From Pirellula sp. (GTDB lineage: Bacteria > Planctomycetota > Planctomycetia > Pirellulales > PNKZ01), in the NCBI GenBank assembly GCA_013822735.1, contig PNKZ01000007.1, forward strand, positions 124,001 through 188,000: a stretch of DNA of 64,000 nt. Reading direction: 5' to 3'. Made by a program: the position numbers and the translations under genes. The notes under the pieces were generated by a model. That model was not told the DNA's origin. It searched no databases and worked only from the letters and a program-made list of their open reading frames with translations. Of the stretch, positions 1 to 64,000 are shown piece by piece. Position 1 is the first letter of the stretch, and the number at the start of each line of letters is the position of its first letter.

Positions 1-1108
1 CCTTGGTCGCCTTAAACTGAAAATGGTCGACGTCGCCCGGCTTTTCAATCACGCCGTTCATGGCGATCGGAGCGTCGCAAGCCGTGGCTTGCGTACGGTC
101 GTCGTTCGGTTCTTTTTCGACGACGTTATTAAGAGAATTCACGCGAAACACGAGCGGCGACGGAGCAACGCCCGACGCATCTTGCGGCAATACGGCCGTC
201 GACTTTTCATCGGGAGCAAAGATCGTCGAGAGAAATTCCGGCTTGGCAGGCAGCGTGACCTTTTGCTTGAACGGGCCGGCGGGATCGCCGAGCATCGTCA
301 CTTCCAAAGTTTCGCCCGGCTTGCCGCCGGCGGGAATCATGGCCGTCGGCCGAGGAAACGTACCGATGTGCAGGCGATAAGCGGAGCTGGCGCTGAACGT
401 GCTCTCGCGGAGCATGACGACGTACTTGCCGTCGGCCGGAGCGAGCACCGAACAGGCGCTGTCGTGCCACACGACGGCGGCATCGTCGCTACGGGCCAAC
501 TCGAAACGCTCCAGGTCCATGATCGCCAGATAAGGATCGAAGAACCCTCGGGCCAGGCGGATGCCTTCCACTTCGGCGGAAATCCGTTGCCCCTTCTTCG
601 CTTCGACGACGAAGTAGTCGACATCCTCATTCTGCACGGAGCCGGCGACCGTGACGTTGAGCGGAATCGCTTGCGGGGAGGCAAACTCGCTGTTCGGCTC
701 CTTTTCCTCGACGGTGTCCAAGGCGCCGACGCTGAACACGATCGGCATATTGGATACGCCTCCGGCCGTGCGAACGCGCAGCGCGTGGTTGCCGAGCATG
801 CAATCGGGAGCGATCGCCAACGTGGCGGTGAACGAGTTGGCGTTCACGACGCCGGCCTTGTCCTTAATCGGCTCGATCTTCTTGACGGTGATGCCCGACT
901 CGTAGAACAGAAGCTCCGGGGCATCGCCGATGCTATTGCCGTTGATCGTCACCTGAACTTCGGTGCCGCGTTTGGCGCCGGCCGGAACGACATTGCTAAG
1001 CCGGGGGTCGGCCGCCGTCGCCGTGAATGCGAAAGCCACGGACGTGGCGAAACAAGCGGAACGCACAAACAATCGGCAAGCGCCGATCGCGCGGAAAGAG
1101 GCACTCAT
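1..1108 (-). CDS. Secreted PPC-domain protein (3' part lies outside the window)
   Basis: About 369 codons are visible; the gene runs off the left edge. The N-terminus has a basic start, a hydrophobic stretch and an Ala-rich cleavage region typical of a signal peptide. Two copies of the motif EKEPN(S/D) occur, near residues 130 and 330, each opening a bacterial pre-peptidase C-terminal (PPC)-like beta-sandwich that ends in a segment of the type DVDYFVVEAKKGQ. Such proteins are common exported planctomycete proteins, often next to DUF1501 genes as here. The start has GAGG about 9 bases upstream. Its partner or substrate is unknown; a surface or periplasmic binding role is inferred. Confidence 0.75.
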   Translation of the reverse strand, partial: MSASFRAIGACRLFVRSACFATSVAFAFTATAADPRLSNVVPAGAKRGTEVQVTINGNSIGDAPELLFYESGITVKKIEPIKDKAGVVNANSFTATLAIAPDCMLGNHALRVRTAGGVSNMPIVFSVGALDTVEEKEPNSEFASPQAIPLNVTVAGSVQNEDVDYFVVEAKKGQRISAEVEGIRLARGFFDPYLAIMDLERFELARSDDAAVVWHDSACSVLAPADGKYVVMLRESTFSASSAYRLHIGTFPRPTAMIPAGGKPGETLEVTMLGDPAGPFKQKVTLPAKPEFLSTIFAPDEKSTAVLPQDASGVAPSPLVFRVNSLNNVVEKEPNDDRTQATACDAPIAMNGVIEKPGDVDHFQFKATK

Positions 1109-1459
1109 GTAAACCTCGGCAGGAGGGAAGGCAGGCGGCGGGATGAAAGCATCCGAGGGCGACCGCGCTCACTAGCGCCAAGCCGGCTCTCACAGAATGC
1201 TCTGGCAAACGGTGCAGGCCGAACATTCCATCGACGACCGGCGATCCGACACCGGTGCCTATGGCAAACAATCCACCCGGCGCGCCCGAAGGTCGCCGGG
1301 TGGATTGCTTCTATATCATGCTAACCACCGCGAACACGAATCGACAAGTCGCAGCCCCTCGCGACGCGAAATTTCGTGTTTCATCCGCCCCTGCAAAATC
1401 CATACAGACAGAGGCCATGCGGCAGTCGGACATACTCATTTCAAATTGATACTCGACAA
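1109..1459. other. Intergenic gap between DUF1501 gene and PPC gene
   Basis: No convincing gene lies in these 351 bases. The only clear structure is a 13-bp perfect inverted repeat, listed separately. Apparent reading frames here are extensions of frames antisense to the neighbouring minus-strand genes. Confidence 0.6.
1269..1307 (-). terminator. Hairpin between DUF1501 and PPC genes
   Basis: A perfect 13-bp stem (1269-1281 pairs with 1295-1307) encloses a 13-base loop. On the minus strand it is followed by a weakly T-rich TTTGCC. It lies between two same-strand genes, so it may end the DUF1501 transcript or act as a partial terminator. Confidence 0.5.
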
Positions 1460-2761
1460 CTAGGCGAGGATTTCCTTGATCACGCGGCCGCCGTCGACGA
1501 TTTCGATCGGACGATCGCCCGGAGCCATGAGCTCCTTATCGGCGACGATGCCCAATTGATTGTAGACCGTGGTGGCGAGGTCTTGCGGGCCGACGGGATC
1601 ATCTTCCGGCTCGCTCGCAATGGCGTTGGAAGTGCCGTAGGTGATGCCCTTCTTGATGCCGCCGCCCGCGAGAGCCACGCTAAACACCTTCGGCCAGTGG
1701 TCGCGGCCGGCGGTGTTGTTGATCTTCGGCGTACGGCCGAATTCGCTGCTGACCATGACGAGGGTTTCGTCGAGCAAACCGCAGCGATCGAGATCGCGGA
1801 TCAGCGCGGCGTAGGCCTGATCGAAGGTCGGCAGTTGACGCTTCATGGCAGGAACGATGCCGTTGTGCATATCCCAGCCGCCGTAGGTCATGCTGACGAA
1901 CCGCACGCCGGCGGCGACGAGACGCTTGGCCATGAGCATGCGCTGACCGGCTTCGTTGCGGCCGTATTCATCACGCAAGGCGGCGTTTTCGGCATTGATG
2001 TTGAACGCTTCGCGAGCTTCCTTCGAGCTGATGAGGCTGTAGGCCCGATCGTAGAAGGTGTCCATCGCGTCGATGGCGTCGGACTTTTCCTTGGCATGGA
2101 AGTAAGCGTTCACGGCGTCCAAGGCAGTACGACGGCGCGAGAAGCGGGCGTCATCGACGCCATTGGGCAACGTCAGGTCGCGAACTTGGAAACCGCCGTT
2201 GGCCGGATCGGAACCGAGGCTGAACGGAGCGAACGACGAGCTGAGGTAGCCGGTGCCCGCGAACTCGTTGGCTTGGTTCGGAATGGCGACGTACGGGGGC
2301 AGGTTGTTGCGCGGGCCGTATTCGTGGCTGACGACGCTACCCATGCTCGGATATTGCAGAGCCGGGCTCGGGCGGTAGCCGGTGAACATGTTGTGCGTGC
2401 CGCGTTCGTGAGCGGCTTCGCCGTGGGTCATCGAGCGGATGACGCAGATCTTGTCGGCGATTTCCGCCGTCTTGACCATGAACTCGGAGAACTGGGTGCC
2501 GGCCACCTTCGTGTTGATCGGCTTCAGATCGCCCCGGTATTCGATCGGAGCGAACGGCTTCGGATCCCACGTTTCTTGATGAGCACAGCCGCCCGGCAGA
2601 TAGATATGAATGACGCTCTTCGCCTTGGCTTCCAAGAAGTCGTAGTTCTTCTTTTCGGCGCGAGCGCTTTGGATGCGGAACAGGTCCGGCAGCGCGAGAC
2701 CGACACCGGCGACGGCGCCCACCGTCAAGAAATCGCGACGGCTAGGCATGTGGCTCTTCAT
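1460..2761 (-). CDS. DUF1501 family protein with Tat signal
   Basis: The 433-residue product begins with a twin-arginine signal (SRRDFL near residue 7 followed by a hydrophobic Gly/Ala/Val stretch and ARAE), so export in folded form is likely. The body matches the DUF1501 family, a sulfatase/alkaline-phosphatase-like fold abundant in planctomycetes, with the segments GGCAHQETWDPKP, GEAAHERGTHN, SSEFGRTPKINN and GRDHW. No substrate is established for the family. GGGAG precedes the ATG; an alternative start at MPSRRDF lies four codons in. The PPC-domain gene downstream on the same strand suggests a functional pair. Confidence 0.88.
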   Translation of the reverse strand: MKSHMPSRRDFLTVGAVAGVGLALPDLFRIQSARAEKKNYDFLEAKAKSVIHIYLPGGCAHQETWDPKPFAPIEYRGDLKPINTKVAGTQFSEFMVKTAEIADKICVIRSMTHGEAAHERGTHNMFTGYRPSPALQYPSMGSVVSHEYGPRNNLPPYVAIPNQANEFAGTGYLSSSFAPFSLGSDPANGGFQVRDLTLPNGVDDARFSRRRTALDAVNAYFHAKEKSDAIDAMDTFYDRAYSLISSKEAREAFNINAENAALRDEYGRNEAGQRMLMAKRLVAAGVRFVSMTYGGWDMHNGIVPAMKRQLPTFDQAYAALIRDLDRCGLLDETLVMVSSEFGRTPKINNTAGRDHWPKVFSVALAGGGIKKGITYGTSNAIASEPEDDPVGPQDLATTVYNQLGIVADKELMAPGDRPIEIVDGGRVIKEILA

Positions 2762-3123
2762 AAATCCATCTCCCTCAAGGCAAGCAAAAGGAATCAGTGT
2801 TAGGTAGGTTCGCCGTTTCCGGTCGACCGGTGCTCGCAGCTTGAGCTCGATCGAGTGGGAGCGGGCGATTCGATTTCCGGAGCAAACAGAGACCGCAAGA
2901 GGCGATCTGGTGGGGTTTGCTTGGGGCCCGGGCGTCGAATTGTGCGTTACACAGGGGAATTGGCCGCTGCCGGCATTCGGTTACGGCCTATTTCCCGAGA
3001 AACTGCACGAGAAATTCAAACTAATTCGCAAACCCTTGCATTGCAAGCAGTTGCACGCCGAAGAATTGTGGCGAAGAATTCGCCGCGAGGGGCGCTGAAA
3101 GGGCCCGAACCCGGATGCGATCC

Positions 3124-3155
3124 CTACGGAAACACCACTCCTACGGAAACACCAC
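3124..3155. repeat. Two tandem copies of a 15-base repeat
   Basis: CTACGGAAACACCAC occurs at 3124-3138 and again at 3141-3155, separated by two bases. It directly abuts the hairpin at 3156-3183. Confidence 0.7.
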
Positions 3156-3183
3156 GGGGCGGAGGCACTAACGGCTCCGCCCC
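3156..3183 (-). terminator. Hairpin downstream of csrA
   Basis: A 9-bp G+C-rich perfect stem (3156-3164 with 3175-3183) has a 10-base loop. It sits 78 bases beyond the csrA stop on the minus strand. The following bases are only weakly T-rich, so termination is plausible but not certain. Confidence 0.45.
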
Positions 3184-3260
3184 GATTGATCGCGATGACT
3201 TACCTAAAACTCGCAGCTACCGACCACAGACGGCTGACAACGTACGACTGACCGAGACCA

Positions 3261-3491
3261 TTACGCCACGGCTTGGGCGGCATGGGTGGCCACGACCGGC
3301 AGCTCCGGAGCGGCAATCGCCGAACCGGTGATCGCCGTGGCAAACGTTTCGAGCTCGTCTCGCAGCACCAACACATCGGGCGGAGCTTGGATGCCGAGGC
3401 GAACTTTGTCGCCCGACACGCGCACGATGGTCAACACAATCGAGTCGCCCAAACGAATCCGTTCGTTCTCTTTACGGGACAAAACAAGCAT
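3261..3491 (-). CDS. csrA: Carbon storage regulator CsrA
   Basis: The 76-residue product starts MLVLSRKENERIRLGD and continues with VRVSGDKVRLGIQAPPDV, the signature of the CsrA/RsmA dimeric RNA-binding protein that controls translation by binding GGA motifs near start codons. The C-terminal tail after residue 50 (Ala/Val rich) is slightly longer than in the E. coli protein. The start was chosen at the canonical MLVLSRK rather than a longer upstream frame because GGAGG sits 7 bases before it. A strong promoter (3532-3560) and a near-consensus CsrA site over the ribosome-binding site suggest autoregulation. Confidence 0.95.
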   Translation of the reverse strand: MLVLSRKENERIRLGDSIVLTIVRVSGDKVRLGIQAPPDVLVLRDELETFATAITGSAIAAPELPVVATHAAQAVA

Positions 3492-3498
3492 GGAACCG

Positions 3499-3510
3499 AC
3501 CTCCATGTAC
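3499..3510 (-). promoter_or_regulatory. Probable CsrA binding site over the csrA ribosome-binding site
   Basis: On the minus strand the bases read GTACATGGAGGT, matching 10 of 12 positions of the known CsrA SELEX consensus RUACARGGAUGU, and contain the GGAGG that is also the csrA Shine-Dalgarno. Binding would occlude ribosomes, as in known csrA autoregulation. The binding itself is inferred. Confidence 0.6.
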
Positions 3511-3531
3511 AGTTGGTGATTAGTGAAGTTA

Positions 3532-3560
3532 TGTATACTACTCGCCGGCCTTCGAGTCAA
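3532..3560 (-). promoter_or_regulatory. Sigma-70-type promoter of csrA
   Basis: On the minus strand TTGACT (3560-3555) is followed after exactly 17 bases by TATACA (3537-3532). Predicted transcription starts about 34 bases before the csrA ATG. It lies in the gap after the upstream gene, so csrA can be expressed independently. Confidence 0.65.
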
Positions 3561-3569
3561 TCCTTTTCT

Positions 3570-3866
3570 CTAGGCGGCGACGGCGACCAATTGCGGGGCG
3601 GCTACCAGTCGAGTTTTCTGAAATCGCAAGCCGGTCGAATCGTAGAAGAGGATTGAGTTTTGCTTGGTTTCCCAGATCGCGGTGATCATCACCGCGCGAG
3701 GACCATGAAGGCAAAAATGCATTCCGCAGGCCGAACCGCTGCGAATCAGGATCTGCTCCGACATATGGAACGCCCCTCGTTCCAAACTCTCGCGCTGACA
3801 AAGTACCTCGTAGACGTAAGCTCGTAACTCTTCCAGGTTTTGCAGTCCGCACTCACTGCCGGTCAT
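3570..3866 (-). CDS. Conserved hypothetical protein upstream of csrA
   Basis: A 98-residue cytoplasmic-looking protein starting MTGSECGLQNLEELRAYVY. The start was placed at this Met because GGAGGGG lies 9 bases upstream; a longer frame to 3923 lacks such a site. Recognisable segments are LCQRESLERGAFHMSEQ and GSACGMHFCLHGPRAV. I recall similar short proteins in planctomycete genomes but no assigned function. It has two Cys close to the HFCLHGP motif and no membrane segment. It lies 78 bases upstream of csrA on the same strand, so read-through into csrA is possible. Confidence 0.7.
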   Translation of the reverse strand: MTGSECGLQNLEELRAYVYEVLCQRESLERGAFHMSEQILIRSGSACGMHFCLHGPRAVMITAIWETKQNSILFYDSTGLRFQKTRLVAAPQLVAVAA

Positions 3867-4153
3867 GCTTAGAACCCCTCCGAAATGAATTGATTGGGTC
3901 GAGTGGGCAATCTGGGATGACAATCAGCTCATTGACAATGTGAGCTATCGGCAAGCCTGGGAAGCTACTTGCTTTGCGAAATTTATAGGTGGTGAAGTAG
4001 GGCGCGCAGAAAAGTATTAAAGGTCGCAACTATCGAGGCGACGCGAGCTGATGCACGTCAGGTTAGCCGGCCGACGAAGCGATACTTCCGGCGCCGAAGT
4101 GCGGCGGGGGCCGCATGGGGAATCGTCCGGCGAGCAACGGACGGAGGAGCGAC

Positions 4154-5269
4154 TTACTTGGTCGCGGGCGATTGCGGCGGGGCTTCCCACACCGCCGTGC
4201 CCATATGATAGCGCTCGTGGTTCTCGACGCGCTTGGCGTAATAGGCCGTGACGATCCGGCCGTCGGCGCGTTGCACGCTGCTCGGATAACCGCAATCTGA
4301 TTCGAGACTTTTCACGAGCCGAATGGGCGGGCCCCAGGTTTCCCCGTCGTCGGAACTCAGCTTCGCGAGGACTCCGTAGCGATCTTTGACCCGGCTACCG
4401 TAGCTCAAGAGCAACCGCCCGTCGGCCAAGCGCATGAGATGACCGTTGATCTCGTTGCGGCCGGTCACACGCTGCGGACCTTGCCATGTAGCGCCGTCGT
4501 CTTCGCTGCGAAACAATTCCAGGGCGTCGATTCGCGCTGCCGCCAGCCAGCGCTTGCCGCCGAGATGGAAGAGGTCGGTCTCGTTGTGCTTCGCGCCGAT
4601 TACGGAAACGTTCGACCAAGTGCGACCGTCGTCGTCGCTGCGGAAATGCCAGGCGCGGTAGCCGTCGGTCTTCGAGTTTTTGTCCGGTGCAACGAGTCGG
4701 CCGCCGTAGCACGACGTATGGAGCGCACCGTCTTCGCCGACCCAAATATCGCCGAACGGAATATACGGCGTCCAACCGCTCTCTGCGGGCACGAATGACT
4801 TCTCCTGCGTCCACGTTCGCCCGCCGTCGCCGGAGCGGCACACCCAATTGCTCAAAACGGCATCGCGAAACGCCGCTTGTTTGGGGCGTTCCGGTTGTTT
4901 CTCGTCCGTCCAACCGGAGCACAACACGAGTAGGTCGCCGTTGTTCGCGAGCCCCGCGGCAACGTTCATTCGAATGGTATGTGGATCGTTCGGCGCCGGT
5001 TTGCCGCGCAGCTCCCATAGCGCGCCGTCGGTGCTAACCCAACAATCGACGTCCCCCTCCATCTGTCCGTGGGCCGGCTTGTTGTGAATTACCGCCGCAA
5101 TGGAACCATCGCGGAGCATCGTGAGGTTGGGCCACGCACAGACGTTGTCGACCGCCACATAGCGAGCGATCGACGGCGGCACGGCTTCAACCTGTGGCGC
5201 AGCAGCATCCGCAGACATTGCGACGCGACAAACCAGCGCCAACACACCGACAAAGTACGCACGATTCAT
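4154..5269 (-). CDS. Exported sialidase-like (BNR/Asp-box) protein
   Basis: The 371-residue product begins with a signal peptide (MNRAYFVGVLALV then an Ala-rich site). Four Asp-box motifs of the form S-x-D-x-G-x-T-W are visible (SGDGGRTW, SDDDGRTW, SEDDGATW, SSDDGETW), the mark of the six-bladed sialidase propeller fold. An N-terminal VCAWPNLTMLRDGSIAAV segment fits the first blade. Whether it is a true exo-alpha-sialidase is unknown, since many planctomycete members lack proven activity. CGAGG lies 6 bases before the chosen ATG; a longer frame to 5329 is rejected. It follows a DUF6807 gene on the same strand after 83 bases, a likely operon. Confidence 0.82.
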   Translation of the reverse strand: MNRAYFVGVLALVCRVAMSADAAAPQVEAVPPSIARYVAVDNVCAWPNLTMLRDGSIAAVIHNKPAHGQMEGDVDCWVSTDGALWELRGKPAPNDPHTIRMNVAAGLANNGDLLVLCSGWTDEKQPERPKQAAFRDAVLSNWVCRSGDGGRTWTQEKSFVPAESGWTPYIPFGDIWVGEDGALHTSCYGGRLVAPDKNSKTDGYRAWHFRSDDDGRTWSNVSVIGAKHNETDLFHLGGKRWLAAARIDALELFRSEDDGATWQGPQRVTGRNEINGHLMRLADGRLLLSYGSRVKDRYGVLAKLSSDDGETWGPPIRLVKSLESDCGYPSSVQRADGRIVTAYYAKRVENHERYHMGTAVWEAPPQSPATK

Positions 5270-5352
5270 GGCGAACCTCGATGTCAATCCTTCTTTGCGG
5301 GCGCGACAGGGCGAGTGCCTCGATCGCACTTCGTTCCGCTTAGCGAATCACG

Positions 5353-6372
5353 CTACTTCGCGTCGGCGTATTCCTTATAAGCCGCGGCAATCCCGGCCTC
5401 TTCGGCGTTGCCCTTGTGAAAGAGCACGCGGTAACGCAGCGTGATCGATTCACCGGAGCGGATCGTGGCCCCGCTCTCGTCTTTCGTCTCCTTGTCGAAG
5501 CTCGTGGCGCCGAACGGATTGGCGGCAAACAGCCCATACGTGCGAACGTGCCAACGGGTGGGAAAACGAAAGCTCGACGGGTGATTCATCACGGCAATAC
5601 CAAGTTGCTCGCCCCCGACGTTGCCGCTGTAGTCGACCCACGCGGCCCGCTTACCCCAAGCGTCTTTGTCCGTAACGCCGTCGCTTGAGACGATCTTGCC
5701 GCCGTCGGGCTTGTGATCGACGTCCATCGTTGTCGGCACGCGCACGCCGAACGAACCTTCTTTGGTTTCGCCGAAATGTACGTCGCCGGCCGTGGCCTTC
5801 AAGGTGATGTCGAAGTCAATTGCTCGGGCTTCGCCCAGGTCGCGGAACGTCAGCGTTCGTTCATCTTCCAGCATCTTCTTGCCGGCGGGCGAGACCCAAT
5901 CGTTGCGAGTTTGGATCACGGCCGCACCGTCGACCACTTCGTTCTTCAAGTATTCGCGGTGCAGAATCGCCCCGTGCCCGGTGACTTGCGGATGGCCGGG
6001 CTTTGCGTCTTTCACAGGGCTTCCGTCGCCGGGCGCTTCCGACCAGAAATCCACGCCGTTCACGTCGCCGTGCGTAAACCAGAAAGAGCGCTGGTGCGGA
6101 TGGTCGGTCTTTTCACCCTCGACCCATTTCGTCGAGTAAGCACGGGTCATCTCCTTGCCCGTGGGGCCGACGATCGGCCAAACAAACGGCTTCGGAGCGT
6201 TGCCGATGACGTAGTCGGCAAAGAGCTTACCGTCGATCAATACCGCGATGCCGTGAATGTTCTTATCACGCGCTTCCAGCGTGATTTTTCCGCCCGCTTC
6301 GGAAGAGTGCGGCGACAATAGACAATGCGACCCGAAGGCGGCGACAAGCAATAGACGACGGCAACGCAACAT
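5353..6372 (-). CDS. DUF6807 / PmoA-family exported protein
   Basis: This 339-residue protein has a signal peptide (LRCRRLLLVAAFGSHCLL) and the segments HPHQRSFWFTHGDVNGVDFW and HPSSFRFPTRWHVRTYGLFAANPFG. They are typical of the family annotated as DUF6807 or, misleadingly, methane oxygenase PmoA. Planctomycetes and Bacteroidetes carry many copies, often near sugar-degradation genes. The role is unproven; a carbohydrate-related periplasmic function is inferred from the adjacent sialidase-like gene. The start ATG at 6372 has GCGAGG upstream, the same leader style as the downstream gene. Confidence 0.75.
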   Translation of the reverse strand: MLRCRRLLLVAAFGSHCLLSPHSSEAGGKITLEARDKNIHGIAVLIDGKLFADYVIGNAPKPFVWPIVGPTGKEMTRAYSTKWVEGEKTDHPHQRSFWFTHGDVNGVDFWSEAPGDGSPVKDAKPGHPQVTGHGAILHREYLKNEVVDGAAVIQTRNDWVSPAGKKMLEDERTLTFRDLGEARAIDFDITLKATAGDVHFGETKEGSFGVRVPTTMDVDHKPDGGKIVSSDGVTDKDAWGKRAAWVDYSGNVGGEQLGIAVMNHPSSFRFPTRWHVRTYGLFAANPFGATSFDKETKDESGATIRSGESITLRYRVLFHKGNAEEAGIAAAYKEYADAK

Positions 6373-6495
6373 GACGGCGAACCTCGCGGCGGGAAGGACG
6401 AAGGCGGGAAGCAAACCAGATGCTTCGCCATCGTAACCGCGGGGTTTGCCGAACGCAAAGAAGTCGGCGAGCTCGGATTATGGAGAATCCGGCGA

Positions 6496-7755
6496 CTAGG
6501 GATAAAGCAGCGATTTCGGTTGCCCGTCGATCAACACACGGAGGCGGAATCTACCTCCGGACACTGCTTCTGCTTGTCGGAGCTGCGCTTCCGTGGAGAT
6601 TGGTACGTCGTTCACTCGCAATAGCCTGTCGTTGCGCTTCAGCCCCAACTGCGACGCGATGCTCGCCTCGAGTACGTCGTCGATCACAAACTCCCCGCGA
6701 TCGTCGGGACGCCCGAACACTCCTAGCGGCACGGCGGCGTTCGGCGGCGGAATCTCGACGATCCGACTTCGTCCGAGCGAGGGATTGAACAGCACGAGCT
6801 TCAGGCCGCCTCCGGCGCGCGTGCTTGCAATGCGGTAGTCGTCGAGCGTCGCGACCGCCATGTCGTTGACCCGTTCGAGCACCTCACCGACCTGAACCTG
6901 ATACCTATCAGCCAGGCCGCCTAAGGCGACGGCTTCCACCTGCAAAGCCTCTCGGCCGTCGGGAAATTGGTACGATCCGATGCGGCAATCGAGCTTCGGC
7001 GGGTCTATCGCAGGCCCGTCCATATTCGGAGCGCCGGGCATAATCGGCCGGAGCACCACGGTCGGTTGCAGCTCTTCGCAACGTCGGCGATCGACGGGCA
7101 CCGGCTTGCCGCCGATCACCAGCAAGAACTCCGTCGGCGAATCGCCGGCCACTTCAAACACTTCGCCGGCACTTACATTGAGTAATCGCGGTACGCCCGC
7201 CTCAACCACTTGCAGTTCCGTGTCGACCAGCAATCGCGCGCGCCGCGTCTTCAACTTGTCCAACTCCGCCTGCCTCTGCAACTCCGCCTGACGCTGCGCT
7301 TCAATCGCCGCGGCTTGGCGTCGCTGTAGTTCCGCGTTCAGGTTCAGGTAGTCCTGCTTCAGTGCGAGTCGGAGCTTACCGATCTCCGCCAAATCCGCCG
7401 TGGACTGCGCGTCCAATTGGCTGATCGGCACGTAGTTCCGAGAGCTGAACAACAAGCACGGCTTATTGCTCCGCACGACTTCGGCCTCATACGCCCCTTC
7501 GTAGGCGCGGTGCTCGCCGTTGTCGGCGTGATAGCCCCAGACGCGCCGCTTGGTTAACTCCAAGAACTTCAAAGCGCGGCCCGTCGCATCCGCATCAAAT
7601 TGAACGCGCTGAACGGCCTCGGCATCCGCGCGTAATTGCGCCGTCGAGTCATCGCGCGTCCCCTGCGCGACGCAAACGCATTCAACGCCGATCAGTATCG
7701 CCAGGCTCCAAAAGGCCCGACGCCGGCGACGATCAACAAGTACTCCGCGCCTCAT
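6496..7755 (-). CDS. Exported protein with coiled coil and PDZ-like domains
   Basis: The 419-residue product has an N-terminal hydrophobic segment after an Arg-rich start, a region with VWGYHADNGEHRAYEGAYEA, then a charged Gln/Glu/Arg coiled coil near residues 130-170 (LQRRQAAAIEAQRQAELQRQ). Two C-terminal segments look like PDZ domains: ALGGLADRYQVQVGEVLERVND and SIASQLGLKRNDRLLRVNDVP, both with the substrate-loop and GD/ND pattern. No protease motif is visible, so an adaptor role is inferred. GGAG lies 9 bases before the ATG. Confidence 0.6.
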   Translation of the reverse strand: MRRGVLVDRRRRRAFWSLAILIGVECVCVAQGTRDDSTAQLRADAEAVQRVQFDADATGRALKFLELTKRRVWGYHADNGEHRAYEGAYEAEVVRSNKPCLLFSSRNYVPISQLDAQSTADLAEIGKLRLALKQDYLNLNAELQRRQAAAIEAQRQAELQRQAELDKLKTRRARLLVDTELQVVEAGVPRLLNVSAGEVFEVAGDSPTEFLLVIGGKPVPVDRRRCEELQPTVVLRPIMPGAPNMDGPAIDPPKLDCRIGSYQFPDGREALQVEAVALGGLADRYQVQVGEVLERVNDMAVATLDDYRIASTRAGGGLKLVLFNPSLGRSRIVEIPPPNAAVPLGVFGRPDDRGEFVIDDVLEASIASQLGLKRNDRLLRVNDVPISTEAQLRQAEAVSGGRFRLRVLIDGQPKSLLYP

Positions 7756-7919
7756 CCCGCAGCTCCGCGAACTCCGAGGCGCTCGCTTTGTCCGCCTTAA
7801 AATGCGGAACAGCGATCACACCCCCACTATTAGGAGTTTAACACGCGGATTTTGGAACCCAAGGAAAACCGCGAAAACGGCCCAAAAGTCGGCATATTCA
7901 GGTCGCCGAGGGCTCTCTT

Positions 7920-8684
7920 CTACTTACCGCTCGGCACCTGGGCGGCCTGCATATATTCCCCAATCGGAACGAGCCGATAATCGCTTCGCAGGACATCGAG
8001 TTCGGCGATCCGGCGACGCTGCTCCTCGCTCACGCGCCACTGGTACGCATGTTCCGCGCGCAGCGTCTTACCCAGCCCCGGCATCGTTGCCGTGCGGTGC
8101 ATCGTAATGCGCTCGGGCAGTAACTGCCGCGACGCCAGTGCGTCGTTGAGCATCAAGCGTGCTTGGGGGGGTGGCGCGCCGGGATTTACAATCGCGTTCA
8201 GTTGCGTTTGCCAATGAATGAACGTTTGGTAGTTGCGTAAGACCTCGGCATTCTTCGGCGCTACGGTCGCCGCGCGATACGTCAACATATCGCTACTCAA
8301 CACAATCTCGTTCGATTCCGGTTCGAGTTTCTGGGCAAACGTCGGCTGTGCCGCGAATTTCACGAACTCCGAGCCGCCGGCAAGTGCTCGATCGCGCAAG
8401 CGCAAGGCGAAGTCGGCGAGTTCTTGCGTCGTGAGCTCCGTACGCACCCGGCGCGACGAATCGCAGAGCGCGACGCGTCCCGCGGCAAGATCAAACACGG
8501 CCGCCTCGCTCGATTCGGCGAGAAAGTCGTAGACTTTGCCCTCGAGGAAAATCGTTTGGCTACCGCCGAGCTTTTGCTTCCCGTCGAATACCGAGTTCTC
8601 AACGGCAAAATCTTCGGCGCGTGCCGCCGTAGCGAACAGCGAAAGCGCACACGCGACAAACCATCGACGAGCAAGCGTTGTCAT
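7920..8684 (-). CDS. Exported hypothetical protein
   Basis: A 254-residue protein starting MTTLARRWFVACALSLF, a clear signal peptide with cleavage after ARA. The mature part includes KVYDFLAESSEAAVFDLAAGRVALCDSS split over residues 45-75, and SSDMLTYRAATVAP. It contains no known catalytic motif. The start at 8684 was preferred because AAGGA lies 9 bases upstream; a Met three codons earlier is possible. It faces the preceding minus-strand gene with a 164-base gap. I do not recognise the family; a periplasmic location is likely. Confidence 0.6.
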   Translation of the reverse strand: MTTLARRWFVACALSLFATAARAEDFAVENSVFDGKQKLGGSQTIFLEGKVYDFLAESSEAAVFDLAAGRVALCDSSRRVRTELTTQELADFALRLRDRALAGGSEFVKFAAQPTFAQKLEPESNEIVLSSDMLTYRAATVAPKNAEVLRNYQTFIHWQTQLNAIVNPGAPPPQARLMLNDALASRQLLPERITMHRTATMPGLGKTLRAEHAYQWRVSEEQRRRIAELDVLRSDYRLVPIGEYMQAAQVPSGK

Positions 8685-8897
8685 GGGCCGCATCCTTGCG
8701 ACAAGAGACCGCGAACGGAAAGACCAGGGGCAAACCAAGGGTATCGAACCCGCGGCTACCCGGTAAATACCGGTTGTACCGGTCGTTCCATTCGCAGGCA
8801 GTGCCGGCGGCAATCATTCGGCAAGAGGGCGACCGCCGGTGGAAGCAGGTATGCTACGTTTCTACGGGCAATTGTCGATTTCGCGGGAGCTTCGCTC

Positions 8898-9845
8898 GTG
8901 GCACAACGCATTTTCTTGGTTACCGGCGGGGCCGGATTCATCGGCTCGAATATCGTCGAAGCGCTCGTGCGGCGCGGCGATCGCGTGCGCGTGCTCGACA
9001 ACCTGAGCATGGGGAACCTTGCGAACCTCGCCCCCTGGCGCAGCGAGATCGAGTTCCTCCAAGGCGATACGACCGATCCGGCAATCGTCGCGAGGGCCGT
9101 GGAAGGAGTCGATTGCATCTTCCATGAAGCGGCGCTCGCCAGCGTCCCGGCCAGCGTCGAGAACCCGTTGGCTTCGCATGCGGCTTGCGTGACCGGAACG
9201 GTATGCGTGCTCGACGCCGCGCGCAAGGCCGGCGTTCGTCGACTCGTCTATGCCGCGAGTTCCAGCGCGTACGGCAACCAACCGACCAGCGCCAAGCGCG
9301 AGACCGATCTGCCTTCGCCGATCTCGCCTTATGCGGCCGCAAAGCTCGCCGGCGAACTCTACTGCCAATCGTTTGCGGCTACCTACAACATTGAAACCGT
9401 CGGGCTCCGTTACTTCAACGTCTTCGGGCCGCGACAAGATCCGAATAGCCCATACTCGGCGGTGATTCCGCTCTTCATCACGGCGCTACTCGCAGGACGC
9501 CGTCCGGTGCTCTACGGCGACGGCCGACAGTCGCGCGATTTCGTCTACGTGGCCAACGTCGTTCGGGGCAACCTGCTCGCGGCCGACGCGCCGAACGTTT
9601 CCGGTCGCATCATCAACATGGCCGACGGCCGCGCGACCACGCTCCTCACGTTGCTTCAATTGCTCAACAAGTTTCTGGGAACCAACGTCGAACCACAGCT
9701 CGAGCCGGCCCGCGTCGGAGACGTGCGCGAGAGTCTGGCCGACGTTACCTTGGCCCGCTCGCTCCTCGGCTACGAGCCGGAGGTCGATTTCGAAGAAGGC
9801 CTGCGGCGCTCGATCGACTACTACAAGACGATCGTGAAACGGTAA
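8898..9845 (+). CDS. NAD-dependent sugar epimerase/dehydratase (extended SDR)
   Basis: The 315-residue product begins at a GTG preceded by GGGAG. It carries the nucleotide-binding motif TGGAGFIGS near residue 8, the conserved D in LDNLSMGN, and the catalytic triad pattern with SSSAYG near residue 122 and SPYAAAK near residue 147. The segment RYFNVFGPRQDPNSPYSAVIP is typical of UDP-glucose or UDP-GlcNAc 4-epimerases (GalE/WbpP type). It probably supplies UDP-sugars for envelope polysaccharide. The convergent UDP-GlcNAc 2-epimerase next door supports that context. Substrate specificity cannot be read from the sequence. Confidence 0.88.
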   Translation: MAQRIFLVTGGAGFIGSNIVEALVRRGDRVRVLDNLSMGNLANLAPWRSEIEFLQGDTTDPAIVARAVEGVDCIFHEAALASVPASVENPLASHAACVTGTVCVLDAARKAGVRRLVYAASSSAYGNQPTSAKRETDLPSPISPYAAAKLAGELYCQSFAATYNIETVGLRYFNVFGPRQDPNSPYSAVIPLFITALLAGRRPVLYGDGRQSRDFVYVANVVRGNLLAADAPNVSGRIINMADGRATTLLTLLQLLNKFLGTNVEPQLEPARVGDVRESLADVTLARSLLGYEPEVDFEEGLRRSIDYYKTIVKR

Positions 9846-9866
9846 AACGAAATGCTGAATGTCGAG

Positions 9867-9919
9867 TGCTGAATGCTGAACAGCGTGAACGCCTAGCGTA
9901 ACATGTTCAGCATTCAGCA
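9867..9919. terminator. 16-bp hairpin between convergent genes
   Basis: A perfect 16-bp inverted repeat (9867-9882 with 9904-9919) encloses 21 bases between the epimerase stop and the stop of the opposing wecB-like gene. No long T tract follows, but the position fits a bidirectional terminator. Confidence 0.6.
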
Positions 9920-9941
9920 TTCGCTCCGAGCATCAATTCGC

Positions 9942-11120
9942 CTACTTCGCGACTTCCCGAATCCACCCGACGATCCGTTCCGCGGCTCGGCCGTCGCCGT
10001 AGGGGCTGATCACGGGCTCGGGCCGAGCACCGCGACGTGCCGCCTCTAAATAGTGCGTCGCTCGTGCGACGATACGGTCGGTATTCGTCCCGACCAGTTC
10101 CGCGCAGCCGGCTTCGATACCTTCCTGCCGCTCCGTCGTGTCGCGCAGCACAAGTACCGGTTTGCCGAGCGACGGCGCCTCTTCCTGGATGCCGCCCGAA
10201 TCGGTTAACACCAAGGTCGACAGGTCCATCAGTCGGACGAATCCGGGATAGTCGAGCGGCGGGATGAGTTGCACGTTGGGCAGGCTCGCCATCGCCTTCT
10301 CGACCGGCACGCGCACTTTGGGATTTGCGTGCACGGGCCAAATAAATCGATAGTCGGCATATCGCTCGGCCAGTTGGCGCACCGCAGCGCAAATGTCGGC
10401 GACCCCGTCGCCGAACGATTCACGACGATGCGCGGTCACCAGCACAACACGTTCCTCCACACCTACCGAATAGGGCAACGAAGGTTGCGCAAAGTTCGAA
10501 AGGTCGCTTCGAGTTCCCCCTGGGGCCAATCGCGCGACCGTCGACTCGTCCATCCGTTGCTTTGCGGCAGTCCAAAGCAGCGCGTCGATCACCGTGTTGC
10601 CCGTCACGCGCACGCGATCTTCGGGAACTCCTTCGCGGCGCAGAGTCGCGGCGGCGCGCTCCGTCGGCGCACAGTGCAAAGTGGCGACGAGCGAAATCAC
10701 GCGCCGGTTGAATTCTTCCGGAAACGGCGCACCGAGGTCGCCGGTTCGCAATCCTGCCTCGACATGCACGATGCGCAGCTTGCGATAGAAAGCCGCTTCG
10801 GCCGTGGTCACCGCCGTCGTGGTATCCCCTTGCACGATGACGAAGTCGGGCTCGAACTGCGCCAAAGCATCATCGACTTTGCGCAGGCAACGGCTCGCCA
10901 ACTCCGCCAACGTTTGATTGGCCGACATCACTTGCAGGTCGCACGCCGGGCGGAGGTCGAAGAACTCCACGAGCGGCGCCACGAGTTCACGATGCTGGCC
11001 TGTAAGGCAGACGATCGTTTCAAATTCGTCCGGCAAGGCGCGGCAGGCACGGACCAACGGCGCGAGCTTCACAGCCTCGGGTCGGGTGCCGATCGCGAAG
11101 AATAGTCGTTGACGTCGCAT
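9942..11120 (-). CDS. wecB: UDP-N-acetylglucosamine 2-epimerase (non-hydrolysing)
   Basis: A 392-residue cytoplasmic enzyme interconverting UDP-GlcNAc and UDP-ManNAc for envelope polysaccharides. Family marks are AIGTRPEAVKLAPLVRA at the N-terminus, QGDTTTAV, HVEAGLRTGD, the PFPEEFNRR segment, and TDSGGIQEEAPSLGKPVLV with RDTTERQEG near the C-terminus. Length matches the family. The start at 11120 puts the conserved IGTRPE motif near residue 8; the longer frame to 11291 would add 57 unrelated residues. Confidence 0.93.
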   Translation of the reverse strand: MRRQRLFFAIGTRPEAVKLAPLVRACRALPDEFETIVCLTGQHRELVAPLVEFFDLRPACDLQVMSANQTLAELASRCLRKVDDALAQFEPDFVIVQGDTTTAVTTAEAAFYRKLRIVHVEAGLRTGDLGAPFPEEFNRRVISLVATLHCAPTERAAATLRREGVPEDRVRVTGNTVIDALLWTAAKQRMDESTVARLAPGGTRSDLSNFAQPSLPYSVGVEERVVLVTAHRRESFGDGVADICAAVRQLAERYADYRFIWPVHANPKVRVPVEKAMASLPNVQLIPPLDYPGFVRLMDLSTLVLTDSGGIQEEAPSLGKPVLVLRDTTERQEGIEAGCAELVGTNTDRIVARATHYLEAARRGARPEPVISPYGDGRAAERIVGWIREVAK

Positions 11121-11167
11121 GGCGACGATTGTCGCCGATCGGCCGGCTGATTCAACAACCGTTGCCG

Positions 11168-11704
11168 CTAATTCACAATTCCGAGCGCAATCGAAGCGCC
11201 ATGCACCACGGCCGCCAGTCGGAGCAAATCGTGCACCGCCGCTTCGCTGAGGCCGGTTTCGAGCAGCTTGGCTTCGTGCGATTTCAGACAATCCGGGCAG
11301 GCCGCGACGGCCGCACAGGCGAACGACGCCGCTTCGTACTTTTGCCGAGAAACGGGGCTCATCATGCGGTTCATCCGCAAGCTGGGTCGCATTTGGCTGT
11401 AGCTCGGCTTACCCAGAAGTTCGCGCGATTTGTAGTAAACCGTGGTCATGCCCATCAGTGCGGCGGCCGCTTCGGCGTCGGTGGCTTCTTCCGCCGAGAG
11501 GAACGAAGCGGAATCGGCTCGGAGCGCTTCCGCCAGGGCTTTTGCCCCGACGAAGTACGCGACGGCGATCGCCGAGCAATACGTCGTCGGCTGATCGATG
11601 CCCGAACCACGGAGCATCGTCGACATGTTTAAACGGAGGTCCTTGCACGAGTCGGTGAGCGGCGCGAGCAAGGTATCCACGGCGGGAGCGGCGTCGGTAG
11701 ACAT
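11168..11704 (-). CDS. AhpD-like alkylhydroperoxidase / carboxymuconolactone decarboxylase family
   Basis: The 178-residue product contains E-x11-C-P-D-C-x3-H (YEAAS... to CPDCLKSHE, roughly residues 127-146), the AhpD active-site pattern in which the two Cys form a redox disulfide. AhpD relays electrons to AhpC in mycobacteria. Here ahpC lies directly upstream on the same strand, so the two probably form one peroxide-reduction system. The start MSTDAAP was chosen as the first Met after a Ser/Arg-rich untranslated stretch. The gap between the genes holds two palindromes. Confidence 0.85.
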   Translation of the reverse strand: MSTDAAPAVDTLLAPLTDSCKDLRLNMSTMLRGSGIDQPTTYCSAIAVAYFVGAKALAEALRADSASFLSAEEATDAEAAAALMGMTTVYYKSRELLGKPSYSQMRPSLRMNRMMSPVSRQKYEAASFACAAVAACPDCLKSHEAKLLETGLSEAAVHDLLRLAAVVHGASIALGIVN

Positions 11705-11756
11705 GAGACGACTCTCTGACAACGTACGAAACGGGAGATTGGATGCGACGCCCATT

Positions 11757-11830
11757 TAGCCCCCGGCGAGCCGCCGGGGGCATAGCTTGTTGCTTGGATG
11801 GGGTAGCCCCCGGTCGCCGACCGGGGGCTA
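11757..11830. repeat. Two G+C-rich palindromic repeat units between ahpC and ahpD
   Basis: Unit one (11759-11767 with 11773-11781) is a 9-bp stem with a 5-base loop; unit two (11804-11830) is a 27-base near-perfect palindrome. Both have the core TAGCCCCCGG...CCGGGGGC(T)A. The shared sequence marks them as copies of one dispersed REP-like element. They may also fold as a terminator or mRNA-stability element. Confidence 0.75.
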
Positions 11831-11858
11831 AATGACGATTGGAGGCGCAGCGACGGAG

Positions 11859-12386
11859 CTACACCTTGATCGTGGCTTCGCCCTTCTTCCAGTTGCAGGG
11901 GCAGAGTTCGTCGGATTGCAGTGCGTCGAGCACGCGGAGAACTTCGTCCGTGCTACGACCGACGCTCAGGGCGTTCGCACAAGCAAATTGGATCACACCG
12001 TTCGGGTCGACGATGTACGTCACGCGCAGGCAGACGTTTTCGTTCGGGTCCAAGATACCGAGGTCGGTCGAGAGCTTCTGTGCGGCAAGCAACGGGTACT
12101 TGAGGTTCTTCAGGTCCGAGTGCTGTTGGCACCAAGCGAGGTGCGAGTATTCGTTGTCGGTGCTCGCGCCATACAACACGGCGTCGCGATCGGCGAAGTC
12201 CTTCAAACGCTTGTTGAAGTCGACCAATTCGGTCGGGCAGATGAAGGTGAAGTCCTTCGGGTAGAAAATGAAAACGCTCCACTTCCCCTTGGCCGACTCG
12301 TTCGTGATCGTGGTGAGCGATTCGGCGTTGGGACCGACGTTGGCGTGACATTTAAACTTGGGAAACTGCTGGCCGACTAAAAGCAT
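11859..12386 (-). CDS. ahpC: Alkyl hydroperoxide reductase C (2-Cys peroxiredoxin)
   Basis: A 175-residue peroxiredoxin. The peroxidatic Cys50 sits in FYPKDFTFICPTEL, the hallmark of the AhpC/Prx1 class. A C-terminal segment DELCPCNWKKGEATI carries the resolving Cys, in the arrangement of AhpC proteins reduced by AhpD rather than AhpF. It reduces hydrogen peroxide, organic peroxides and peroxynitrite in the cytoplasm. GAGGAG lies 8 bases before the ATG. The AhpD-like gene follows on the same strand. Confidence 0.94.
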   Translation of the reverse strand: MLLVGQQFPKFKCHANVGPNAESLTTITNESAKGKWSVFIFYPKDFTFICPTELVDFNKRLKDFADRDAVLYGASTDNEYSHLAWCQQHSDLKNLKYPLLAAQKLSTDLGILDPNENVCLRVTYIVDPNGVIQFACANALSVGRSTDEVLRVLDALQSDELCPCNWKKGEATIKV

Positions 12387-12494
12387 TGCAAACGCTCCTC
12401 TATCTAAAAGTAGGGTAGATCAACAAAGTCAGACGATGCGGTAAAGGACTGATTTTTCCGTTTCCACGAGGGAACACAACCCCCTGCCGCCGGA

Positions 12495-12578
12495 AGGCGA
12501 GCGTCGAGGCGTAAGCCCGACGTGTCCGGAGACGCGGTATTTTACAGACACGTCGGCCTTACGGCTCGACGCTCGCCT
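12495..12578. repeat. Long inverted repeat of a dispersed element
   Basis: Arms 12495-12526 and 12547-12578 pair over 32 bp with two mismatches around a 20-base loop. The core TCGAGGCGTAAGNCCGACGTGTC recurs singly at 62461-62484, so this is a repeat family and not just a terminator. It lies downstream of the methyltransferase gene and upstream of ahpC, both on the minus strand, and could end the methyltransferase transcript. Confidence 0.8.
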
Positions 12579-12667
12579 GGCACTCCAAAGATAGGAGCCG
12601 AGCCCGAAATCGTCCAAGACAATCGAGCTATGGGATCGATAGGCGGCGACTATCGAGAAATGTCGGA

Positions 12668-13666
12668 CTATTGCTCGGCCGGCGCTTCGTACACAAGAAA
12701 CAAATCCGCACCGGTACGCTCGGCGACAATCTGAGTCGATGCCGCGGGCAAATCGGCGGCGGCGGCCAAACGCTGCATGTCGTCGGCCGTGCGGTAGATC
12801 AGATACCAGTTGCCGATCCATTCCATGTAAGCCCGCGAGGTGCAATGCGGCGCAAAGTTGCCGGCGTATAGCGCTCCGCCGGGTCGCAGCGCCGCGGCGA
12901 ACAGACGTAACATCGCCGCCGCCTCGGGCTCTTCCAGATAATCGAACAAGCCGGAGCAAACGAGGACATCGCAGCCGGCGATGGTGTCGGCCCCGCGACG
13001 ACCGCGCGTGAGCCTGGCGAGATTCTCTCGGCAAGTGCGAACTTGCGCCGGCGCGACGACTACTTCCAAGCGCAACCGTGCCGCATCCAGGGCCTGTTCG
13101 TCGATGTCGACCAGTGTGAAGCGCAAGCGACTGCGATCTTCGGTGCTTAGCTTAAGCGCGGCTTGTTCCATATCGATGCCCGGACCGCTGCCGATGCTCA
13201 CGACGTGAAACTCCGCATCGCGCGAGGCCGCACAACGCGCGGCGATCGCGTCGGCGACGAGTTCCATGCGTGCCCGCACCGCTTCGACGGCTTGTTGCCT
13301 TAAGAAGTAGCGATCGAAGAGCCGGCCCAGCGGATCGTCGCACTCGCGCCGATTCCAAAAGTCGGACTGCATCTCAAAATCGCCGGCGTAGCCGCGCGGC
13401 TTCGAGCGGGCGCGCCATTGCAGGTCGCCGCGCAAGAGCAGATCACCGGCGACTTTCCAGAGCGTTTGGCTCGGGCCTTGGTTCTCTTTGCCGACGACGC
13501 CGATTGCCGCGAGCTTGGCAAGGCAACGATCGAGGGCCCCGTCGACGAGCAACTGCCGGTCGTCCTGATCGGCCGACTGTTCGACCATTCGCAATTCGGC
13601 GACCAACGCCTCGGCGGCGGCTCGCACCGCGACTTCGATATCGCTAGCCGAGGAGGGAGAGGTCAT
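12668..13666 (-). CDS. Class I SAM-dependent methyltransferase
   Basis: The 332-residue product has an all-alpha N-terminal part and then a Rossmann methyltransferase core with motif I VVSIGSGPGID near residue 165, the acidic VDIDEQAL strand end, and VLVCSGLFDYL. The segment KPRGYAGDFEMQ near residue 98 is shared with methyltransferases annotated as fatty-acid methyl ester (extracellular factor) biosynthesis enzymes; that link is from memory and uncertain. Its start overlaps the end of the desaturase gene by 23 bases with no clear ribosome-binding site, implying translational coupling. A GTG start at 13705 is an alternative. A lipid or fatty-acyl substrate is inferred from context. Confidence 0.75.
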   Translation of the reverse strand: MTSPSSASDIEVAVRAAAEALVAELRMVEQSADQDDRQLLVDGALDRCLAKLAAIGVVGKENQGPSQTLWKVAGDLLLRGDLQWRARSKPRGYAGDFEMQSDFWNRRECDDPLGRLFDRYFLRQQAVEAVRARMELVADAIAARCAASRDAEFHVVSIGSGPGIDMEQAALKLSTEDRSRLRFTLVDIDEQALDAARLRLEVVVAPAQVRTCRENLARLTRGRRGADTIAGCDVLVCSGLFDYLEEPEAAAMLRLFAAALRPGGALYAGNFAPHCTSRAYMEWIGNWYLIYRTADDMQRLAAAADLPAASTQIVAERTGADLFLVYEAPAEQ

Positions 13667-14840
13667 CAAGCACGGCGGCGTTCGCGGTAGCAGTTTGCGA
13701 AACACTTGGCGAGACGTTTGCCGCCGGAGCAGGCTCGAGACGTTGCCGGGCCTTCACGCTGCGCATGCGACGATTCGTACGCCAAATGGTGCGTGCGACG
13801 TCGTACAGCGCGTGGAACAATCCATTGCGGATTGTGGCATGGTAGAGCGTGCCCGGCGGCAGCGCGGCCATGATGCGACGATGGGCGATGCCCAGATTGT
13901 GATACGGCAACGTCTGCGAAATGTGGTGCAAGGCGTGCCAACGCAGCCCGATCGGGCACCAGAGTTCCGTGAGAATCGGGTGGCCGGGAATCGTCGTGCT
14001 ATCGAACAATTGCTCAAGGTACGTCATCTCCGCGCCATCATTGCGGAAACGATGCGAGGTGATGGTGCGCATGTGGCTGATGGTGATCATGAATACGCTC
14101 AACACGTAGATGTCGAGCATATAGGTCCACGGCAACATGCCCGTGACGAGCAGCGTCGTGAGGCCGGCGAGGTAGATGAAGCAGCCGGCTTCTTGCATGC
14201 GCCAATACGGCTCTTCGCGCGAATTGGGAACATAGTGATTGCGCACCAAGTTCACGGCGGGGCCCCGGCTCGGGTATTTCCAGACCCAGCGGCGGATGGC
14301 GGCGTGGAGCCAGGTGAGCGGCGTGAGAATCAGGAAGCGAAAGAAGAAGACCGGCGGCAGCCAGAAGATGCGTGTGATCATGTAGATCGCCGACGCAATC
14401 GGCTTTTGCACGATCATCAAGTATTCGGCGTCGTCGGCAGTGCCGTATTCGCGATTGACGTGATGGCCGCGGTGATCGCCGTAGGTGAATTGCGGGATCA
14501 GAAACGGAATGCCGCAGAGCAAATTCCAAACGGTCTTGAACGCGCGGAACGTTCCTTCGCGCAGATGCTGCAACTCATGAATGAACATCGAGCAGCGGTA
14601 GAACGCGAGGCCGGCAACGATCAGCGTGGGGATCTTCCAGGCGAGAGAGGTCGAAGTCGTGTAAACGAGAAACGCCGCATACCCGACGGACCAAGAGACG
14701 AGCAGGTCGGTCCAATAGATCCAGGGGCGCGGCTCGCCGAGATCTTTCACCAGATCGTTGACCATGCGAACGGAAAACCCGTCGCGCGCCGTGGCGCTGC
14801 GAGGAAATTCGGTCGTGTTGGTTCGAAGGGGCGTGTGCAT
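13644..14840 (-). CDS. Membrane fatty acid desaturase family protein
   Basis: The 398-residue protein has several hydrophobic segments and three histidine boxes that bind the di-iron centre: HELQH, HRGHH and HALHH, plus an HRF motif between them. This is the membrane FA desaturase/hydroxylase family. Long amphipathic stretches such as FFFRFLILTPLTWL support an inner-membrane location. The start MHTPLRTN was picked over a frame 18 codons longer; no strong Shine-Dalgarno is visible. It is followed by, and overlaps, a SAM methyltransferase gene, so desaturation and methylation of one lipid is a reasonable inference. Confidence 0.85.
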   Translation of the reverse strand: MHTPLRTNTTEFPRSATARDGFSVRMVNDLVKDLGEPRPWIYWTDLLVSWSVGYAAFLVYTTSTSLAWKIPTLIVAGLAFYRCSMFIHELQHLREGTFRAFKTVWNLLCGIPFLIPQFTYGDHRGHHVNREYGTADDAEYLMIVQKPIASAIYMITRIFWLPPVFFFRFLILTPLTWLHAAIRRWVWKYPSRGPAVNLVRNHYVPNSREEPYWRMQEAGCFIYLAGLTTLLVTGMLPWTYMLDIYVLSVFMITISHMRTITSHRFRNDGAEMTYLEQLFDSTTIPGHPILTELWCPIGLRWHALHHISQTLPYHNLGIAHRRIMAALPPGTLYHATIRNGLFHALYDVARTIWRTNRRMRSVKARQRLEPAPAANVSPSVSQTATANAAVLDDLSLLG

Positions 14841-15404
14841 CAGAGTTCGACGCAGGTGTACATCACGGTGGCAGCGGCGGGATAGTGCAAGCACCTCATC
14901 GTCCGTACGAAACGGAGGGGGCTTGAGGTCGGCGTGGGATGAGGGGCAAATGTCATTCCGAGAACCCCCAATTTACCACTGACTGCGGCCCAACGAAAAC
15001 AGCCTTACACAATCGTAAGCTGCACGAGAACCCGACTTTCGTCGACCTCCGCGGCAGTAATCGGGAGCACTACCACCTGGGACATCGACTCCCAGAACCC
15101 CATATAGTATCGCAAAACGGGGCCGCGCAGCATGATTTGACGCCTTACCGCCGCACCGGCCGACCATTGACGGTCGGAAGTGCGATTCTTAGACTGTCTC
15201 GTTTACTTTCGACCCGACTTCGCTCGGCCAATAGCCGGATCTCCGGCCGTGGGTTCCTAGCGACTAATCGATAAGTTTTCCGAAACCGGTACGTTCCGAT
15301 CGACATTGGGCGAGTTTCCCGCCGACGACGCGGCTTGCAAGCCGTCGTTTGTGCACTAAACCGCCGCGCCCCTTCACTTTAGCATTCGCGAGGTAGTGGA
15401 TTCC
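14841..15404. other. Gap between desaturase and pyruvate phosphate dikinase genes
   Basis: These 564 bases separate divergent genes and hold no supported coding sequence. A promoter candidate for the dikinase with a dyad over its -35 is at 15160-15195. The remaining sequence shows only short G+C-rich dyads. Confidence 0.6.
15167..15195 (+). promoter_or_regulatory. Candidate sigma-70 promoter for ppdK
   Basis: TTGACG (15167-15172), 17 bases, TAGACT (15190-15195). The inverted repeat CCGACC-N6-GGTCGG (15160-15177) overlaps the -35 and could be an operator. The leader to the ATG would be about 200 bases. Confidence 0.45.
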
Positions 15405-18128
<2,724 letters not shown>

Positions 18129-18168
18129 CGACGCGCCGACGCATAGGCGTCGACGAGTAACGAAGCTC

Positions 18169-18210
18169 AAGCGGCCGTGGACGGCAAATCGTCCACGGCC
18201 GCTTTCTTTC
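18169..18210 (+). terminator. Rho-independent terminator of ppdK
   Basis: A perfect 15-bp stem (18169-18183 with 18190-18204) with a 6-base loop is followed by TCTTTC, 41 bases after the stop codon. Confidence 0.88.
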
Positions 18211-18232
18211 ACCCTGCTCTCCCAATTTCTTT

Positions 18233-18279
18233 CCTTCTCCCCTCGCAGGAGAAGGTGGCTCGAAGAGGCGGATGAGGGG
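18233..18279. repeat. Dispersed palindromic repeat (CCTTCTCC...GGAGAAGG type)
   Basis: An 8-bp stem (18233-18240 with 18248-18255) is followed by GGTGGCTCGAAGAGGCGGATGAGGGG, the pattern of a short interspersed repeat recalled from many bacterial genomes. A looser relative lies at 61344-61389. Confidence 0.55.
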
Positions 18280-18360
18280 GCCGACAAACCGTGGCGGCGG
18301 GCACCGCCATGCTTTAGATTAAACGACTGAGCCCGAGATGCCGTTAGAGAGAACCTTGCC

Positions 18361-18705
18361 ATGAGCGAAACGCCGCAAACTCCCGATCCCGCCAATCCTC
18401 CGGCGCCCGAGGCCGCCCCGGCGCCTCCGGCTTCGGCCGCCGAGGCCGTCGCGCCGATCACGACGCCGGCCGCCGAAAAGCCTTCTGCCGAAACGCTCAA
18501 GGCCGCTTATAAAGCCTTCAAGAAACGCGTCAAGGTCACATCGCTCGACCACAACTCGCGGCTCGGCAAAAGCCCGATGACCTCCGGCTCGTCGGAGCTC
18601 ACGGCGATCACGCCCCCTGCGGAATATCCGCGGGCCGTGTGGCAGGCGCTCGTGGAAGAAGGAAAGCTGAAGTACGCCGGGCAAGGCATGTATGGCCTGC
18701 GGTAA
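18361..18705 (+). CDS. Conserved hypothetical protein, Pro/Ala-rich N-terminus
   Basis: A 114-residue protein. Residues 1-50 are Pro/Ala rich and disordered-looking; residues 55-114 are a compact conserved part with AYKAFKKRVKVTSLDHNSRLG, PMTSGSS and an ending KLKYAGQGMYGLR. I recall similar sequences in other planctomycetes, with no assigned function. The charged core could bind nucleic acid, but nothing proves it. Its stop overlaps the rlmN start by 14 bases, so the two are co-translated. Confidence 0.72.
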   Translation: MSETPQTPDPANPPAPEAAPAPPASAAEAVAPITTPAAEKPSAETLKAAYKAFKKRVKVTSLDHNSRLGKSPMTSGSSELTAITPPAEYPRAVWQALVEEGKLKYAGQGMYGLR

Positions 18706-19768
18706 CGAGCACGTCGACCTGCTCAACCTCGATCTTGCATCGCTCGCGTTGCAGTTGAAGGCCTGGGGCATCGCAACCGCGCACGCCGGCCACCTTCGCC
18801 GATATCTCTACCGCGACGGCGTGCGCGATTTCGCCGCCATGCACGAACTGCCGCCGCGCGTACGTGCGCAGTTGGCCGAATCGGCGACCATCACCACTTT
18901 CGCGATCGAGCGAGAATCGCGCGCCGACGACGGTCTCACCCGCAAATACCTGCTTCGACTGCACGACGGCCGACAAATCGAAACCGTGCTCATGCGCACG
19001 GGCCGCCGCACGACGGTCTGCGTCAGCTCTCAGGCCGGCTGCCCGCTTGGCTGCGTCTTCTGTGCGACGGGCCAAGCCGGCTTCGATCGCAACCTCACGG
19101 CTGGAGAAATCGCCGGCCAAGCGCTATTCGCGCAACAGGTGCTCCGCGACGCCGGGGCAGTTCGCAACGACGGCGCTCCCGACCGCGTGAGCAATATCGT
19201 CGTCATGGGGATGGGAGAACCGCTCCTGAACTACGACGCCGTGATGACGGCGCTCGACAACCTATGCGATCCCGGCGGCCTCGCGATCGGCTTCAAGCAG
19301 GTGACCATCAGCACGGTGGGCGTGGTGCCCGGCATCTTTCGAATGGCGTCGGAGCGACGCCCCTATTCGCTCGCCGTCTCACTGCACGGCGCCACGCAGA
19401 CCGATCGCTTGCGGCTCTTGCCGGTCGCGCGTACCTGGTCGCTGGAAGAACTCATGGACGCCTGCCGCCGGTACGCGGCCGCGCTGCATCGCAAGATATT
19501 CTTCGAGTGGACGGTGATCGCCGGCGAAAACGACGGAGCGGAGCACGCTGCGGCGCTCGCCGAACTCTTGCATGGCATTCCGGCGCAGGTCAACCTGATT
19601 CCGCTCAACCCGACGACCGGTTACGCCGGTTCCACCGCCGCCGACTCGGCCGTCGCGACGTTCCGCGAGTTGCTGCAAGCGTCCGGAATCAAAGTCAGCA
19701 TTCGTCAACGCCGGGGAATCGAAATCGCCGCCGGTTGCGGACAGTTGGCCGCCTCGCCAAACGCCTAG
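18692..19768 (+). CDS. rlmN: RlmN-type 23S rRNA / tRNA adenine C2 methyltransferase
   Basis: The 358-residue product is a radical SAM enzyme with the cluster motif CPLGCVFC near residue 112 and the conserved GMGEPLLNYD and SVHG-like VSLHGAT. The second mechanistic Cys appears in the C-terminal IEIAAGCGQL, which argues for RlmN rather than an inactive homologue. RlmN methylates A2503 of 23S rRNA and A37 of some tRNAs. The ATG at 18692 has AAGG upstream and overlaps the end of the preceding gene. Its stop codon overlaps the stop of the convergent monooxygenase. Confidence 0.92.
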   Translation: MACGNEHVDLLNLDLASLALQLKAWGIATAHAGHLRRYLYRDGVRDFAAMHELPPRVRAQLAESATITTFAIERESRADDGLTRKYLLRLHDGRQIETVLMRTGRRTTVCVSSQAGCPLGCVFCATGQAGFDRNLTAGEIAGQALFAQQVLRDAGAVRNDGAPDRVSNIVVMGMGEPLLNYDAVMTALDNLCDPGGLAIGFKQVTISTVGVVPGIFRMASERRPYSLAVSLHGATQTDRLRLLPVARTWSLEELMDACRRYAAALHRKIFFEWTVIAGENDGAEHAAALAELLHGIPAQVNLIPLNPTTGYAGSTAADSAVATFRELLQASGIKVSIRQRRGIEIAAGCGQLAASPNA

Positions 19769-21012
19769 CGCGAGAAATCTTGATAGCGCACGCGGTGCGG
19801 ACCGAAGGCCATCATCTTGCCCGGGATGTCGCGCACGATCGGAACGTGCGACGCCAGTCGGGCCCACCACGGCATTTGAAACTTCTTGCCGGTCAGGCCG
19901 GGCTTCGCGATGTTCTCTTGGATCACGCGTTGCATACGTTGCACGAGTTTGACGGCGGGCTCGCGCAGTTTCTGCACCGCGGCCAGTTCCGGCTCCGTCG
20001 GAATGCCGCGCAAGAGCGGGCCGGTCAACAGATTGGCCGCCGCGATCGCATCCTGCACGGCCACATTGATCCCGACGCCGCCGACCGGCGACATGACGTG
20101 GGCCGCATCGCCGATCAAGAGCAGGCCCGGCTTATGCCAGCTCGGCACGCGACTCGATTCGACGTTGAGCACGGCACACTGCTTCCAATCTTGCAGCAGT
20201 TCGACCCGGTCGGCAAGCCAAGGCACGACCGTGCGCAGCCCGTCGTGCAAGGCTTCGATGCCCGCCTCACGCAACGCGGCGAAACTTCCCTTAAGTATCA
20301 CATACCCGATTTGCCACTCCTCGGCCCGATCGAGCAATACGGCGAACCGGCCGCCGCCGATATGGATCTCCGCATCATGCCGGCCGTCGCTCGCCTGCTT
20401 GGGCAAGCGGAACCACACGACGTCCATCGGCGGCGCACTACTGACCGGCTCGATTCCCGCCAAATGGCGCAGCTTCGAAAACCGTCCGTCGGCCGCAACC
20501 GTGAGCCCGGCTCGTAGCTCATGCCATTCGTTCCGTGAATCTCGATAGCGGACGCCGCGCACTACGCCCTGCTCCTCGACGAGTCGTTGCACATTCGCCT
20601 GCATCACGAGTTCAAACGTGTCGTAGGCTCGCGCCGCGTCGACCAAGACTTCGAGCAATTTCTCCTGCGGCAGCGTCGCCACATAGGGAAACTTCGTCGG
20701 CAGCCGGCTCAGATCGGCCATCGTCACCGCGCCGTCGGGCGTGATGACGCGCATCGAAGTGAGCTTGCCGTGCGGCATCTCGAGCACGCGTTCGGCCAAG
20801 CCCAATTGATCGAGCAGTTCGAGCGTCGAAGGATGAATCGTATCGCCGCGAAAGTCACGATTGAAATCGGCGTGCGATTCCAAGAGCGTCACCTTCACGC
20901 CGGCCCGCGCCAGCAACAAGGCAAGCACGGCGCCCGCCGGACCGGCGCCCACGACAATGCAGCCGGTTTCCACGACGGAAACAACGACTTCGGACGGAGC
21001 GGACTCGTCCAT
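19765..21012 (-). CDS. FAD-dependent monooxygenase / hydroxylase-like protein
   Basis: The 415-residue flavoprotein has the N-terminal dinucleotide motif VVGAGPAGAVLALLLARAG, the DG motif VAADGRFSKLR near residue 165 and the second FAD motif GDAAHVMSPVGGVGIN near residue 295, the three marks of the PHBH/UbiH class A monooxygenases. A substrate cannot be assigned. The start MDESAPSEV lies just before the motif with AGGGA upstream; the longer frame to 21132 is rejected. The gene overlaps the rlmN stop by four bases tail to tail. Confidence 0.85.
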   Translation of the reverse strand: MDESAPSEVVVSVVETGCIVVGAGPAGAVLALLLARAGVKVTLLESHADFNRDFRGDTIHPSTLELLDQLGLAERVLEMPHGKLTSMRVITPDGAVTMADLSRLPTKFPYVATLPQEKLLEVLVDAARAYDTFELVMQANVQRLVEEQGVVRGVRYRDSRNEWHELRAGLTVAADGRFSKLRHLAGIEPVSSAPPMDVVWFRLPKQASDGRHDAEIHIGGGRFAVLLDRAEEWQIGYVILKGSFAALREAGIEALHDGLRTVVPWLADRVELLQDWKQCAVLNVESSRVPSWHKPGLLLIGDAAHVMSPVGGVGINVAVQDAIAAANLLTGPLLRGIPTEPELAAVQKLREPAVKLVQRMQRVIQENIAKPGLTGKKFQMPWWARLASHVPIVRDIPGKMMAFGPHRVRYQDFSR

Positions 21013-21050
21013 GGCTTTCCCTGCCGTGTTGCGATTGTATGGTTCGAAAG

Positions 21051-22265
21051 CTAATGGCCGCGCCGGATTTCCGACGGTTGGTAGCGAACTTCGATGCGGC
21101 AGACTCGCTTCGTGCGGCAGATGATTTCCCAAGTCTCGGGATTCACCCGCTCGGGAACGTCCATCCGATGGATATCGACCGACGCGTGAAAGCCGCGCTC
21201 GGAAAAGACGTCGATCATGATGCGCAGCGCCAGCGGATCGTCGAACAATTCGTCTTCCGTATTGATCTGCGCATGGCCCGAGATGGAATGGGCGCGAATG
21301 ATGGGCATCATCTTCTCTTCGATGAACTTCACAACGCGCTGGAAGAGGGGCTTGGCGTCCTCTTCATAACGTTCCAGGCGCTCGACAAGCTCTTGCCGCG
21401 CGTGAAGCGTCAGCTGGCTGGCGACCGGAATGTTGCGAATGAGCTCGAAGGTTTCCTGGTTGAGTTCGAGCGTACTTTGGTACGTGAACTCGCGGAGGAT
21501 GTTCTGCTGAACCTCTTTGAGGTTCCCTTCGGCATCGATGAAGTGGAAGTGAAATAACCGCTGCAACGATTGTAGGGCGTCGAACGTCGTTTCTTTAAAA
21601 GTGCGGTAGCGATTGCGGCACAGATCAGGATCAAGATCGGTGACGCGCACTTCCACCGGCTTGCCGATTCCCGATTCCGCAACCTCGCGATTGTGGTCCT
21701 GCTTTTCCTTACCGCGCTTGATTTGCCGCAACACGCTGACTTCTTCGCTGACGAACAACAGCGCGATGCGGAACATCGGCTTGCGAAAATAATGGGCCAG
21801 CGGCGTCGACCGATACTCGCTGTGGAGTTCCAACATCGCGTGATAAAACATCTTCAAGCATTCGACCTGCACGGTCGTGCGCGGGAAGCCGTCGACGATG
21901 ACCCCGTCGTGGTATTTCTGCTTGAGCAGTTCTTCAAGCAGCAGGCCGATCACTTCGCGATCGCCGACCATCTTGCCTTGGTTCTTGATTTCGACCGCTT
22001 GCGGCGTGGTCAGCAAATCGCTGATGACGATCGGCGGCGCCGTGATGCCGCGCGTATCGGCGATAAACGGCGTATTAGTCCCCTTACCGGCGCCGGGCGC
22101 GCCCCCAAGCCAAATAAACTCTCGCGGGAAGCGGAGATTGTCGCGGCCGTGGCCCTCTAAGATGTCGGCCCAAACGGCCGAGAAAATCAGCTGGGCGTCT
22201 TTGATTTCGAGATCGGCGGCCGAAGTACGGGCCTTGGGTGCGGGATTGTCGGCGGGTGCGTCCAT
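21051..22265 (-). CDS. Adenylate-kinase-like nucleoside monophosphate kinase with long C-terminal extension
   Basis: The 404-residue product contains the P-loop GAPGAGKGT at residues 55-63, and the NMP-kinase motif DGFPRTTVQVECL near residue 130, as in adenylate kinase. Ordinary adenylate kinases have about 215 residues. Here some 50 residues precede the P-loop and about 170 follow the core, from LFHFHFIDAEGN onward, including LTLHARQELVERLERYEED and SISGHAQINTEDELFD. No known domain is recognised in the extension. The start at 22265 was chosen because upstream sequence is intergenic and antisense to lpxA. It is not evident whether this is the housekeeping kinase. Confidence 0.8.
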   Translation of the reverse strand: MDAPADNPAPKARTSAADLEIKDAQLIFSAVWADILEGHGRDNLRFPREFIWLGGAPGAGKGTNTPFIADTRGITAPPIVISDLLTTPQAVEIKNQGKMVGDREVIGLLLEELLKQKYHDGVIVDGFPRTTVQVECLKMFYHAMLELHSEYRSTPLAHYFRKPMFRIALLFVSEEVSVLRQIKRGKEKQDHNREVAESGIGKPVEVRVTDLDPDLCRNRYRTFKETTFDALQSLQRLFHFHFIDAEGNLKEVQQNILREFTYQSTLELNQETFELIRNIPVASQLTLHARQELVERLERYEEDAKPLFQRVVKFIEEKMMPIIRAHSISGHAQINTEDELFDDPLALRIMIDVFSERGFHASVDIHRMDVPERVNPETWEIICRTKRVCRIEVRYQPSEIRRGH

Positions 22266-22414
22266 GAAGCTTTGCGAGCGAGAGGCAGTTGCTGGGTAAG
22301 GGAGCCGCACAAATCGCGCGGCAGGCCGACCGTCCGGCACTATGATCGGATTCCGGTCGCCATGTGTCAAACCGCCTGTAATCGGCGGAGCAACGGTGCC
22401 GGAGGGGGAACGAA

Positions 22415-22445
22415 ACGGCCCGACGAGCGATACTCGTCGGGCCGT
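22415..22445 (-). terminator. Terminator downstream of lpxA
   Basis: A perfect 13-bp stem (22415-22427 with 22433-22445) has a 5-base loop and is followed on the minus strand by TTTCGTT. It lies 33 bases past the lpxA stop. Confidence 0.75.
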
Positions 22446-22477
22446 GGAAATGTGCGTGGCACGCGGAGCAAAGGCAA

Positions 22478-23338
22478 TTAACCTGCCTTGGAGCGTCGCG
22501 TCGCGTCGGAAGCATCTTCCGGTTCGTCGGTCACGGTGAGCTTGATCGTGGCGCCCGGCGGCAATCGCCGTTCGGCGACGATGCCTCGTTTCGTGCCCGA
22601 GAGAAATCGGTGAAATTCGGCGGCAGGCCCGGCCGAAAATTCGGCGGCGAGATGCTCCAACACTTCGCGCCAGGAATATCCGCTGCGATAAATCGTGCGG
22701 TAGGCGGCTTTGAGTTGGACCATGTCTTGCGAAGTCATGCCGCCGCGGCGCAGGCCGACGGTGTTCAAGCCGACGACGTAGGTGCTCACGCCGTCGATGG
22801 TGACGTAAGGCGGAACGTCTTTGATGACGCGCGCCGTACCGCCGACCATACACTGCCGACCGATGCGGCAGAACTGGTGCACGGCGACGCCGCCGGAGAT
22901 GAACGCCCGATCGTCGACCGTGACGTGGCCGCCGAGCATCGTATTGTTGGCGATGATCACGTTGTTGCCGACGATACAATCGTGGGCCACGTGCGCATTG
23001 ACCATGAAGAAGTTATTGTCGCCGACGACGGTTGCCGTGCCGGCATGCATGCTGCGTTGTAGTGTCGTATATTCGCGGAAGGTGTTTCCGGAGCCGACCT
23101 TCAAGCCGCCGTCGAACGTGCGGGCTTGGATGTGCTGCGGCAAGGCGCCAAGCACGGATGATTCAGAAATACGGTTGTCGTTGCCCAGAGTAACGCCGCG
23201 CCGAATTACGACGTGGCTATCGAGAACGCACCGATCACCCAACACGACGTCCTGCTCAATAACGCAGAACGGACCGACCTCGCACTCCTGACCCAGACGG
23301 GCCGAGGGATGGACGACGGCAAGGGGATGGATACCCAC
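22478..23338 (-). CDS. lpxA: Acyl-ACP--UDP-N-acetylglucosamine O-acyltransferase LpxA
   Basis: A 286-residue left-handed parallel beta-helix protein with hexapeptide repeats throughout residues 1-190 (for example GIHPLAVVHPSARLG, GDNNFFMVNAHVAHDC, GNNVIIANNTMLGGHV). The catalytic His lies in NAHVAHDC, and ISGGVAVHQFCRIG matches the LpxA C-terminal signature. It catalyses the first step of lipid A synthesis, evidence for an LPS outer membrane. The GTG at 23338 gives the family's xIHPLAVVHP start and has AAGGA upstream. The extra C-terminal 30 residues are charged and of unknown value. Confidence 0.93.
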   Translation of the reverse strand: MGIHPLAVVHPSARLGQECEVGPFCVIEQDVVLGDRCVLDSHVVIRRGVTLGNDNRISESSVLGALPQHIQARTFDGGLKVGSGNTFREYTTLQRSMHAGTATVVGDNNFFMVNAHVAHDCIVGNNVIIANNTMLGGHVTVDDRAFISGGVAVHQFCRIGRQCMVGGTARVIKDVPPYVTIDGVSTYVVGLNTVGLRRGGMTSQDMVQLKAAYRTIYRSGYSWREVLEHLAAEFSAGPAAEFHRFLSGTKRGIVAERRLPPGATIKLTVTDEPEDASDATRRSKAG

Positions 23339-23643
23339 GTGCACTTCCTTGTGCTTGGGAATGTTCCGGCACCGACACGGCAGTTTCTCACCACAAGAGA
23401 CGCCGGCCGGTGCGGCAAAATGCACAGGCGTGCTTGCGCCGCCTGAACACTACCGCTGCCAAGATTGGGTTATCGGTCGCGAGAACAGTACCGTCGCAAC
23501 CTGTTTTGACGCAAGGTGAAAATTTACGGATCGTTGCGTCGAGCCGGCCCCTAACACGGCGGACTCGCCGGCGATAAAATAACCCGAACGCCCGGATACC
23601 GCGCCGGAACCCGTTGCTTGCCCCCTTCGCCAAGGACCCGACC

Positions 23644-23967
23644 GTGCCTACGAACGCCGAAATTTACGATGCCGCCCAAAAGCTCAAAGACGAAGGCAAA
23701 CTTGAAGAGGCCGTGGCGAAGTTGCAAGAACTGCTAGCAGCGTCGCCGAACTATGCCCTGGCCCACTCCGCGCTCTCGGTTTACCTGGGGCGGCTGGGGC
23801 GACATCCGGAAGCGGTCGTGCACGCACGCAAAGTTTGCGAACTTGAACCGAACGATATGCGGAGCTTCGTCTCGATGAGCATGGTCTGCGTGAAAGCCGG
23901 CATGATCGAAGAAGCCGAATATGCCAAGGCCCGGGCCGCTACGCTGCAGATGCAGAGCCGGCAGTAG
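23644..23967 (+). CDS. Small tetratricopeptide-repeat protein
   Basis: A 107-residue protein made of about two and a half TPR units: AEIYDAAQKLKDEGKLEEAV, PNYALAHSALSVYLGRLGRHPEAV and PNDMRSFVSMSMVCVKAGMIEEA, with the canonical Gly/Ala/Pro spacing. There is no signal peptide, so it is a cytoplasmic interaction adaptor. The GTG at 23644 has AAGGA 8 bases upstream. Its partner is unknown. It converges with the RAD55-like ATPase gene, with six bases between the stops. Confidence 0.82.
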   Translation: MPTNAEIYDAAQKLKDEGKLEEAVAKLQELLAASPNYALAHSALSVYLGRLGRHPEAVVHARKVCELEPNDMRSFVSMSMVCVKAGMIEEAEYAKARAATLQMQSRQ

Positions 23968-23973
23968 TCGCAT

Positions 23974-24882
23974 TCAAAGCATCCGGACGCCGCGGTCGTC
24001 GATTGCATACGGCCGAATCTCGTCGCTGCAAGCACTGCCGCGATGCTTGGCTACGTGCAAGGCGCGGCCGATGCGACCGTCGGGCGAAGGCACTTTGCCG
24101 AGGAAGATGATCGTGTTGGCGTTGGCGAGGATGTCGCCTTCATCGAGCGGTCTTTCGAGGAGTTGGTGCAACATCGTTTCGGCCGAGGTGTAGAGCAGCA
24201 TGCAGCCGATCGACTTCGGATCGTATTGCACGCGCGCGATCTCCGCTTCACGGGCTCGATAGTGCTCGCGGAACAAATCGCGGGCGACCCACTCGGGATC
24301 TTTCCGTAGGATCTGCTGGTAAACGTATTCGAAGAGTTCCAGCTGAATCGACTCGCGCTTTCGATCGAGCGGTTCGATGCCGTCGACGACCGTGCGGCGA
24401 CAACCGCGAGCGAAGTTGCCGTAGAAAAAGCCGATCGCGGTGCCGAGTTTGCGCGCGAGCGCGGCTTGCCACTCTTGATACTCTTCAAAACTCAGATCGC
24501 CGCGAGCGACGCGTTTGCCGGTGTAGCGGAAAATGTTGAGGTAGTCGCCGTAGGATTGCTCGGCCGCAAAGAAGTCGACGAGGTCGGGCGAGGCTTCGGG
24601 ATCGGCATGTTGGAGCGTGCGACCGAACATACGCGTCGCGTAGTCGTTATGGTTTTGCGGATCGCCGCGCGACGTCATGTCGAAGATGATGCCGGGATGC
24701 GATTCTTGGCTGCGCCCGGCCTCGGCATATTGCAGGCCGAGTTGCGTTTTACCGATGCCGGTCGCGCCCACGACGACGGTAAGCGTGCCGGGAAGCAGTC
24801 CGCCGCCGAGCATTTCATCGAGACCTTCCACACCTGTGGATTGACGCGATAGGACTTGAGACGCGGGCGAAGCGGAAATCAT
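23974..24882 (-). CDS. RecA-superfamily (RAD55/KaiC-like) ATPase
   Basis: The 302-residue product has the KaiC/RAD55 opening TGVEGLDEMLGGGLLPGTL and Walker A GATGIGKT near residue 39. The hydrophobic strand RTVVDGIEPL is a Walker B candidate. Unlike KaiC it has a single ATPase domain, and a middle helical insertion (EWVARDLFREHYRAREAE). The family is thought to act in signalling or regulation; the function here is unknown, and no KaiA, KaiB or histidine kinase gene is adjacent. Confidence 0.78.
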   Translation of the reverse strand: MISASPASQVLSRQSTGVEGLDEMLGGGLLPGTLTVVVGATGIGKTQLGLQYAEAGRSQESHPGIIFDMTSRGDPQNHNDYATRMFGRTLQHADPEASPDLVDFFAAEQSYGDYLNIFRYTGKRVARGDLSFEEYQEWQAALARKLGTAIGFFYGNFARGCRRTVVDGIEPLDRKRESIQLELFEYVYQQILRKDPEWVARDLFREHYRAREAEIARVQYDPKSIGCMLLYTSAETMLHQLLERPLDEGDILANANTIIFLGKVPSPDGRIGRALHVAKHRGSACSDEIRPYAIDDRGVRML

Positions 24883-24949
24883 GCGGACAATCTCTCAGAG
24901 GTGCTCGGCGGTCCGAAATGACGGGAAACGAAACAGGCCGGGTTGGACG

Positions 24950-26059
24950 TCAGTACGTGATCCGACGATCACGGGCGACGACCTGCCAAGTGCCGTCGAC
25001 TCGGCCGTTGCGAACCGTATAGGCCTCGCGATGCAGGGCCACGGTCGGGCAGATGTGATTGGGCACCCCATAGACCACGTCGCCGACGGAATAGTTCGCG
25101 GCGGCGGGAGTTTCGATAGTGAGATGCTCTTCCCACTGGCCGAGCACGGTGACGTCGGGGATATCAAGCAATTGGATGCGCAGCGTCGGGTTGTCGGGCG
25201 ACACCGACTTGTATCCCAGGTCGAGGCAAAGGCGGTTTGCGCCAGGCTTACTCACGACGCGGCCCATGAGCAGCGCGGCGAACTCGTACTGCAGATCAGG
25301 AAACTTCACGGCGTAGCTAATGTCGAAGAATACGCAGGTGCCCGGGCTGCAATCGCGGTCTTCATGCAGTGCGTGCACGGGAAAGGAGGGCGTGCCGCCG
25401 CAGATCGGTCGCTTCATCGGGACGCCGGCCGCGTGAATGCGCCGAGCCAAAGCGCTCACCGCCGCGAACGCATCTTCTCCTTTGGCAATTCGCTCGCCGA
25501 GGGCCTGTTCGCGAACGTGTCCGTCGTAGACGTGCAACCCGCCGGGCGTAGTGCCGGGCAACTCTTGAAGACGGCGATAGAGTTCGACGGCTCGCTCGTC
25601 CGGCGCGATTCCGGAGCGGTGCTGGCCGACGTCGAGATCGAGCCAAACTTCGATTTTGCGTCCGGCTTGCGCGAAGGCCGTGGAGAGTTGGAGGATGTTG
25701 CCTTCATCGTCGGCCAGCACGGAAAAATGAACGGCCGGAAATGCCGCCGCGAGCCGGAGCAGGCGATCGACGTTCGGACCTACCTGTGGAAAGCTCAGCA
25801 GGATGTCTTGGGCCCCGGCGGCCGCGCACATCTCCGCTTCGGCGATCGTGGCGGCTTTGAACTTACCGATGCCGGCCGCGAGCTTCATTCGCACGACTTC
25901 GGCCATCTTGTGAGTTTTCACGTGAGGCCGGAGCCGCTCCGTGCCGCCGGCCGCGGCGATCATTCTCGCGATATTCCGCTCGACCCTGTCGGGATATACC
26001 AGCAACGCCGGCGACGGTACTTCGGCATGGTTCTCGACGGCGTACCAAGGCTGCGACAT
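24950..26059 (-). CDS. PLP-dependent D-threonine aldolase / D-serine dehydratase-like protein
   Basis: A 369-residue enzyme of the fold-type III PLP family. The PLP Lys lies in LRPHVKTHKMAEV near residue 45. The C-terminal domain has PNHICPTV, the His and Cys that bind the metal in D-threonine aldolase and eukaryotic-type D-serine dehydratase. Likely reaction is cleavage or deamination of a D-3-hydroxy amino acid; substrate unknown. GGGAA precedes the ATG at 26059. It may recycle peptidoglycan-derived or environmental D-amino acids. Confidence 0.83.
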   Translation of the reverse strand: MSQPWYAVENHAEVPSPALLVYPDRVERNIARMIAAAGGTERLRPHVKTHKMAEVVRMKLAAGIGKFKAATIAEAEMCAAAGAQDILLSFPQVGPNVDRLLRLAAAFPAVHFSVLADDEGNILQLSTAFAQAGRKIEVWLDLDVGQHRSGIAPDERAVELYRRLQELPGTTPGGLHVYDGHVREQALGERIAKGEDAFAAVSALARRIHAAGVPMKRPICGGTPSFPVHALHEDRDCSPGTCVFFDISYAVKFPDLQYEFAALLMGRVVSKPGANRLCLDLGYKSVSPDNPTLRIQLLDIPDVTVLGQWEEHLTIETPAAANYSVGDVVYGVPNHICPTVALHREAYTVRNGRVDGTWQVVARDRRITY

Positions 26060-26248
26060 TATGCAATTTCCCGCGGAATCAGATGCTTGCCGGCCGGCAA
26101 CAACGCCTGCGGCGCGCGCTGCAAGCAGCGCGAGATGAAACAATCGTAAAGGAGCCCCCGCTTTCCCGCAAAGCTTCGGCGCGATTTTGCCGATTATTAC
26201 GACTGCGAAGTTTACGCAGACTTTTCCGCGCGAATGAGGACTTCAAGC

Positions 26249-26800
26249 ATGTCGGTTCGCCCCCTGCACGTTGCGACCTTGTTCGCTTTCGTCGCCTTGC
26301 ACCACGTTTTCGCGATCGGTGCGGCGGAGACCGCTTACCCAGGAACGCCCCACTCTGCGACGCGCACTAACTTACGGGCAGCGAAGCAGCTGCCCAACGC
26401 CAAGCTTCCGGCGCTCGGAGCCGCCACGAGTGTTGCACGAATTGACGAGGCCTATCCGGCGACTAACGCGCCCGGCCGAATTCGCGCGCAACAGCCGGCC
26501 ACGAACAATAACACGGTTTCGCGTGTTCGACCGGCCGCCGTTCCGACGTCGACCGCGCTGGCCGTGGTTACCGCTTCGGAGCCGCGCTCGGCCGCGCCGG
26601 CCATGAAACCGTTTGTTGATTCGCGAGTCATGGCTGCCTCGTATTCTGCTCCGATTCAACCGCCGGTGCTTGCCGCACCGGCGCGATTCGAGTCCGCCGC
26701 CAATTCTGAAAACCCGCTGCGGGATGCAGGTCCGGCAAGCGTCTATTCAAATTCGACTTCGCGAAGCGCTTCGCAGAGTGCTACTAACCCGTTGCGGTAA
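26249..26800 (+). CDS. Exported low-complexity protein with C-terminal NPLR motifs
   Basis: A 183-residue protein with a signal peptide (MSVRPLHVATLFAFVALHHVF) and then Ala/Pro/Ser/Thr-rich sequence lacking obvious folded domains. The tail has two related motifs, SENPLR near residue 157 and the terminal ATNPLR. The Met at 26249 has GAGGA 7 bases upstream; a Met five codons earlier is possible. I recall short NPLR tails in exported planctomycete proteins, with unknown meaning. Gene reality is supported by the signal peptide, the ribosome-binding site and a following terminator. Confidence 0.55.
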   Translation: MSVRPLHVATLFAFVALHHVFAIGAAETAYPGTPHSATRTNLRAAKQLPNAKLPALGAATSVARIDEAYPATNAPGRIRAQQPATNNNTVSRVRPAAVPTSTALAVVTASEPRSAAPAMKPFVDSRVMAASYSAPIQPPVLAAPARFESAANSENPLRDAGPASVYSNSTSRSASQSATNPLR

Positions 26801-26860
26801 TCGAGCGTATTGCCGTGCATCACGCCTGTGATCGTCGGCGTACGATCACCAATGCAAAGA

Positions 26861-26892
26861 AAGAGCCCGACCGATTTCTCGGCCGGGCTCTT
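26861..26892. terminator. Bidirectional terminator between convergent genes
   Basis: Arms 26861-26873 and 26880-26892 pair with a single mismatch around a 6-base loop, flanked by A- and T-rich bases. It serves the secreted protein gene (plus) and the prepilin gene (minus). Confidence 0.75.
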
Positions 26893-26927
26893 GCGATGAT
26901 CGCACGACACAACCAGTAGATAAAATC

Positions 26928-28208
26928 CTACGGGTTGATGTCTGAGTCGTTCAATTGGTACTGCCGCAGGATCGGATCGCACTGCGTAGAAGTGCCCGGC
27001 AGTTTCATTTGCATGTCTTCCGACGACATCAACTTGGCATACACGAAGTACGCAACGTTGTCGCGGAGGAACTGCACGTTTTGACCGACGTACGCAATGT
27101 TAACGCCTTGCGGGTGACGAGCCGACGGACGGCAGAACGCATAGTCGAGACCGTCGCCTCGGCCGATTGCCGAGTTGATCCGGAGGTTGTCGACGTCTGA
27201 CGCCCCCGAGCCGCCACTCGAACCGCCGCTGGAACCACCGCTAGAACCGCCGCCCGACGTGCTGAGCACGGGGTCCATCGTCGGGGGTGTGGCCGTCGTG
27301 TTCGTCACCGGGCCGGGCGCGTAGATACAACCCGTCGTCACTTCGGCATTCGAAAACGTCGTACCGCCGGGGCCGTTGGAATCAAACGTGTAGTTTTCGG
27401 CATCGACGTTTTCCGTCAAAAGGATCGTTTTATCCTTCGGGTCGCGGCAAAGTTCCATACGCATGTAGACCATTGGGCCACGCGACGTATTCGACGTTTG
27501 AATGTTCGGATCATCCGAATAATTGTCGAAGAACATGCCGTTGGCTTGCCAATCGCGAGGCATGCCCTTCGAGGCCGATTGAGCGCTGCTGCCGCTGCCG
27601 CTAGCCGCCGTGGCGGGCTTCGAGCTCACCAAGTCTTGTTGTCCCGTATTCACGACGTAGCTGATCGGCGTGCCGGTCTTCTGCGAAGCCGGATCGCTCG
27701 GGCAGATGAAGAGATCGACGTAGAGTTGCGTGCTCACAAGGAAGTTCTGCTGCGTACCGGTGCTGCCGCCACCGCTTCCGGAATTGGGATCGGTTAGATC
27801 TTTTTGCCATTGCTCGTAGGTGGTCTGGCGATCGATATCGCTGAGAATTTCTACGGCCCAACTGACGGGCGTGTTGACTTGCGTGATCGGATCCTTATAC
27901 GGCAAGCCGCGCTTGGTCTTGAGCAGGTTCATATAGCCCGGCAGTCGACCGCCGTTGCGGTTGCCGTAGCTAAACAAGGCTTTCGCCAAGTTGCTCATGT
28001 TGTTGCGGCAGGTGTTTTGAAAACCCGTCTCGCGCGCTTGTTGAATCGCGGGCAGCAACATCGCCATCAGCATGCCGATGATGCTAATGACCACCAACAA
28101 TTCGACGAGCGTAAAACCACGCGTCGCTTTTCCCAACCGAGAACTTCCGCGCACCAGAGAATTGGCACGCCGCACAACGAACGGTGCGGTTCTGATCCTC
28201 AAAGACAT
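26928..28208 (-). CDS. DUF1559 prepilin-like (type II secretion pseudopilin) protein
   Basis: The 426-residue product has a type IV prepilin leader: basic residues then GFTLVELLVVISIIGMLMAM near residue 30, where a prepilin peptidase would cut after Gly and methylate Phe. The rest has the planctomycete DUF1559 features, including QAREtgfQNTCRNNMSNLAKAL and GLDYAFCRPSARHPQGVN. A (GGSS)n linker near residue 320 is low complexity. It should sit in the inner membrane or a pseudopilus. AGGAG lies 7 bases before the ATG at 28208. These proteins are highly multiplied in planctomycetes. Confidence 0.88.
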   Translation of the reverse strand: MSLRIRTAPFVVRRANSLVRGSSRLGKATRGFTLVELLVVISIIGMLMAMLLPAIQQARETGFQNTCRNNMSNLAKALFSYGNRNGGRLPGYMNLLKTKRGLPYKDPITQVNTPVSWAVEILSDIDRQTTYEQWQKDLTDPNSGSGGGSTGTQQNFLVSTQLYVDLFICPSDPASQKTGTPISYVVNTGQQDLVSSKPATAASGSGSSAQSASKGMPRDWQANGMFFDNYSDDPNIQTSNTSRGPMVYMRMELCRDPKDKTILLTENVDAENYTFDSNGPGGTTFSNAEVTTGCIYAPGPVTNTTATPPTMDPVLSTSGGGSSGGSSGGSSGGSGASDVDNLRINSAIGRGDGLDYAFCRPSARHPQGVNIAYVGQNVQFLRDNVAYFVYAKLMSSEDMQMKLPGTSTQCDPILRQYQLNDSDINP

Positions 28209-28377
28209 GTAAAACTCCTGTAGCGTAGGCAATACCCCTCAGGCCCCGGCCCATCGATTCAGTTTATAGATGTCTTGAAAAGCCGGCTAGGAAATTCCCG
28301 CGATTTTCTCACGCACGACTCATCGCGCAAACTCCTACCACCCATAAGGTTTGGTCGAGCCAATTGAGTGCGTCGCG

Positions 28378-28406
28378 TTGACGGTCCATGAGCGTTGGGT
28401 TAGGCT
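28378..28406 (+). promoter_or_regulatory. Candidate promoter of first cobalamin riboswitch
   Basis: TTGACG (28378-28383), 17 bases, TAGGCT (28401-28406). Transcription would begin within a few bases of the riboswitch 5' end, which supports the call despite a weak -10. Confidence 0.4.
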
Positions 28407-28409
28407 CAT

Positions 28410-28616
28410 CGTTAGTCCAGTGCCTGGTGGCCGCCGGAGATTCACTTCGTCGGCAAACAGGGAATACCGGTGCAATTCCGGAACGGCCCCGCCGCTGTAA
28501 CCGAGCGATTTGAAGAGCTTTCCCTTTCGTAAGCCATTGTCGATTTCGGGCTAATGCCCGGTCGACGAGAAGGTGGGAAGTGCTCGATGCTCGGAAGTCA
28601 GAAGACCTACCAGCAC
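28410..28616 (+). ncRNA. Cobalamin riboswitch upstream of tonB-like gene
   Basis: The conserved core is visible in order: GTGCCTGGTGGCCGCC, then GGGAATACCGGTGCAATTCC, then the B12 box GAACGGCCCCGCCGCTGTAA (28481-28500), and the 3' element GGAAGTCAGAAGACCTACC. The last pairs with the first (GTGCCTGG with CCAGCAC). These match the AdoCbl-type riboswitch consensus, which represses downstream genes when the vitamin is abundant. The gene it controls is the TonB-like protein about 110 bases downstream. The switching mechanism is not clear. Confidence 0.92.
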
Positions 28617-28726
28617 GTACAACTGCGACGTCGATTGCTCGGGACAATCGCACGCCCTACGACTGGTTTTGGCTCGCTTCCTAACGTCTTTACCGCTCGC
28701 GGCCTCCCTGGGCATCCGCGGGCGAA

Positions 28727-29752
28727 ATGTCACGTTTTTGGCGCGCAGCCCGGCCGGTCGACAAACTGTCCATGTCGACGGATTCACACGACCGCTGCGG
28801 GTCTGCGCTCCTGGAAAGCGCTGGTGGGCCGATCCATGCCGCAACTTTGCCGTCGGCGGCGAGCGAGACGCCCTTCGCGTTCGGAGTTCGCGAAGTCCCT
28901 GAGGCATTTGTACTTTCCAACGTATCCGCGCGTCATCGGATGCGGCGTGCGTGGGAATCGCACGCGATCGGCGCAGCATCGGCGAGCATCCTGCTCCACG
29001 CCGGCGTCCTCTTAGCGGCTTGGCAAGTGCTTGCCCCTTCGATCGTCCCCTGGAAATTACACCTGGAGCGAGGTCGAAACAGCGTTTCGCTACAAGCTTC
29101 GATCGCCGCCAGCCCTTCCTCCGTCCAGGAGACGGAAGTTCGCGTGATGACAAAGCCTCCCTTGTCGCCGCCGCGGAAGTCCGTCGCGTCGCAGGCTCCC
29201 ACCACGCTTAATGCGAAAGCCGAATCTCCGACCTCGCAGCCGGATAAACCGCAAGTAGAGTTTGCAGAAACTGCTTTAGCCCAGGCGGAGAACCCGAAGA
29301 TTCCGAGAAAAGAGCCCGAGGCGGTGCCGTCCCCATCCACGAGCGACCACTCCGAAGTGCGACCTCCAATCTCTCGGCGCAAAAGTCCCACACTGCTCCC
29401 GTTGGATTTGGTCGTTGTTGAAACGTCTAGCGTCGCGTCGCTCGGTGCGGCGGCATCTTCCGGCGCCGAAGTTCCCGTTCCGCCGCACGACGTTCATCGC
29501 GTGCTTCCCAAGTACCCTCCCGAGTCGTACGTCGCTGGAGAAGAAGGGACGGTCGTTCTTTGGGTACAAGTCGACGACCAAGGAATCGTCCTTGGTACCG
29601 GCGTAAAAACGTCCAGCGGCTACCCCCGGCTCGACGCCGCCGCGGTTACCGCGATGCAACAATGGCGCTTCGCCCCGGCAACTCCCGGCGACACCGCTCG
29701 CGCGGCAATATTCAAGTCATCGCTGACGTTCACGATCCCGAAATCGAAGTAG
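28727..29752 (+). CDS. TonB family energy transducer
   Basis: A 341-residue protein with about 75 N-terminal residues before a single membrane segment (IGAASASILLHAGVLLAAW), a Pro/Ser/Lys/Glu-rich periplasmic linker and a C-terminal TonB domain (residues 255-341) with PHDVHRVLPKYPPES, GTVVLWVQVDDQG, SSGYPRLDAAAVTAMQQW and RFAPAT. It would pass proton-motive energy to outer-membrane receptors. The cobalamin riboswitch just upstream implies it serves B12 uptake, probably with the BtuB-like receptor 1.7 kb downstream. ExbB and ExbD genes are not in the window. The start is uncertain; a Met at 28772 is an alternative. Confidence 0.85.
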   Translation: MSRFWRAARPVDKLSMSTDSHDRCGSALLESAGGPIHAATLPSAASETPFAFGVREVPEAFVLSNVSARHRMRRAWESHAIGAASASILLHAGVLLAAWQVLAPSIVPWKLHLERGRNSVSLQASIAASPSSVQETEVRVMTKPPLSPPRKSVASQAPTTLNAKAESPTSQPDKPQVEFAETALAQAENPKIPRKEPEAVPSPSTSDHSEVRPPISRRKSPTLLPLDLVVVETSSVASLGAAASSGAEVPVPPHDVHRVLPKYPPESYVAGEEGTVVLWVQVDDQGIVLGTGVKTSSGYPRLDAAAVTAMQQWRFAPATPGDTARAAIFKSSLTFTIPKSK

Positions 29753-29772
29753 CCGACGAAAGAAGCGACAAG

Positions 29773-30432
29773 CTAAACCGAATACGATTTTGACGTGCGA
29801 CTCTTCCGCAATACGCCCTCGACCAGCGTCTTCCAAAGCGCCGCAAAGACTTCGTCCGGCGAGCCGTTGCCGTCGACAATGCGAAACGTCGGGTCCCCAG
29901 CGGCCGTTTCCAAGAACACGGCGCGAATGGCTTGTAGCGCGTCGAGGCGTTCGAACGTGTTGGGCACATCGCCGCGCGATTGTTCGATCCGGCGAAGTGC
30001 CGTTTGCGGATCGAAGTCCACGAGCAATACGACGTCAGGCCGGGGGGCAAACTTCTCGTTTTCGCGACGGATCTGGGCGGCGTCGGCGCCACGAATTCCC
30101 TGGTAGGCCATCGTCGAAAAGTAGTAACGGTCCAAAATCACAATGGCGCCGCGCGCGAGGGCGGGCATGATGAGGTCGCGAACATGTTCACGGCGGTCTT
30201 CCAAAAACGCCGCGAGCTCTTCGTCGAGGCTCATTCGCCCAGTGGTTTGCGATTCGCGCAGTTTCCGCCCCCATGGTCCGTCCGTCGGCTCGCGCGAGAG
30301 GACGACATCTTCCCCTGCCGCTTTCAATGCCTCGCCGATGCGCCGAACTTGCGTGCTCTTCCCTGCTCCGTCGATTCCTTCGACGACAATGAGAATTCCG
30401 GAAGACGGCGGCTGCGGTGCGGCTTGCGACAT
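29773..30432 (-). CDS. tmk: Thymidylate kinase
   Basis: A 219-residue cytoplasmic kinase converting dTMP to dTDP. Motifs: P-loop VEGIDGAGKSTQ near residue 18, the REPTDGPWG substrate segment, DRYYFSTMAYQG near residue 98, and a LID region after LRRIEQSRGD. Its length is normal. It lies on the opposite strand between the two B12-regulated genes and shares no visible regulation with them. Confidence 0.95.
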   Translation of the reverse strand: MSQAAPQPPSSGILIVVEGIDGAGKSTQVRRIGEALKAAGEDVVLSREPTDGPWGRKLRESQTTGRMSLDEELAAFLEDRREHVRDLIMPALARGAIVILDRYYFSTMAYQGIRGADAAQIRRENEKFAPRPDVVLLVDFDPQTALRRIEQSRGDVPNTFERLDALQAIRAVFLETAAGDPTFRIVDGNGSPDEVFAALWKTLVEGVLRKSRTSKSYSV

Positions 30433-30562
30433 GTCGCGATCTTACCGGCGTCGGCACGTGCGTGCAATTTGCCCACCCCTACCGTTTCGACGATGACAAG
30501 TCTTTGCTAAGCTTCGACCGGTTCCGGTCGGCACTTCTCTCCGAATAATCGACGGATTAGCG

Positions 30563-31060
30563 ATGGCACTCGAACCGTCACCACCTTGGCTCAACGATCG
30601 CTTGGTACGGCATGCTCAAGTACTTCTCAATAGCTTCGTCGCGCGCGTCGGACGTGAGTTGATCGCGCGGCACGGCGATCCCTTGGAAGAAGCAACCCGC
30701 CTCTACACGGCTCCGCGGGTCGTCGTTTCACACGGCACGCAGGCCGATCCAGTTCTCAATTACGGCAATCGGGCGGCTTTGGAACTCTGGGAAACCGATT
30801 TCGCCACGCTCACGCAGATGCCGAGCCGACTCACGGCCGAACCTCTGCATCGCGACGAACGCGCCCGATTGCTCGAGCGAACTGCGCGAGACGGCTTTGT
30901 TGACGACTACCGAGGAATTCGCATCTCCAGCCGGGGGCGGAGATTTCTGATCGAACAGGCGATTGTCTGGAACCTGGAGTCGCCCGACGGCGAAAAGCTA
31001 GGACAAGCGGCCACGTTCGATCAATGGACAATGCTCAAAACAGACGAAGCACCGGGATAA
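30563..31060 (+). CDS. MEKHLA-domain protein
   Basis: The 165-residue product matches the MEKHLA family (PAS-like, found in bacteria and at the C-terminus of plant HD-ZIP III factors): DPVLNYGNRAALELWE, TQMPSRLTAEP, and a closing block with DDYRGIRISSRGRRFLIEQA and WNLESPDGEKLGQAA. No other domain is attached. In bacteria the function is unknown; ligand or redox sensing is inferred from the PAS likeness. It sits directly upstream of the second cobalamin riboswitch on the same strand, but that element has its own leader. Confidence 0.82.
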   Translation: MALEPSPPWLNDRLVRHAQVLLNSFVARVGRELIARHGDPLEEATRLYTAPRVVVSHGTQADPVLNYGNRAALELWETDFATLTQMPSRLTAEPLHRDERARLLERTARDGFVDDYRGIRISSRGRRFLIEQAIVWNLESPDGEKLGQAATFDQWTMLKTDEAPG

Positions 31061-31194
31061 TGAGGGCCCTAAGAGCTCCATGATGGGAACGGCTTGCGCA
31101 GGCGGCAAAGTCGAACCTGTCGAGCGGTTAATAGGCAAAACCGACACAATCCGGCAATCGCGGTCGATCTCATGCATGCAATCCGCATGAGCCG

Positions 31195-31405
31195 AATCCA
31201 ACAAAGTGTCGATTGTGTCAGGCTCCCGGATTTCAGGGAAGCGAAGTGTAAATCCGATTGACGGCGTTCTACCGTCGGCATCGATTGAATCTTCCGCCGC
31301 CCCGCGACTGTAACGGTGACGAAGACCACATAACCACTGACCTGCGCAAGCGGGTTGGGAAGGGTGGTCTGAGGATGACCCGAAGCCAGGATATCTGGTC
31401 CGTGC
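31195..31405 (+). ncRNA. Cobalamin riboswitch upstream of btuB-like gene
   Basis: Consensus parts in order: CAGGGAAGCGAAGTGTAAATCC, the box CCGCCGCCCCGCGACTGTAA (31294-31313), and the 3' element GACCCGAAGCCAGGATATCTGG. Compared with the first riboswitch, the central box is separated from GGGAA by a longer arm (31256-31293) and the 3' arm carries GGGTTGGGAAGGGTGG. It precedes the BtuB-like receptor gene by about 50 bases. The class is confident, while exact boundaries are approximate. Confidence 0.88.
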
Positions 31406-31422
31406 GAGCATAGCCTTTTTGC

Positions 31423-31446
31423 TTCTTCCTCGCAGGAAGAAAGGAG
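31423..31446 (+). promoter_or_regulatory. Hairpin abutting the btuB-like ribosome-binding site
   Basis: An 8-bp stem TTCTTCCT/AGGAAGAA (31423-31430 with 31434-31441) directly precedes AAGGAG, the Shine-Dalgarno of the receptor gene. It is a plausible part of the riboswitch expression platform, controlling translation initiation. Confidence 0.5.
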
Positions 31447-31453
31447 CAAACTC

Positions 31454-33538
31454 ATGGTTCGCGTTACAGGTCGCCCCAAGCTGACCGGTTGGAAACGAGC
31501 GGCAATATCCGTTGCACTCGTACTCAGTCAAGCTGATTTCTCCATCAGCCATGCCCAACAAGCGGCGCTCAATGCCCCGCCTCCCTCGACCGCTCCCAGC
31601 GGTGATTTGCCGGAGGGGCCGGGCGCAACGATCGTCGGAGCACTTGAAGACGGCGTCGGCTCCCAAGGATCGGTCGTTTCCGGAAACACGGTACTATCCT
31701 CGCCCAACCTTACGCCGACGCCGCTCAACCAAACGGCGAGTTCCATTACGGTCATCACGGCGGAACAGATTCAGCAGCGCGGTCAGGTGAACGTCGCCGA
31801 AGTCTTGCGTGGTGTGCCGGGACTCGACGTGGTGCGAAACAGCACTCCGGGAAGCCCGACGAGCGTGTTCCTCCGCGGTGCCCCGAACGAGCACACGAAA
31901 GTGCTCATCGACGGCATTCCGGCGAACGATCCGCTGAGCGTCGGCCGCGGCTTCGACTTCTCGAACCTGTCCGTCGACAACATCGAGAAGATCGAAATCA
32001 TCCGCGGCCCGCAAAGCGTGCTCTACGGCACCGACGCCATCGGCGGCGTGATCCTCATCACGACGCGCAAAGGCGAAGGCCCTAACGCAGGTCGTGTCAG
32101 TGCGTGGGGCGGAAGTTTTTCGACGGCGAATACCGCCGCGAACACGAGCGGGTCGCAAGGGCCGTTTTACTACTCGGCAGGGGGCTCCTACTTCGACTCC
32201 AACGGCTTCTCGGCCGCCGATCGGCGTCTGCCCGGCAACGTCGAGGACGACGGCTTTCAACTCGGCACCTTCTCAACGCGCGCCGGTTGGCAACCGAACC
32301 AGAACGTCAGCGTCGACTTCGTGCTCCGTTATAACCAAGGGATTGTCGACACCGACAACGGCCGCGGCGCGTTCGGCGACGGCCTGAACAACTCCGACAC
32401 GATCCAGCAAACGGTCGCCGGCGTTCGGATTCACACGAAGAATGAAGAGGGCTGGTACGAGCAGACGCTGTCCTACTATGTCAGCGACGTCGTTCGTGGA
32501 TCGCGATTTCCCGGTTTCTTCTTCTTCTCGCATTACGCGGGCAACACCCAACAAGTAGATTGGCGCAACACGTTCCACTTGCTCGACACCGACTGGTTCG
32601 GCACGAGCACGACCGTCGGCACCTGGTACCAAACGGAAGTCGGCTCCGCGCTCGAAGGAACCGATGCCGTGCCGCGCTCATCGCTCGACGATGCGGCGAT
32701 TTATGGCGAGCAGCAAGTTCGCATCGGCGAAAGTTGGTATACGACGGCGGGCGTCCGCAGCGACAATTACAACGCTTACGGCGCCAACGACACCTACCGC
32801 TTCACGAGCTTGTATCGCGTACCCGGCCTAAACACCGGCATCCGCGGCACCATCGGCACCGGCTTTCGGGCGCCGAGCTTGTATCAGCGATTCTCGCAGT
32901 ACGGCAATCCGGCGATTCTTCCCGAGACCAGCAAAGGCTGGGACTTCGGCGTCGAACAACCGATGTTCGACGGCAACTTGGTTCCGAGCGTCACCTACTT
33001 TCGCAACGACTTCCGGAACCTCATCGATTTCGATTTCAATGCCGGCCCGATCGGGCCGTTCGGCTTCCCGCTCGGCCAATACTACAACGCCTTCCAGGCA
33101 CGCACGACCGGTATCGAGTTTGCAACGCTATTCGTGCTCGACGATCGCACGACGCTCACCACGTCGTACACGTATATGGAAACGCACGCGCCGAGCATCG
33201 TCGCCCCGCCGCCGATCGGAACCGATGCACCACTGCTGCGCCGACCGACGAACAAGCTCGGAGTTCAGTTCAATCGCCGCATTCTAAACAATCGCGCGGC
33301 GTGGAACGTCGGGGTGATCTATGTCGGCACGCGAGATGACGCCGACACCAACTTCCCTTCCACGCGCGTCAAGTTGCCGGCCTACACCGTCGTCAACACG
33401 GCGATCACTTACGATCTTACGCGACAGATCCAACTGACCGGCCGCATCGACAACGTGTTCAACGAACGGTACCAGGAAGTGTTCGGCTACGGCACGGCGC
33501 CGGTCTCCGGATACGCCGGGGCCGCGGTACGCTGGTAG
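31454..33538 (+). CDS. BtuB-like TonB-dependent outer-membrane receptor
   Basis: The 694-residue protein has a signal peptide, a plug domain with SITVITAEQIQQRGQ, AEVLRGVPGLDV, VLIDGIPANDP and IEIIRGPQSVLYGTDAIGGV, and then a 22-strand-type barrel ending in an aromatic residue (AAVRW). The tail QEVFGYGTAPVSGY resembles BtuB. With the cobalamin riboswitch in its leader, vitamin B12 or a precursor is the likely cargo. GGAG lies 8 bases before the ATG. No clear TonB box was identified at the N-terminus. Confidence 0.93.
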   Translation: MVRVTGRPKLTGWKRAAISVALVLSQADFSISHAQQAALNAPPPSTAPSGDLPEGPGATIVGALEDGVGSQGSVVSGNTVLSSPNLTPTPLNQTASSITVITAEQIQQRGQVNVAEVLRGVPGLDVVRNSTPGSPTSVFLRGAPNEHTKVLIDGIPANDPLSVGRGFDFSNLSVDNIEKIEIIRGPQSVLYGTDAIGGVILITTRKGEGPNAGRVSAWGGSFSTANTAANTSGSQGPFYYSAGGSYFDSNGFSAADRRLPGNVEDDGFQLGTFSTRAGWQPNQNVSVDFVLRYNQGIVDTDNGRGAFGDGLNNSDTIQQTVAGVRIHTKNEEGWYEQTLSYYVSDVVRGSRFPGFFFFSHYAGNTQQVDWRNTFHLLDTDWFGTSTTVGTWYQTEVGSALEGTDAVPRSSLDDAAIYGEQQVRIGESWYTTAGVRSDNYNAYGANDTYRFTSLYRVPGLNTGIRGTIGTGFRAPSLYQRFSQYGNPAILPETSKGWDFGVEQPMFDGNLVPSVTYFRNDFRNLIDFDFNAGPIGPFGFPLGQYYNAFQARTTGIEFATLFVLDDRTTLTTSYTYMETHAPSIVAPPPIGTDAPLLRRPTNKLGVQFNRRILNNRAAWNVGVIYVGTRDDADTNFPSTRVKLPAYTVVNTAITYDLTRQIQLTGRIDNVFNERYQEVFGYGTAPVSGYAGAAVRW

Positions 33539-33562
33539 TCATCGCGAACCACAACGCACCAC

Positions 33563-33595
33563 AACGGCTCGGGAACCAACGTTTCCCGGGCCGTT
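33563..33595. terminator. Terminator between btuB-like and DUF1501 genes
   Basis: A 13-bp imperfect stem (33563-33575 with 33583-33595) followed by T residues lies between two convergent stops and probably ends transcripts from both sides. Confidence 0.7.
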
Positions 33596-33605
33596 TGCGT
33601 TGGGG

Positions 33606-35108
33606 TTACGCGAGAATCTCACGCACCACGCGACCGTCGGCCACCAGCGGCAACGGCCTGCCGAGTTTGTCTTTCAACATCTGCTCCGTGTCGACCCCAA
33701 GTAGATGATAGATCGTCGAGAGGATGTCTTTCGGCGAAACGGGGTCGGCGGACACATCGCTCGCGTGGCGATCGGAGCGGCCGTGCACATGGCCTCGTTT
33801 GAATCCGCCGCCGGCGAAGAGTCCGCTGTAGGCCCGCGACCAATGGTTGCGCCCGCCGCCGCGCACGTTTTCGAGGCGCGGGGTTCGCCCATGCTCACTG
33901 ATGCAGGCAACAAGCGTGGAATCTAGCATTCCGCGTTCATCGAGATCGCCTACGAGCGAGGAAAACGCAGCATCAAGGCCCGGCAGGAGTTCTTGTTTCA
34001 AGCGGTCGTAGTGGTCGAAATGCGTATCCCAAGCGCTGTTCGCGGTGCCGTACTCGTCCCAGAATACCGTGACGACGCGGCAACCGGCCTCGATCATTCG
34101 TCGGGCCGCCAAAGTCGCCTGGCCGAATAGATTCATTCCGTACGCTTCGCGCCGAGCGCGTGGTTCGCGCTGCAGATCTAAGGCGTTGCGAACATGCTCG
34201 GAGCCGACTAGCGAAAAAGCCAACTCGCGGAATCGATTGCGCGCTTGCACGCCGGAAGCTTCGCCGAGTTCGCGGCGCGCCGCTTCCAACTGGTCAAGCA
34301 AGCTGCGACGCGTGTCGAGCCGATCGAGCGTCACATCGGCCGGCGTTTCGGCTGCCGTCGACAGATAGAATCGACCACCGTCCTGAATACCGGCAAACGG
34401 ATCGCGCACCGTCTGATCGCCCCCGCCGCGCCAGCGCGGAATCCCCCGGGTTGCCGCACCGTCGAACTCCGTGCAAACCGGATCGTACGTGCGCCCGAGG
34501 AATCCGCCATACGGCCCGCCCCGCGTAAACTCTTTGCAATGCGCGCTAAACGGAAACGGCATGACGACGTTCCGCGGCACCTGCACCGCCGGTGGCGCCG
34601 CTTGATGTTCTTCCAGATATTCGAGCACCGACCCGAGATACGGCCAATGGCGCGTATCGTAGGGGTTCAACTCCATCGGCACGTCGACTTTCGGCACGCC
34701 GGTGAGTGCATAGGCCGCGGAATGGATATTGTACGGGTGCGTCATCGAGCGTACGAGCGTCGTCCGATCGAGCAAGCCGGCAATGCGCGGCAAGTGCTCG
34801 CTGACGCGCACGCCGGGCATCGTCGTCTCGCGCGTGCCGAAGTCGCCGCGGATTTCCACGGGAGCCTCAGGTTTCGGGTCGAACAACTCCAGCTGGCTTG
34901 GAGCGCCATACAGATAAAGGATGATGCAAGCCTTGGCCTGCCCGAAACCGGATCCGGCCTGCTCCTTGGCCGGGGCCGTTCGCGCCGAAGCGCCGCCGAG
35001 TATGCTCGCAGCAGAAACTCCCAGCAAACTGGAACCGCCCAGCTGCAATAAGTCACGGCGCGAAACACCGTCGCAGGCTTGCTTGGTCGATCCAAGAATT
35101 CGCAGCAT
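33606..35108 (-). CDS. DUF1501 family protein with Tat signal
   Basis: A 500-residue relative of the protein at 1460-2761. It has a Tat leader (VSRRDLLQLGGSSLLG near residue 15) and the family segments YLYGAPSQLELFDPKP, RSMTHPYNIHSAAY, SEHGRTPRLENV and GGGRNHWSRAYS. The mature length is longer than the first copy. No PPC partner is adjacent. Role unknown, probably periplasmic. Confidence 0.88.
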   Translation of the reverse strand: MLRILGSTKQACDGVSRRDLLQLGGSSLLGVSAASILGGASARTAPAKEQAGSGFGQAKACIILYLYGAPSQLELFDPKPEAPVEIRGDFGTRETTMPGVRVSEHLPRIAGLLDRTTLVRSMTHPYNIHSAAYALTGVPKVDVPMELNPYDTRHWPYLGSVLEYLEEHQAAPPAVQVPRNVVMPFPFSAHCKEFTRGGPYGGFLGRTYDPVCTEFDGAATRGIPRWRGGGDQTVRDPFAGIQDGGRFYLSTAAETPADVTLDRLDTRRSLLDQLEAARRELGEASGVQARNRFRELAFSLVGSEHVRNALDLQREPRARREAYGMNLFGQATLAARRMIEAGCRVVTVFWDEYGTANSAWDTHFDHYDRLKQELLPGLDAAFSSLVGDLDERGMLDSTLVACISEHGRTPRLENVRGGGRNHWSRAYSGLFAGGGFKRGHVHGRSDRHASDVSADPVSPKDILSTIYHLLGVDTEQMLKDKLGRPLPLVADGRVVREILA

Positions 35109-35275
35109 GGCAATTCTCGCCGAGGGAGGGCTTTGGCGATTCGAAAGGCGGGAGAGCGTCTAGGATATCAGAACGGCTCCGCCGACCCAAGCTTTTCTCG
35201 ACTTGCCTGCGGGAAGCGATAGAATGCGGCGGTTACGTAAAGTCCGGTCAATTGCGAATGATGAGGATGGCAACC

Positions 35276-36586
35276 ATGCGTTGCACTGTGCTTCCCTCCG
35301 GCCTGCTTCCCCTCGGCCTGGCACTGGTTGCCGTCGCCGTGCTTTCCGCGCCGCTTCCCGGCTCCGAGCCTGCGACGAATGAAGCCTTGCGCAGTTCGCT
35401 CCAATCGCTATTTGCCGAATCGTGGGACAAGTCGGCCGACGGATTGGCCGCGGCCGAACGTAACCATCGCAACGCGCGGACGGCGGCGGCGTCGGACCCT
35501 CGCGTCGATTTCTCGCTCGCGCTCGTGCAGTGGCGCTATCTTCGCTATACGGATGCGCTCCGCACTCTGGAACAAGTCGCGCAATCTTCGCCGGAGTATT
35601 TGCCTGCGGCGCAGGCGAGGATCTATTTGCTCGTGTTGATGAAGAAGCACTCCGCAGCCGTTGCGCAGATGGAAGCGCTGAACGCCCAAATTGCTACGAC
35701 GCTGGCCGGACCGGAGCACGCCGCCCAGCGCCGCGAGGCGGTAGAGTTTCTCGGACGCTTGTTCGGCTATTATGAAGGACCGGCCGCCGGCCTAATTTCG
35801 CAGGCGACCGTGGCGGACGTTCGTCGCCGCGTTTTGGAGCCGCTCGGTACGGAAGATCGCGAAGCTTTCGCAGCCGCGTTCGGCAGCGTACGCGACCGCT
35901 TTGCGCAACTCGACGACGACAAACGTCGCACGCAGGCCGACGCCAAGGACGAGCAACTGCGGCAAAAGGAACTCGACCTGCAACGCCTCGCGGCAGAGCG
36001 AGCCACGGTCGATGCCGACAAACAATCGGTGCAGCAACAGGCCGACGAAGCTCAGAAGGTCGCCCGCGGGGAGATCGATAAACTCGACGCGCAGATCGCC
36101 CCGCTCGAAGCCGACTATGCCCGCATCAACGCTCAAGGGGCAGGGTTGCGGAGCCAGCTGGCGCAGCTCGACGTGACTATTTCCAATTTGCTGGCTCAAG
36201 CCGACGCTGCGAAGGACCCGAACGAACGCGACGCCTTGCGAGACCGTGCGGATTTCTTTTCGCTACAAGCTCGACGCGTGGAAATTGAATACCAGGCTCT
36301 CGACAACGTCGCGGCGCAAATCGTCAACCGACGCAACGCGTTGCTGCAGCAGCGAGCGCAGATTGTCGGTCGTTACGAGGCCGAGGCGAAACGGCTCGGC
36401 GTGCAAGCGGCGAAGCTCGGCAAGAACGAACAGCGAATCACCGTCGAGCAGAAGAAGACGCTCAAGCCGCCGACCGGCATCTCGCCGCAAGTGCAGGACA
36501 AGACCGCAACGGCGGCGTCGATCACGACGTACGTCGAATTGCCGCTCGAGCGCGAACGGCTGCGCATCCTCGCCTCGTTGAAATAA
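35276..36586 (+). CDS. Exported coiled-coil protein with TPR-like N-terminus
   Basis: The 436-residue product starts with a signal peptide (LPSGLLPLGLALVAVAVLS). Residues 30-170 are helical and TPR-like (VQWRYLRYTDALRTLEQV). Residues 200-350 form a long coiled coil with heptads (KDEQLRQKELDLQRLAAER, VDADKQSVQQQADEAQK). The C-terminal part includes KNEQRITVEQKKTLKPP. No enzyme motif is present, so a structural or scaffold role in the envelope is inferred. AGGA precedes the ATG at 35276. Confidence 0.65.
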   Translation: MRCTVLPSGLLPLGLALVAVAVLSAPLPGSEPATNEALRSSLQSLFAESWDKSADGLAAAERNHRNARTAAASDPRVDFSLALVQWRYLRYTDALRTLEQVAQSSPEYLPAAQARIYLLVLMKKHSAAVAQMEALNAQIATTLAGPEHAAQRREAVEFLGRLFGYYEGPAAGLISQATVADVRRRVLEPLGTEDREAFAAAFGSVRDRFAQLDDDKRRTQADAKDEQLRQKELDLQRLAAERATVDADKQSVQQQADEAQKVARGEIDKLDAQIAPLEADYARINAQGAGLRSQLAQLDVTISNLLAQADAAKDPNERDALRDRADFFSLQARRVEIEYQALDNVAAQIVNRRNALLQQRAQIVGRYEAEAKRLGVQAAKLGKNEQRITVEQKKTLKPPTGISPQVQDKTATAASITTYVELPLERERLRILASLK

Positions 36587-36605
36587 TCGTGCAATTCGCG
36601 ACACG

Positions 36606-37892
36606 CTAACCAGGGACCTGACGGCAAGCGGCGGTCAATAGTTCCAGCATCCGGGCCGTTTCCGCCGAAGTAACGCAGAGCGCCGGACAAAACCGGATGC
36701 CCGCCGGTCCGCAACCGAGTAGGAGCAGCCCGAGGTGAAAGGCTGCCTGTATGACGGCATCGCGACGCTTCCCGCTCGGCGAGCCCGCCTCCGTCACATC
36801 GACCGCCTGCATCAATCCCAGACCGCGCGGGTTGGCCAGGCCGAGCGATGCGTCTGCCGACAAGAGCTTCGTCCCTGCGGCGATCTCACTTCCGCGCGCC
36901 GCGGCATTGCTCAGGTATTCACGTTCGATCAGATCGAGCGTCGCCAACGCCGCGCGGCAGCAAACCGGATTGCCGCCGAACGTCGACGCGTGGCTCCCCG
37001 GCGGCCAGTTCATGTGCTCGGCCTTGGCAACAATCGCCCCCAACGGCAGGCCGCTGGCAATTCCCTTGGCTAGGCAGACGACATCGGGCACCACCCCGAA
37101 GTGCTCGACGGCGAACATCCGGCCGGTACGACCGATGCCCGATTGAATCTCATCGACTACCAACAGGATGCCGTGGCGATCGCATACCTCGCGCAGCATC
37201 GGCAGGAAGCCGGGCGACGGTACCCGATAGCCTCCCTCGCCCTGAATCGGCTCAACGAAGATCGCCGCCGTTTCATCGGCCGGGCAACAAGTAGCGAACT
37301 GTTCCTCGATCTCGGCACGCGTGCAATCGAAATGCACGCGATGGATGCCCGGCACCATCGGCCCGAAACCGCGCTGATGGTACGCCTTCGAGCCGCCGAG
37401 CGACATTGCACCATAGGTGCGGCCGTGGAATGCGCCATAGAACGAAAGCACGCGTTGCCGACCGGTGCGGAAGCGCGCCAACTTGAGCGCAGCTTCAACT
37501 GCCTCGGCGCCGCTGTTGCAGAAGAATACGCGTTTGGCGACGCTCCCGGGAGCGAGGGCTGCCAGACGCTCGGCTAGTTCGATCTCCGGACCGTAGTAGA
37601 AGTCGGTGCCCGACATGTGGATCAGCTGCGTCGCTTGGTCGGCGATTGCGGCTGCCACCTCGGGATGCGCATGCCCGGTCGACGTGACGGCGATGCCCGA
37701 CGTGAAATCGAGGAACAGGTTGCCGTCGACGTCTTCGAGCGTGCAACCTGATCCGCGTGCCGCCACCAGCGGATAAATCCGCGTGTACGACTGCGAGATC
37801 ACTCGCTCGTCGCGCGCGATCCACGCGGCAGCCTTCGGGCCGGGGAGCGGCGTGATCAAGTGCGGCACTTGAGAACCGGCAAGCGTATGCAT
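36606..37892 (-). CDS. Class III PLP aminotransferase
   Basis: A 428-residue enzyme of the ornithine/acetylornithine/GABA aminotransferase class. Motifs: DVDGNLFLDFTSGIAV near residue 55, FFCNSGAEAVEAALKLAR, GAFHGRTYGAMSLGGS, the pyridine-contact VVDEIQSGIGRTG near residue 245, and the PLP Lys in CLAKGIASGLPLGA. It lies 28 bases downstream of an aldehyde dehydrogenase gene on the same strand. The pair would turn a terminal-amine amino acid such as GABA, lysine or ornithine into the acid. Which substrate is not visible. Confidence 0.88.
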   Translation of the reverse strand: MHTLAGSQVPHLITPLPGPKAAAWIARDERVISQSYTRIYPLVAARGSGCTLEDVDGNLFLDFTSGIAVTSTGHAHPEVAAAIADQATQLIHMSGTDFYYGPEIELAERLAALAPGSVAKRVFFCNSGAEAVEAALKLARFRTGRQRVLSFYGAFHGRTYGAMSLGGSKAYHQRGFGPMVPGIHRVHFDCTRAEIEEQFATCCPADETAAIFVEPIQGEGGYRVPSPGFLPMLREVCDRHGILLVVDEIQSGIGRTGRMFAVEHFGVVPDVVCLAKGIASGLPLGAIVAKAEHMNWPPGSHASTFGGNPVCCRAALATLDLIEREYLSNAAARGSEIAAGTKLLSADASLGLANPRGLGLMQAVDVTEAGSPSGKRRDAVIQAAFHLGLLLLGCGPAGIRFCPALCVTSAETARMLELLTAACRQVPG

Positions 37893-37920
37893 GGCCGACC
37901 TCGCTCGAAAGATTTCGGAA

Positions 37921-39468
37921 CTACGACTTCGCAGGCTTCGACGACTTTTCCGCCTCGGCTTGCGCCCCGGCCGTCATCCCTTGGGCCATCGTGATACCCA
38001 GTTCATGATTCACGGTGAACGACGTCTTGTGCGTCACCGAATCGACGAGCGCCGCAGCCGACGGCTGACCGTTGCCGCTTCGCTTGACGCCGCCGAACGG
38101 CAAATGCACTTCCGCGCCGATGCAGGGCAAGTTGACGTAGCCCATGCCGTAATCGCATTCATCACGGAACAGGCGCCAGCGGCGATAGTTCTCGGTGACC
38201 ACGGCCATTGAGAGCCCGTAGCGCGTATCATTGTAGATGTGGATCGCTTGCTCGTCGTCGTCGAACGGGATCACGGCGAGGTGCGGGCCGAACACTTCTT
38301 CGCGAATGGTCCGGACGCCGGGCCCATATTCCTGGCGATAGACAAACGGCCCGACGAAGTTTCCTTGTCCACGCCCTTCCGACGTGAGACGTCCCGCATC
38401 TAAGAGCACCGTTGCATGCTCCTCTTTCGCGAGCGCGTTGTAGCGGAGCACTTTGTCGACCGAGGCGGCATTAATGAGCGGACCTGCGAACGCGCCCGGC
38501 GTAAAAGGGTCGGCGAACTTAAGCTGCGCCGCCCGTTCGCAAAGCTGCTCTTCGAACTTACCGAGCAGCGAACGATGCACGAGCACGCGTCCGGCCGAAA
38601 CACAGCGTTGCCCGGTCGTTTTGAAGGCGCTGAGCAAAGCCGCGTTCACGGCCAAATCGAGCCGAGCATCTTCGCACACGATCACGGCGCTCTTGGAGCC
38701 CATCTCACAAGCGCAGGTTTTGTGGTCGCTGGCCGCCGCCAACTTGCGTATATGCGAACCGACGTCGTAGCTGCCGGTGAAACAAACGACGTCGACGTCG
38801 TCGTGCCGCGCGAGCGCGTCGCCCACTTCTTCGCCGAGCCCATGCACGAGATTGATCGTGCCGGCCGGAAAGCCGGCTTCGACGAATAGTTCGACAAGTT
38901 TGGTGCCGATCTCCGGCGTCTCTTCCGACGGTTTGAAGACGGTCGTGTTTCCTTCGAGCAGACTCGGCCCGAGCATCCAGAGCGGCACGGCAAATGGAAA
39001 ATTCCACGGCGTGACGACTGCGACGACGCCGCGCGGTTTCCGTCGAACGTAGAGATCTTTGCCGGCCACCTCCGACGCCACGCACTCGCCGATCGGTTGC
39101 CGAGCGGTGCCGCAGACGTATTGCACCATGTGCAGGCCTTCGACGACCTCGGCCCGCGCTTCGTCGAGAATCTTACCGCTCTCGCGGGCCAGCACCACGG
39201 CCAGCTTTTCCAAATCGCGCTGAATCAGCGCGGCCAAGCGATCGAAGAGCTCACCACGTTTGATACGGCTGATCCTTCGCCAACCGGGAAACGCGCGACG
39301 GGCCGCCTCGACGGCATGTGCCGCGTCTTGCGCGGTGCCTCGGGCCGTCTGCCCGATAAGTTGCGACAGGTTCGCCGGGTTGCGATTCTCGAGCGTTTCC
39401 GAAACCGCCAACCAACGACCGTCGATCAGCATCCGGCTATTCCAGACAGCGTGGGCTTGCGACGTCAT
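37921..39468 (-). CDS. NAD(P)-dependent aldehyde dehydrogenase
   Basis: The 515-residue enzyme has VVTPWNFPFAVPLWMLGPSL near residue 150, the Glu motif ACEMGSKSAVIV near residue 265 and the catalytic Cys in TTGQRCVSAGR near residue 300. The segment FGPHLAVIPFDDDEQAI and the C-terminal PFGGVKRSGNG are also typical. In gene context it likely oxidises the semialdehyde made by the adjacent class III aminotransferase. It could be alpha-aminoadipate-semialdehyde or succinate-semialdehyde dehydrogenase; the sequence does not decide. GGAG precedes the ATG. Confidence 0.9.
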   Translation of the reverse strand: MTSQAHAVWNSRMLIDGRWLAVSETLENRNPANLSQLIGQTARGTAQDAAHAVEAARRAFPGWRRISRIKRGELFDRLAALIQRDLEKLAVVLARESGKILDEARAEVVEGLHMVQYVCGTARQPIGECVASEVAGKDLYVRRKPRGVVAVVTPWNFPFAVPLWMLGPSLLEGNTTVFKPSEETPEIGTKLVELFVEAGFPAGTINLVHGLGEEVGDALARHDDVDVVCFTGSYDVGSHIRKLAAASDHKTCACEMGSKSAVIVCEDARLDLAVNAALLSAFKTTGQRCVSAGRVLVHRSLLGKFEEQLCERAAQLKFADPFTPGAFAGPLINAASVDKVLRYNALAKEEHATVLLDAGRLTSEGRGQGNFVGPFVYRQEYGPGVRTIREEVFGPHLAVIPFDDDEQAIHIYNDTRYGLSMAVVTENYRRWRLFRDECDYGMGYVNLPCIGAEVHLPFGGVKRSGNGQPSAAALVDSVTHKTSFTVNHELGITMAQGMTAGAQAEAEKSSKPAKS

Positions 39469-39565
39469 GGCGTGCGTCTCCGTGCCTACTAGCGAAACAA
39501 AAGTGTTTGCCAGAAGAAGGATACGCCCGAAGCTACAACCGAGGCAAGCGGAAGCGGCGGCGCGG

Positions 39566-41320
39566 CTAGCTTCCTGCAGCCGACATTGCCGGGGCCGGCA
39601 TTCCTTGGACCGGCGGCGACTTCTTCCCGCTCAGGGCCAAGTACGCTTCGACAAGCATCATGGCGGCCAGCGCCAAGAGCACGCAACCGATCCACGGCAC
39701 CGGATCGGTCGGCGTTTGGAACTTGCCGTCGGCGTTGAAGAATTTCGGAAACGTCATGAGCGACAGGGCCCAACTACTCATCGCGTACATCCAAACACAC
39801 GGCAAGCCCGTCACGAACCAGATCCACTTTTCGCGGCGTGTCTGCCAGAGCCAAACGGTGACGCCGAGCAGCGTCAATGCCGCCAGAAGTTGGTTGCTCG
39901 CGCCGAACAGAGACCAAAACACGCGGTACATCGGTATCGGCAACCCCTTGGCGTCGAGTTGCGGAGGCTGCAGTAGGAAATAGAGAGGCACGCCCGCGGT
40001 GAGGAGCGTCCCGAGCCAACGCCCCTTGGCGTCGTGCCAGCCGGTGAGTTCTTGAATGATGTACCGGCCGAGCCGCGTGCAGACGTCGAGCGTGTCGTAG
40101 ACGAAAGTCGTGAATGCCATCAGCGCGAACGACACGGCAAATTGCTCCGGCACGCTGAGCACGCCGAGAAACTTGCCGAGGCCGTTGGCATAAATCAGGT
40201 TCGGCGAGCCGCTCAGCTTCGGCGAACCTTGCATCCAGATCATGACGCAACAGAGCGAGACGATCGCCACCATTGCTTCGAGCAACATGGCGCCGTAGCC
40301 GATAACGCGAGCATCGGTTTCCTTGCGCAACTGCTTCGATGTGGTGCCGGAAGCGATTAGCGAGTGAAACCCGGAACATGCACCGCACGCGATCGTGATG
40401 AAGAGGAACGGAAACAACGTCTCCCCCTTGGCCGACATCCAACCGGTGAAGGCCGGGTACTCGACGGTATTGCCGCCAAACAGAATGCCGATCATGCCGC
40501 CGCCGAGCGCCACATAAAGAAAATAGCCGCCGAGATGCCCGCGTGGTTGCAGCAGCAACCAAACCGGGACCATTGCCGCGACGACGCAGTAGACTAGTAG
40601 GGCGACGTCCCAAACGTTCTGCGCGGAGGTGTCGGTCAGGCCGAGAATCTGCCCGATATCGAAGGGAACCATCGGGCCGACGTAGATCGTCGCACCGACC
40701 AGCGGCAGGAAGATCAACGTGGCCATGTTGAGCGAGAGCTTGGTATACCGCAGCAGCACGCCCATGACGATCGGCAGAACAAGATAGAGCAGCGACGAGG
40801 TCGCGACTCCGCCGCCGGTGATCTTCGTGCCGTCGTCGAGCGTTTGCATACCGATAAACGAGGCGGTGGTCACATCAGTAAACGCGACGATGATATAGAC
40901 CAGGGCAATCCAGACGAAGGAAAGGAACAACAGGAACGAGCGTCGGCTCATGTGCTGATGGACCACCTCCGCGATCGAGCCTGCTTTGTGGCGGACCGAA
41001 GCCGTCAGGGCGGTCATGTCGTGGACGCCGCCGATGAAGATCGACCCGACGAGAATCCAGATGACCGCCGGCAACCAACCGAAGGCGAGTCCCGCGGCAA
41101 TCGGTCCGACGATCGGCCCGGCGGCGGCGATCGCCGAGAAGTGCTGACTCATCAAAAACTTCGGCTCGATCGGCTCGTAGTCGAGCCCGTCGCGCATCGT
41201 CGTGGCCGGCGTCTCCTTATTCGGGTCAAGCTTGAGCAGGCGCGACAAGATGCGGCCGTACGTGACGTAGGCGATCGAAAGGATGACGGCGCAAACGGCG
41301 ACAATGGGGAGCAGCGACAT
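39566..41320 (-). CDS. cstA: Carbon starvation protein CstA (peptide/pyruvate permease family)
   Basis: A 584-residue integral membrane protein with about 15 hydrophobic segments. Family hallmarks are AYVTYGRILSRLLKLDP near the start, QHFSAIAAAGPIVGPIAAG, GGVHDMTALTASVRHKAGS, GACSGFHSLIASGTTSKQL and FVYDTLDVCTRLGRYI. CstA proteins take up peptides or pyruvate under carbon limitation. It is monocistronic, on the minus strand, downstream of no regulator. CsrA is a known repressor of cstA mRNA in E. coli, which makes the csrA gene in this window relevant, though no GGA motif was checked here. Confidence 0.95.
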   Translation of the reverse strand: MSLLPIVAVCAVILSIAYVTYGRILSRLLKLDPNKETPATTMRDGLDYEPIEPKFLMSQHFSAIAAAGPIVGPIAAGLAFGWLPAVIWILVGSIFIGGVHDMTALTASVRHKAGSIAEVVHQHMSRRSFLLFLSFVWIALVYIIVAFTDVTTASFIGMQTLDDGTKITGGGVATSSLLYLVLPIVMGVLLRYTKLSLNMATLIFLPLVGATIYVGPMVPFDIGQILGLTDTSAQNVWDVALLVYCVVAAMVPVWLLLQPRGHLGGYFLYVALGGGMIGILFGGNTVEYPAFTGWMSAKGETLFPFLFITIACGACSGFHSLIASGTTSKQLRKETDARVIGYGAMLLEAMVAIVSLCCVMIWMQGSPKLSGSPNLIYANGLGKFLGVLSVPEQFAVSFALMAFTTFVYDTLDVCTRLGRYIIQELTGWHDAKGRWLGTLLTAGVPLYFLLQPPQLDAKGLPIPMYRVFWSLFGASNQLLAALTLLGVTVWLWQTRREKWIWFVTGLPCVWMYAMSSWALSLMTFPKFFNADGKFQTPTDPVPWIGCVLLALAAMMLVEAYLALSGKKSPPVQGMPAPAMSAAGS

Positions 41321-41476
41321 GCAACACTCTTAGGCAGGCGGGGAAGCGAGGGCGACTGGCATACGGCGTCGTAACGCGAACCGACCGACGGCATCTGACC
41401 CATAGTGTCAGAACATGACGGTGGGCCGCAACTCTTGAACATAACCCTGCCGCTGTGCCCGAACAAGGCGACTCGG

Positions 41477-41504
41477 TGGACGACGGGCCGTGAGCCCCTA
41501 TAAT
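41477..41504 (+). promoter_or_regulatory. Candidate sigma-70 promoter of trxB
   Basis: TGGACG (41477-41482), 16 bases, then a perfect TATAAT (41499-41504). The start of transcription would be about 32 bases before the trxB ATG. Confidence 0.6.
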
Positions 41505-41542
41505 TGCCGCTTACTTATCAATCGCTTAGGAGTATTGCGTCG

Positions 41543-42619
41543 ATGGAAACGGGCCCCGCGAACGTGGAAAAAGTCGTGATCATCGGCAGCGGCCCGGCAG
41601 GCTGGTCGGCCGCCATCTATGCGGCCCGGGCTAATCTTCAGCCGGTCGTATATGAAGGCACTGTGAAGCCGGAAATGATTCCGCTGGGGCAGCTCGCCTT
41701 CACGACCGAAGTGGAAAACTACCCCGGCTTTCCATTCGGCAACGTGCGGGCTTTCATTGAAAGCGCCGTCGATGAGGATCGACATTACAACTTGCCGCCC
41801 GCTCCGAAGGGGCATGTAAAGAACGGTGCCCCGCACTATGCCGTGCAAGGGGTCGAGCTCATGGAGCTGATGAAGCAACAGGCGCTGAACTTCGGCACCC
41901 GCGTGATCAGCGACGACATCGTCGACGTTGATTTCAGCGGCCATCCGTTCCGCTTACATACGGGCGAGGGGGGTATCGCCGTGGCGCAGTCCGTGATCGT
42001 CGCCACCGGGGCTCGGGCCAACTATGTCGGACTGCCGTCGGAAGATGCCTACAAGAACCGGGGCGTGAGTGCGTGCGCCGTTTGCGACGGTGCCCTGCCG
42101 CGGTTTCGCAACAAGCCGTTGGTCGTGGTCGGAGGCGGTGATTCGGCGGTCGAAGAGGCCACGTATCTGACGAACTTCGCGTCGAAGGTGTATCTCGTGC
42201 ACCGTCGCGATGAACTGCGCGCCAGTAAGATCATGCAGAAACGGGCACTGGAAAATCCGAAGATCGAGATGACCTGGAATACGGTCGTCGCCGAATGCTT
42301 GGGGAACGAAAAGGAAGGTCTCACCGCCGTGCGACTGGCGAGCACCGTCGGCGCCGGCGAGCGCACACTCGAAACGGCCGGCATGTTTGCCGCGATCGGC
42401 CATACGCCGAATACGGCGTTTCTCCACGGCAAATTGGCGACGAACGAGAAGGGCTACCTGAAACTCACCAAGCCGTTTCGCACGAACACGAGCGTAGAAG
42501 GAGTGTTCGCCGCCGGCGACGTGGCCGACGACTACTATAGGCAGGCCATCACCTCGGCCGGTAGCGGCTGCATGGCGGCCCTCGACGCCGAACGCTGGCT
42601 GGCCGAACACTACGGGTAG
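41543..42619 (+). CDS. trxB: Thioredoxin reductase with inserted loop
   Basis: The 358-residue flavoenzyme has the FAD motif [18 protein letters not shown] near residue 13, the redox-active pair C178-A-V-C181 in [11 protein letters not shown], the NADPH motif [15 protein letters not shown] and the closing [23 protein letters not shown]. It reduces thioredoxin with NADPH. Compared with the usual 315-residue enzyme it has an extra loop of about 35 residues at 67-103, between PGFPFG and [16 protein letters not shown] lies 11 bases before the ATG. Confidence 0.95.
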
Positions 42620-42679
42620 CGCTAGCGAGCAGATTGCACCTACGACCCACGTTTGACGTTTTGACGGGAGTATTCACGG

Positions 42680-44083
42680 ATGGAAAAGATCAGCGTCGCG
42701 GAAGCTCGGCAGGCCGCCGCGGTAGGTCGGGAAGTGCGGATTCAAGGATGGATTCGAACCCGGCGCGATTCCAAAGGGGGGTTCAGTTTCCTCGAACTGA
42801 ACGACGGCTCCTGCCAGGGAAACGTGCAAGTAATCGCCGACGCGACGCTGCCCAACTACGAAGAGACGATCAAGCACCTCGGCGCGGGCTATAGCGTCAC
42901 CGTCGAAGGATTGGTGAAGGCGTCGCCCGCGAAGGAACAGGCAACGGAAATTGCCGCCACGCGCGTCGAGTTGCACGGCACGGCCGATCCGGAAACGTAT
43001 CCGCTGCAAAAGAAACAACACTCGTTCGAGTTTCTCCGTACGATCGCCCATTTACGGCCGCGCACCAATACGTTCGGCGCGATCGCGCGCGTGCGTAACT
43101 GCGTGAGCCGGTCGATTCACAATTTCTTCCAAGAGCAAGGCTTCCTCTACGTCCATACGCCGATCATCACCTCGAGCGACTGCGAAGGGGCCGGAGCGAT
43201 GTTTCGCGTATCGACGCTCGATCCGGAAAAGCCGCCGCGGTTGCCGGCCGACCAAGGGGGGAAGATCGATTACAAGCAGGACTTCTTCGAGCGGCCGACC
43301 TATCTCACGGTGAGCGGTCAGCTGCAAGGAGAAACCGCCGCTTGTGCGCTGGGTAAGATCTACACGTTTGGCCCGACGTTTCGCGCGGAGAACTCGAATA
43401 CGACGCGGCACTTGGCGGAGTTTTGGATGGTCGAGCCGGAGATGGCGTTCTTCGATCTCAACGACAACATGGCGCTGGCCGAAGCGTTCTTGAAACGGAT
43501 CTTTAGCGACGTGCTCAAGGATTGCGCCGAAGATATGGCGTTCTTCAATTTGCGAATCGACAAGACCGTGATCGAGACGCTGCAGAAGATCATCGCCGCC
43601 GACTTTGTGCGCTGTACCTATACCGAAGCGGTCGACATCCTTTTAGCGAGCGGCAAGAAGTTCGAGTTTCCGGTCAGCTGGGGCTGCGACTTGCAGGCCG
43701 AACATGAACGGTATCTCACGGAAGAGAAGTTCAACGCGCCGACGATCCTTTACGACTACCCGCGGACGTTGAAGCCGTTTTACATGCGCGTGAACGACGA
43801 CGGCCGCACCGTGCGGGCCATGGATATTCTGGTACCGAAGGTCGGCGAAATCATCGGCGGGAGCCAGCGCGAGGAGCGGCTCGACGTTCTGGAGCAGCGA
43901 ATGCAGGAGCAAGGACTCGATCCGGCCCATTACGCGTGGTACGTAGACCTACGACGCTACGGCACCGTGCCGCATGCCGGGTTCGGCCTGGGGCTGGAAC
44001 GTGTCGTACAATTCGTTACCGGCATGACGAATATCCGCGACGTCATCCCGTTCCCAAGAACTCCAGGCAACGCCGAGTTCTAG
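42680..44083 (+). CDS. asnS: Asparaginyl-tRNA synthetase
   Basis: A 467-residue class IIb synthetase. The N-terminal OB fold ([19 protein letters not shown]) binds the anticodon. Class II motif 2 appears as [16 protein letters not shown] near residue 235, and motif 3 as [13 protein letters not shown] near residue 440. The segment EVRIP-like [13 protein letters not shown] and PRTPGNAEF at the end favour AsnRS over AspRS. GGGAG is 9 bases before the ATG. It follows trxB by 60 bases and precedes a glycosyltransferase. Confidence 0.96.
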
Positions 44084-44138
44084 TGCGTTTCGACGCACCG
44101 TTGCGGCACTGCGTGATCCGCCCGTAGAGCTTTCCCGA

Positions 44139-45014
44139 ATGAAGATGAACGATCCCGCCGACGCACCGACCCATGCGGACGTTCGCGAAGTCGTTATTCA
44201 ATTGATTAATCACGTCGGCACCGGCGCGGAGAATTCGGCGGAGCGTCGCGAATTACTGTTACGGCTCTTGGGGCCCGTGATTTGTCGGAAGCTGAGCATC
44301 TTCAAGCTTCCCGAAGGCTTCGTGCTCTCCGTCGTGGTCCCGGTTTACAACGAGCTGAGTACCGTGTCGACGGTGATCGAAAGAGTGCGCACGTGCGGCA
44401 TTCCGGTTGAAATCATTCTGATCGACGACGGCAGCACCGACGGTACGCGCGCGTTACTCGATTCGTGGCGCGGCCAGGCGGACTTGAAAATCGTGTTTCA
44501 CGAGCGAAACCAAGGGAAGGGAGCCGCGATCAAGACGGGCTTCGGCCAAGCCACGGGGAGCGTCGTGATCGTGCAAGACGCCGACCTAGAATACGACCCG
44601 GCCGAGTTTCCCTTGCTGATTCAGCCGATTGTGGAAGGGGAAGCCGACGTCGTGTTCGGAAGCCGCTTCAAAGGAGACAATCAAAGAGTGCTCTACTTCT
44701 GGCACTCGATCGGCAACTACGTGCTGACGATGTTGTCGAACATGATGACCAACTTGAACCTGACCGACATGGAAACCTGTTACAAGGCGTTCCGCGCCGA
44801 CGTCATTCACAAGATTGCGCCGACTCTCCAAGAGCAACGCTTCGGTATCGAACCGGAACTCACGGCCAAAGCGGCGAGCATTCCGGGAATTCGCATCTAC
44901 GAACGGGCCATCAGCTATCGCGGCCGCACGTATGCGGAAGGGAAAAAGATCACGTGGCGCGACGGTTTTCGCGCCCTGTGGTGCATTCTCAAATACCGCA
45001 ACGGCCTCAAGTAG
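44139..45014 (+). CDS. Family 2 glycosyltransferase (dolichol-phosphate-mannose-synthase-like)
   Basis: The 291-residue product has about 60 helical N-terminal residues and then a GT-A domain: SVVVPVYNELSTVSTVIERV, LIDDGSTDGT near residue 92, the metal-binding QDADLEYDPAEFP near residue 145, and the acceptor region with DMETCYKAFRAD and QRFGIEPELTAKA. No membrane anchor is evident. It likely transfers a sugar from a nucleotide donor to a polyprenyl phosphate or a lipid, for envelope glycosylation. Confidence 0.88.
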   Translation: MKMNDPADAPTHADVREVVIQLINHVGTGAENSAERRELLLRLLGPVICRKLSIFKLPEGFVLSVVVPVYNELSTVSTVIERVRTCGIPVEIILIDDGSTDGTRALLDSWRGQADLKIVFHERNQGKGAAIKTGFGQATGSVVIVQDADLEYDPAEFPLLIQPIVEGEADVVFGSRFKGDNQRVLYFWHSIGNYVLTMLSNMMTNLNLTDMETCYKAFRADVIHKIAPTLQEQRFGIEPELTAKAASIPGIRIYERAISYRGRTYAEGKKITWRDGFRALWCILKYRNGLK

Positions 45015-45025
45015 CGATAGCCGCG

Positions 45026-45054
45026 ACGTTATTGCGGATCGATCACAATAACGT
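45026..45054. terminator. 9-bp hairpin at convergent gene ends
   Basis: ACGTTATTG (45026-45034) and CAATAACGT (45046-45054) form a perfect stem overlapping the last codons of lutC, 12 bases past the glycosyltransferase stop. Termination is inferred from position. Confidence 0.45.
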
Positions 45055-45715
45055 GCCACTTACCCGGGCCGTGAACGCCGGTGACGAGCTTCGATTCGAT
45101 ATCGCCCGTCTTGCTGGGGCCGGTGATGAAAGTGATGTTGCTCGGCAACTTTTCGGGAAGCCGGCCGCCGAAATGCGCCACGACGTCGAATAAGTCCGGC
45201 ACGATCTGAGCTCGCTCGACGACGGCGACAAACACCGGCGGCAGCAGGCTCGCAATGCGTTCCAGGCCGGCGCCATGCGCCATGACGAGCGAACCGGTCT
45301 CGGCGACGGCACAATCGGCCGACGTGATGCCGATGTCGGCGGCGAGAATCGTGCCGCGCCGGTGATCGAAGTCTTGCCGCGCGATCACGGCGAAATCGAT
45401 CTGCTCGACGCCGTGCGACGGCAGAAACTCGGCTAGTTGCAGCTTTTCCAGGACTGGATGTTGCCAGCAGAGGGCGCTCCGAGGTTCGTAGAAGCGAAAC
45501 AGCTCCACGAGCTGCTGCTTCGCTTCCTCGGGAGTTCGCACGACGACCGGCCGTCCGCCGGCCTTGGTAACTTCCGCGATGAATTCAACAACAAGATCGG
45601 CCCCGTGTGCGGCGCGCCCCATCTCCGCCGTGATGCCGGGCTGCACATGCACGCGGTAGGCGCGCCCGGCGGCGGCGGCTTGTCGAACGCGGGCCAGAAA
45701 CGTTTCGCGACTCAT
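45029..45715 (-). CDS. lutC: LutC/YkgG-type LUD-domain protein
   Basis: A 228-residue cytoplasmic protein with the LUD segments IGITSADCAVAETGSLVMAHG, VFVAVVERAQIVPDL and FITGPSKTGDIESKLVTGVHGPG. LutC works with LutA and LutB in iron-sulfur dependent oxidation of L-lactate to pyruvate. Its ATG overlaps the LutB stop by four bases (ATGA), a standard coupling. LutA is not adjacent, so the complex may be completed elsewhere. Confidence 0.9.
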   Translation of the reverse strand: MSRETFLARVRQAAAAGRAYRVHVQPGITAEMGRAAHGADLVVEFIAEVTKAGGRPVVVRTPEEAKQQLVELFRFYEPRSALCWQHPVLEKLQLAEFLPSHGVEQIDFAVIARQDFDHRRGTILAADIGITSADCAVAETGSLVMAHGAGLERIASLLPPVFVAVVERAQIVPDLFDVVAHFGGRLPEKLPSNITFITGPSKTGDIESKLVTGVHGPGKWHVIVIDPQ

Positions 45716-47139
45716 AACTCTCCCTCGCGTTTCCACCAATCACGGAATCTTTCCGAGGCCGGCGCGGGGAAATCTCGCGACTTGGTCCAACCGTGCAACG
45801 CACCGGGAAGTTTGCGGATCCAGCCGTTCTTGCTAAGCCGACCGACGGTGCGCGTCGCCAGCCAGGTGCCGAGCCGATAAATCCACGGCACGCGCATGCT
45901 GCGGGCCCACAGCCCGTAGGCCTTTCCTTCGGCCCAACCGAGTTCCCCCGGTTCCGCGTGCAGTTGATCGCGGAGCCGTATCAGCATTTCCGGAATCGCG
46001 ATCTTCACCGGACACGCCGCTTGGCATGCCCCGCAGAGGCTCGAAGCATGTGGTAGGTGATGATTCGCGACGAGCCCGTCGTAAAGGGGCGTAATGATCG
46101 CGCCGATCGGACCCGAGTAGACGCCGCCGTAAGCGTGGCCGCCAATGTTGCGATAGATGGGGCAGGCATTCAAGCAGGCGCCGCAGCGGATGCAAAACAA
46201 GCTCTCCCGAAGCGGGCCTTCCAGAATGCGCGTCCGCCCGTTGTCGAGCAGTACGACGTGCATTTCCTCCGGGCCCTCGAGTTCATCGGGCAACTTCGGA
46301 CCATTGATGACGGAAGTGTAGACCGACATTTTCTGCCCGGTCGCTGCGCGGGCCAGAACCTTGAGAAACACGGGCAGATCGGCGAATTTTGGAATGAGCT
46401 TTTCAATGCCGACGATGGCAATGTGAATCCGCGGCAAGCTGACGGTGAGCCGGGCGTTTCCTTCGTTCGAAATCAGCACGATCGAGCCGGTATCGGCGAT
46501 CGCGAAATTGCCGCCGGTGATGCCGGCGTCGGCGGTCGCGAAGTCGGCCCGCAGACGTCGTCGCGCATACAAGGCCATATCTTCCGGAGTGTTCGGCAGC
46601 GTTTCTCCCGCATCGCCGGAAAGCAATTCATGAATCTCCGGCATCCGCAGGTGGAGCGCCGGGGCGACCAAATGCGACGGCCGCTGCTTTGAAAGCTGCA
46701 CGATAAATTCGCCGAGGTCGGTTTCTACAACCTCGAACTCGGCCGCTTCCAAAGCTTCGTTAAGGTGAATTTCCTCAGTCGTCATCGATTTGCTTTTGAC
46801 GACCTTCTTCACGCCGCGCGAGCGCAGAATTTCCGTGATCGCGGTACACGCTTCGGCGCCGTCGGCGGCATAATGCACTTCTCCCCCGCGGCGACGGACG
46901 CTCACCTCGAACTCCTCGAGATATTCATCGAGGTGCGCGAGCGTTTCGTCTTTAATCTGCCGGGCCAGTTCACGCACCGCGTCGCTTTGCGGGAACGCGG
47001 CCCACGCTTCCCGATTGCGCTGGGCCAACGTATCACCTAGGTTCGTCAGCGAGGCCTGCAGCTTCGGATCATCGAGCGCCTGCTCGGCCGCGACGAGAAA
47101 CTCGTGGTGCGTTTGACGCGTGTAGTCGGTTTGCGACAC
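45712..47139 (-). CDS. lutB: LutB/YkgF-type iron-sulfur LUD-domain protein
   Basis: The 475-residue product has an N-terminal LUD domain (VVKSKSMTTEEIHLNEALEA, ATADAGITGGNFAIADTGS) and two 4Fe-4S motifs at the C-terminal side, CIRCGACLNACP near residue 318 and CGACQAACP near residue 370. It is the electron-carrying subunit of the LutABC lactate-oxidation system. The start is uncertain; the GTG at 47139 has GGAG upstream and gives SQTDYTRQTHHEFL. A small membrane protein gene precedes it by eight bases. Confidence 0.9.
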   Translation of the reverse strand: MSQTDYTRQTHHEFLVAAEQALDDPKLQASLTNLGDTLAQRNREAWAAFPQSDAVRELARQIKDETLAHLDEYLEEFEVSVRRRGGEVHYAADGAEACTAITEILRSRGVKKVVKSKSMTTEEIHLNEALEAAEFEVVETDLGEFIVQLSKQRPSHLVAPALHLRMPEIHELLSGDAGETLPNTPEDMALYARRRLRADFATADAGITGGNFAIADTGSIVLISNEGNARLTVSLPRIHIAIVGIEKLIPKFADLPVFLKVLARAATGQKMSVYTSVINGPKLPDELEGPEEMHVVLLDNGRTRILEGPLRESLFCIRCGACLNACPIYRNIGGHAYGGVYSGPIGAIITPLYDGLVANHHLPHASSLCGACQAACPVKIAIPEMLIRLRDQLHAEPGELGWAEGKAYGLWARSMRVPWIYRLGTWLATRTVGRLSKNGWIRKLPGALHGWTKSRDFPAPASERFRDWWKREGEL

Positions 47140-47147
47140 GAGAACCG

Positions 47148-47501
47148 TTACTCCATACCTTGCAGCAACATCGCCAGCCACGGCAGCGCGCCGACGATGT
47201 ACGCCGCCGCAATGAAGGCCCCAGGCGGGTTGGAGCGTTTACGACGTACGACCACCGGCGTCAAAAGAATCAGCAGGATACCGATCACCGCCGCCGTGAG
47301 TAGCAGGTAGACGGAAAACATCCCGAGCAGGCGTGCATGCGGATCGACGAAATACACATAAAGCCGGGTCGCCGCCGCGCCGAACTCGCACATCAGCGTC
47401 GTGGCAATGGTCGTCACCCAGACGACCGTGAGGGGATCGACTTGCGGCGACGGTAATTTCGACTTGGCTTTTGCGGGACGGCGCTGCTTGTCGCGAGGCA
47501 T
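47148..47501 (-). CDS. Small conserved membrane protein
   Basis: A 117-residue protein with a Lys/Arg-rich N-terminus (MPRDKQRRPAKAKSKLPS) and three hydrophobic segments: VVWVTTIATTLMCEFGAA, GMFSVYLLLTAAVIGILLILL and GAFIAAAYIVGALPWLAMLL. No motif identifies a function. It is directly upstream of lutB with eight bases between, so it is probably in the same transcript; a role in the lactate system is only a guess. Confidence 0.68.
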   Translation of the reverse strand: MPRDKQRRPAKAKSKLPSPQVDPLTVVWVTTIATTLMCEFGAAATRLYVYFVDPHARLLGMFSVYLLLTAAVIGILLILLTPVVVRRKRSNPPGAFIAAAYIVGALPWLAMLLQGME

Positions 47502-47622
47502 GGAGCGGTGCGGCGGTTTGAGTCGTGGCGGCGAGTGCGAGATGCCTCCGAATTCTAGCGGATCGCGTCGCCGACGGCGAATGCCTTGGGCGGGACCCGC
47601 GAGCAACTTGCGGGCGCAACAA

Positions 47623-47654
47623 AAGAGCCCCGGAACAATGTTGCCGGGGCTCTT
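47623..47654 (-). terminator. Rho-independent terminator after Cys-rich gene
   Basis: An 11-bp stem (47623-47633 with 47644-47654) extended by AACA/TGTT is followed on the minus strand by TTTTGTT. It lies 42 bases past the stop of the gene at 47696-48166. Confidence 0.85.
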
Positions 47655-47695
47655 AAACTTGACCTAGCTAGCCGCTCATGGCGACCGTCGCACGA

Positions 47696-48166
47696 CTACG
47701 CGCCGCGATACGTCACAAGCACGTCGCCGCACTTGTCGAAGCGGACCGTCACCGAAACGCCGCAGCACCAGTCATAGGTCACCACGCCGGCGCCCAGGAT
47801 CGCCTTGCGACAAGTGACCTTCGGTTCGCCGCAACAGCACGACGGCAAGCAGACCGGAATTTCCACCGGGCAACAGGTGCACGGATTCTTCGCGCACAGC
47901 ACCGCCTTGATCGGCGGCTTGCAAGGATCGCAGCACGGCTTGCAAAGCGGCAGCAATGCATGGCGGTACTTGATGCAAGGCGTCGGGCAGCAGACGCAAG
48001 GGGCCGGTACGGGAGCCGCACAGCCGAGCGGAGCGGCGTTCATCGTGTCGGGCACCGGCGCTACTTCCGGCGCCTTAAACAGGCCGCGGGCTTCGACGCT
48101 CGACGTCGCACCAAAAATGCTCGCCGCAACCAACGTCGCGGCGGCGAGGGAAATTCCTAATCGCAT
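47696..48166 (-). CDS. Exported cysteine-rich protein
   Basis: A 156-residue protein with a signal peptide (MRLGISLAAATLVAASIFGA) and 21 cysteines between residues 49 and 147, often in CC, CPxC and CKPC patterns with Pro between (PAPCVCCPTPC, KPCCDPC, CTCCPVEIPVC, SCCCGEP). The tail VVTYDWCCGVSVTVRFDKCGD looks more beta-like. I recall such proteins only in planctomycetes. The Cys could form many disulfides or bind metal. GGAGG lies 7 bases before the ATG and a strong terminator follows, so it is a real, probably well-expressed gene. Confidence 0.82.
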   Translation of the reverse strand: MRLGISLAAATLVAASIFGATSSVEARGLFKAPEVAPVPDTMNAAPLGCAAPVPAPCVCCPTPCIKYRHALLPLCKPCCDPCKPPIKAVLCAKNPCTCCPVEIPVCLPSCCCGEPKVTCRKAILGAGVVTYDWCCGVSVTVRFDKCGDVLVTYRGA

Positions 48167-48532
48167 GAGTCAACCTCCGTAATCAAAGATGAAAAACCAG
48201 CCTCCTGATCTCCGAATAGGATGGCGAATCGTCGCCGCTCCGCAAGGGGCCGAAGTGCCGGCATCCGTCCATCATGGGCTCGAATCCGAGCGGTGACAAC
48301 AAGTTAGCGCGTGCCGATTTTTCCGAAAGTTCGGTCTGTACGTCCCGCCTCGCGGCCGCAACAAAGTGATTTGCCCGGTCCCGGAATCCGACCTACGTTT
48401 GCGATGGCGGATGCATGGCCTGACGCCAGTCGGGCCGGTGCGCACATGCTCACGACTCGTAACACCTGCGAGCGTGCGGCTGCGTCGCACGTCACCCCGC
48501 CCCACCTCCGAAGCACACCTAGACATACACCT
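48167..48532. other. Divergent intergenic region
   Basis: These 366 bases lie between the start of the Cys-rich gene (minus) and that of the coiled-coil gene (plus). A weak forward promoter candidate is TTGCCC-N17-TACGTT starting at 48371. No gene is supported; frames across the region lack a ribosome-binding site. Confidence 0.5.
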
Positions 48533-49444
48533 ATGACAGTCGACGCCCAGACCGAAGGTCGGTCGGTGCTGCGCGAAATCGATTCCGCGATGGAACCGAT
48601 GCGCCGCAAGCAACGCGATTTGCAAGCCTTTATGGCTTCGCAACTCGAGCGGCTCGAACTGTTGGCCGGCCGTCTCGACGAGCGGGAACGGGAACTTCTC
48701 GAACGGACGGAAACGCTCGCAAAAGAGCGCGCGGCGCTGGAAGAGGAATGGGGGCATCTCGACTCGCTCGTCGAAGCGGCACAATCCAACGCGATGGAGA
48801 TCCGTCAGGAGAAGCAGCGCCTCGAGCAGATGACGCGCGAACAGCACGACGGCCCGCAGGTTCGCGAGCTACGGCGATTGCGCGACGACGTGGAGCAGCT
48901 TTCGCAGGAGCGCCGCATTCTGGAATGCGAACTGGAAGCGTCGCAACGCAAGGTGGGCCAATTCGCCGACGTGGCCGTCGAACTTTCGGAGACGCGAGCC
49001 GAACTGGCCTCGGCACATTCGGAAATCGAACGCATGCGGCGTGAGCCTTCGCGCATCGACGCCGCCGGTCTCGCGGAACTACAACATCGCATTACTACGG
49101 CCCAAGAAGATCGCGATCGCTTGGCGGCCGAGGTACGCAGGCTCAAGCAGCGCGAGACTGAACTCGTCAAACAACGCGACGACGACAATCGCCGCTATAC
49201 GGACGAACGGCTGGAATGGCTGACCGAGTTGCGGTCGCTACGTCGTTCTTTTCAACAAAAGCCGGGCTCCGAATCTCAAGAAGCCCATTCGCCCGCCGCC
49301 GCGCACGTATCGCAATATACGCCGCCCCCTCCTGCTCCGCCGCCGAACGACGATCGACAAATCGACGACGTCTTGAGCCAATTCGAAGCGGTGAAGCGCG
49401 ACCTCGCGCGACATCGCCCGCGCAAGAACAACGAAAAATCTTAG
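48533..49444 (+). CDS. Long coiled-coil protein
   Basis: The 303-residue product is almost wholly coiled coil from residue 10 to 245 (LERLELLAGRLDERERELLE, LRRLRDDVEQLSQERRILE, EVRRLKQRETELVKQRDDD), then a Pro-rich linker (TPPPPAPPPNDD) and a short charged tail with IDDVLSQFEAVKRDLARH. No signal peptide or enzyme motif is seen. The start is weakly supported; the ATG has no clear Shine-Dalgarno. The next gene follows ten bases later, an operon. Confidence 0.62.
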   Translation: MTVDAQTEGRSVLREIDSAMEPMRRKQRDLQAFMASQLERLELLAGRLDERERELLERTETLAKERAALEEEWGHLDSLVEAAQSNAMEIRQEKQRLEQMTREQHDGPQVRELRRLRDDVEQLSQERRILECELEASQRKVGQFADVAVELSETRAELASAHSEIERMRREPSRIDAAGLAELQHRITTAQEDRDRLAAEVRRLKQRETELVKQRDDDNRRYTDERLEWLTELRSLRRSFQQKPGSESQEAHSPAAAHVSQYTPPPPAPPPNDDRQIDDVLSQFEAVKRDLARHRPRKNNEKS

Positions 49445-49454
49445 GAACCCCCGC

Positions 49455-49895
49455 ATGAAGAATGAACGCGGCCGACGGCGGCGAAAGGTCGTCGCTCCTC
49501 AGGAATTGCCACACGTCTTACGCAGCGACGGCGCTCATCGGGAGCCGGCCGCAGCTCGTGGCGGCGCCCAGGGGACGGACGAACTCCGCGATTCGCCGGC
49601 GACGACGCTGCAACTCGGCGATCCGGCCGTGATGGAACGCTTGGAAGAACTCGACGACGTCGTCTTCGAAGCCATCGCCGGCAAAAATTCGGCGATCGAA
49701 CAATTGCAACAGCTCTGGCCGAAGGTGATCGGACGACTGTCGCCAAGTTTGGCCGAGGAGTCGCGCGAGGCCTATTGCCGACATGCCTTGCAAAAATGGC
49801 TCGATTGCACGGAGAACGGCAATTCGCGCAACCCCAAGCTGGCGGTGTCGCTCATGGATGTGTTGGCCGTGCTTCTGGCGCAGCGCGGACGCTAG
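49455..49895 (+). CDS. Hypothetical protein paired with coiled-coil gene
   Basis: A 146-residue protein. Residues 1-50 are Arg-rich and disordered-looking; residues 55-146 are helical and better ordered (VMERLEELDDVVFEAIAG, LQQLWPKVIGRLSPSLAEES, HALQKWLDCTENGNSRNPK, LMDVLAVLLAQRGR). AGGA precedes the ATG. It lies ten bases after the coiled-coil gene, so a shared function is likely, but no family is recognised. Confidence 0.6.
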   Translation: MKNERGRRRRKVVAPQELPHVLRSDGAHREPAAARGGAQGTDELRDSPATTLQLGDPAVMERLEELDDVVFEAIAGKNSAIEQLQQLWPKVIGRLSPSLAEESREAYCRHALQKWLDCTENGNSRNPKLAVSLMDVLAVLLAQRGR

Positions 49896-49927
49896 CATGC
49901 GCTCCGTGTTGCTCAGGAAATCTGCGC

Positions 49928-51055
49928 CTACTTTCCGATCAGTTCGCGAAACCGATCAAAGAGGTAGCTGCTGTCATGAGGGCCCGCCGAGGCTTCGGGA
50001 TGGTACTGCACCGAAAACGCTTGCAGCGTCTTGTGACGCACCCCTTCGATCGTATTGTCGTTGAGATTGCGGTGCGTCACTTCTAGATCACTCGGAAGCG
50101 ACGCTTCGTCGACGGCGAAGCCGTGATTCTGCGAGGTGATCTCGACGATTCCCGTTTCATGGTTCATCACGGGCTGATTCGCGCCCCGGTGACCGAACTT
50201 GAGCTTAAATGTCTTCGCGCCGCAGGCGAGCGACAGCAGTTGATGCCCCAGGCAAATACCGAAAACCGGTTTCTTTCCCAACACGCCCTGGATCGCCTGA
50301 ATCGCGTAGTTGAGCGGTTCCGGGTCGCCGGGACCGTTGGAAAGAAACACGCCGTCGGGATTCGCGGCGAGGATGTCGCCGCTCGTCGCAGTGCCGGGAA
50401 GTATGGTGACGCGGAAATTCCGGTCGCGGAGATATCGCGGAATGTTCCACTTCATGCCGTAGTCGAGCGCCACGACATGCGGCTTGCCGGCATCATCCGA
50501 CGCCGGCTGATCTTTTTCCAGCTTCATCCAATGATTCAAGTTTTCTTGCCATTCGCGCGGCTGCGAGGGCATCACTTCGCGCACAAGATCGCGCCCGACC
50601 AAACCTGGCGATGACTTTGCCTTGGCGACGAGGCTTCGATCGTCCAAGTCGACGGTCGACAGCACCCCCTTCAGCGCACCGGTGATTCGCAACTTGCGAA
50701 CCAAGGCTCGCGTATCGATCCCTTCAATTCCGACGACGTTGTAGCGGCGCAAATAGTCGCCGAGGTCGCCATCCGCGCGAAAATTGCTGACGCGATTGCT
50801 CAATTCGCGAACGACGAAGCCCGCCAAGTGCGGCTTCTGACTCTCGACGTCTTCCGCATTCACGCCGTAGTTGCCGATTTGCGGATAGGTCATCGTGACG
50901 ATCTGCCCTCGATAGCTCGGGTCGGTCAGAATCTCTTGATAACCGGTCATCGACGTATTGAAGCAGACTTCGCCGTCGACTTCACCGTCGGCGCCGATCG
51001 AAGTGCCGGTGAAAACAGTGCCGTCTTCCAACGCCAGTTTGGCCGCTTGAGGCAT
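49928..51055 (-). CDS. carA: Carbamoyl-phosphate synthase small (glutaminase) subunit
   Basis: The 375-residue product releases ammonia from glutamine for carbamoyl phosphate in pyrimidine and arginine synthesis. The N-terminal domain has LEDGTVFTGTSIGADGEVDG and TGYQEILTDPSYRGQIV. The C-terminal class I amidotransferase has the Cys nucleophile in GICLGHQLLSLACG near residue 265 and the His-Glu pair in QYHPEASAGPHD. Length is normal. GAGGGA lies upstream of the ATG at 51055. The carB gene is not in this window. Confidence 0.96.
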   Translation of the reverse strand: MPQAAKLALEDGTVFTGTSIGADGEVDGEVCFNTSMTGYQEILTDPSYRGQIVTMTYPQIGNYGVNAEDVESQKPHLAGFVVRELSNRVSNFRADGDLGDYLRRYNVVGIEGIDTRALVRKLRITGALKGVLSTVDLDDRSLVAKAKSSPGLVGRDLVREVMPSQPREWQENLNHWMKLEKDQPASDDAGKPHVVALDYGMKWNIPRYLRDRNFRVTILPGTATSGDILAANPDGVFLSNGPGDPEPLNYAIQAIQGVLGKKPVFGICLGHQLLSLACGAKTFKLKFGHRGANQPVMNHETGIVEITSQNHGFAVDEASLPSDLEVTHRNLNDNTIEGVRHKTLQAFSVQYHPEASAGPHDSSYLFDRFRELIGK

Positions 51056-51199
51056 TTCTTGAGCTTCCCTCGCCGTGAGTTTTTTCCAAATGTGCGGATT
51101 GCCACCGCAATACAAAACGGACTGAATCGACGGATCGTTTCGAACGTTTCACTTGTACGTTCCGCCCGCGACGTTTATTCCGTCACTTGCCGAAAACGA

Positions 51200-51357
51200 A
51201 CGAAGTTCCCGCACGTCTCCCGGCCGGATACCTAAAGTCGCCTGACTCCGAGACCGATAGCAAATGGTACGGCTGTGGGTCTCCGGACGCAGGTAAAACT
51301 GTTTTCGGGCAGCCTTGGGAGGGTCTTTGCCCCGGCGAGCAAAGGCCCTCCTTTTTT
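51200..51357 (+). ncRNA. Candidate free-standing structured small RNA
   Basis: The plus strand here has a nested stem (CCTG..CCGAGACC around 51242-51255 with GGTCTCCGG..CAGG around 51279-51293) and ends in a classical terminator: 13-bp stem 51318-51330 with 51339-51351 and then TTTTTT. No plus-strand gene lies upstream or downstream, since carA and the aminotransferase are both on the minus strand. It does not match tRNA, tmRNA, 4.5S, RNase P or a riboswitch class I could test by eye. The 5' end is unknown; the start given is approximate. Confidence 0.5.
51318..51357 (+). terminator. Rho-independent terminator without an upstream plus-strand gene
   Basis: A 13-bp stem with one wobble pair and an 8-base loop is followed by six T residues. 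It is one of the clearest terminators in the window and implies a plus-strand transcript in the carA upstream region. Confidence 0.85.
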
Positions 51358-51543
51358 ATTGCGCTCGGATCGAGCATGCGGGCATCGCGGCGAACCGCGG
51401 CACCCTATCGACCCCTTCGGCTGCGACGAATTCCGCAGATTATATCGTTCCAGCCTGCGTTCGCATAGCGGCGGAAGACGCTCGTGACACGGCGAAAGTT
51501 GCGGAATCCGCCAATCGCGGAAACATCCGACGATTTTCTTAAA

Positions 51544-51560
51544 GCCGGTTATGAACCGGC
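51544..51560 (-). terminator. Hairpin across the aminotransferase stop codon
   Basis: GCCGGTT (51544-51550) and AACCGGC (51554-51560) form a perfect 7-bp stem containing the stop, followed on the minus strand by TTTAAGAAAA. It is short but well placed. Confidence 0.5.
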
Positions 51561-52865
51561 GGTCGGCGTCGAGGATTCTTCGGGCGACGAATCATTCGGC
51601 GACTCGTCCGACACGGTAATAGGCGAGCCTTTACCGTCGGTTCCTAAGCAGCGGGCAATCTGCCTCAACGCTTGCTTTAGTCGGCTTTCGTTTTCCACCA
51701 AAGCCATACGCAAATAGCCTTCGCCAGCAGGACCAAAACCGGTGCCGGGGCTGGCCGCGACCCCCCCTTCCTCCAACAGCTTCATGGCGAACTGCAACGT
51801 ATCCATCTTCGCCAAGTACTGTTCCGGAATCTTCGCCCACACGAACATGCCGGCCCGCGGCACGGGCACGGTCCATCCCATGCGGCGTAGTCCGTCGACC
51901 ATGACGTCGCGGCGCCGTTGGTAAAGCTTTGCTTGCGATTCGACGGCGGCTTCCGTGTTGCGCAGCGCCATGATCGCCGCGATCTGAATCGCTTGGAACA
52001 TGCCGTAATCGTAGTAGGCCTTGATCGTCGCCAGGGCCTTGAGCATTTCGGCATTGCCGCAGGCGTAGCCGACACGCCAGCCGGCCATGTTGTAGCCTTT
52101 GCTCATCGTCGTGAATTCGACGCCGACGTCGATGGCGCCGGGCGCGGCTAAGAAGCTTGGCGGAACGTAGCCGTCGAACGACACGTCGGCGTAGGCCGAA
52201 TCGCTAATGACCATGAATCCGTAACGCTTGGCGAGCTTCACAATTTCCACGAAAAACTGCGGATCGACCGTCACACCGCTCGGGTTGTGCGGATAGTTGA
52301 CGATCAGCAACTTCGGCCGGGGATGCAGGTGTTGGCACGTGTAAGCGATGTTCGATAGGAACTTCTCGCTATCGGCGACTTCCAGCGTAATGCAATTGCC
52401 CGAGGCCAAGGCGACCGCAAATACGTGCGCCGGGAAGTACGGCGCCGGCACAATCGCCGTGTCGCCGGGTCCCATCAAGGCCAAGCACATGTGGCTGAAG
52501 CCTTCTTTCGAGCCGAGGCAGACGACCACTTCCTTTTCCGGGTCGATGCGCACGCCGTACTTGCGTAGGTACTTGCCGGCAACTTCGCGTCGTAGGTTCA
52601 ATATACCGATCGATTGGCTGTAGCCGTGGTTACGCGGATCGCGGGCCGCTTCGACGAGCTTCTCGATTACCAATTCGTGCGGCGGTTCCGACGGATTCCC
52701 CATCCCCAAATCGATGACGTCTTCGCCGGCTCGGCGCTTTTGGTAAAGCACGCTGTTGATACGTGCGAAGAGATACGCCGGCAACCGACTCATGCGTTCG
52801 GCAGGCGTGATCTTGAACGGCTCGCCGGCAGGGCCGGACATCGTGGGGTCGTTGGGCGTATTCAT
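51549..52865 (-). CDS. Class I/II PLP aminotransferase (AlaC / LL-DAP-aminotransferase-like)
   Basis: The 438-residue enzyme has PEP-like NPSEPP near residue 60, [13 protein letters not shown], the Asn contact in [12 protein letters not shown] near residue 190, [12 protein letters not shown] and the PLP Lys in [16 protein letters not shown] near residue 255. This motif set is shared by E. coli AlaC and by DAP aminotransferase-like proteins, so alanine synthesis or amino-acid transamination is likely. The C-terminal 35 residues are Ser/Glu/Pro rich and not conserved in the family. The start at 52865 has only a weak ribosome-binding site. Confidence 0.88.
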
Positions 52866-53033
52866 TGTCTCGAAATCGGCTAACGCTGTGGGGGTGGCTA
52901 ACGCCTTGCGGCGTGGGTCGCCGAGCAAGTCGCGTAATCTTCTAGATTACACGTTTTGTCCTCAATTGGGAAACACGACACGCCTCGGAAGTTCGCGAGC
53001 GCGGCCAGTTCAAGTACCTGAAAATTCCGCCCC

Positions 53034-54155
53034 TTACTCGATAGGCGGCTGACTGCCGGCAATCAGTCCGCGGCGGACGGCCACGACGACGGCGATCAAG
53101 GCGCCCGTACAAACGAAGAGAAACAAGAGGAAAGTCCCCAACCCGCCCACGATCGACGCCGTGACGTGCATCGACGCGTATTGATTGAGATCGATCGTGG
53201 AGGTTCGCCTAGCCTCGCGGAGTGCCGTTGCCGAGCCTACCGCTCCAACGACCGCCAAGCACAAGAAGGTGAGCGTCCGTCCGTCGATCCAGGCGCGCTG
53301 CCACACCCGGCGCCAAATTACTGCCTGCACGATGATTCCCAGCGTTGCCCCGGCGAGGTACGGCCAAACGTCGCGTGCCGTGAGACGTTGCCGAATCGGC
53401 TCCTCAAGGAATACGAAGTAGCCGCCGCCGGCGAATACCGACGCAACCAATCCTCCGAGCGCGAGAACCGCAAGCGTGCGAATCGCCGGATCCGTGACGG
53501 GGTCCGGCGCCGCGTTTTCGTCACGGCGCACGAAGCCCGTCGACCAAAACTGCGCGATCAGGGCAGCGGCCAACACCGGAAAAGCGCCGACGTACCACAC
53601 GGTCAACCGCGGCATCAGTTCCGGATCGCGATAGAACCAGCGGTTCGAGCCGTACACTTCCGTCCAAACTTCTTGACCGCGCGTACTGAGCAGATGGTTC
53701 TCGGTAAACGACCAAGCAACGAACGCAAAGCAGCACAAAATGCCCACCGAAACCACGGCCCGTACCCAGGCGGAAAAGTGATGCCAGCGTTTGCTCTTCT
53801 GCAGGTAGAGCAGATAGAACGCCGCGATCAGCACCGGCAGGATCGCCATCCAACGGTGAAACAGCAACAGGTTGGCGGTGTAGAACGGGCGTTGATAGAG
53901 AATCTGCAGAAACAACAGCGGAGCGACGGCCGCCGTGATGGTCACGCCCAAGGCAAACGGCATCCAATCGCGCAGCACCTCCACGATCGGCCGCTGCGCA
54001 AGTGCCGGGCCGCGCAGCGCTTCCCAAACTCCGAGGAAGGCCAAATACGTGGAACCGGCCAAGACGTAGTTCATCGGCAAGACGTGCAGCACCAGGGTTG
54101 CTCCATAGAGCACCAAGTAAAACACGGTCTGCGTCGGGTAATCGAACGGATACAT
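53034..54155 (-). CDS. Membrane subunit of cytochrome bd-like oxidase unit
   Basis: The 373-residue product has about nine membrane segments. The opening VFYLVLYGATLVLHVLPMNYVLAGSTYLA has a His in the first helix, as in the bd-type subunit I N-terminus. It contains no CxxCH motif. It follows the CydA-like gene by seven bases on the same strand, so the two are almost certainly co-translated. It may take the place of CydB or be a second CydA-like four-helix domain; which is not decidable by eye. Confidence 0.7.
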   Translation of the reverse strand: MYPFDYPTQTVFYLVLYGATLVLHVLPMNYVLAGSTYLAFLGVWEALRGPALAQRPIVEVLRDWMPFALGVTITAAVAPLLFLQILYQRPFYTANLLLFHRWMAILPVLIAAFYLLYLQKSKRWHHFSAWVRAVVSVGILCCFAFVAWSFTENHLLSTRGQEVWTEVYGSNRWFYRDPELMPRLTVWYVGAFPVLAAALIAQFWSTGFVRRDENAAPDPVTDPAIRTLAVLALGGLVASVFAGGGYFVFLEEPIRQRLTARDVWPYLAGATLGIIVQAVIWRRVWQRAWIDGRTLTFLCLAVVGAVGSATALREARRTSTIDLNQYASMHVTASIVGGLGTFLLFLFVCTGALIAVVVAVRRGLIAGSQPPIE

Positions 54156-54162
54156 GCCGACC

Positions 54163-55608
54163 CTAGGGTTGAGACTGCGCGGCCTTTGCGGACTTTCCGT
54201 CCCCTAACTTGTTATGCATCAGCTCGAGACCGGAAACCGTGCCGACTTCGTCGAGATGGGCTTGGATCTGCCGCAAAACCTCGGGCCGATCCGACGTTTC
54301 CCAAGTTGCCGGGCTTTCCGCCTCGCGCCAAGCGAGCCATTGTACGAGCGCTTCCAGTTCTTGCGCCGTGCCGGCGAACGGCGGCATAAACGGCTTCGTC
54401 CGCTGCAGCTGTGCGATGTTCAGGCGCATCTGGCCGGGGGTCCAAGTGCGCGTCAGGCCGAGGATGCCGTTGGCCCCGTCGACGGTGTGGCAGATCGAAC
54501 ATTGCAGACGGTACACCTTGGCTCCGAGCCGTAGTTGTTCCGTCGGAATCTCGGCGGCATCCTTCAAGGGATAGGGATCGTGAATCGCGCACCCTTCAAT
54601 GCGCAATCGCGCGATCTCTTCTTCCGTCACGGAGTTGCAATAGAGGACGTTGCGCACCGTGTAGGGCTTCCGCATACCTTCGCGCACAAACTCGCCGCCG
54701 GCCGTCGCCCCCATGGCCAGCGCAATGAGCAGGAGCGAAGTCATTGCGCTGATGAAGTTGCGACGATTGAAAATCATGAACACCGCGTAGCAGCCGATGA
54801 GCAACGACGTGCCGACGCCGAGCATCATGAACATCGTCATCGCCACGCTCTCGCCCATGACCCAACGTCGGCTATCGTCCGGCACCACGGCAAAGTACCA
54901 GAAGCCGACCAGCGGCATGGCGGCCATCGGCGCCAAGAAGTAGAACGCGCGATGCAGCATCTCTTTCTTCTCCGCGCGCGTCCAAGCCTTCACCAAGTTG
55001 ATCACCAAGCAGGCAAACAAGCCTGCCTCGGCCAGAGCCGTGATCGTGCGAAAGATCAACGACGGCCAAAACGACGGATTGAAGAAGCCGCTCCAAACCG
55101 TGTGGTCTTCGAGCCATTGGGCGGGCGTCAACTGCCACGAGAGAATGCCGTTGATCCAGAACAGGCTCATCCACGAGGCAAATGAATACGACATCAGCAA
55201 CCCGAGCCGGGTGCGGTCGGGGAGCCTCGGACCGTAGCGATAGAACGCATATCCGGAACCGACCTCGAGGCAGAAGAACGTCCATTCCGTGGCCCAAAGC
55301 CAGTGGAACTCTTGGACCATCAGGCCGATGGTTCGCGGACTGATCTGAATCGTCGTGAGCCAAATCGCCACGCCGGTCAATGCGCCGAGCACGAAGCTAA
55401 TAAGCACCAGCCAGCGAAAATAGCCGTCGACGAACTCGCGCGCGAGCTTGCTCCGGCCGGTCATCGCGAGCCATTGAAACACGCAGAGAAGAATTCCGCC
55501 GCCGATCGCAAACTGCGCGAGAAACACATGCACGATGCCGACGCCGCCGATCACCATCCCCTTCATCAAGGGACCGAAGTCGTTGATCGGATAGTACGGA
55601 AAGTCCAT
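54163..55608 (-). CDS. Cytochrome bd-like oxidase subunit I with fused haem c domain
   Basis: The 481-residue protein has about nine membrane segments with His27 in the first helix and the CydA-type segment GGEFVREGMRKPY near residue 305. It continues into a soluble C-terminal cytochrome c domain with CSICH at 370-374 and a distal Met candidate in KPFMPPFAG. The bd superfamily includes such C-type members (described as OR-C) thought to take electrons from cytochrome c instead of quinol. Assignment to that group is an inference. GAGGA precedes the ATG at 55608. Confidence 0.8.
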   Translation of the reverse strand: MDFPYYPINDFGPLMKGMVIGGVGIVHVFLAQFAIGGGILLCVFQWLAMTGRSKLAREFVDGYFRWLVLISFVLGALTGVAIWLTTIQISPRTIGLMVQEFHWLWATEWTFFCLEVGSGYAFYRYGPRLPDRTRLGLLMSYSFASWMSLFWINGILSWQLTPAQWLEDHTVWSGFFNPSFWPSLIFRTITALAEAGLFACLVINLVKAWTRAEKKEMLHRAFYFLAPMAAMPLVGFWYFAVVPDDSRRWVMGESVAMTMFMMLGVGTSLLIGCYAVFMIFNRRNFISAMTSLLLIALAMGATAGGEFVREGMRKPYTVRNVLYCNSVTEEEIARLRIEGCAIHDPYPLKDAAEIPTEQLRLGAKVYRLQCSICHTVDGANGILGLTRTWTPGQMRLNIAQLQRTKPFMPPFAGTAQELEALVQWLAWREAESPATWETSDRPEVLRQIQAHLDEVGTVSGLELMHNKLGDGKSAKAAQSQP

Positions 55609-55696
55609 GCGTCGGACGTCCTCCGGCAGAATGCGTCGTCTCGGTCTTCCGTAACATTGACGGTTGCCCCGCCCGTTCGGCAAGGGCGCAAGGGGC

Positions 55697-55734
55697 AAAA
55701 AAAAATGCTCGCCCCCGGGTTCAGGGGCGAGCAT
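55697..55734 (-). terminator. Rho-independent terminator after PpiC-like gene
   Basis: An 11-bp stem (55705-55715 with 55724-55734) is followed on the minus strand by nine T residues. It separates the PpiC-like gene from the bd-like oxidase genes. Confidence 0.92.
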
Positions 55735-55768
55735 CGCAAAATTCTTTCACATCGCGCGAACGATTCGC

Positions 55769-57709
55769 TCAACGATTTCCGACGGGAGCCTCGAATCCGG
55801 CTTGTACGGCATTGCCGCCGGCGCCGGTCGCGGCTTGCTCGATGCTTTTGCCCAACGTAGGCGATTGCACCTTGCCGGAAACGAAATTGTCGATCCGCGC
55901 CGTCTCTTGCAGTCGAGCGTACTCGCGCGACATCGCCTGACGCGTCTTCTTTTCATGCACGTCCGAGTAGATCAGGTCGCGCACTTCGGCAAACTCGATC
56001 GGGCGGGGCTTGGTATACGCCTCGCAGAAGAGAATGACGAACGTGTCGTCGACTTGAATGATGCCCGACATTTCCCCCGGCTTCAGCGCAAAGGCCTCTT
56101 TCTCCAGCAACGGCTGACCGCCGTGGCGTTGGATCGGCGGCACTTCGCCGCGCAGCGCCCGGCTGACGTTATCGATCGAGTATTGTTCGGCGAGCATCCC
56201 GAAATGGTCGGCGGTCGGGTTGTCGCGAGCCATTTGCCAAACTTCTTGCGCCTTCCGCATCTGGTTGTGCACGATGGCCCGACATTTGACGCGCGGACCG
56301 TAATTGGCCTCGAAGCCCTTTTGTAGGTCTTCTTCCGTCACGTTCACACCCGACGCCACGAGCTTCTTCAGCGCGACGCTCGGCCAAACGGTGTCGTAGA
56401 CATATTGATCAAACGGAATCTTCTGAGTTTGCGTGATTTCTTTGATCCACCCTTCGACGTCGGGATCGTTCCCGCCGGGCGTTTTCGTCTTTCCCATGGC
56501 CAAGGCGGCACGGGCGATTTCTTGATCGAGATCTGCCTGCGTGACTTCCAAGTTCGCCTGCTGCAACGCATGCTGCAGGATGGCGCGACCGATCATCGCG
56601 TCGAGAATTTCCTTGCCGTGGCGATTGACGCACTCGTCGGCGAGTTGCGAGGTCGACAAGATGCGGCCGTTGACGCGGGCCGCGACGGTCGGCTCTTGCG
56701 CCCGACGTTGAGCGTCTTCGAATACCACGTCGACTTGCGACTGGGCCTTGATGTGGGCAAACACTTCGGTCGAGGCGAGCCGGAGCTTCTTGTCGCGCAC
56801 GGCGTCCGACAACACCCGCGTGAGTTTGTCGTCGAGCGGCACCGGGCGGCCCGGCAGTTGATGCTCGCATTTCAAGATCACGTATTGCTGGCCCACCGGG
56901 AAAATTTCCGAGATCGCATCCTTCGGCAATGCGAAGGCGACCTTTTCCAGGGCCGGATCTCCCATGTGTTTGCGAATCGGCTGAATCAGCCCCTTAGCAC
57001 TGGCGCTATTCACGTCGACCGAGTAACGCTTGGCGAGGTTGCCGAAGTCGTCCGGCACGGCCGTGGCCTGAGCCCGCACCTTCTCGGCGGTCGGCAGGTC
57101 GTTGAAGGCGATCAATCGGCACTGCACGGCCGGTCCGAATTGCGTTTCGTACGCTTGAGCGATTTCTTCTTGTGTCGGTTGAATCTGCGCCGCGGCGATC
57201 AACTTCAGGGCGACGGTCGGCCAAATGATGTCGTTGGCGTATTGTTCCGGCGAAATTCCGCGCTCGCTTTCGAGCATCTTCAGCCATTCAGCCTTGGGAA
57301 TGGCGAAGCGTTCGGCCATGCGATCGATTTCTTCGTCGACCTGTTGGCGCGAGACGACGATGTTGTGCTTCGCGCAGAAATCGGCGATGAGCGCCCGATT
57401 AACGAGCCCGTCGAGCACCCCTTCGCCGAAGTGCCACAAGCATTGTTGGGCCAACTCCTCGCGCATGATGCGCACGTCGTTGACGATCGCCGCGACGTTG
57501 CTCGGCGCGGCGGGCGCCGCATCGGGAGCGGCCGGGAGGTTGCCGGGAGGCGCGGCCGCCGGAGCTTGCGCAGTCGCCTCACCGGGGCCGGTCGCTTGCC
57601 GCACGACGACGCAAACCACGATCACGACGACGACCAACGTGAACGTGATCGCGTGTCGTTGCCAGGGCTGCAAGCTCTTCCACGAATTCCGTACGCTTGT
57701 TCGAGACAT
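55769..57709 (-). CDS. Membrane-anchored PpiC/SurA-like protein with duplicated module
   Basis: A 646-residue protein with an N-terminal membrane anchor (AITFTLVVVVIVVCVVV near residue 20) and a Pro/Ala-rich linker. Two homologous modules follow, about residues 70-335 and 345-600. Each has a SurA-like N-domain (VNDVRIMREELAQQCLWHFG; VNGRILSTSQLADECVNRHG), a IIWPTVALK / TVWPSVALKKL helix and a parvulin-like domain (FGNLAKRYSVD; FGMLAEQYSID). A periplasmic folding chaperone is inferred. GAGGAAC lies close to the ATG at 57709. Confidence 0.8.
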   Translation of the reverse strand: MSRTSVRNSWKSLQPWQRHAITFTLVVVVIVVCVVVRQATGPGEATAQAPAAAPPGNLPAAPDAAPAAPSNVAAIVNDVRIMREELAQQCLWHFGEGVLDGLVNRALIADFCAKHNIVVSRQQVDEEIDRMAERFAIPKAEWLKMLESERGISPEQYANDIIWPTVALKLIAAAQIQPTQEEIAQAYETQFGPAVQCRLIAFNDLPTAEKVRAQATAVPDDFGNLAKRYSVDVNSASAKGLIQPIRKHMGDPALEKVAFALPKDAISEIFPVGQQYVILKCEHQLPGRPVPLDDKLTRVLSDAVRDKKLRLASTEVFAHIKAQSQVDVVFEDAQRRAQEPTVAARVNGRILSTSQLADECVNRHGKEILDAMIGRAILQHALQQANLEVTQADLDQEIARAALAMGKTKTPGGNDPDVEGWIKEITQTQKIPFDQYVYDTVWPSVALKKLVASGVNVTEEDLQKGFEANYGPRVKCRAIVHNQMRKAQEVWQMARDNPTADHFGMLAEQYSIDNVSRALRGEVPPIQRHGGQPLLEKEAFALKPGEMSGIIQVDDTFVILFCEAYTKPRPIEFAEVRDLIYSDVHEKKTRQAMSREYARLQETARIDNFVSGKVQSPTLGKSIEQAATGAGGNAVQAGFEAPVGNR

Positions 57710-57999
57710 GGCGGTTCCTCCCTTAACCGTAGCGCCGGCATCATGCCGCGCTGAGAATACTAATAACCCCACGGCGACGGAGCTCCGCCGGCTTCGTGAG
57801 GCGGGGGAGTATAGGACGGGGCCGGAAAACGGGTCAAGCTCGCTTGGCGCTTGCGAGCACGGCCACGAGGGTGTGCCGGCACTGCCAGACCTAGCGGGTG
57901 GCTGGTGCTGAAGCCGAAAGGCGAAGTCCCAGCTAAATGGACGGACGCTCGACACTAGGGCATCAAATTGTTCTGCCCCAGCCACCTGTCGACTTTCGG
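57710..57999. other. Gap between PpiC-like and GDPD genes
   Basis: No gene is seen in these 290 bases. The stretch GTGTGCCGGCACTGCCAGACCTAGCGGGTGGCTGG near 57871-57905 (quoted parts GTGCCGGCACTGCC and GGTGGCTGG) has the look of a degenerate dispersed repeat, and 57830-57870 contains short dyads. Confidence 0.4.
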
Positions 58000-58878
58000 C
58001 TATTGTGCCAGCCAGGAACGCGCTTCGTCGCAGCGATTGGTGATCAGTCCGTCGAGTCCGGCCGCTGCGAGTTTGCGAGCTTCGTCGGGCTTATCAACCG
58101 TGTAGGCCCATACTTTCAACCCTGCGGCACGCGCGGCGGCGATCGACTCGGCATTCAAATCGGTGTAGCGCCAACCGACGACCTCGCTGCCGATCTCGCG
58201 GGCCGCCGCGATCTTGGCGGCATCGAGCGCCTCCTTGCCGAGCAAGCCGGTGACGATCGTCGGATCGAGCTTGCGCACGTCGGCGATAAAAGCCCAATCG
58301 AACGCTTGCACGATGCACCGGCTCGCAACCTTCTTCCGATGCAATAGTTCGACGAGCGTCGCGGCATCGCCGTCTTTCCGTTCGACCATGCAGCAGGAGC
58401 CGGCCAGGATAGCGTCGAGCGATTCTTCGAGCGTCGGCAAATACGTGCCGGCAAATTTCGCATCGAACCAGGTTCCGGCGTCGAGCGGCCGGAGTTCGGC
58501 GGCGCTCTTGGCGCCGATCACAATTTCCTTCGCGCCGAACGTGCTTACCGAGTTCGTCGTGCGGTCGAGCTTGGCATCGTGAATGACGATCGGCTTGCCG
58601 TCCGACGAATGACGATAGTCGAGCTCCACGAAGTCCGGAGCGTGCTTGATCGCCTCGGTAAAGGCGGGCAAGGTATTTTCGGGGAAGCGGCTCGAAAGCC
58701 CGCGGTGCGCGATAACGAGAAGCTGCGAGCCGCGCACCAATTCGGCCGCGGTAGGAGCAGGCTTCTCGGCCGCACCCTGAGCAAGATCGGCGGCCATTAG
58801 GAAGCCTCCCATCGCAAGAGTTCGCCCGCCGGCTGCGGCCAGAAACTCACGGCGTGATTCTTGTCGAACATCGCGCAT
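58000..58878 (-). CDS. Tat-exported glycerophosphodiester phosphodiesterase
   Basis: The 292-residue product has a Tat leader (ESRREFLAAAGGRTLAMGGF). The GDPD TIM barrel shows the catalytic and metal motifs IAHRGLSSRFPENT near residue 60 with HRG and ENT, and ELDYRHSSDGKPIVIHD with E-x-D and the general-acid His. It hydrolyses glycerophosphodiesters to glycerol 3-phosphate, a phospholipid-derived phosphate source. The start at 58878 was chosen to place the Tat motif near the N-terminus. It follows frr on the same strand after 41 bases. Confidence 0.9.
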   Translation of the reverse strand: MRDVRQESRREFLAAAGGRTLAMGGFLMAADLAQGAAEKPAPTAAELVRGSQLLVIAHRGLSSRFPENTLPAFTEAIKHAPDFVELDYRHSSDGKPIVIHDAKLDRTTNSVSTFGAKEIVIGAKSAAELRPLDAGTWFDAKFAGTYLPTLEESLDAILAGSCCMVERKDGDAATLVELLHRKKVASRCIVQAFDWAFIADVRKLDPTIVTGLLGKEALDAAKIAAAREIGSEVVGWRYTDLNAESIAAARAAGLKVWAYTVDKPDEARKLAAAGLDGLITNRCDEARSWLAQ

Positions 58879-58919
58879 CACGCTCACGGCTCCGAGGTCC
58901 GAGGAAATTCCAGGCAACC

Positions 58920-59480
58920 CTACTCTTCCATGACCTCGGTCTCTTTGGCGCGCGCCATCGAGGTGGCCTTCTCTTCGTAGGTCTTGGTCAACTCTTGAAT
59001 TTCTTCCTTCGTCGAATCGCGATCGTCTTCCGAGAGAATCTTATCTTTCTCGGCTTGCTCGGCGGCCTTGTTGCCGTCGCGACGAACGTTGCGCACGGCA
59101 ACCTTCGCTTCTTCGGTCAGCTCTTTGATGCGCGCCACGAGCTTGCGACGCGTTTCCGTCGAAAGGGCGGGCACGTTGATGCGAATCATCCGGCCGTCGC
59201 TCTGCGGATTGAAACCGAGCCCGCTGGCGATGATCGCCTTTTCAATATCCTTGATCGTGCTCGGATCGAACGGACGAATGACGATTTGTTGCGGCTCCGG
59301 CGCACCAATCGAGGCGAGCTGCTTGATCGGCGTCTGCGAACCGTACACTTCCACGCGGAGCGAGTCGACCAAGCCGGGGTTGGCCCGACCGGTGCGGATG
59401 CCCGTGAGCGCGTGCTTCAGCACGCTCAAGGCCTTTTCCATTCGCTCTTCCACGTCCATCAAGATTTCGTCGGCGCTCAT
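58920..59480 (-). CDS. frr: Ribosome recycling factor
   Basis: A 186-residue protein starting MSADEILMDVEERMEKAL, with TGRANPGLVDSLRVEVYGS, GRMIRINVPALSTETRRKL and AKVAVRNVRRDGNK, the RRF signatures. It releases ribosomes after termination with EF-G. It is the last gene of the rpsB-tsf-pyrH-frr series, 72 bases after pyrH. Confidence 0.97.
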   Translation of the reverse strand: MSADEILMDVEERMEKALSVLKHALTGIRTGRANPGLVDSLRVEVYGSQTPIKQLASIGAPEPQQIVIRPFDPSTIKDIEKAIIASGLGFNPQSDGRMIRINVPALSTETRRKLVARIKELTEEAKVAVRNVRRDGNKAAEQAEKDKILSEDDRDSTKEEIQELTKTYEEKATSMARAKETEVMEE

Positions 59481-59552
59481 GACGATGTCTCTGCTAACTA
59501 CGGTTGTCGATAATTACGGTGCCGGTTCGAATTGCCCGCTTGATCTTTTCGG

Positions 59553-60296
59553 CTAGACCTTCACGACGGCCCGACTGCTGATGATCGTGCCGAGCCGATC
59601 GCCTTGCACGGCGCGCTCGATGTTGCCGTCTTTACGATAGTTGAACACCAAGATCGGCATCTCGTGTTCCATGCATTGCGTGATCGCGGTCGGGTCCATC
59701 ACGCGCAGCTTTTGCTCGAGCACGGACGAATACGTCAGCTCGCTGTAGAGCATGGCGTGCGGGTTCTTTTCGGGGTCTTCGCTGTAGACGCCGTCGACCT
59801 TCGTGGCCTTGAGCAGCACCTGGGCTTCGATTTCCAAAGCCCGTTGTGCGGCGGCGGTGTCGGTCGTCACGTAAGGGTTGCCGGTGCCGCAAGCCAGAAT
59901 GACGATGCGATTCTTTTCCAAGTGACGCCGGGCTCGGCGACGGATGTACGGCTCGGCAAGCGGTTCCATCTTGATGGCCGTCATGAGCCGCACGGCGCAG
60001 CCGAGCGATTCCAAGGCGTCTTGCAAGGCGAGGCCGTTGATCACGGTTGCGAGCATGCCCATTTGGTGGGCCGTCGCTTCGTGAATGCCTTCGCCGGCGA
60101 TGCTCTTAAACTGCGCACCGCGCAGGATATTGCCGCCGCCGGTGACGATGGCCATTTGGGCGCCGCTCTTCTGCGCTTGCGCGATTTGCCGCGCCGTGTG
60201 CATGGTCATATCCATGCTGATGCCGCGCTCTCCGGCGTGGCAAAAGCTTTCGCCGGAGAGTTTCAGCAGTACGCGACGCGGGGAAGCGGTACCCAT
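59553..60296 (-). CDS. pyrH: UMP kinase
   Basis: The 247-residue amino-acid-kinase family enzyme converts UMP to UDP. Motifs: [11 protein letters not shown] near residue 8, [14 protein letters not shown] near residue 50, [21 protein letters not shown] and [16 protein letters not shown] near residue 165. AAGGAAAC lies before the ATG. It stands between tsf and frr in the conserved order. Confidence 0.97.
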
Positions 60297-60349
60297 TTGC
60301 GTTTCCTTGTTAATCCCGAGCTATTTCGTTCCTGGGAAGCTGCGCGGGC

Positions 60350-61174
60350 TTAGCCCTTGCCGAGCTTCCAGTTGACGAAGTTCGTAACCTTCATCCCCTT
60401 GCTCTTGAGCAAAGCGGCGATGGTCTGTTCCTGATCTTTCACAAACGGCTGTTCCGTGAGAACGCGCGCCGAGTAGAAGTTCTTCATGCGCCCTTCGATC
60501 ATCTTTTGAATGATGTTCTCGGGCTTGCCTTCCTTGCGGGCTTGTTCGGTGAGGAACGTTCGTTCCTTTTCGACTTCGGCCGCCGGCAGGTCTTCCTTGT
60601 TTACGGCCAACGGGCTCGACGCCACGATGTGCATGGCGATGTCCTTCGCGGTGGCGACGTCGCCCCCTTCGAAGGCGACGAGCGAACCGAGATCGCCCGT
60701 GGCGTGCACGTAGCCGACCGTCGTGCCGGCGTACTTCACGAGCCGGCCGATCTTGAAGACTTCGCGGAGGCGATTGAACATGTCGTCTTTTTGCTCGCCC
60801 AAGGTTTGGGGCTTGCTCGGCGACTTTTCCTTCAACAGCGTTTCGCCGTCGGTGATGTCGCTCTTGGCCATCGCAAGCGCCTTCGCACAATCTTCGGCGA
60901 ATTGACGCACGTCGGGACCGTTGGCCACCGGAGCGCTTTCGCAGAGGATTTCGACGATGGCGCCGGCCTTGTCGTCGCTATAAGCGCCGATGCGGCCGAA
61001 TTCGGTGTCGCGGCCCAGGCGCACGCCTTCGAGCTTCTTCCCCTTCTCACGGAGAATTTTGGCCGCCGCGTCTTTGTCGCCGCCGGCTTCTACGAGCGCC
61101 GCTTTGCAATCCATCATCGGTTGCCCGGTTTCTTCGCGCAACTTCATAACCAGGGCTGCTGTAATTTCCGCCAT
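60350..61174 (-). CDS. tsf: Elongation factor Ts
   Basis: A 274-residue nucleotide-exchange factor for EF-Tu. The N-terminal UBA-like segment KLREETGQPMMDCKAAL has the family pattern (variant MM where most have MM or MD), followed by DKDAAAKILREKG, and the conserved HIVASSPLAVNKEDLP and NIIQKMIEGRMKNFYS. GGGAG lies 10 bases before the ATG. It follows rpsB after a 275-base gap that holds a palindromic repeat. Confidence 0.97.
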   Translation of the reverse strand: MAEITAALVMKLREETGQPMMDCKAALVEAGGDKDAAAKILREKGKKLEGVRLGRDTEFGRIGAYSDDKAGAIVEILCESAPVANGPDVRQFAEDCAKALAMAKSDITDGETLLKEKSPSKPQTLGEQKDDMFNRLREVFKIGRLVKYAGTTVGYVHATGDLGSLVAFEGGDVATAKDIAMHIVASSPLAVNKEDLPAAEVEKERTFLTEQARKEGKPENIIQKMIEGRMKNFYSARVLTEQPFVKDQEQTIAALLKSKGMKVTNFVNWKLGKG

Positions 61175-61343
61175 CTCGTTCGTCTCCCGCTAATACGCTG
61201 CTAATTTTTTGACTTGAAGATTGAGAACCGCCCGGTCGGCATCAGCTGCGATGCCGCCGGGCGCTCTACCGATTGCCGAGTTCGCGAGTCTTAGGACCCG
61301 GCGAACCCTCGGCGTTTTACGATTTTCTACTGACCCCTTCACC

Positions 61344-61389
61344 CCTCACCCCTGGCCCCTCTCCCGCAAGGGGCGAGGGGAAGGTGAGG
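61344..61389. repeat. Palindromic repeat in the rpsB-tsf gap
   Basis: Nested stems CCTCACC/GGTGAGG (61344-61350 with 61383-61389) and GCCCCT/AGGGGC (61355-61360 with 61369-61374) around CTCCCGCA. It belongs to the common CTCCCGCAAGGGG-type dispersed repeats, is related in style to 18233-18279, and may act as an attenuator between rpsB and tsf. Confidence 0.65.
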
Positions 61390-61449
61390 AGGTTCGCGCC
61401 GAGCGCGATGTGATGCCGAGCGCGATGCAATGCTGCGTACCGTGCGACG

Positions 61450-62196
61450 TTAGTCCTTGTCCGGGGTTTCCGGGCTCGTGTAGGCCCGGGTGCCGGTGCC
61501 GCCCGCGTCCGACGTGTTGGCCTTCCCTTCGATCACGGCCGAAGCCAATTGGTTGACGACCAATTCGATCGAACGGATGCTGTCGTCGTTGCCCGGAATC
61601 GGCAGATCCACCATGTCCGGATCGCTGTCGGTGTCGATGAGAGCCACGGTGACGACGCCCATCTTCCGGGCTTCCATCACCGCGTTCTTTTCCTTCTTCG
61701 GATCGATGATCACCATGCACTCCGGCAGGCGGGTCATGGTGCGCATGCCGTTGAGATTGCGGAACATCTTGCGATATTCACGGTTCAACGCCGATTGCGC
61801 CTTCTTCGAGTATTGATTGAAGATTTCGCCGTTCTTGATCTTTTCGAGTTCTTCCAAGCGCACCAAGCGGCTGCGGATCGTGCGGAAGTTGGTGAGCGTG
61901 CCGCCCAACCAACGCTCGTTCACAAACGGCATGCCGCAGCGAGCGCCTTCGCGTTCGACCGTTTCGGCGGCTTGCTTCTTGGTGCCGACGAATTGAATGA
62001 GGCTCCCTTGCGAAGCGACCTGCGTGAGGTACTTGCGGGCACGGATAAGGCCGCGAATGGTTTCGCGGACGTCGATGATGTGGATCAGGTTGCGGCGCCC
62101 GTAGATATAGGGCCGCATCTTCGGATTCCAACGGCTGGCACGGTGGCCGAAATGGACACCGGCTTCGATCAACTGCTTCACGAGTTCAGAAGACAC
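61450..62196 (-). CDS. rpsB: 30S ribosomal protein S2
   Basis: The 248-residue product starts at a GTG with AGGAG 8 bases upstream. Family segments: [62 protein letters not shown] and [20 protein letters not shown]. It is the first gene of the rpsB-tsf-pyrH-frr cluster and has a promoter about 170 bases upstream. Confidence 0.98.
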
Positions 62197-62363
62197 GCAC
62201 TCACTCCTGTAAAACTAAGCACACCGGCAAAAGTCCGCCGAGCGATCGACCTATTGGCGACGGCCAAAGATTCGAGGCTGCGGGGCGTCCGGCGTTCATG
62301 GGGTATTCGGTCAATCGGGAGAAACTCTCCAGGCGCGGACCGTGCACGCCGGAGAAGCCCCTT

Positions 62364-62392
62364 ATCGTACAGGGGCTGCCCGAGAGCGTCAA
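62364..62392 (-). promoter_or_regulatory. Sigma-70-type promoter of rpsB operon
   Basis: On the minus strand TTGACG (62392-62387), 17 bases, TACGAT (62369-62364). An AGCCCCT/AGGGGCT inverted repeat brackets the -10, so a hairpin could form near the transcript start. The leader to the GTG is about 160 bases. Confidence 0.6.
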
Positions 62393-62460
62393 TCGACGCT
62401 AAGTGCCGATGGCGGATGAGTTTGAGCGCCGTGACGGCGTACCGCGTCCGGGAGCAAGTG

Positions 62461-62484
62461 TCGAGGCGTAAGGCCGACGTGTCT
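62461..62484. repeat. Single copy of dispersed repeat core
   Basis: TCGAGGCGTAAGGCCGACGT with GTCT following matches the arm of the long inverted repeat at 12495-12578, almost base for base. It lies 10 bases past the stop side of the small membrane gene at 62494. Confidence 0.75.
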
Positions 62485-62493
62485 GAGGAGGCG

Positions 62494-62787
62494 CTAGGCG
62501 TTGCCGGCCGGCGGCGTCGTTTGCTTGAGGCGTTGCGTGTATGCCACCCAAGCACACACGCCTGCCAAGCCGGCCGTTAGTCCGGCGTAGAGCATGTCGC
62601 CGTTGAGGATTTGCGGCACGGTGAGCAGGCCGAAGAACACCGTTTCCGCCGCGTAAAACTTCCACGACAGACTAAGCGTCCACTGGCCGTAGCTTTGGCA
62701 GCGCTCCTTGTGAAAGACGCGGAGGTAGATGCCGATGGCGGCGCCGATGCTTACGGAGATCAGGAGCGTGATGAGTTGATGCGACAT
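62494..62787 (-). CDS. Small membrane protein (paralogue of 63527-63823)
   Basis: A 97-residue protein with three hydrophobic segments: ITLLISVSIGAAIGIYLRVF, FYAAETVFFGLLTVPQI and LYAGLTAGLAGVCAWVAY. AAGGAA lies upstream of the ATG. The pattern Y-x-x-W-x-x-S-L-x-W...FGLL...AYxxxxK..PPA is shared with the gene at 63527-63823, so the two are likely paralogues. No function is known. Confidence 0.7.
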   Translation of the reverse strand: MSHQLITLLISVSIGAAIGIYLRVFHKERCQSYGQWTLSLSWKFYAAETVFFGLLTVPQILNGDMLYAGLTAGLAGVCAWVAYTQRLKQTTPPAGNA

Positions 62788-62854
62788 GGGTTGGATTCCT
62801 TTGTGGGGAAGATTTGCGAAAGGGTGAATGCTTACGGAGAGCGAGTTGCGTGAA

Positions 62855-63343
62855 CTATTGTTTGTGGACCGGAAAATTCGTGAACGAGCCTTCGAGCACG
62901 TACGCATGTTCGTCAAAGGGAACCTTGGCCGAGGTTTGGAAGTTGCCGGAGCAACGGGTGCTTGTAAGTTGCGTGAACTTCACTTCGCCGGCTTCAGGAC
63001 GCACGTTGCTTTGCGAGACGCTCACCAACGTCAGCGACGCATTGCCGGGAACCGTATCGTCGCCGAAGGGAAACGTGCCGACCTGCGGTCGATTGACGTT
63101 GAGAACGAGCGAATGATCGGCGTCGGGACTGTTGAGAAAAAGCGACATGTCGTCGTCAATTTGAACCGCGGCGTTGCCGGCGCCGTTGGTACGGTATTCG
63201 AGAACGACTTGGCCGTCTTTCAACAGCCGAACTTCACAAGCGGCCGAAGGGGCGGCCGAAGCGGAATCGACCGCTTTCGACGACGAGCCGCAGCCGGTTG
63301 TGAATAGAAGCGTGAGACCGACCAAAAGTGCGAAGCATCGCAT
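62855..63343 (-). CDS. Putative lipoprotein
   Basis: A 162-residue protein with a short hydrophobic leader ending LLFTTGCGSSS near residue 18, a lipobox with Cys18 as the lipid site. The mature part has VRLLKDGQVVLEYRTNGAG and MSLFLNSPDADHSLVLNVNR, suggesting a beta-sandwich. The function is unknown. It lies between two similar small membrane protein genes on the same strand. Confidence 0.68.
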   Translation of the reverse strand: MRCFALLVGLTLLFTTGCGSSSKAVDSASAAPSAACEVRLLKDGQVVLEYRTNGAGNAAVQIDDDMSLFLNSPDADHSLVLNVNRPQVGTFPFGDDTVPGNASLTLVSVSQSNVRPEAGEVKFTQLTSTRCSGNFQTSAKVPFDEHAYVLEGSFTNFPVHKQ

Positions 63344-63457
63344 GGGAATTTCTCGCGGAGCGAAGGGTTGCGTTCGACGGCGCGTCGAACCGGATGTCTT
63401 ATGCAACTCTCCAGCGGAAACGGACCGCGAGTGTTACAGGGCGTATCCAACGAAAAA

Positions 63458-63484
63458 GGCCTTGAGCGAATGTTGCTCAAGGCC
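63458..63484 (-). terminator. Rho-independent terminator after small membrane gene
   Basis: A perfect 10-bp stem (63458-63467 with 63475-63484) with a 7-base loop is followed on the minus strand by TTTTTCG, 43 bases past the stop at 63527. Confidence 0.85.
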
Positions 63485-63526
63485 CTAGGAGATTCGGCGA
63501 TTTGTTGCGCGGCAACCGTTTTCGAG

Positions 63527-63823
63527 CTACGTGGGTTCGCCGAGCTTTGCCGGCGGGTTTGCCTTGGTGAACACGGCAAAATAAGCGTAGACGCCCGCCA
63601 CGCCGCCGAATGTGAAGGCGCCCATCCAATCGCGACCGAATAGTTCGACGAGCGCGAGCAAGCCGAACGTCACCGCGAAAGTCGTGTGGGCACTCCAATT
63701 GAGCGAGCCGAACCACTTGGCGTAGCGCTCGACCAACCGCGGATGCCGGATGAGAAAATAGGCGCCGACCGTCAGACAGACGCTGGCGCAAAGAACGACG
63801 AACAACAAGTAGTGATACAGCAT
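63527..63823 (-). CDS. Small membrane protein (paralogue of 62494-62787)
   Basis: A 98-residue protein with segments YHYLLFVVLCASVCLTVGAYF, HTTFAVTFGLLALVELF and GAFTFGGVAGVYAYFAVF, and a tail TKANPPAKLGEPT. The core YAKWFGSLNW parallels YGQWTLSLSW of the other copy. GGGAGAG precedes the ATG. A strong terminator follows, so it is a separate transcript from the lipoprotein gene. Confidence 0.7.
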   Translation of the reverse strand: MLYHYLLFVVLCASVCLTVGAYFLIRHPRLVERYAKWFGSLNWSAHTTFAVTFGLLALVELFGRDWMGAFTFGGVAGVYAYFAVFTKANPPAKLGEPT

Positions 63824-63941
63824 AAAACTCTCCCGAATATGACACGAAGCGGGTAATGGATATTGCGCGGGCAATGATCCATTACAGCGCCGCGGGAGAG
63901 CGAATGTTACGGGCCGATGTTACAAGGCAAGTGGGCGAACG

Positions 63942-64000
63942 TTAGCCGATGCGGTCTTTGCCCATGTACTTACGCAACACTTCGGGCACGACGATCGTGC
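63942..64000 (-). CDS. serS: Seryl-tRNA synthetase, C-terminal end (partial)
   Basis: Only the last 19 codons are inside the window: TIVVPEVLRKYMGKDRIG and a stop. This matches the SerRS C-terminus, which ends in a conserved VPEVLRPYMGG-like segment. The gene continues past the right edge. Confidence 0.72.
   Translation of the reverse strand, partial: TIVVPEVLRKYMGKDRIG

Follow-up and report, generated by a model that had tools for sequence, protein, structure and literature searches.

A conserved planctomycete small RNA with a sigma28-type promoter, predicted to lie antisense to the carA leader in most Pirellulales

In Escherichia coli, UhpU, MotR, FliX, and FlgO are sigma28-dependent small RNAs (sRNAs), and the cited passages describe UhpU and MotR/FliX as tying flagella to metabolism or ribosome synthesis (PMC10578931). 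FliA-dependent sRNAs are likewise described in Campylobacter, namely CJnc170/FlmR (PMC11187230) and CjNC1/CjNC4, with 5' UTRs as the predicted targets of CjNC1/4 (PMC4626219). In Listeria, an excludon sets the P1 promoter of mogR against flagellar export genes (PMC7154746). As for planctomycetes, Rhodopirellula-1 is a candidate structured RNA motif tabulated for Proteobacteria and Planctomycetes (Weinberg et al. 2010, PMC2864571); that table entry aside, no described Pirellulales small RNA was present among the matches listed from the open-access literature.

The RNA considered here lies between carA and an aminotransferase gene in a window of 64,000 nucleotides, the whole stretch of Pirellula sp. 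DNA that was analysed. By comparison of related loci, the feature is a small RNA in its own right, encoded on the plus strand and equipped with a predicted promoter and a terminator; an independent small RNA had been one of two readings offered in an earlier note made from the letters of the window, and it is borne out by the conservation of the RNA in two classes and by its presence at loci without carA.

Locus, fold, and strand of the RNA

The predicted transcript runs from 51266 to 51357 on the plus strand (model match 89.6 bits) and is about 92 nt long, its start being set 6-8 bases past the -10 element, with an uncertainty of a few bases, and its end being taken from the T run. The start coordinate of 51200 assigned earlier was wrong and should be about 51233 for the promoter or about 51266 for the RNA. 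On one side lies carA (49928-51055, minus strand), which encodes the small chain of carbamoyl-phosphate synthase (PF00988, E 7e-55; PF00117, E 5e-54) and whose start at 51055 was set from homologues, the ORF list beginning instead at a TTG at 51115. On the 3' side, an aminotransferase class I/II gene (51549-52928, minus strand; PF00155, E 3e-59) converges on the RNA, although this right-hand neighbour varies by genome, an aminotransferase being found there in 55 of 129 loci. As had been claimed before, no credible plus-strand gene flanks the terminator on either side, carA and the aminotransferase gene both being on the minus strand; an ORF of 135 codons that runs antisense to carA on the plus strand and ends at 51235 is a mechanical entry of the ORF listing.

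The 3' part of the RNA (51317-51357) comprises hairpin 2 and the T run, which comparison identifies as an intrinsic terminator on the plus strand (99.2% of cells paired). Its hairpin (51317-51352) has 14 pairs and a CGGCGA loop (51333-51338), and six T residues follow at 51352-51357, the first of them within the stem, in agreement with the strong plus-strand terminator recognised earlier. The stem is the longest of 6 terminator-like sites in 49000-53500; since the number of such sites is not above that in shuffles (6 vs a mean of 5.2), the count by itself proves nothing. Hairpin 1 (51271-51314, plus strand) has a variable tip and two covarying stems in 100 sequences: an outer stem GGCUGU/GCAGCC (51271-51276 with 51309-51314; 96.2% paired, both-side changes in 4 of 6 pairs) and an inner stem CCGGA/UUCGG (51283-51287 with 51304-51308; 91.7% paired, both-side changes in 5 of 5). 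In hairpin 2, all 12 pairs show both-side changes in 100 sequences. Between the two stems of hairpin 1 lies an unpaired and nearly invariant GGGUCU bulge (51277-51282), a candidate seed for pairing or protein binding: in 57 sequences of two groups, its GGG and C are invariant and both U residues are kept in at least 90%, while the CGGCGA loop is invariant in 57/57. The bulge and the loop constitute the conserved unpaired, seed-like elements of the RNA. The predicted transcript folds at a z-score of -3.2 (1 of 200 shuffles as good), and when folded alone it adopts both conserved hairpins and leaves GGGUCU unpaired.

In alignment A2, which contains 100 of 107 non-redundant Pirellulales loci and was fitted to the model, 96.8% of cells are standard pairs and the covariation score is 0.385, compared with 0.213 (sd 0.006) in shuffles; when the structure is slid along the alignment, paired cells drop to 39-54%. 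Both-side changes occur in 21 of 23 pairs of A2, whose pairing and covariation counts are favoured by the fitting, in 13 of 23 pairs of the unfitted MAFFT alignment A1 (which excludes L003, at a contig end), and in 18 of 23 pairs of alignment A3, which holds both groups. Covariation is thus strong, and the objection anticipated in the earlier note, that it might be lacking, falls away. The A2 cells comprise 2018 Watson-Crick, 201 G-U, 13 A-C, and 60 other combinations; because the 201 G-U pairs would be mismatches on the opposite strand, selection acts on the plus-strand RNA.

One structural claim made earlier fares differently. The nested stem CCGAGACC/GGTCTCCGG proposed just upstream of the terminator is not kept by relatives as judged by eye, and CCGAGACC (51248-51255) overlaps the -10 element CCGATA (51254-51259), 5' of the predicted start. 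This stem forms only in the fold of a longer stretch (51185-51358) that includes promoter sequence, and a shorter GGCCC/GGGTC complementarity seen by eye in many relatives again involves the promoter. When the nested stem is left out, GGGUCU is free to form the unpaired, nearly invariant bulge. A small coding gene was also considered and rejected, as the distances that separate the invariant blocks fall about equally into the three classes modulo 3 (46/36/35 of 117), and the RNA is therefore not coding.

In agreement with the statement that no known RNA family could be recognised, the Rfam 15 check of the window gave nothing over the gathering threshold at the RNA; sub-threshold matches there (E <= 10) are at chance level, the best being BjrC68 with 16.7 bits against 39. 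Among 14 loci of relatives, Rfam 15 matches fell elsewhere and none at the RNA. 6S RNA (RF00013) was ruled out, the window's own genome having no match at E <= 10, whereas the control set of 14 genomes gave matches in 8, of which 4 were over the cut-off. The only Rfam matches of the window lie elsewhere in it and are two cobalamin riboswitches (RF00174) on the plus strand, one at 28411-28628 (81.7 bits) and the other, some 2.6 kb away, at 31214-31416 (61.9 bits).

Distribution and arrangement with carA

A DNA search with 51140-51360 gave a single match in each of 32 genomes out of 57 related ones. Most of 30 aligned loci share one plus-strand layout: TAAAGTC and CCGATA, separated by about 14 bases, then after some 10 bases GGCUGUGGGUCUCCGG, a hairpin tip that varies, ..CGGACAGCC, and, past a short linker, the terminator hairpin with its CGGCGA loop and a T run. 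Covariance model R1, built from 29 sequences, matches 128 of 296 Pirellulales genomes, with one copy each except for a second full copy in G102 and weak second matches in G020 and G069. At the level of the class, R1 matches 45 of 297 genomes, every one of them in Pirellulales, and in a phylum-wide draw it matches 6 of 246, including one genome clearly of another class (G565, 58.5 bits) and a candidate at 30 bits (G525). A pattern scan of named genomes yielded at least 119 stretches, 80 of which were examined; a member of the Pirellulales, Blastopirellula marina DSM 3645, is among the carriers, as are MAGs of Pirellulales and Thermoguttaceae and MAGs of Phycisphaerales, Sedimentisphaerales, and Tepidisphaeraceae. 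Seven pattern matches outside Planctomycetota (Arthrobacter twice, Brevundimonas, Rhodocyclales, Enhygromyxa, Acidimicrobiia, and Dormiibacterota) showed no promoter or terminator by eye and were taken as chance.

G565 matches a Sedimentisphaerales MAG (L351) in the sequence of the RNA and of the region upstream of it, and Sedimentisphaerales is an order of the class Phycisphaerae, hence the class name used here. Model R2, built from both groups, matches 58 of 169 genomes of this class, some of them by construction because R2 was built partly from Phycisphaerae-type loci. Among the 21 Phycisphaerae-type loci examined, the class was taken from database naming for 15 and from the short-hairpin form of the RNA for 6; 2 of 10 loci from the R2 search duplicate loci already among the 21. 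By these comparisons, the RNA family is one that spans Pirellulales and Phycisphaerae. Around some Phycisphaerae-type loci, other features were observed. The genes converging on the RNA in L352, L353, and L348 look alike by eye, and in L353 and L348 the converging gene has a PilZ domain (PF07238), a domain known from flagellar brakes. In a Phycisphaerales MAG, two Acido-Lenti-1 matches (RF01687) in opposite orientation lie about 1.4 kb from the RNA (L301:5394-5577).

Absence from part of the Pirellulales was examined in a sample of 40 of the 168 RNA-negative genomes, of which 39 gave a CarA match and 30 provided loci that were read. By nhmmer and by eye, 28 of these 30 carA loci are without the RNA, one (G090) holds a copy missed by the model, which makes 128/296 a lower bound, and one (G011) holds a degenerate form. 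In the degenerate form, upstream of carA in L263, GGCTGTGGAT replaces GGCTGTGGGTCT and the terminator is without the CGGCGA loop. L202 (G180), in which nhmmer did not locate the RNA, was excluded before the counts.

In 121 of 129 located Pirellulales loci, a divergent carA adjoins the RNA. The 80 examined pattern-scan stretches include 52 of Pirellulales type, 42 of them with a divergent carA; of the other 10, six have at most 244 bases on the carA side and four are well flanked. A predicted carA promoter lies on the minus strand at 51439-51468 (-10 TATAAT from 51444 down to 51439, CTA at 51468-51466), as judged by comparison of the loci. A minus-strand -10 element with 5-6 matches to TATAAT stands within 100 nt past the RNA terminator in 78 of 116 carA-linked loci, compared with 26/116 for the plus-strand control of that stretch, while 38/116 show no such minus-strand element; over the 150 nt that adjoin the RNA towards carA, -10 elements are not in excess (9/116 vs 10/116 on the other strand). 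When 75 sites were aligned on the -10, a CTA for which they had not been selected appeared 24 bases upstream (C 91%), so that the predicted carA promoters have TATAAT but carry a conserved CTA where TTGACA would stand. As the recognisable carA promoter is beyond the RNA terminator, the carA leader is expected to cover the RNA in antisense from end to end; in the window, the position of the promoter predicts an mRNA 5' leader of about 375 nt (51056-51432, minus strand), antisense to the entire RNA. The earlier suggestion of an antisense relation to the carA leader is thus probably right for most Pirellulales, in which the predicted promoters are placed such that the two transcripts would overlap (78/116).

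The association is nevertheless not universal. Five Pirellulales loci with good flanks (G101, G133, G188, G083, and G088) are without carA and keep the RNA and its T run; the promoter pattern of the RNA is present in 4/5, the fifth (G101) having TGAA instead of TAAA, and a minus-strand carA-type promoter is found in 0/5. L184 was placed in neither carA group, since its left flank ends before carA could be seen; its minus-strand -10 scores 5. Among Phycisphaerae-type loci, the RNA stands beside carA in 3 of 21 and in 2 of 8 further distinct loci, i.e., 5/29, leaving 24 of 29 distinct loci without carA. Antisense coupling to carA therefore cannot be the general function of the family, and the retention of the RNA at loci without carA marks it as an independent unit. 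By this comparison, the link between the RNA and carA is old, yet not obligatory.

These data bear on two other explanations. The element might be a cis-acting carA leader on the minus strand, either a riboswitch or an attenuator, with the plus-strand terminator and promoter look-alike as by-products. Such a reading would agree with the conservation of carA as a neighbour (121/129, and also 5/29 distinct Phycisphaerae-type loci) and with the minus-strand carA-type promoter upstream in 78/116 loci, which places the element in the leader. It was rejected as highly improbable on the basis of the G-U/A-C asymmetry (201 to 13), which favours the strand opposite to carA, and of the five carA-free loci, where RNA and T run persist with the minus-strand promoter gone and the plus-strand promoter pattern kept in all but G101; the T run is 3' of the hairpin on the plus strand only, the RNA occurs without carA in most Phycisphaerae-type loci (24/29), and no Rfam leader of carA matches it, a match that the earlier note had regarded as decisive against an independent RNA. 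Alternatively, the RNA could act purely in cis, its sole job being to silence the carA leader or to be silenced by it, without targets in trans. The predicted full nesting of the RNA within the leader in 78/116 carA-linked loci is what this would entail, and the divergent pair is deeply conserved, including in a Sedimentisphaerales genome. A purely cis-acting antisense RNA, however, would not require its own sequence to be conserved, whereas the bulge and the loop hardly vary across two groups, and the family is kept away from carA in 24/29 Phycisphaerae-type and five Pirellulales loci, making this explanation quite doubtful.

Promoter type and flagellar genes

A feature missed in the earlier note is a sigma28/FliA-type promoter of the RNA, located by pattern scan at 51233-51259 on the plus strand (-35 TAAAGTC at 51233-51239, -10 CCGATA at 51254-51259), in which 17 bases separate TAAA from CCGATA. 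In the whole genome to which the window belongs, TAAAGTN{14,16}CCGATA has 2 matches and the control 0; one match is at the RNA and the other is on C8 without an evident gene. The sigma28 consensus is not enriched across this genome (7 vs 10 in the control). The pattern T[ACT]AA-N16-20-CGAT[AG], 8-12 bases before GGCUG, occurs in 107 of 123 loci from Pirellulales and in 24 of 31 loci of Phycisphaerae type, or in 106/122 and 22/29 when identical upstreams are counted once, and is absent from 16 and 7 distinct upstreams, respectively; on the opposite strand it is found in 0/123 and 0/31, and in shuffles at 0.2% and 0.5%. The Pirellulales count (n=123) omits L203, L194, L193, L195, and L118, which are weak or partial, and L179, a second copy with a short flank. 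The regular expressions used for promoters were widened after the first scans, and the shuffles of RNA upstreams, flagellin upstreams, and leaders preserve base content only.

The sigma28/FliA consensus of E. coli is TAAA-N15-GCCGATAA. The -35/-10 spacing at the RNA exceeds it by 1-2 bases, a difference shared by the flagellin sites of the order. Flagellin upstreams of at most 700 nt, one per genome from the 86 genomes having both the RNA and flagellin, contain T[ACT]AAG-N13-18-CGAT[AG] in 36 of 48 cases (29 of the 40 fetched for this comparison and 7 of the 8 carried over from an earlier scan) and lack it in 12; the antisense strand gives 1/48 and shuffles 2.3%. The earlier scan, with 350 nt, a narrower pattern, and mostly RNA-negative genomes, was positive in 10 of 29 flagellin loci, with 0 on the antisense strand. 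On the strength of this comparison, the promoter type of the RNA is sigma28/FliA, and the RNA is predicted to be expressed and to depend on FliA. In the RNA promoters, CGAT is mostly preceded by C; in the flagellin promoters, the preceding base is T, C, A, or G. A co-drift of this base between RNA and flagellin promoters within one family was considered and dropped because the flagellin base varies in other families too.

Flagellin was found in 152 of 296 genomes: 86 have both the RNA and flagellin, 42 the RNA only, 66 flagellin only, and 102 neither (Fisher p 2e-6, the genomes being related). This co-occurrence is loose, and kinship alone could explain the excess; as the tie is only weak, the RNA is not claimed as a marker of flagellated genomes. 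FliA_WhiG matches over the cut-off are present in 278/296 genomes, RNA carriers or not, and are therefore non-discriminating, with about 6 of 128 RNA carriers having none as read from E-values. FlhA is over the cut-off in 154/296 genomes and, with weaker matches included, in 282/296, too widespread to discriminate, and it was dropped as a proxy for flagella. In the window's own genome, FlhA and FliA were found and PF00669 flagellin gave no match, so that either the RNA has persisted beyond the loss of flagellin or the assembly lacks the flagellin gene; the sigma gene of this genome lies near flhA, and the genes separating the two were recognised by eye as flhF- and flhG-like. At G000:C21:18000-31000 (L115), flhA and fliA were observed close together although the genome, one of the 42 RNA carriers lacking flagellin, gave no PF00669 match, which may represent either a flagellin-less export apparatus or an assembly loss.

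The promoter might instead belong to another alternative sigma factor, such as an ECF factor or a second FliA/WhiG-like factor, in which case the RNA would stand outside the flagellar regulon. This would be in line with the 42 of 128 RNA genomes without flagellin, with the 5-11 FliA_WhiG model matches per genome of the order, with the spacing beyond that of E. coli, and with the different preferences for the base before CGAT at RNA and flagellin sites. We regard it as unlikely, given that a like element precedes the flagellin genes of the same genomes (36/48, antisense 1/48) and that FliA is over the cut-off in 278/296 genomes.

Proposed function and comparison with known systems

Taken together, the RNA is likely a sigma28-dependent regulatory RNA that acts in trans through its invariant motifs and is antisense-coupled to carA in most Pirellulales. 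When sigma28 is active, that is, in the motile, flagella-building phase, the plus-strand RNA of about 92 nt would be made and ended by its own terminator, and its GGGUCU bulge and CGGCGA loop would bind mRNAs or a protein in trans. In most Pirellulales, the whole RNA is also predicted to be antisense to the leader of the carA mRNA, and the two transcripts would exclude or destroy each other through duplex formation or head-on transcription, thereby coupling the synthesis of carbamoyl phosphate, and with it that of pyrimidines and arginine, to the motile/sessile switch. The targets and the direction of regulation are likewise proposals.

Rather than pairing with mRNAs, the RNA could be a protein-binding sponge or scaffold; CsrB/RsmY RNAs, for example, titrate CsrA. 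The presence in each hairpin of an unpaired motif that hardly varies would fit this, as would the finding that complements of the bulge or the loop are not enriched in the 36 flagellin leaders tested. However, each motif is single, no repeated unpaired GGA loops of the CsrA type are seen by eye, and a single pair of motifs is equally compatible with a seed, so that this remains the less favoured reading, with a small but appreciable chance of being correct. The flagellin leaders of the order, for example at L216, L219, and L222, seem to be about 210-400 nt long, and their final stretch ahead of the ribosome site looks similar in several genomes.

Building on the sigma28-dependent, trans-acting reading, a wider proposal, which we advance tentatively and would not yet rely on, is that a phylum-deep sigma28 RNA of Planctomycetia and Phycisphaerae reports motility to metabolism in trans and that in Pirellulales it has become a mutually exclusive antisense partner of carA, surviving the loss of flagellin; the swarmer/sessile switch of these budding bacteria would then be tied to the supply of nucleotides and arginine. 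The flagellar-type promoter of the RNA and its predicted antisense position to carA suggest a link between swimming and the synthesis of building blocks, and the RNA would offer a reason for the predicted long carA leader in Pirellulales. With Blastopirellula marina DSM 3645, a carrier that is in culture, it becomes testable how budding bacteria connect motility with growth metabolism. To our knowledge, a small RNA with a seed-like bulge kept across two classes is unusual.

With respect to described planctomycete motifs, the present RNA was compared with Rhodopirellula-1 at the level of its table entry, in which the motif is marked 'y' in a column taken as cis-regulatory and no Rfam accession stands alongside (PMC2864571); the two may or may not be identical. 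The predicted arrangement with carA resembles the Listeria excludon in that a long 5' leader overlaps and antagonises an opposite unit and in that one promoter is of an alternative sigma type; it differs in that the overlapped unit is an independent structured RNA instead of coding genes, that the alternative sigma factor would drive this RNA instead of the long leader, and that the overlap is predicted (PMC7154746, cited passages). CJnc170/FlmR and CjNC1/CjNC4 of Campylobacter are small RNAs under FliA, as is predicted for the planctomycete RNA, whereas an antisense link to carA is unmentioned in the cited passages on them (PMC11187230, PMC4626219); CjNC1/4 are described as identical in 37/44 nt and are thus shorter than the planctomycete RNA (PMC4626219). 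UhpU, MotR, FliX, and FlgO of E. coli share with it the class of a flagellar-sigma promoter but are described as UTR-derived and Hfq-binding, unlike the free-standing planctomycete RNA (PMC10578931); sequence comparison with them consists of the Rfam scans, in which not all of them may be modelled. In the same source, the E. coli sRNAs are assigned to some Enterobacteriaceae, the motR promoter extending more widely in proteobacteria, while the planctomycete RNA occurs in two classes (PMC10578931). As far as the cited passages go, the sigma28-dependent sRNAs of E. coli and Campylobacter are therefore described from narrower groups than the planctomycete RNA.
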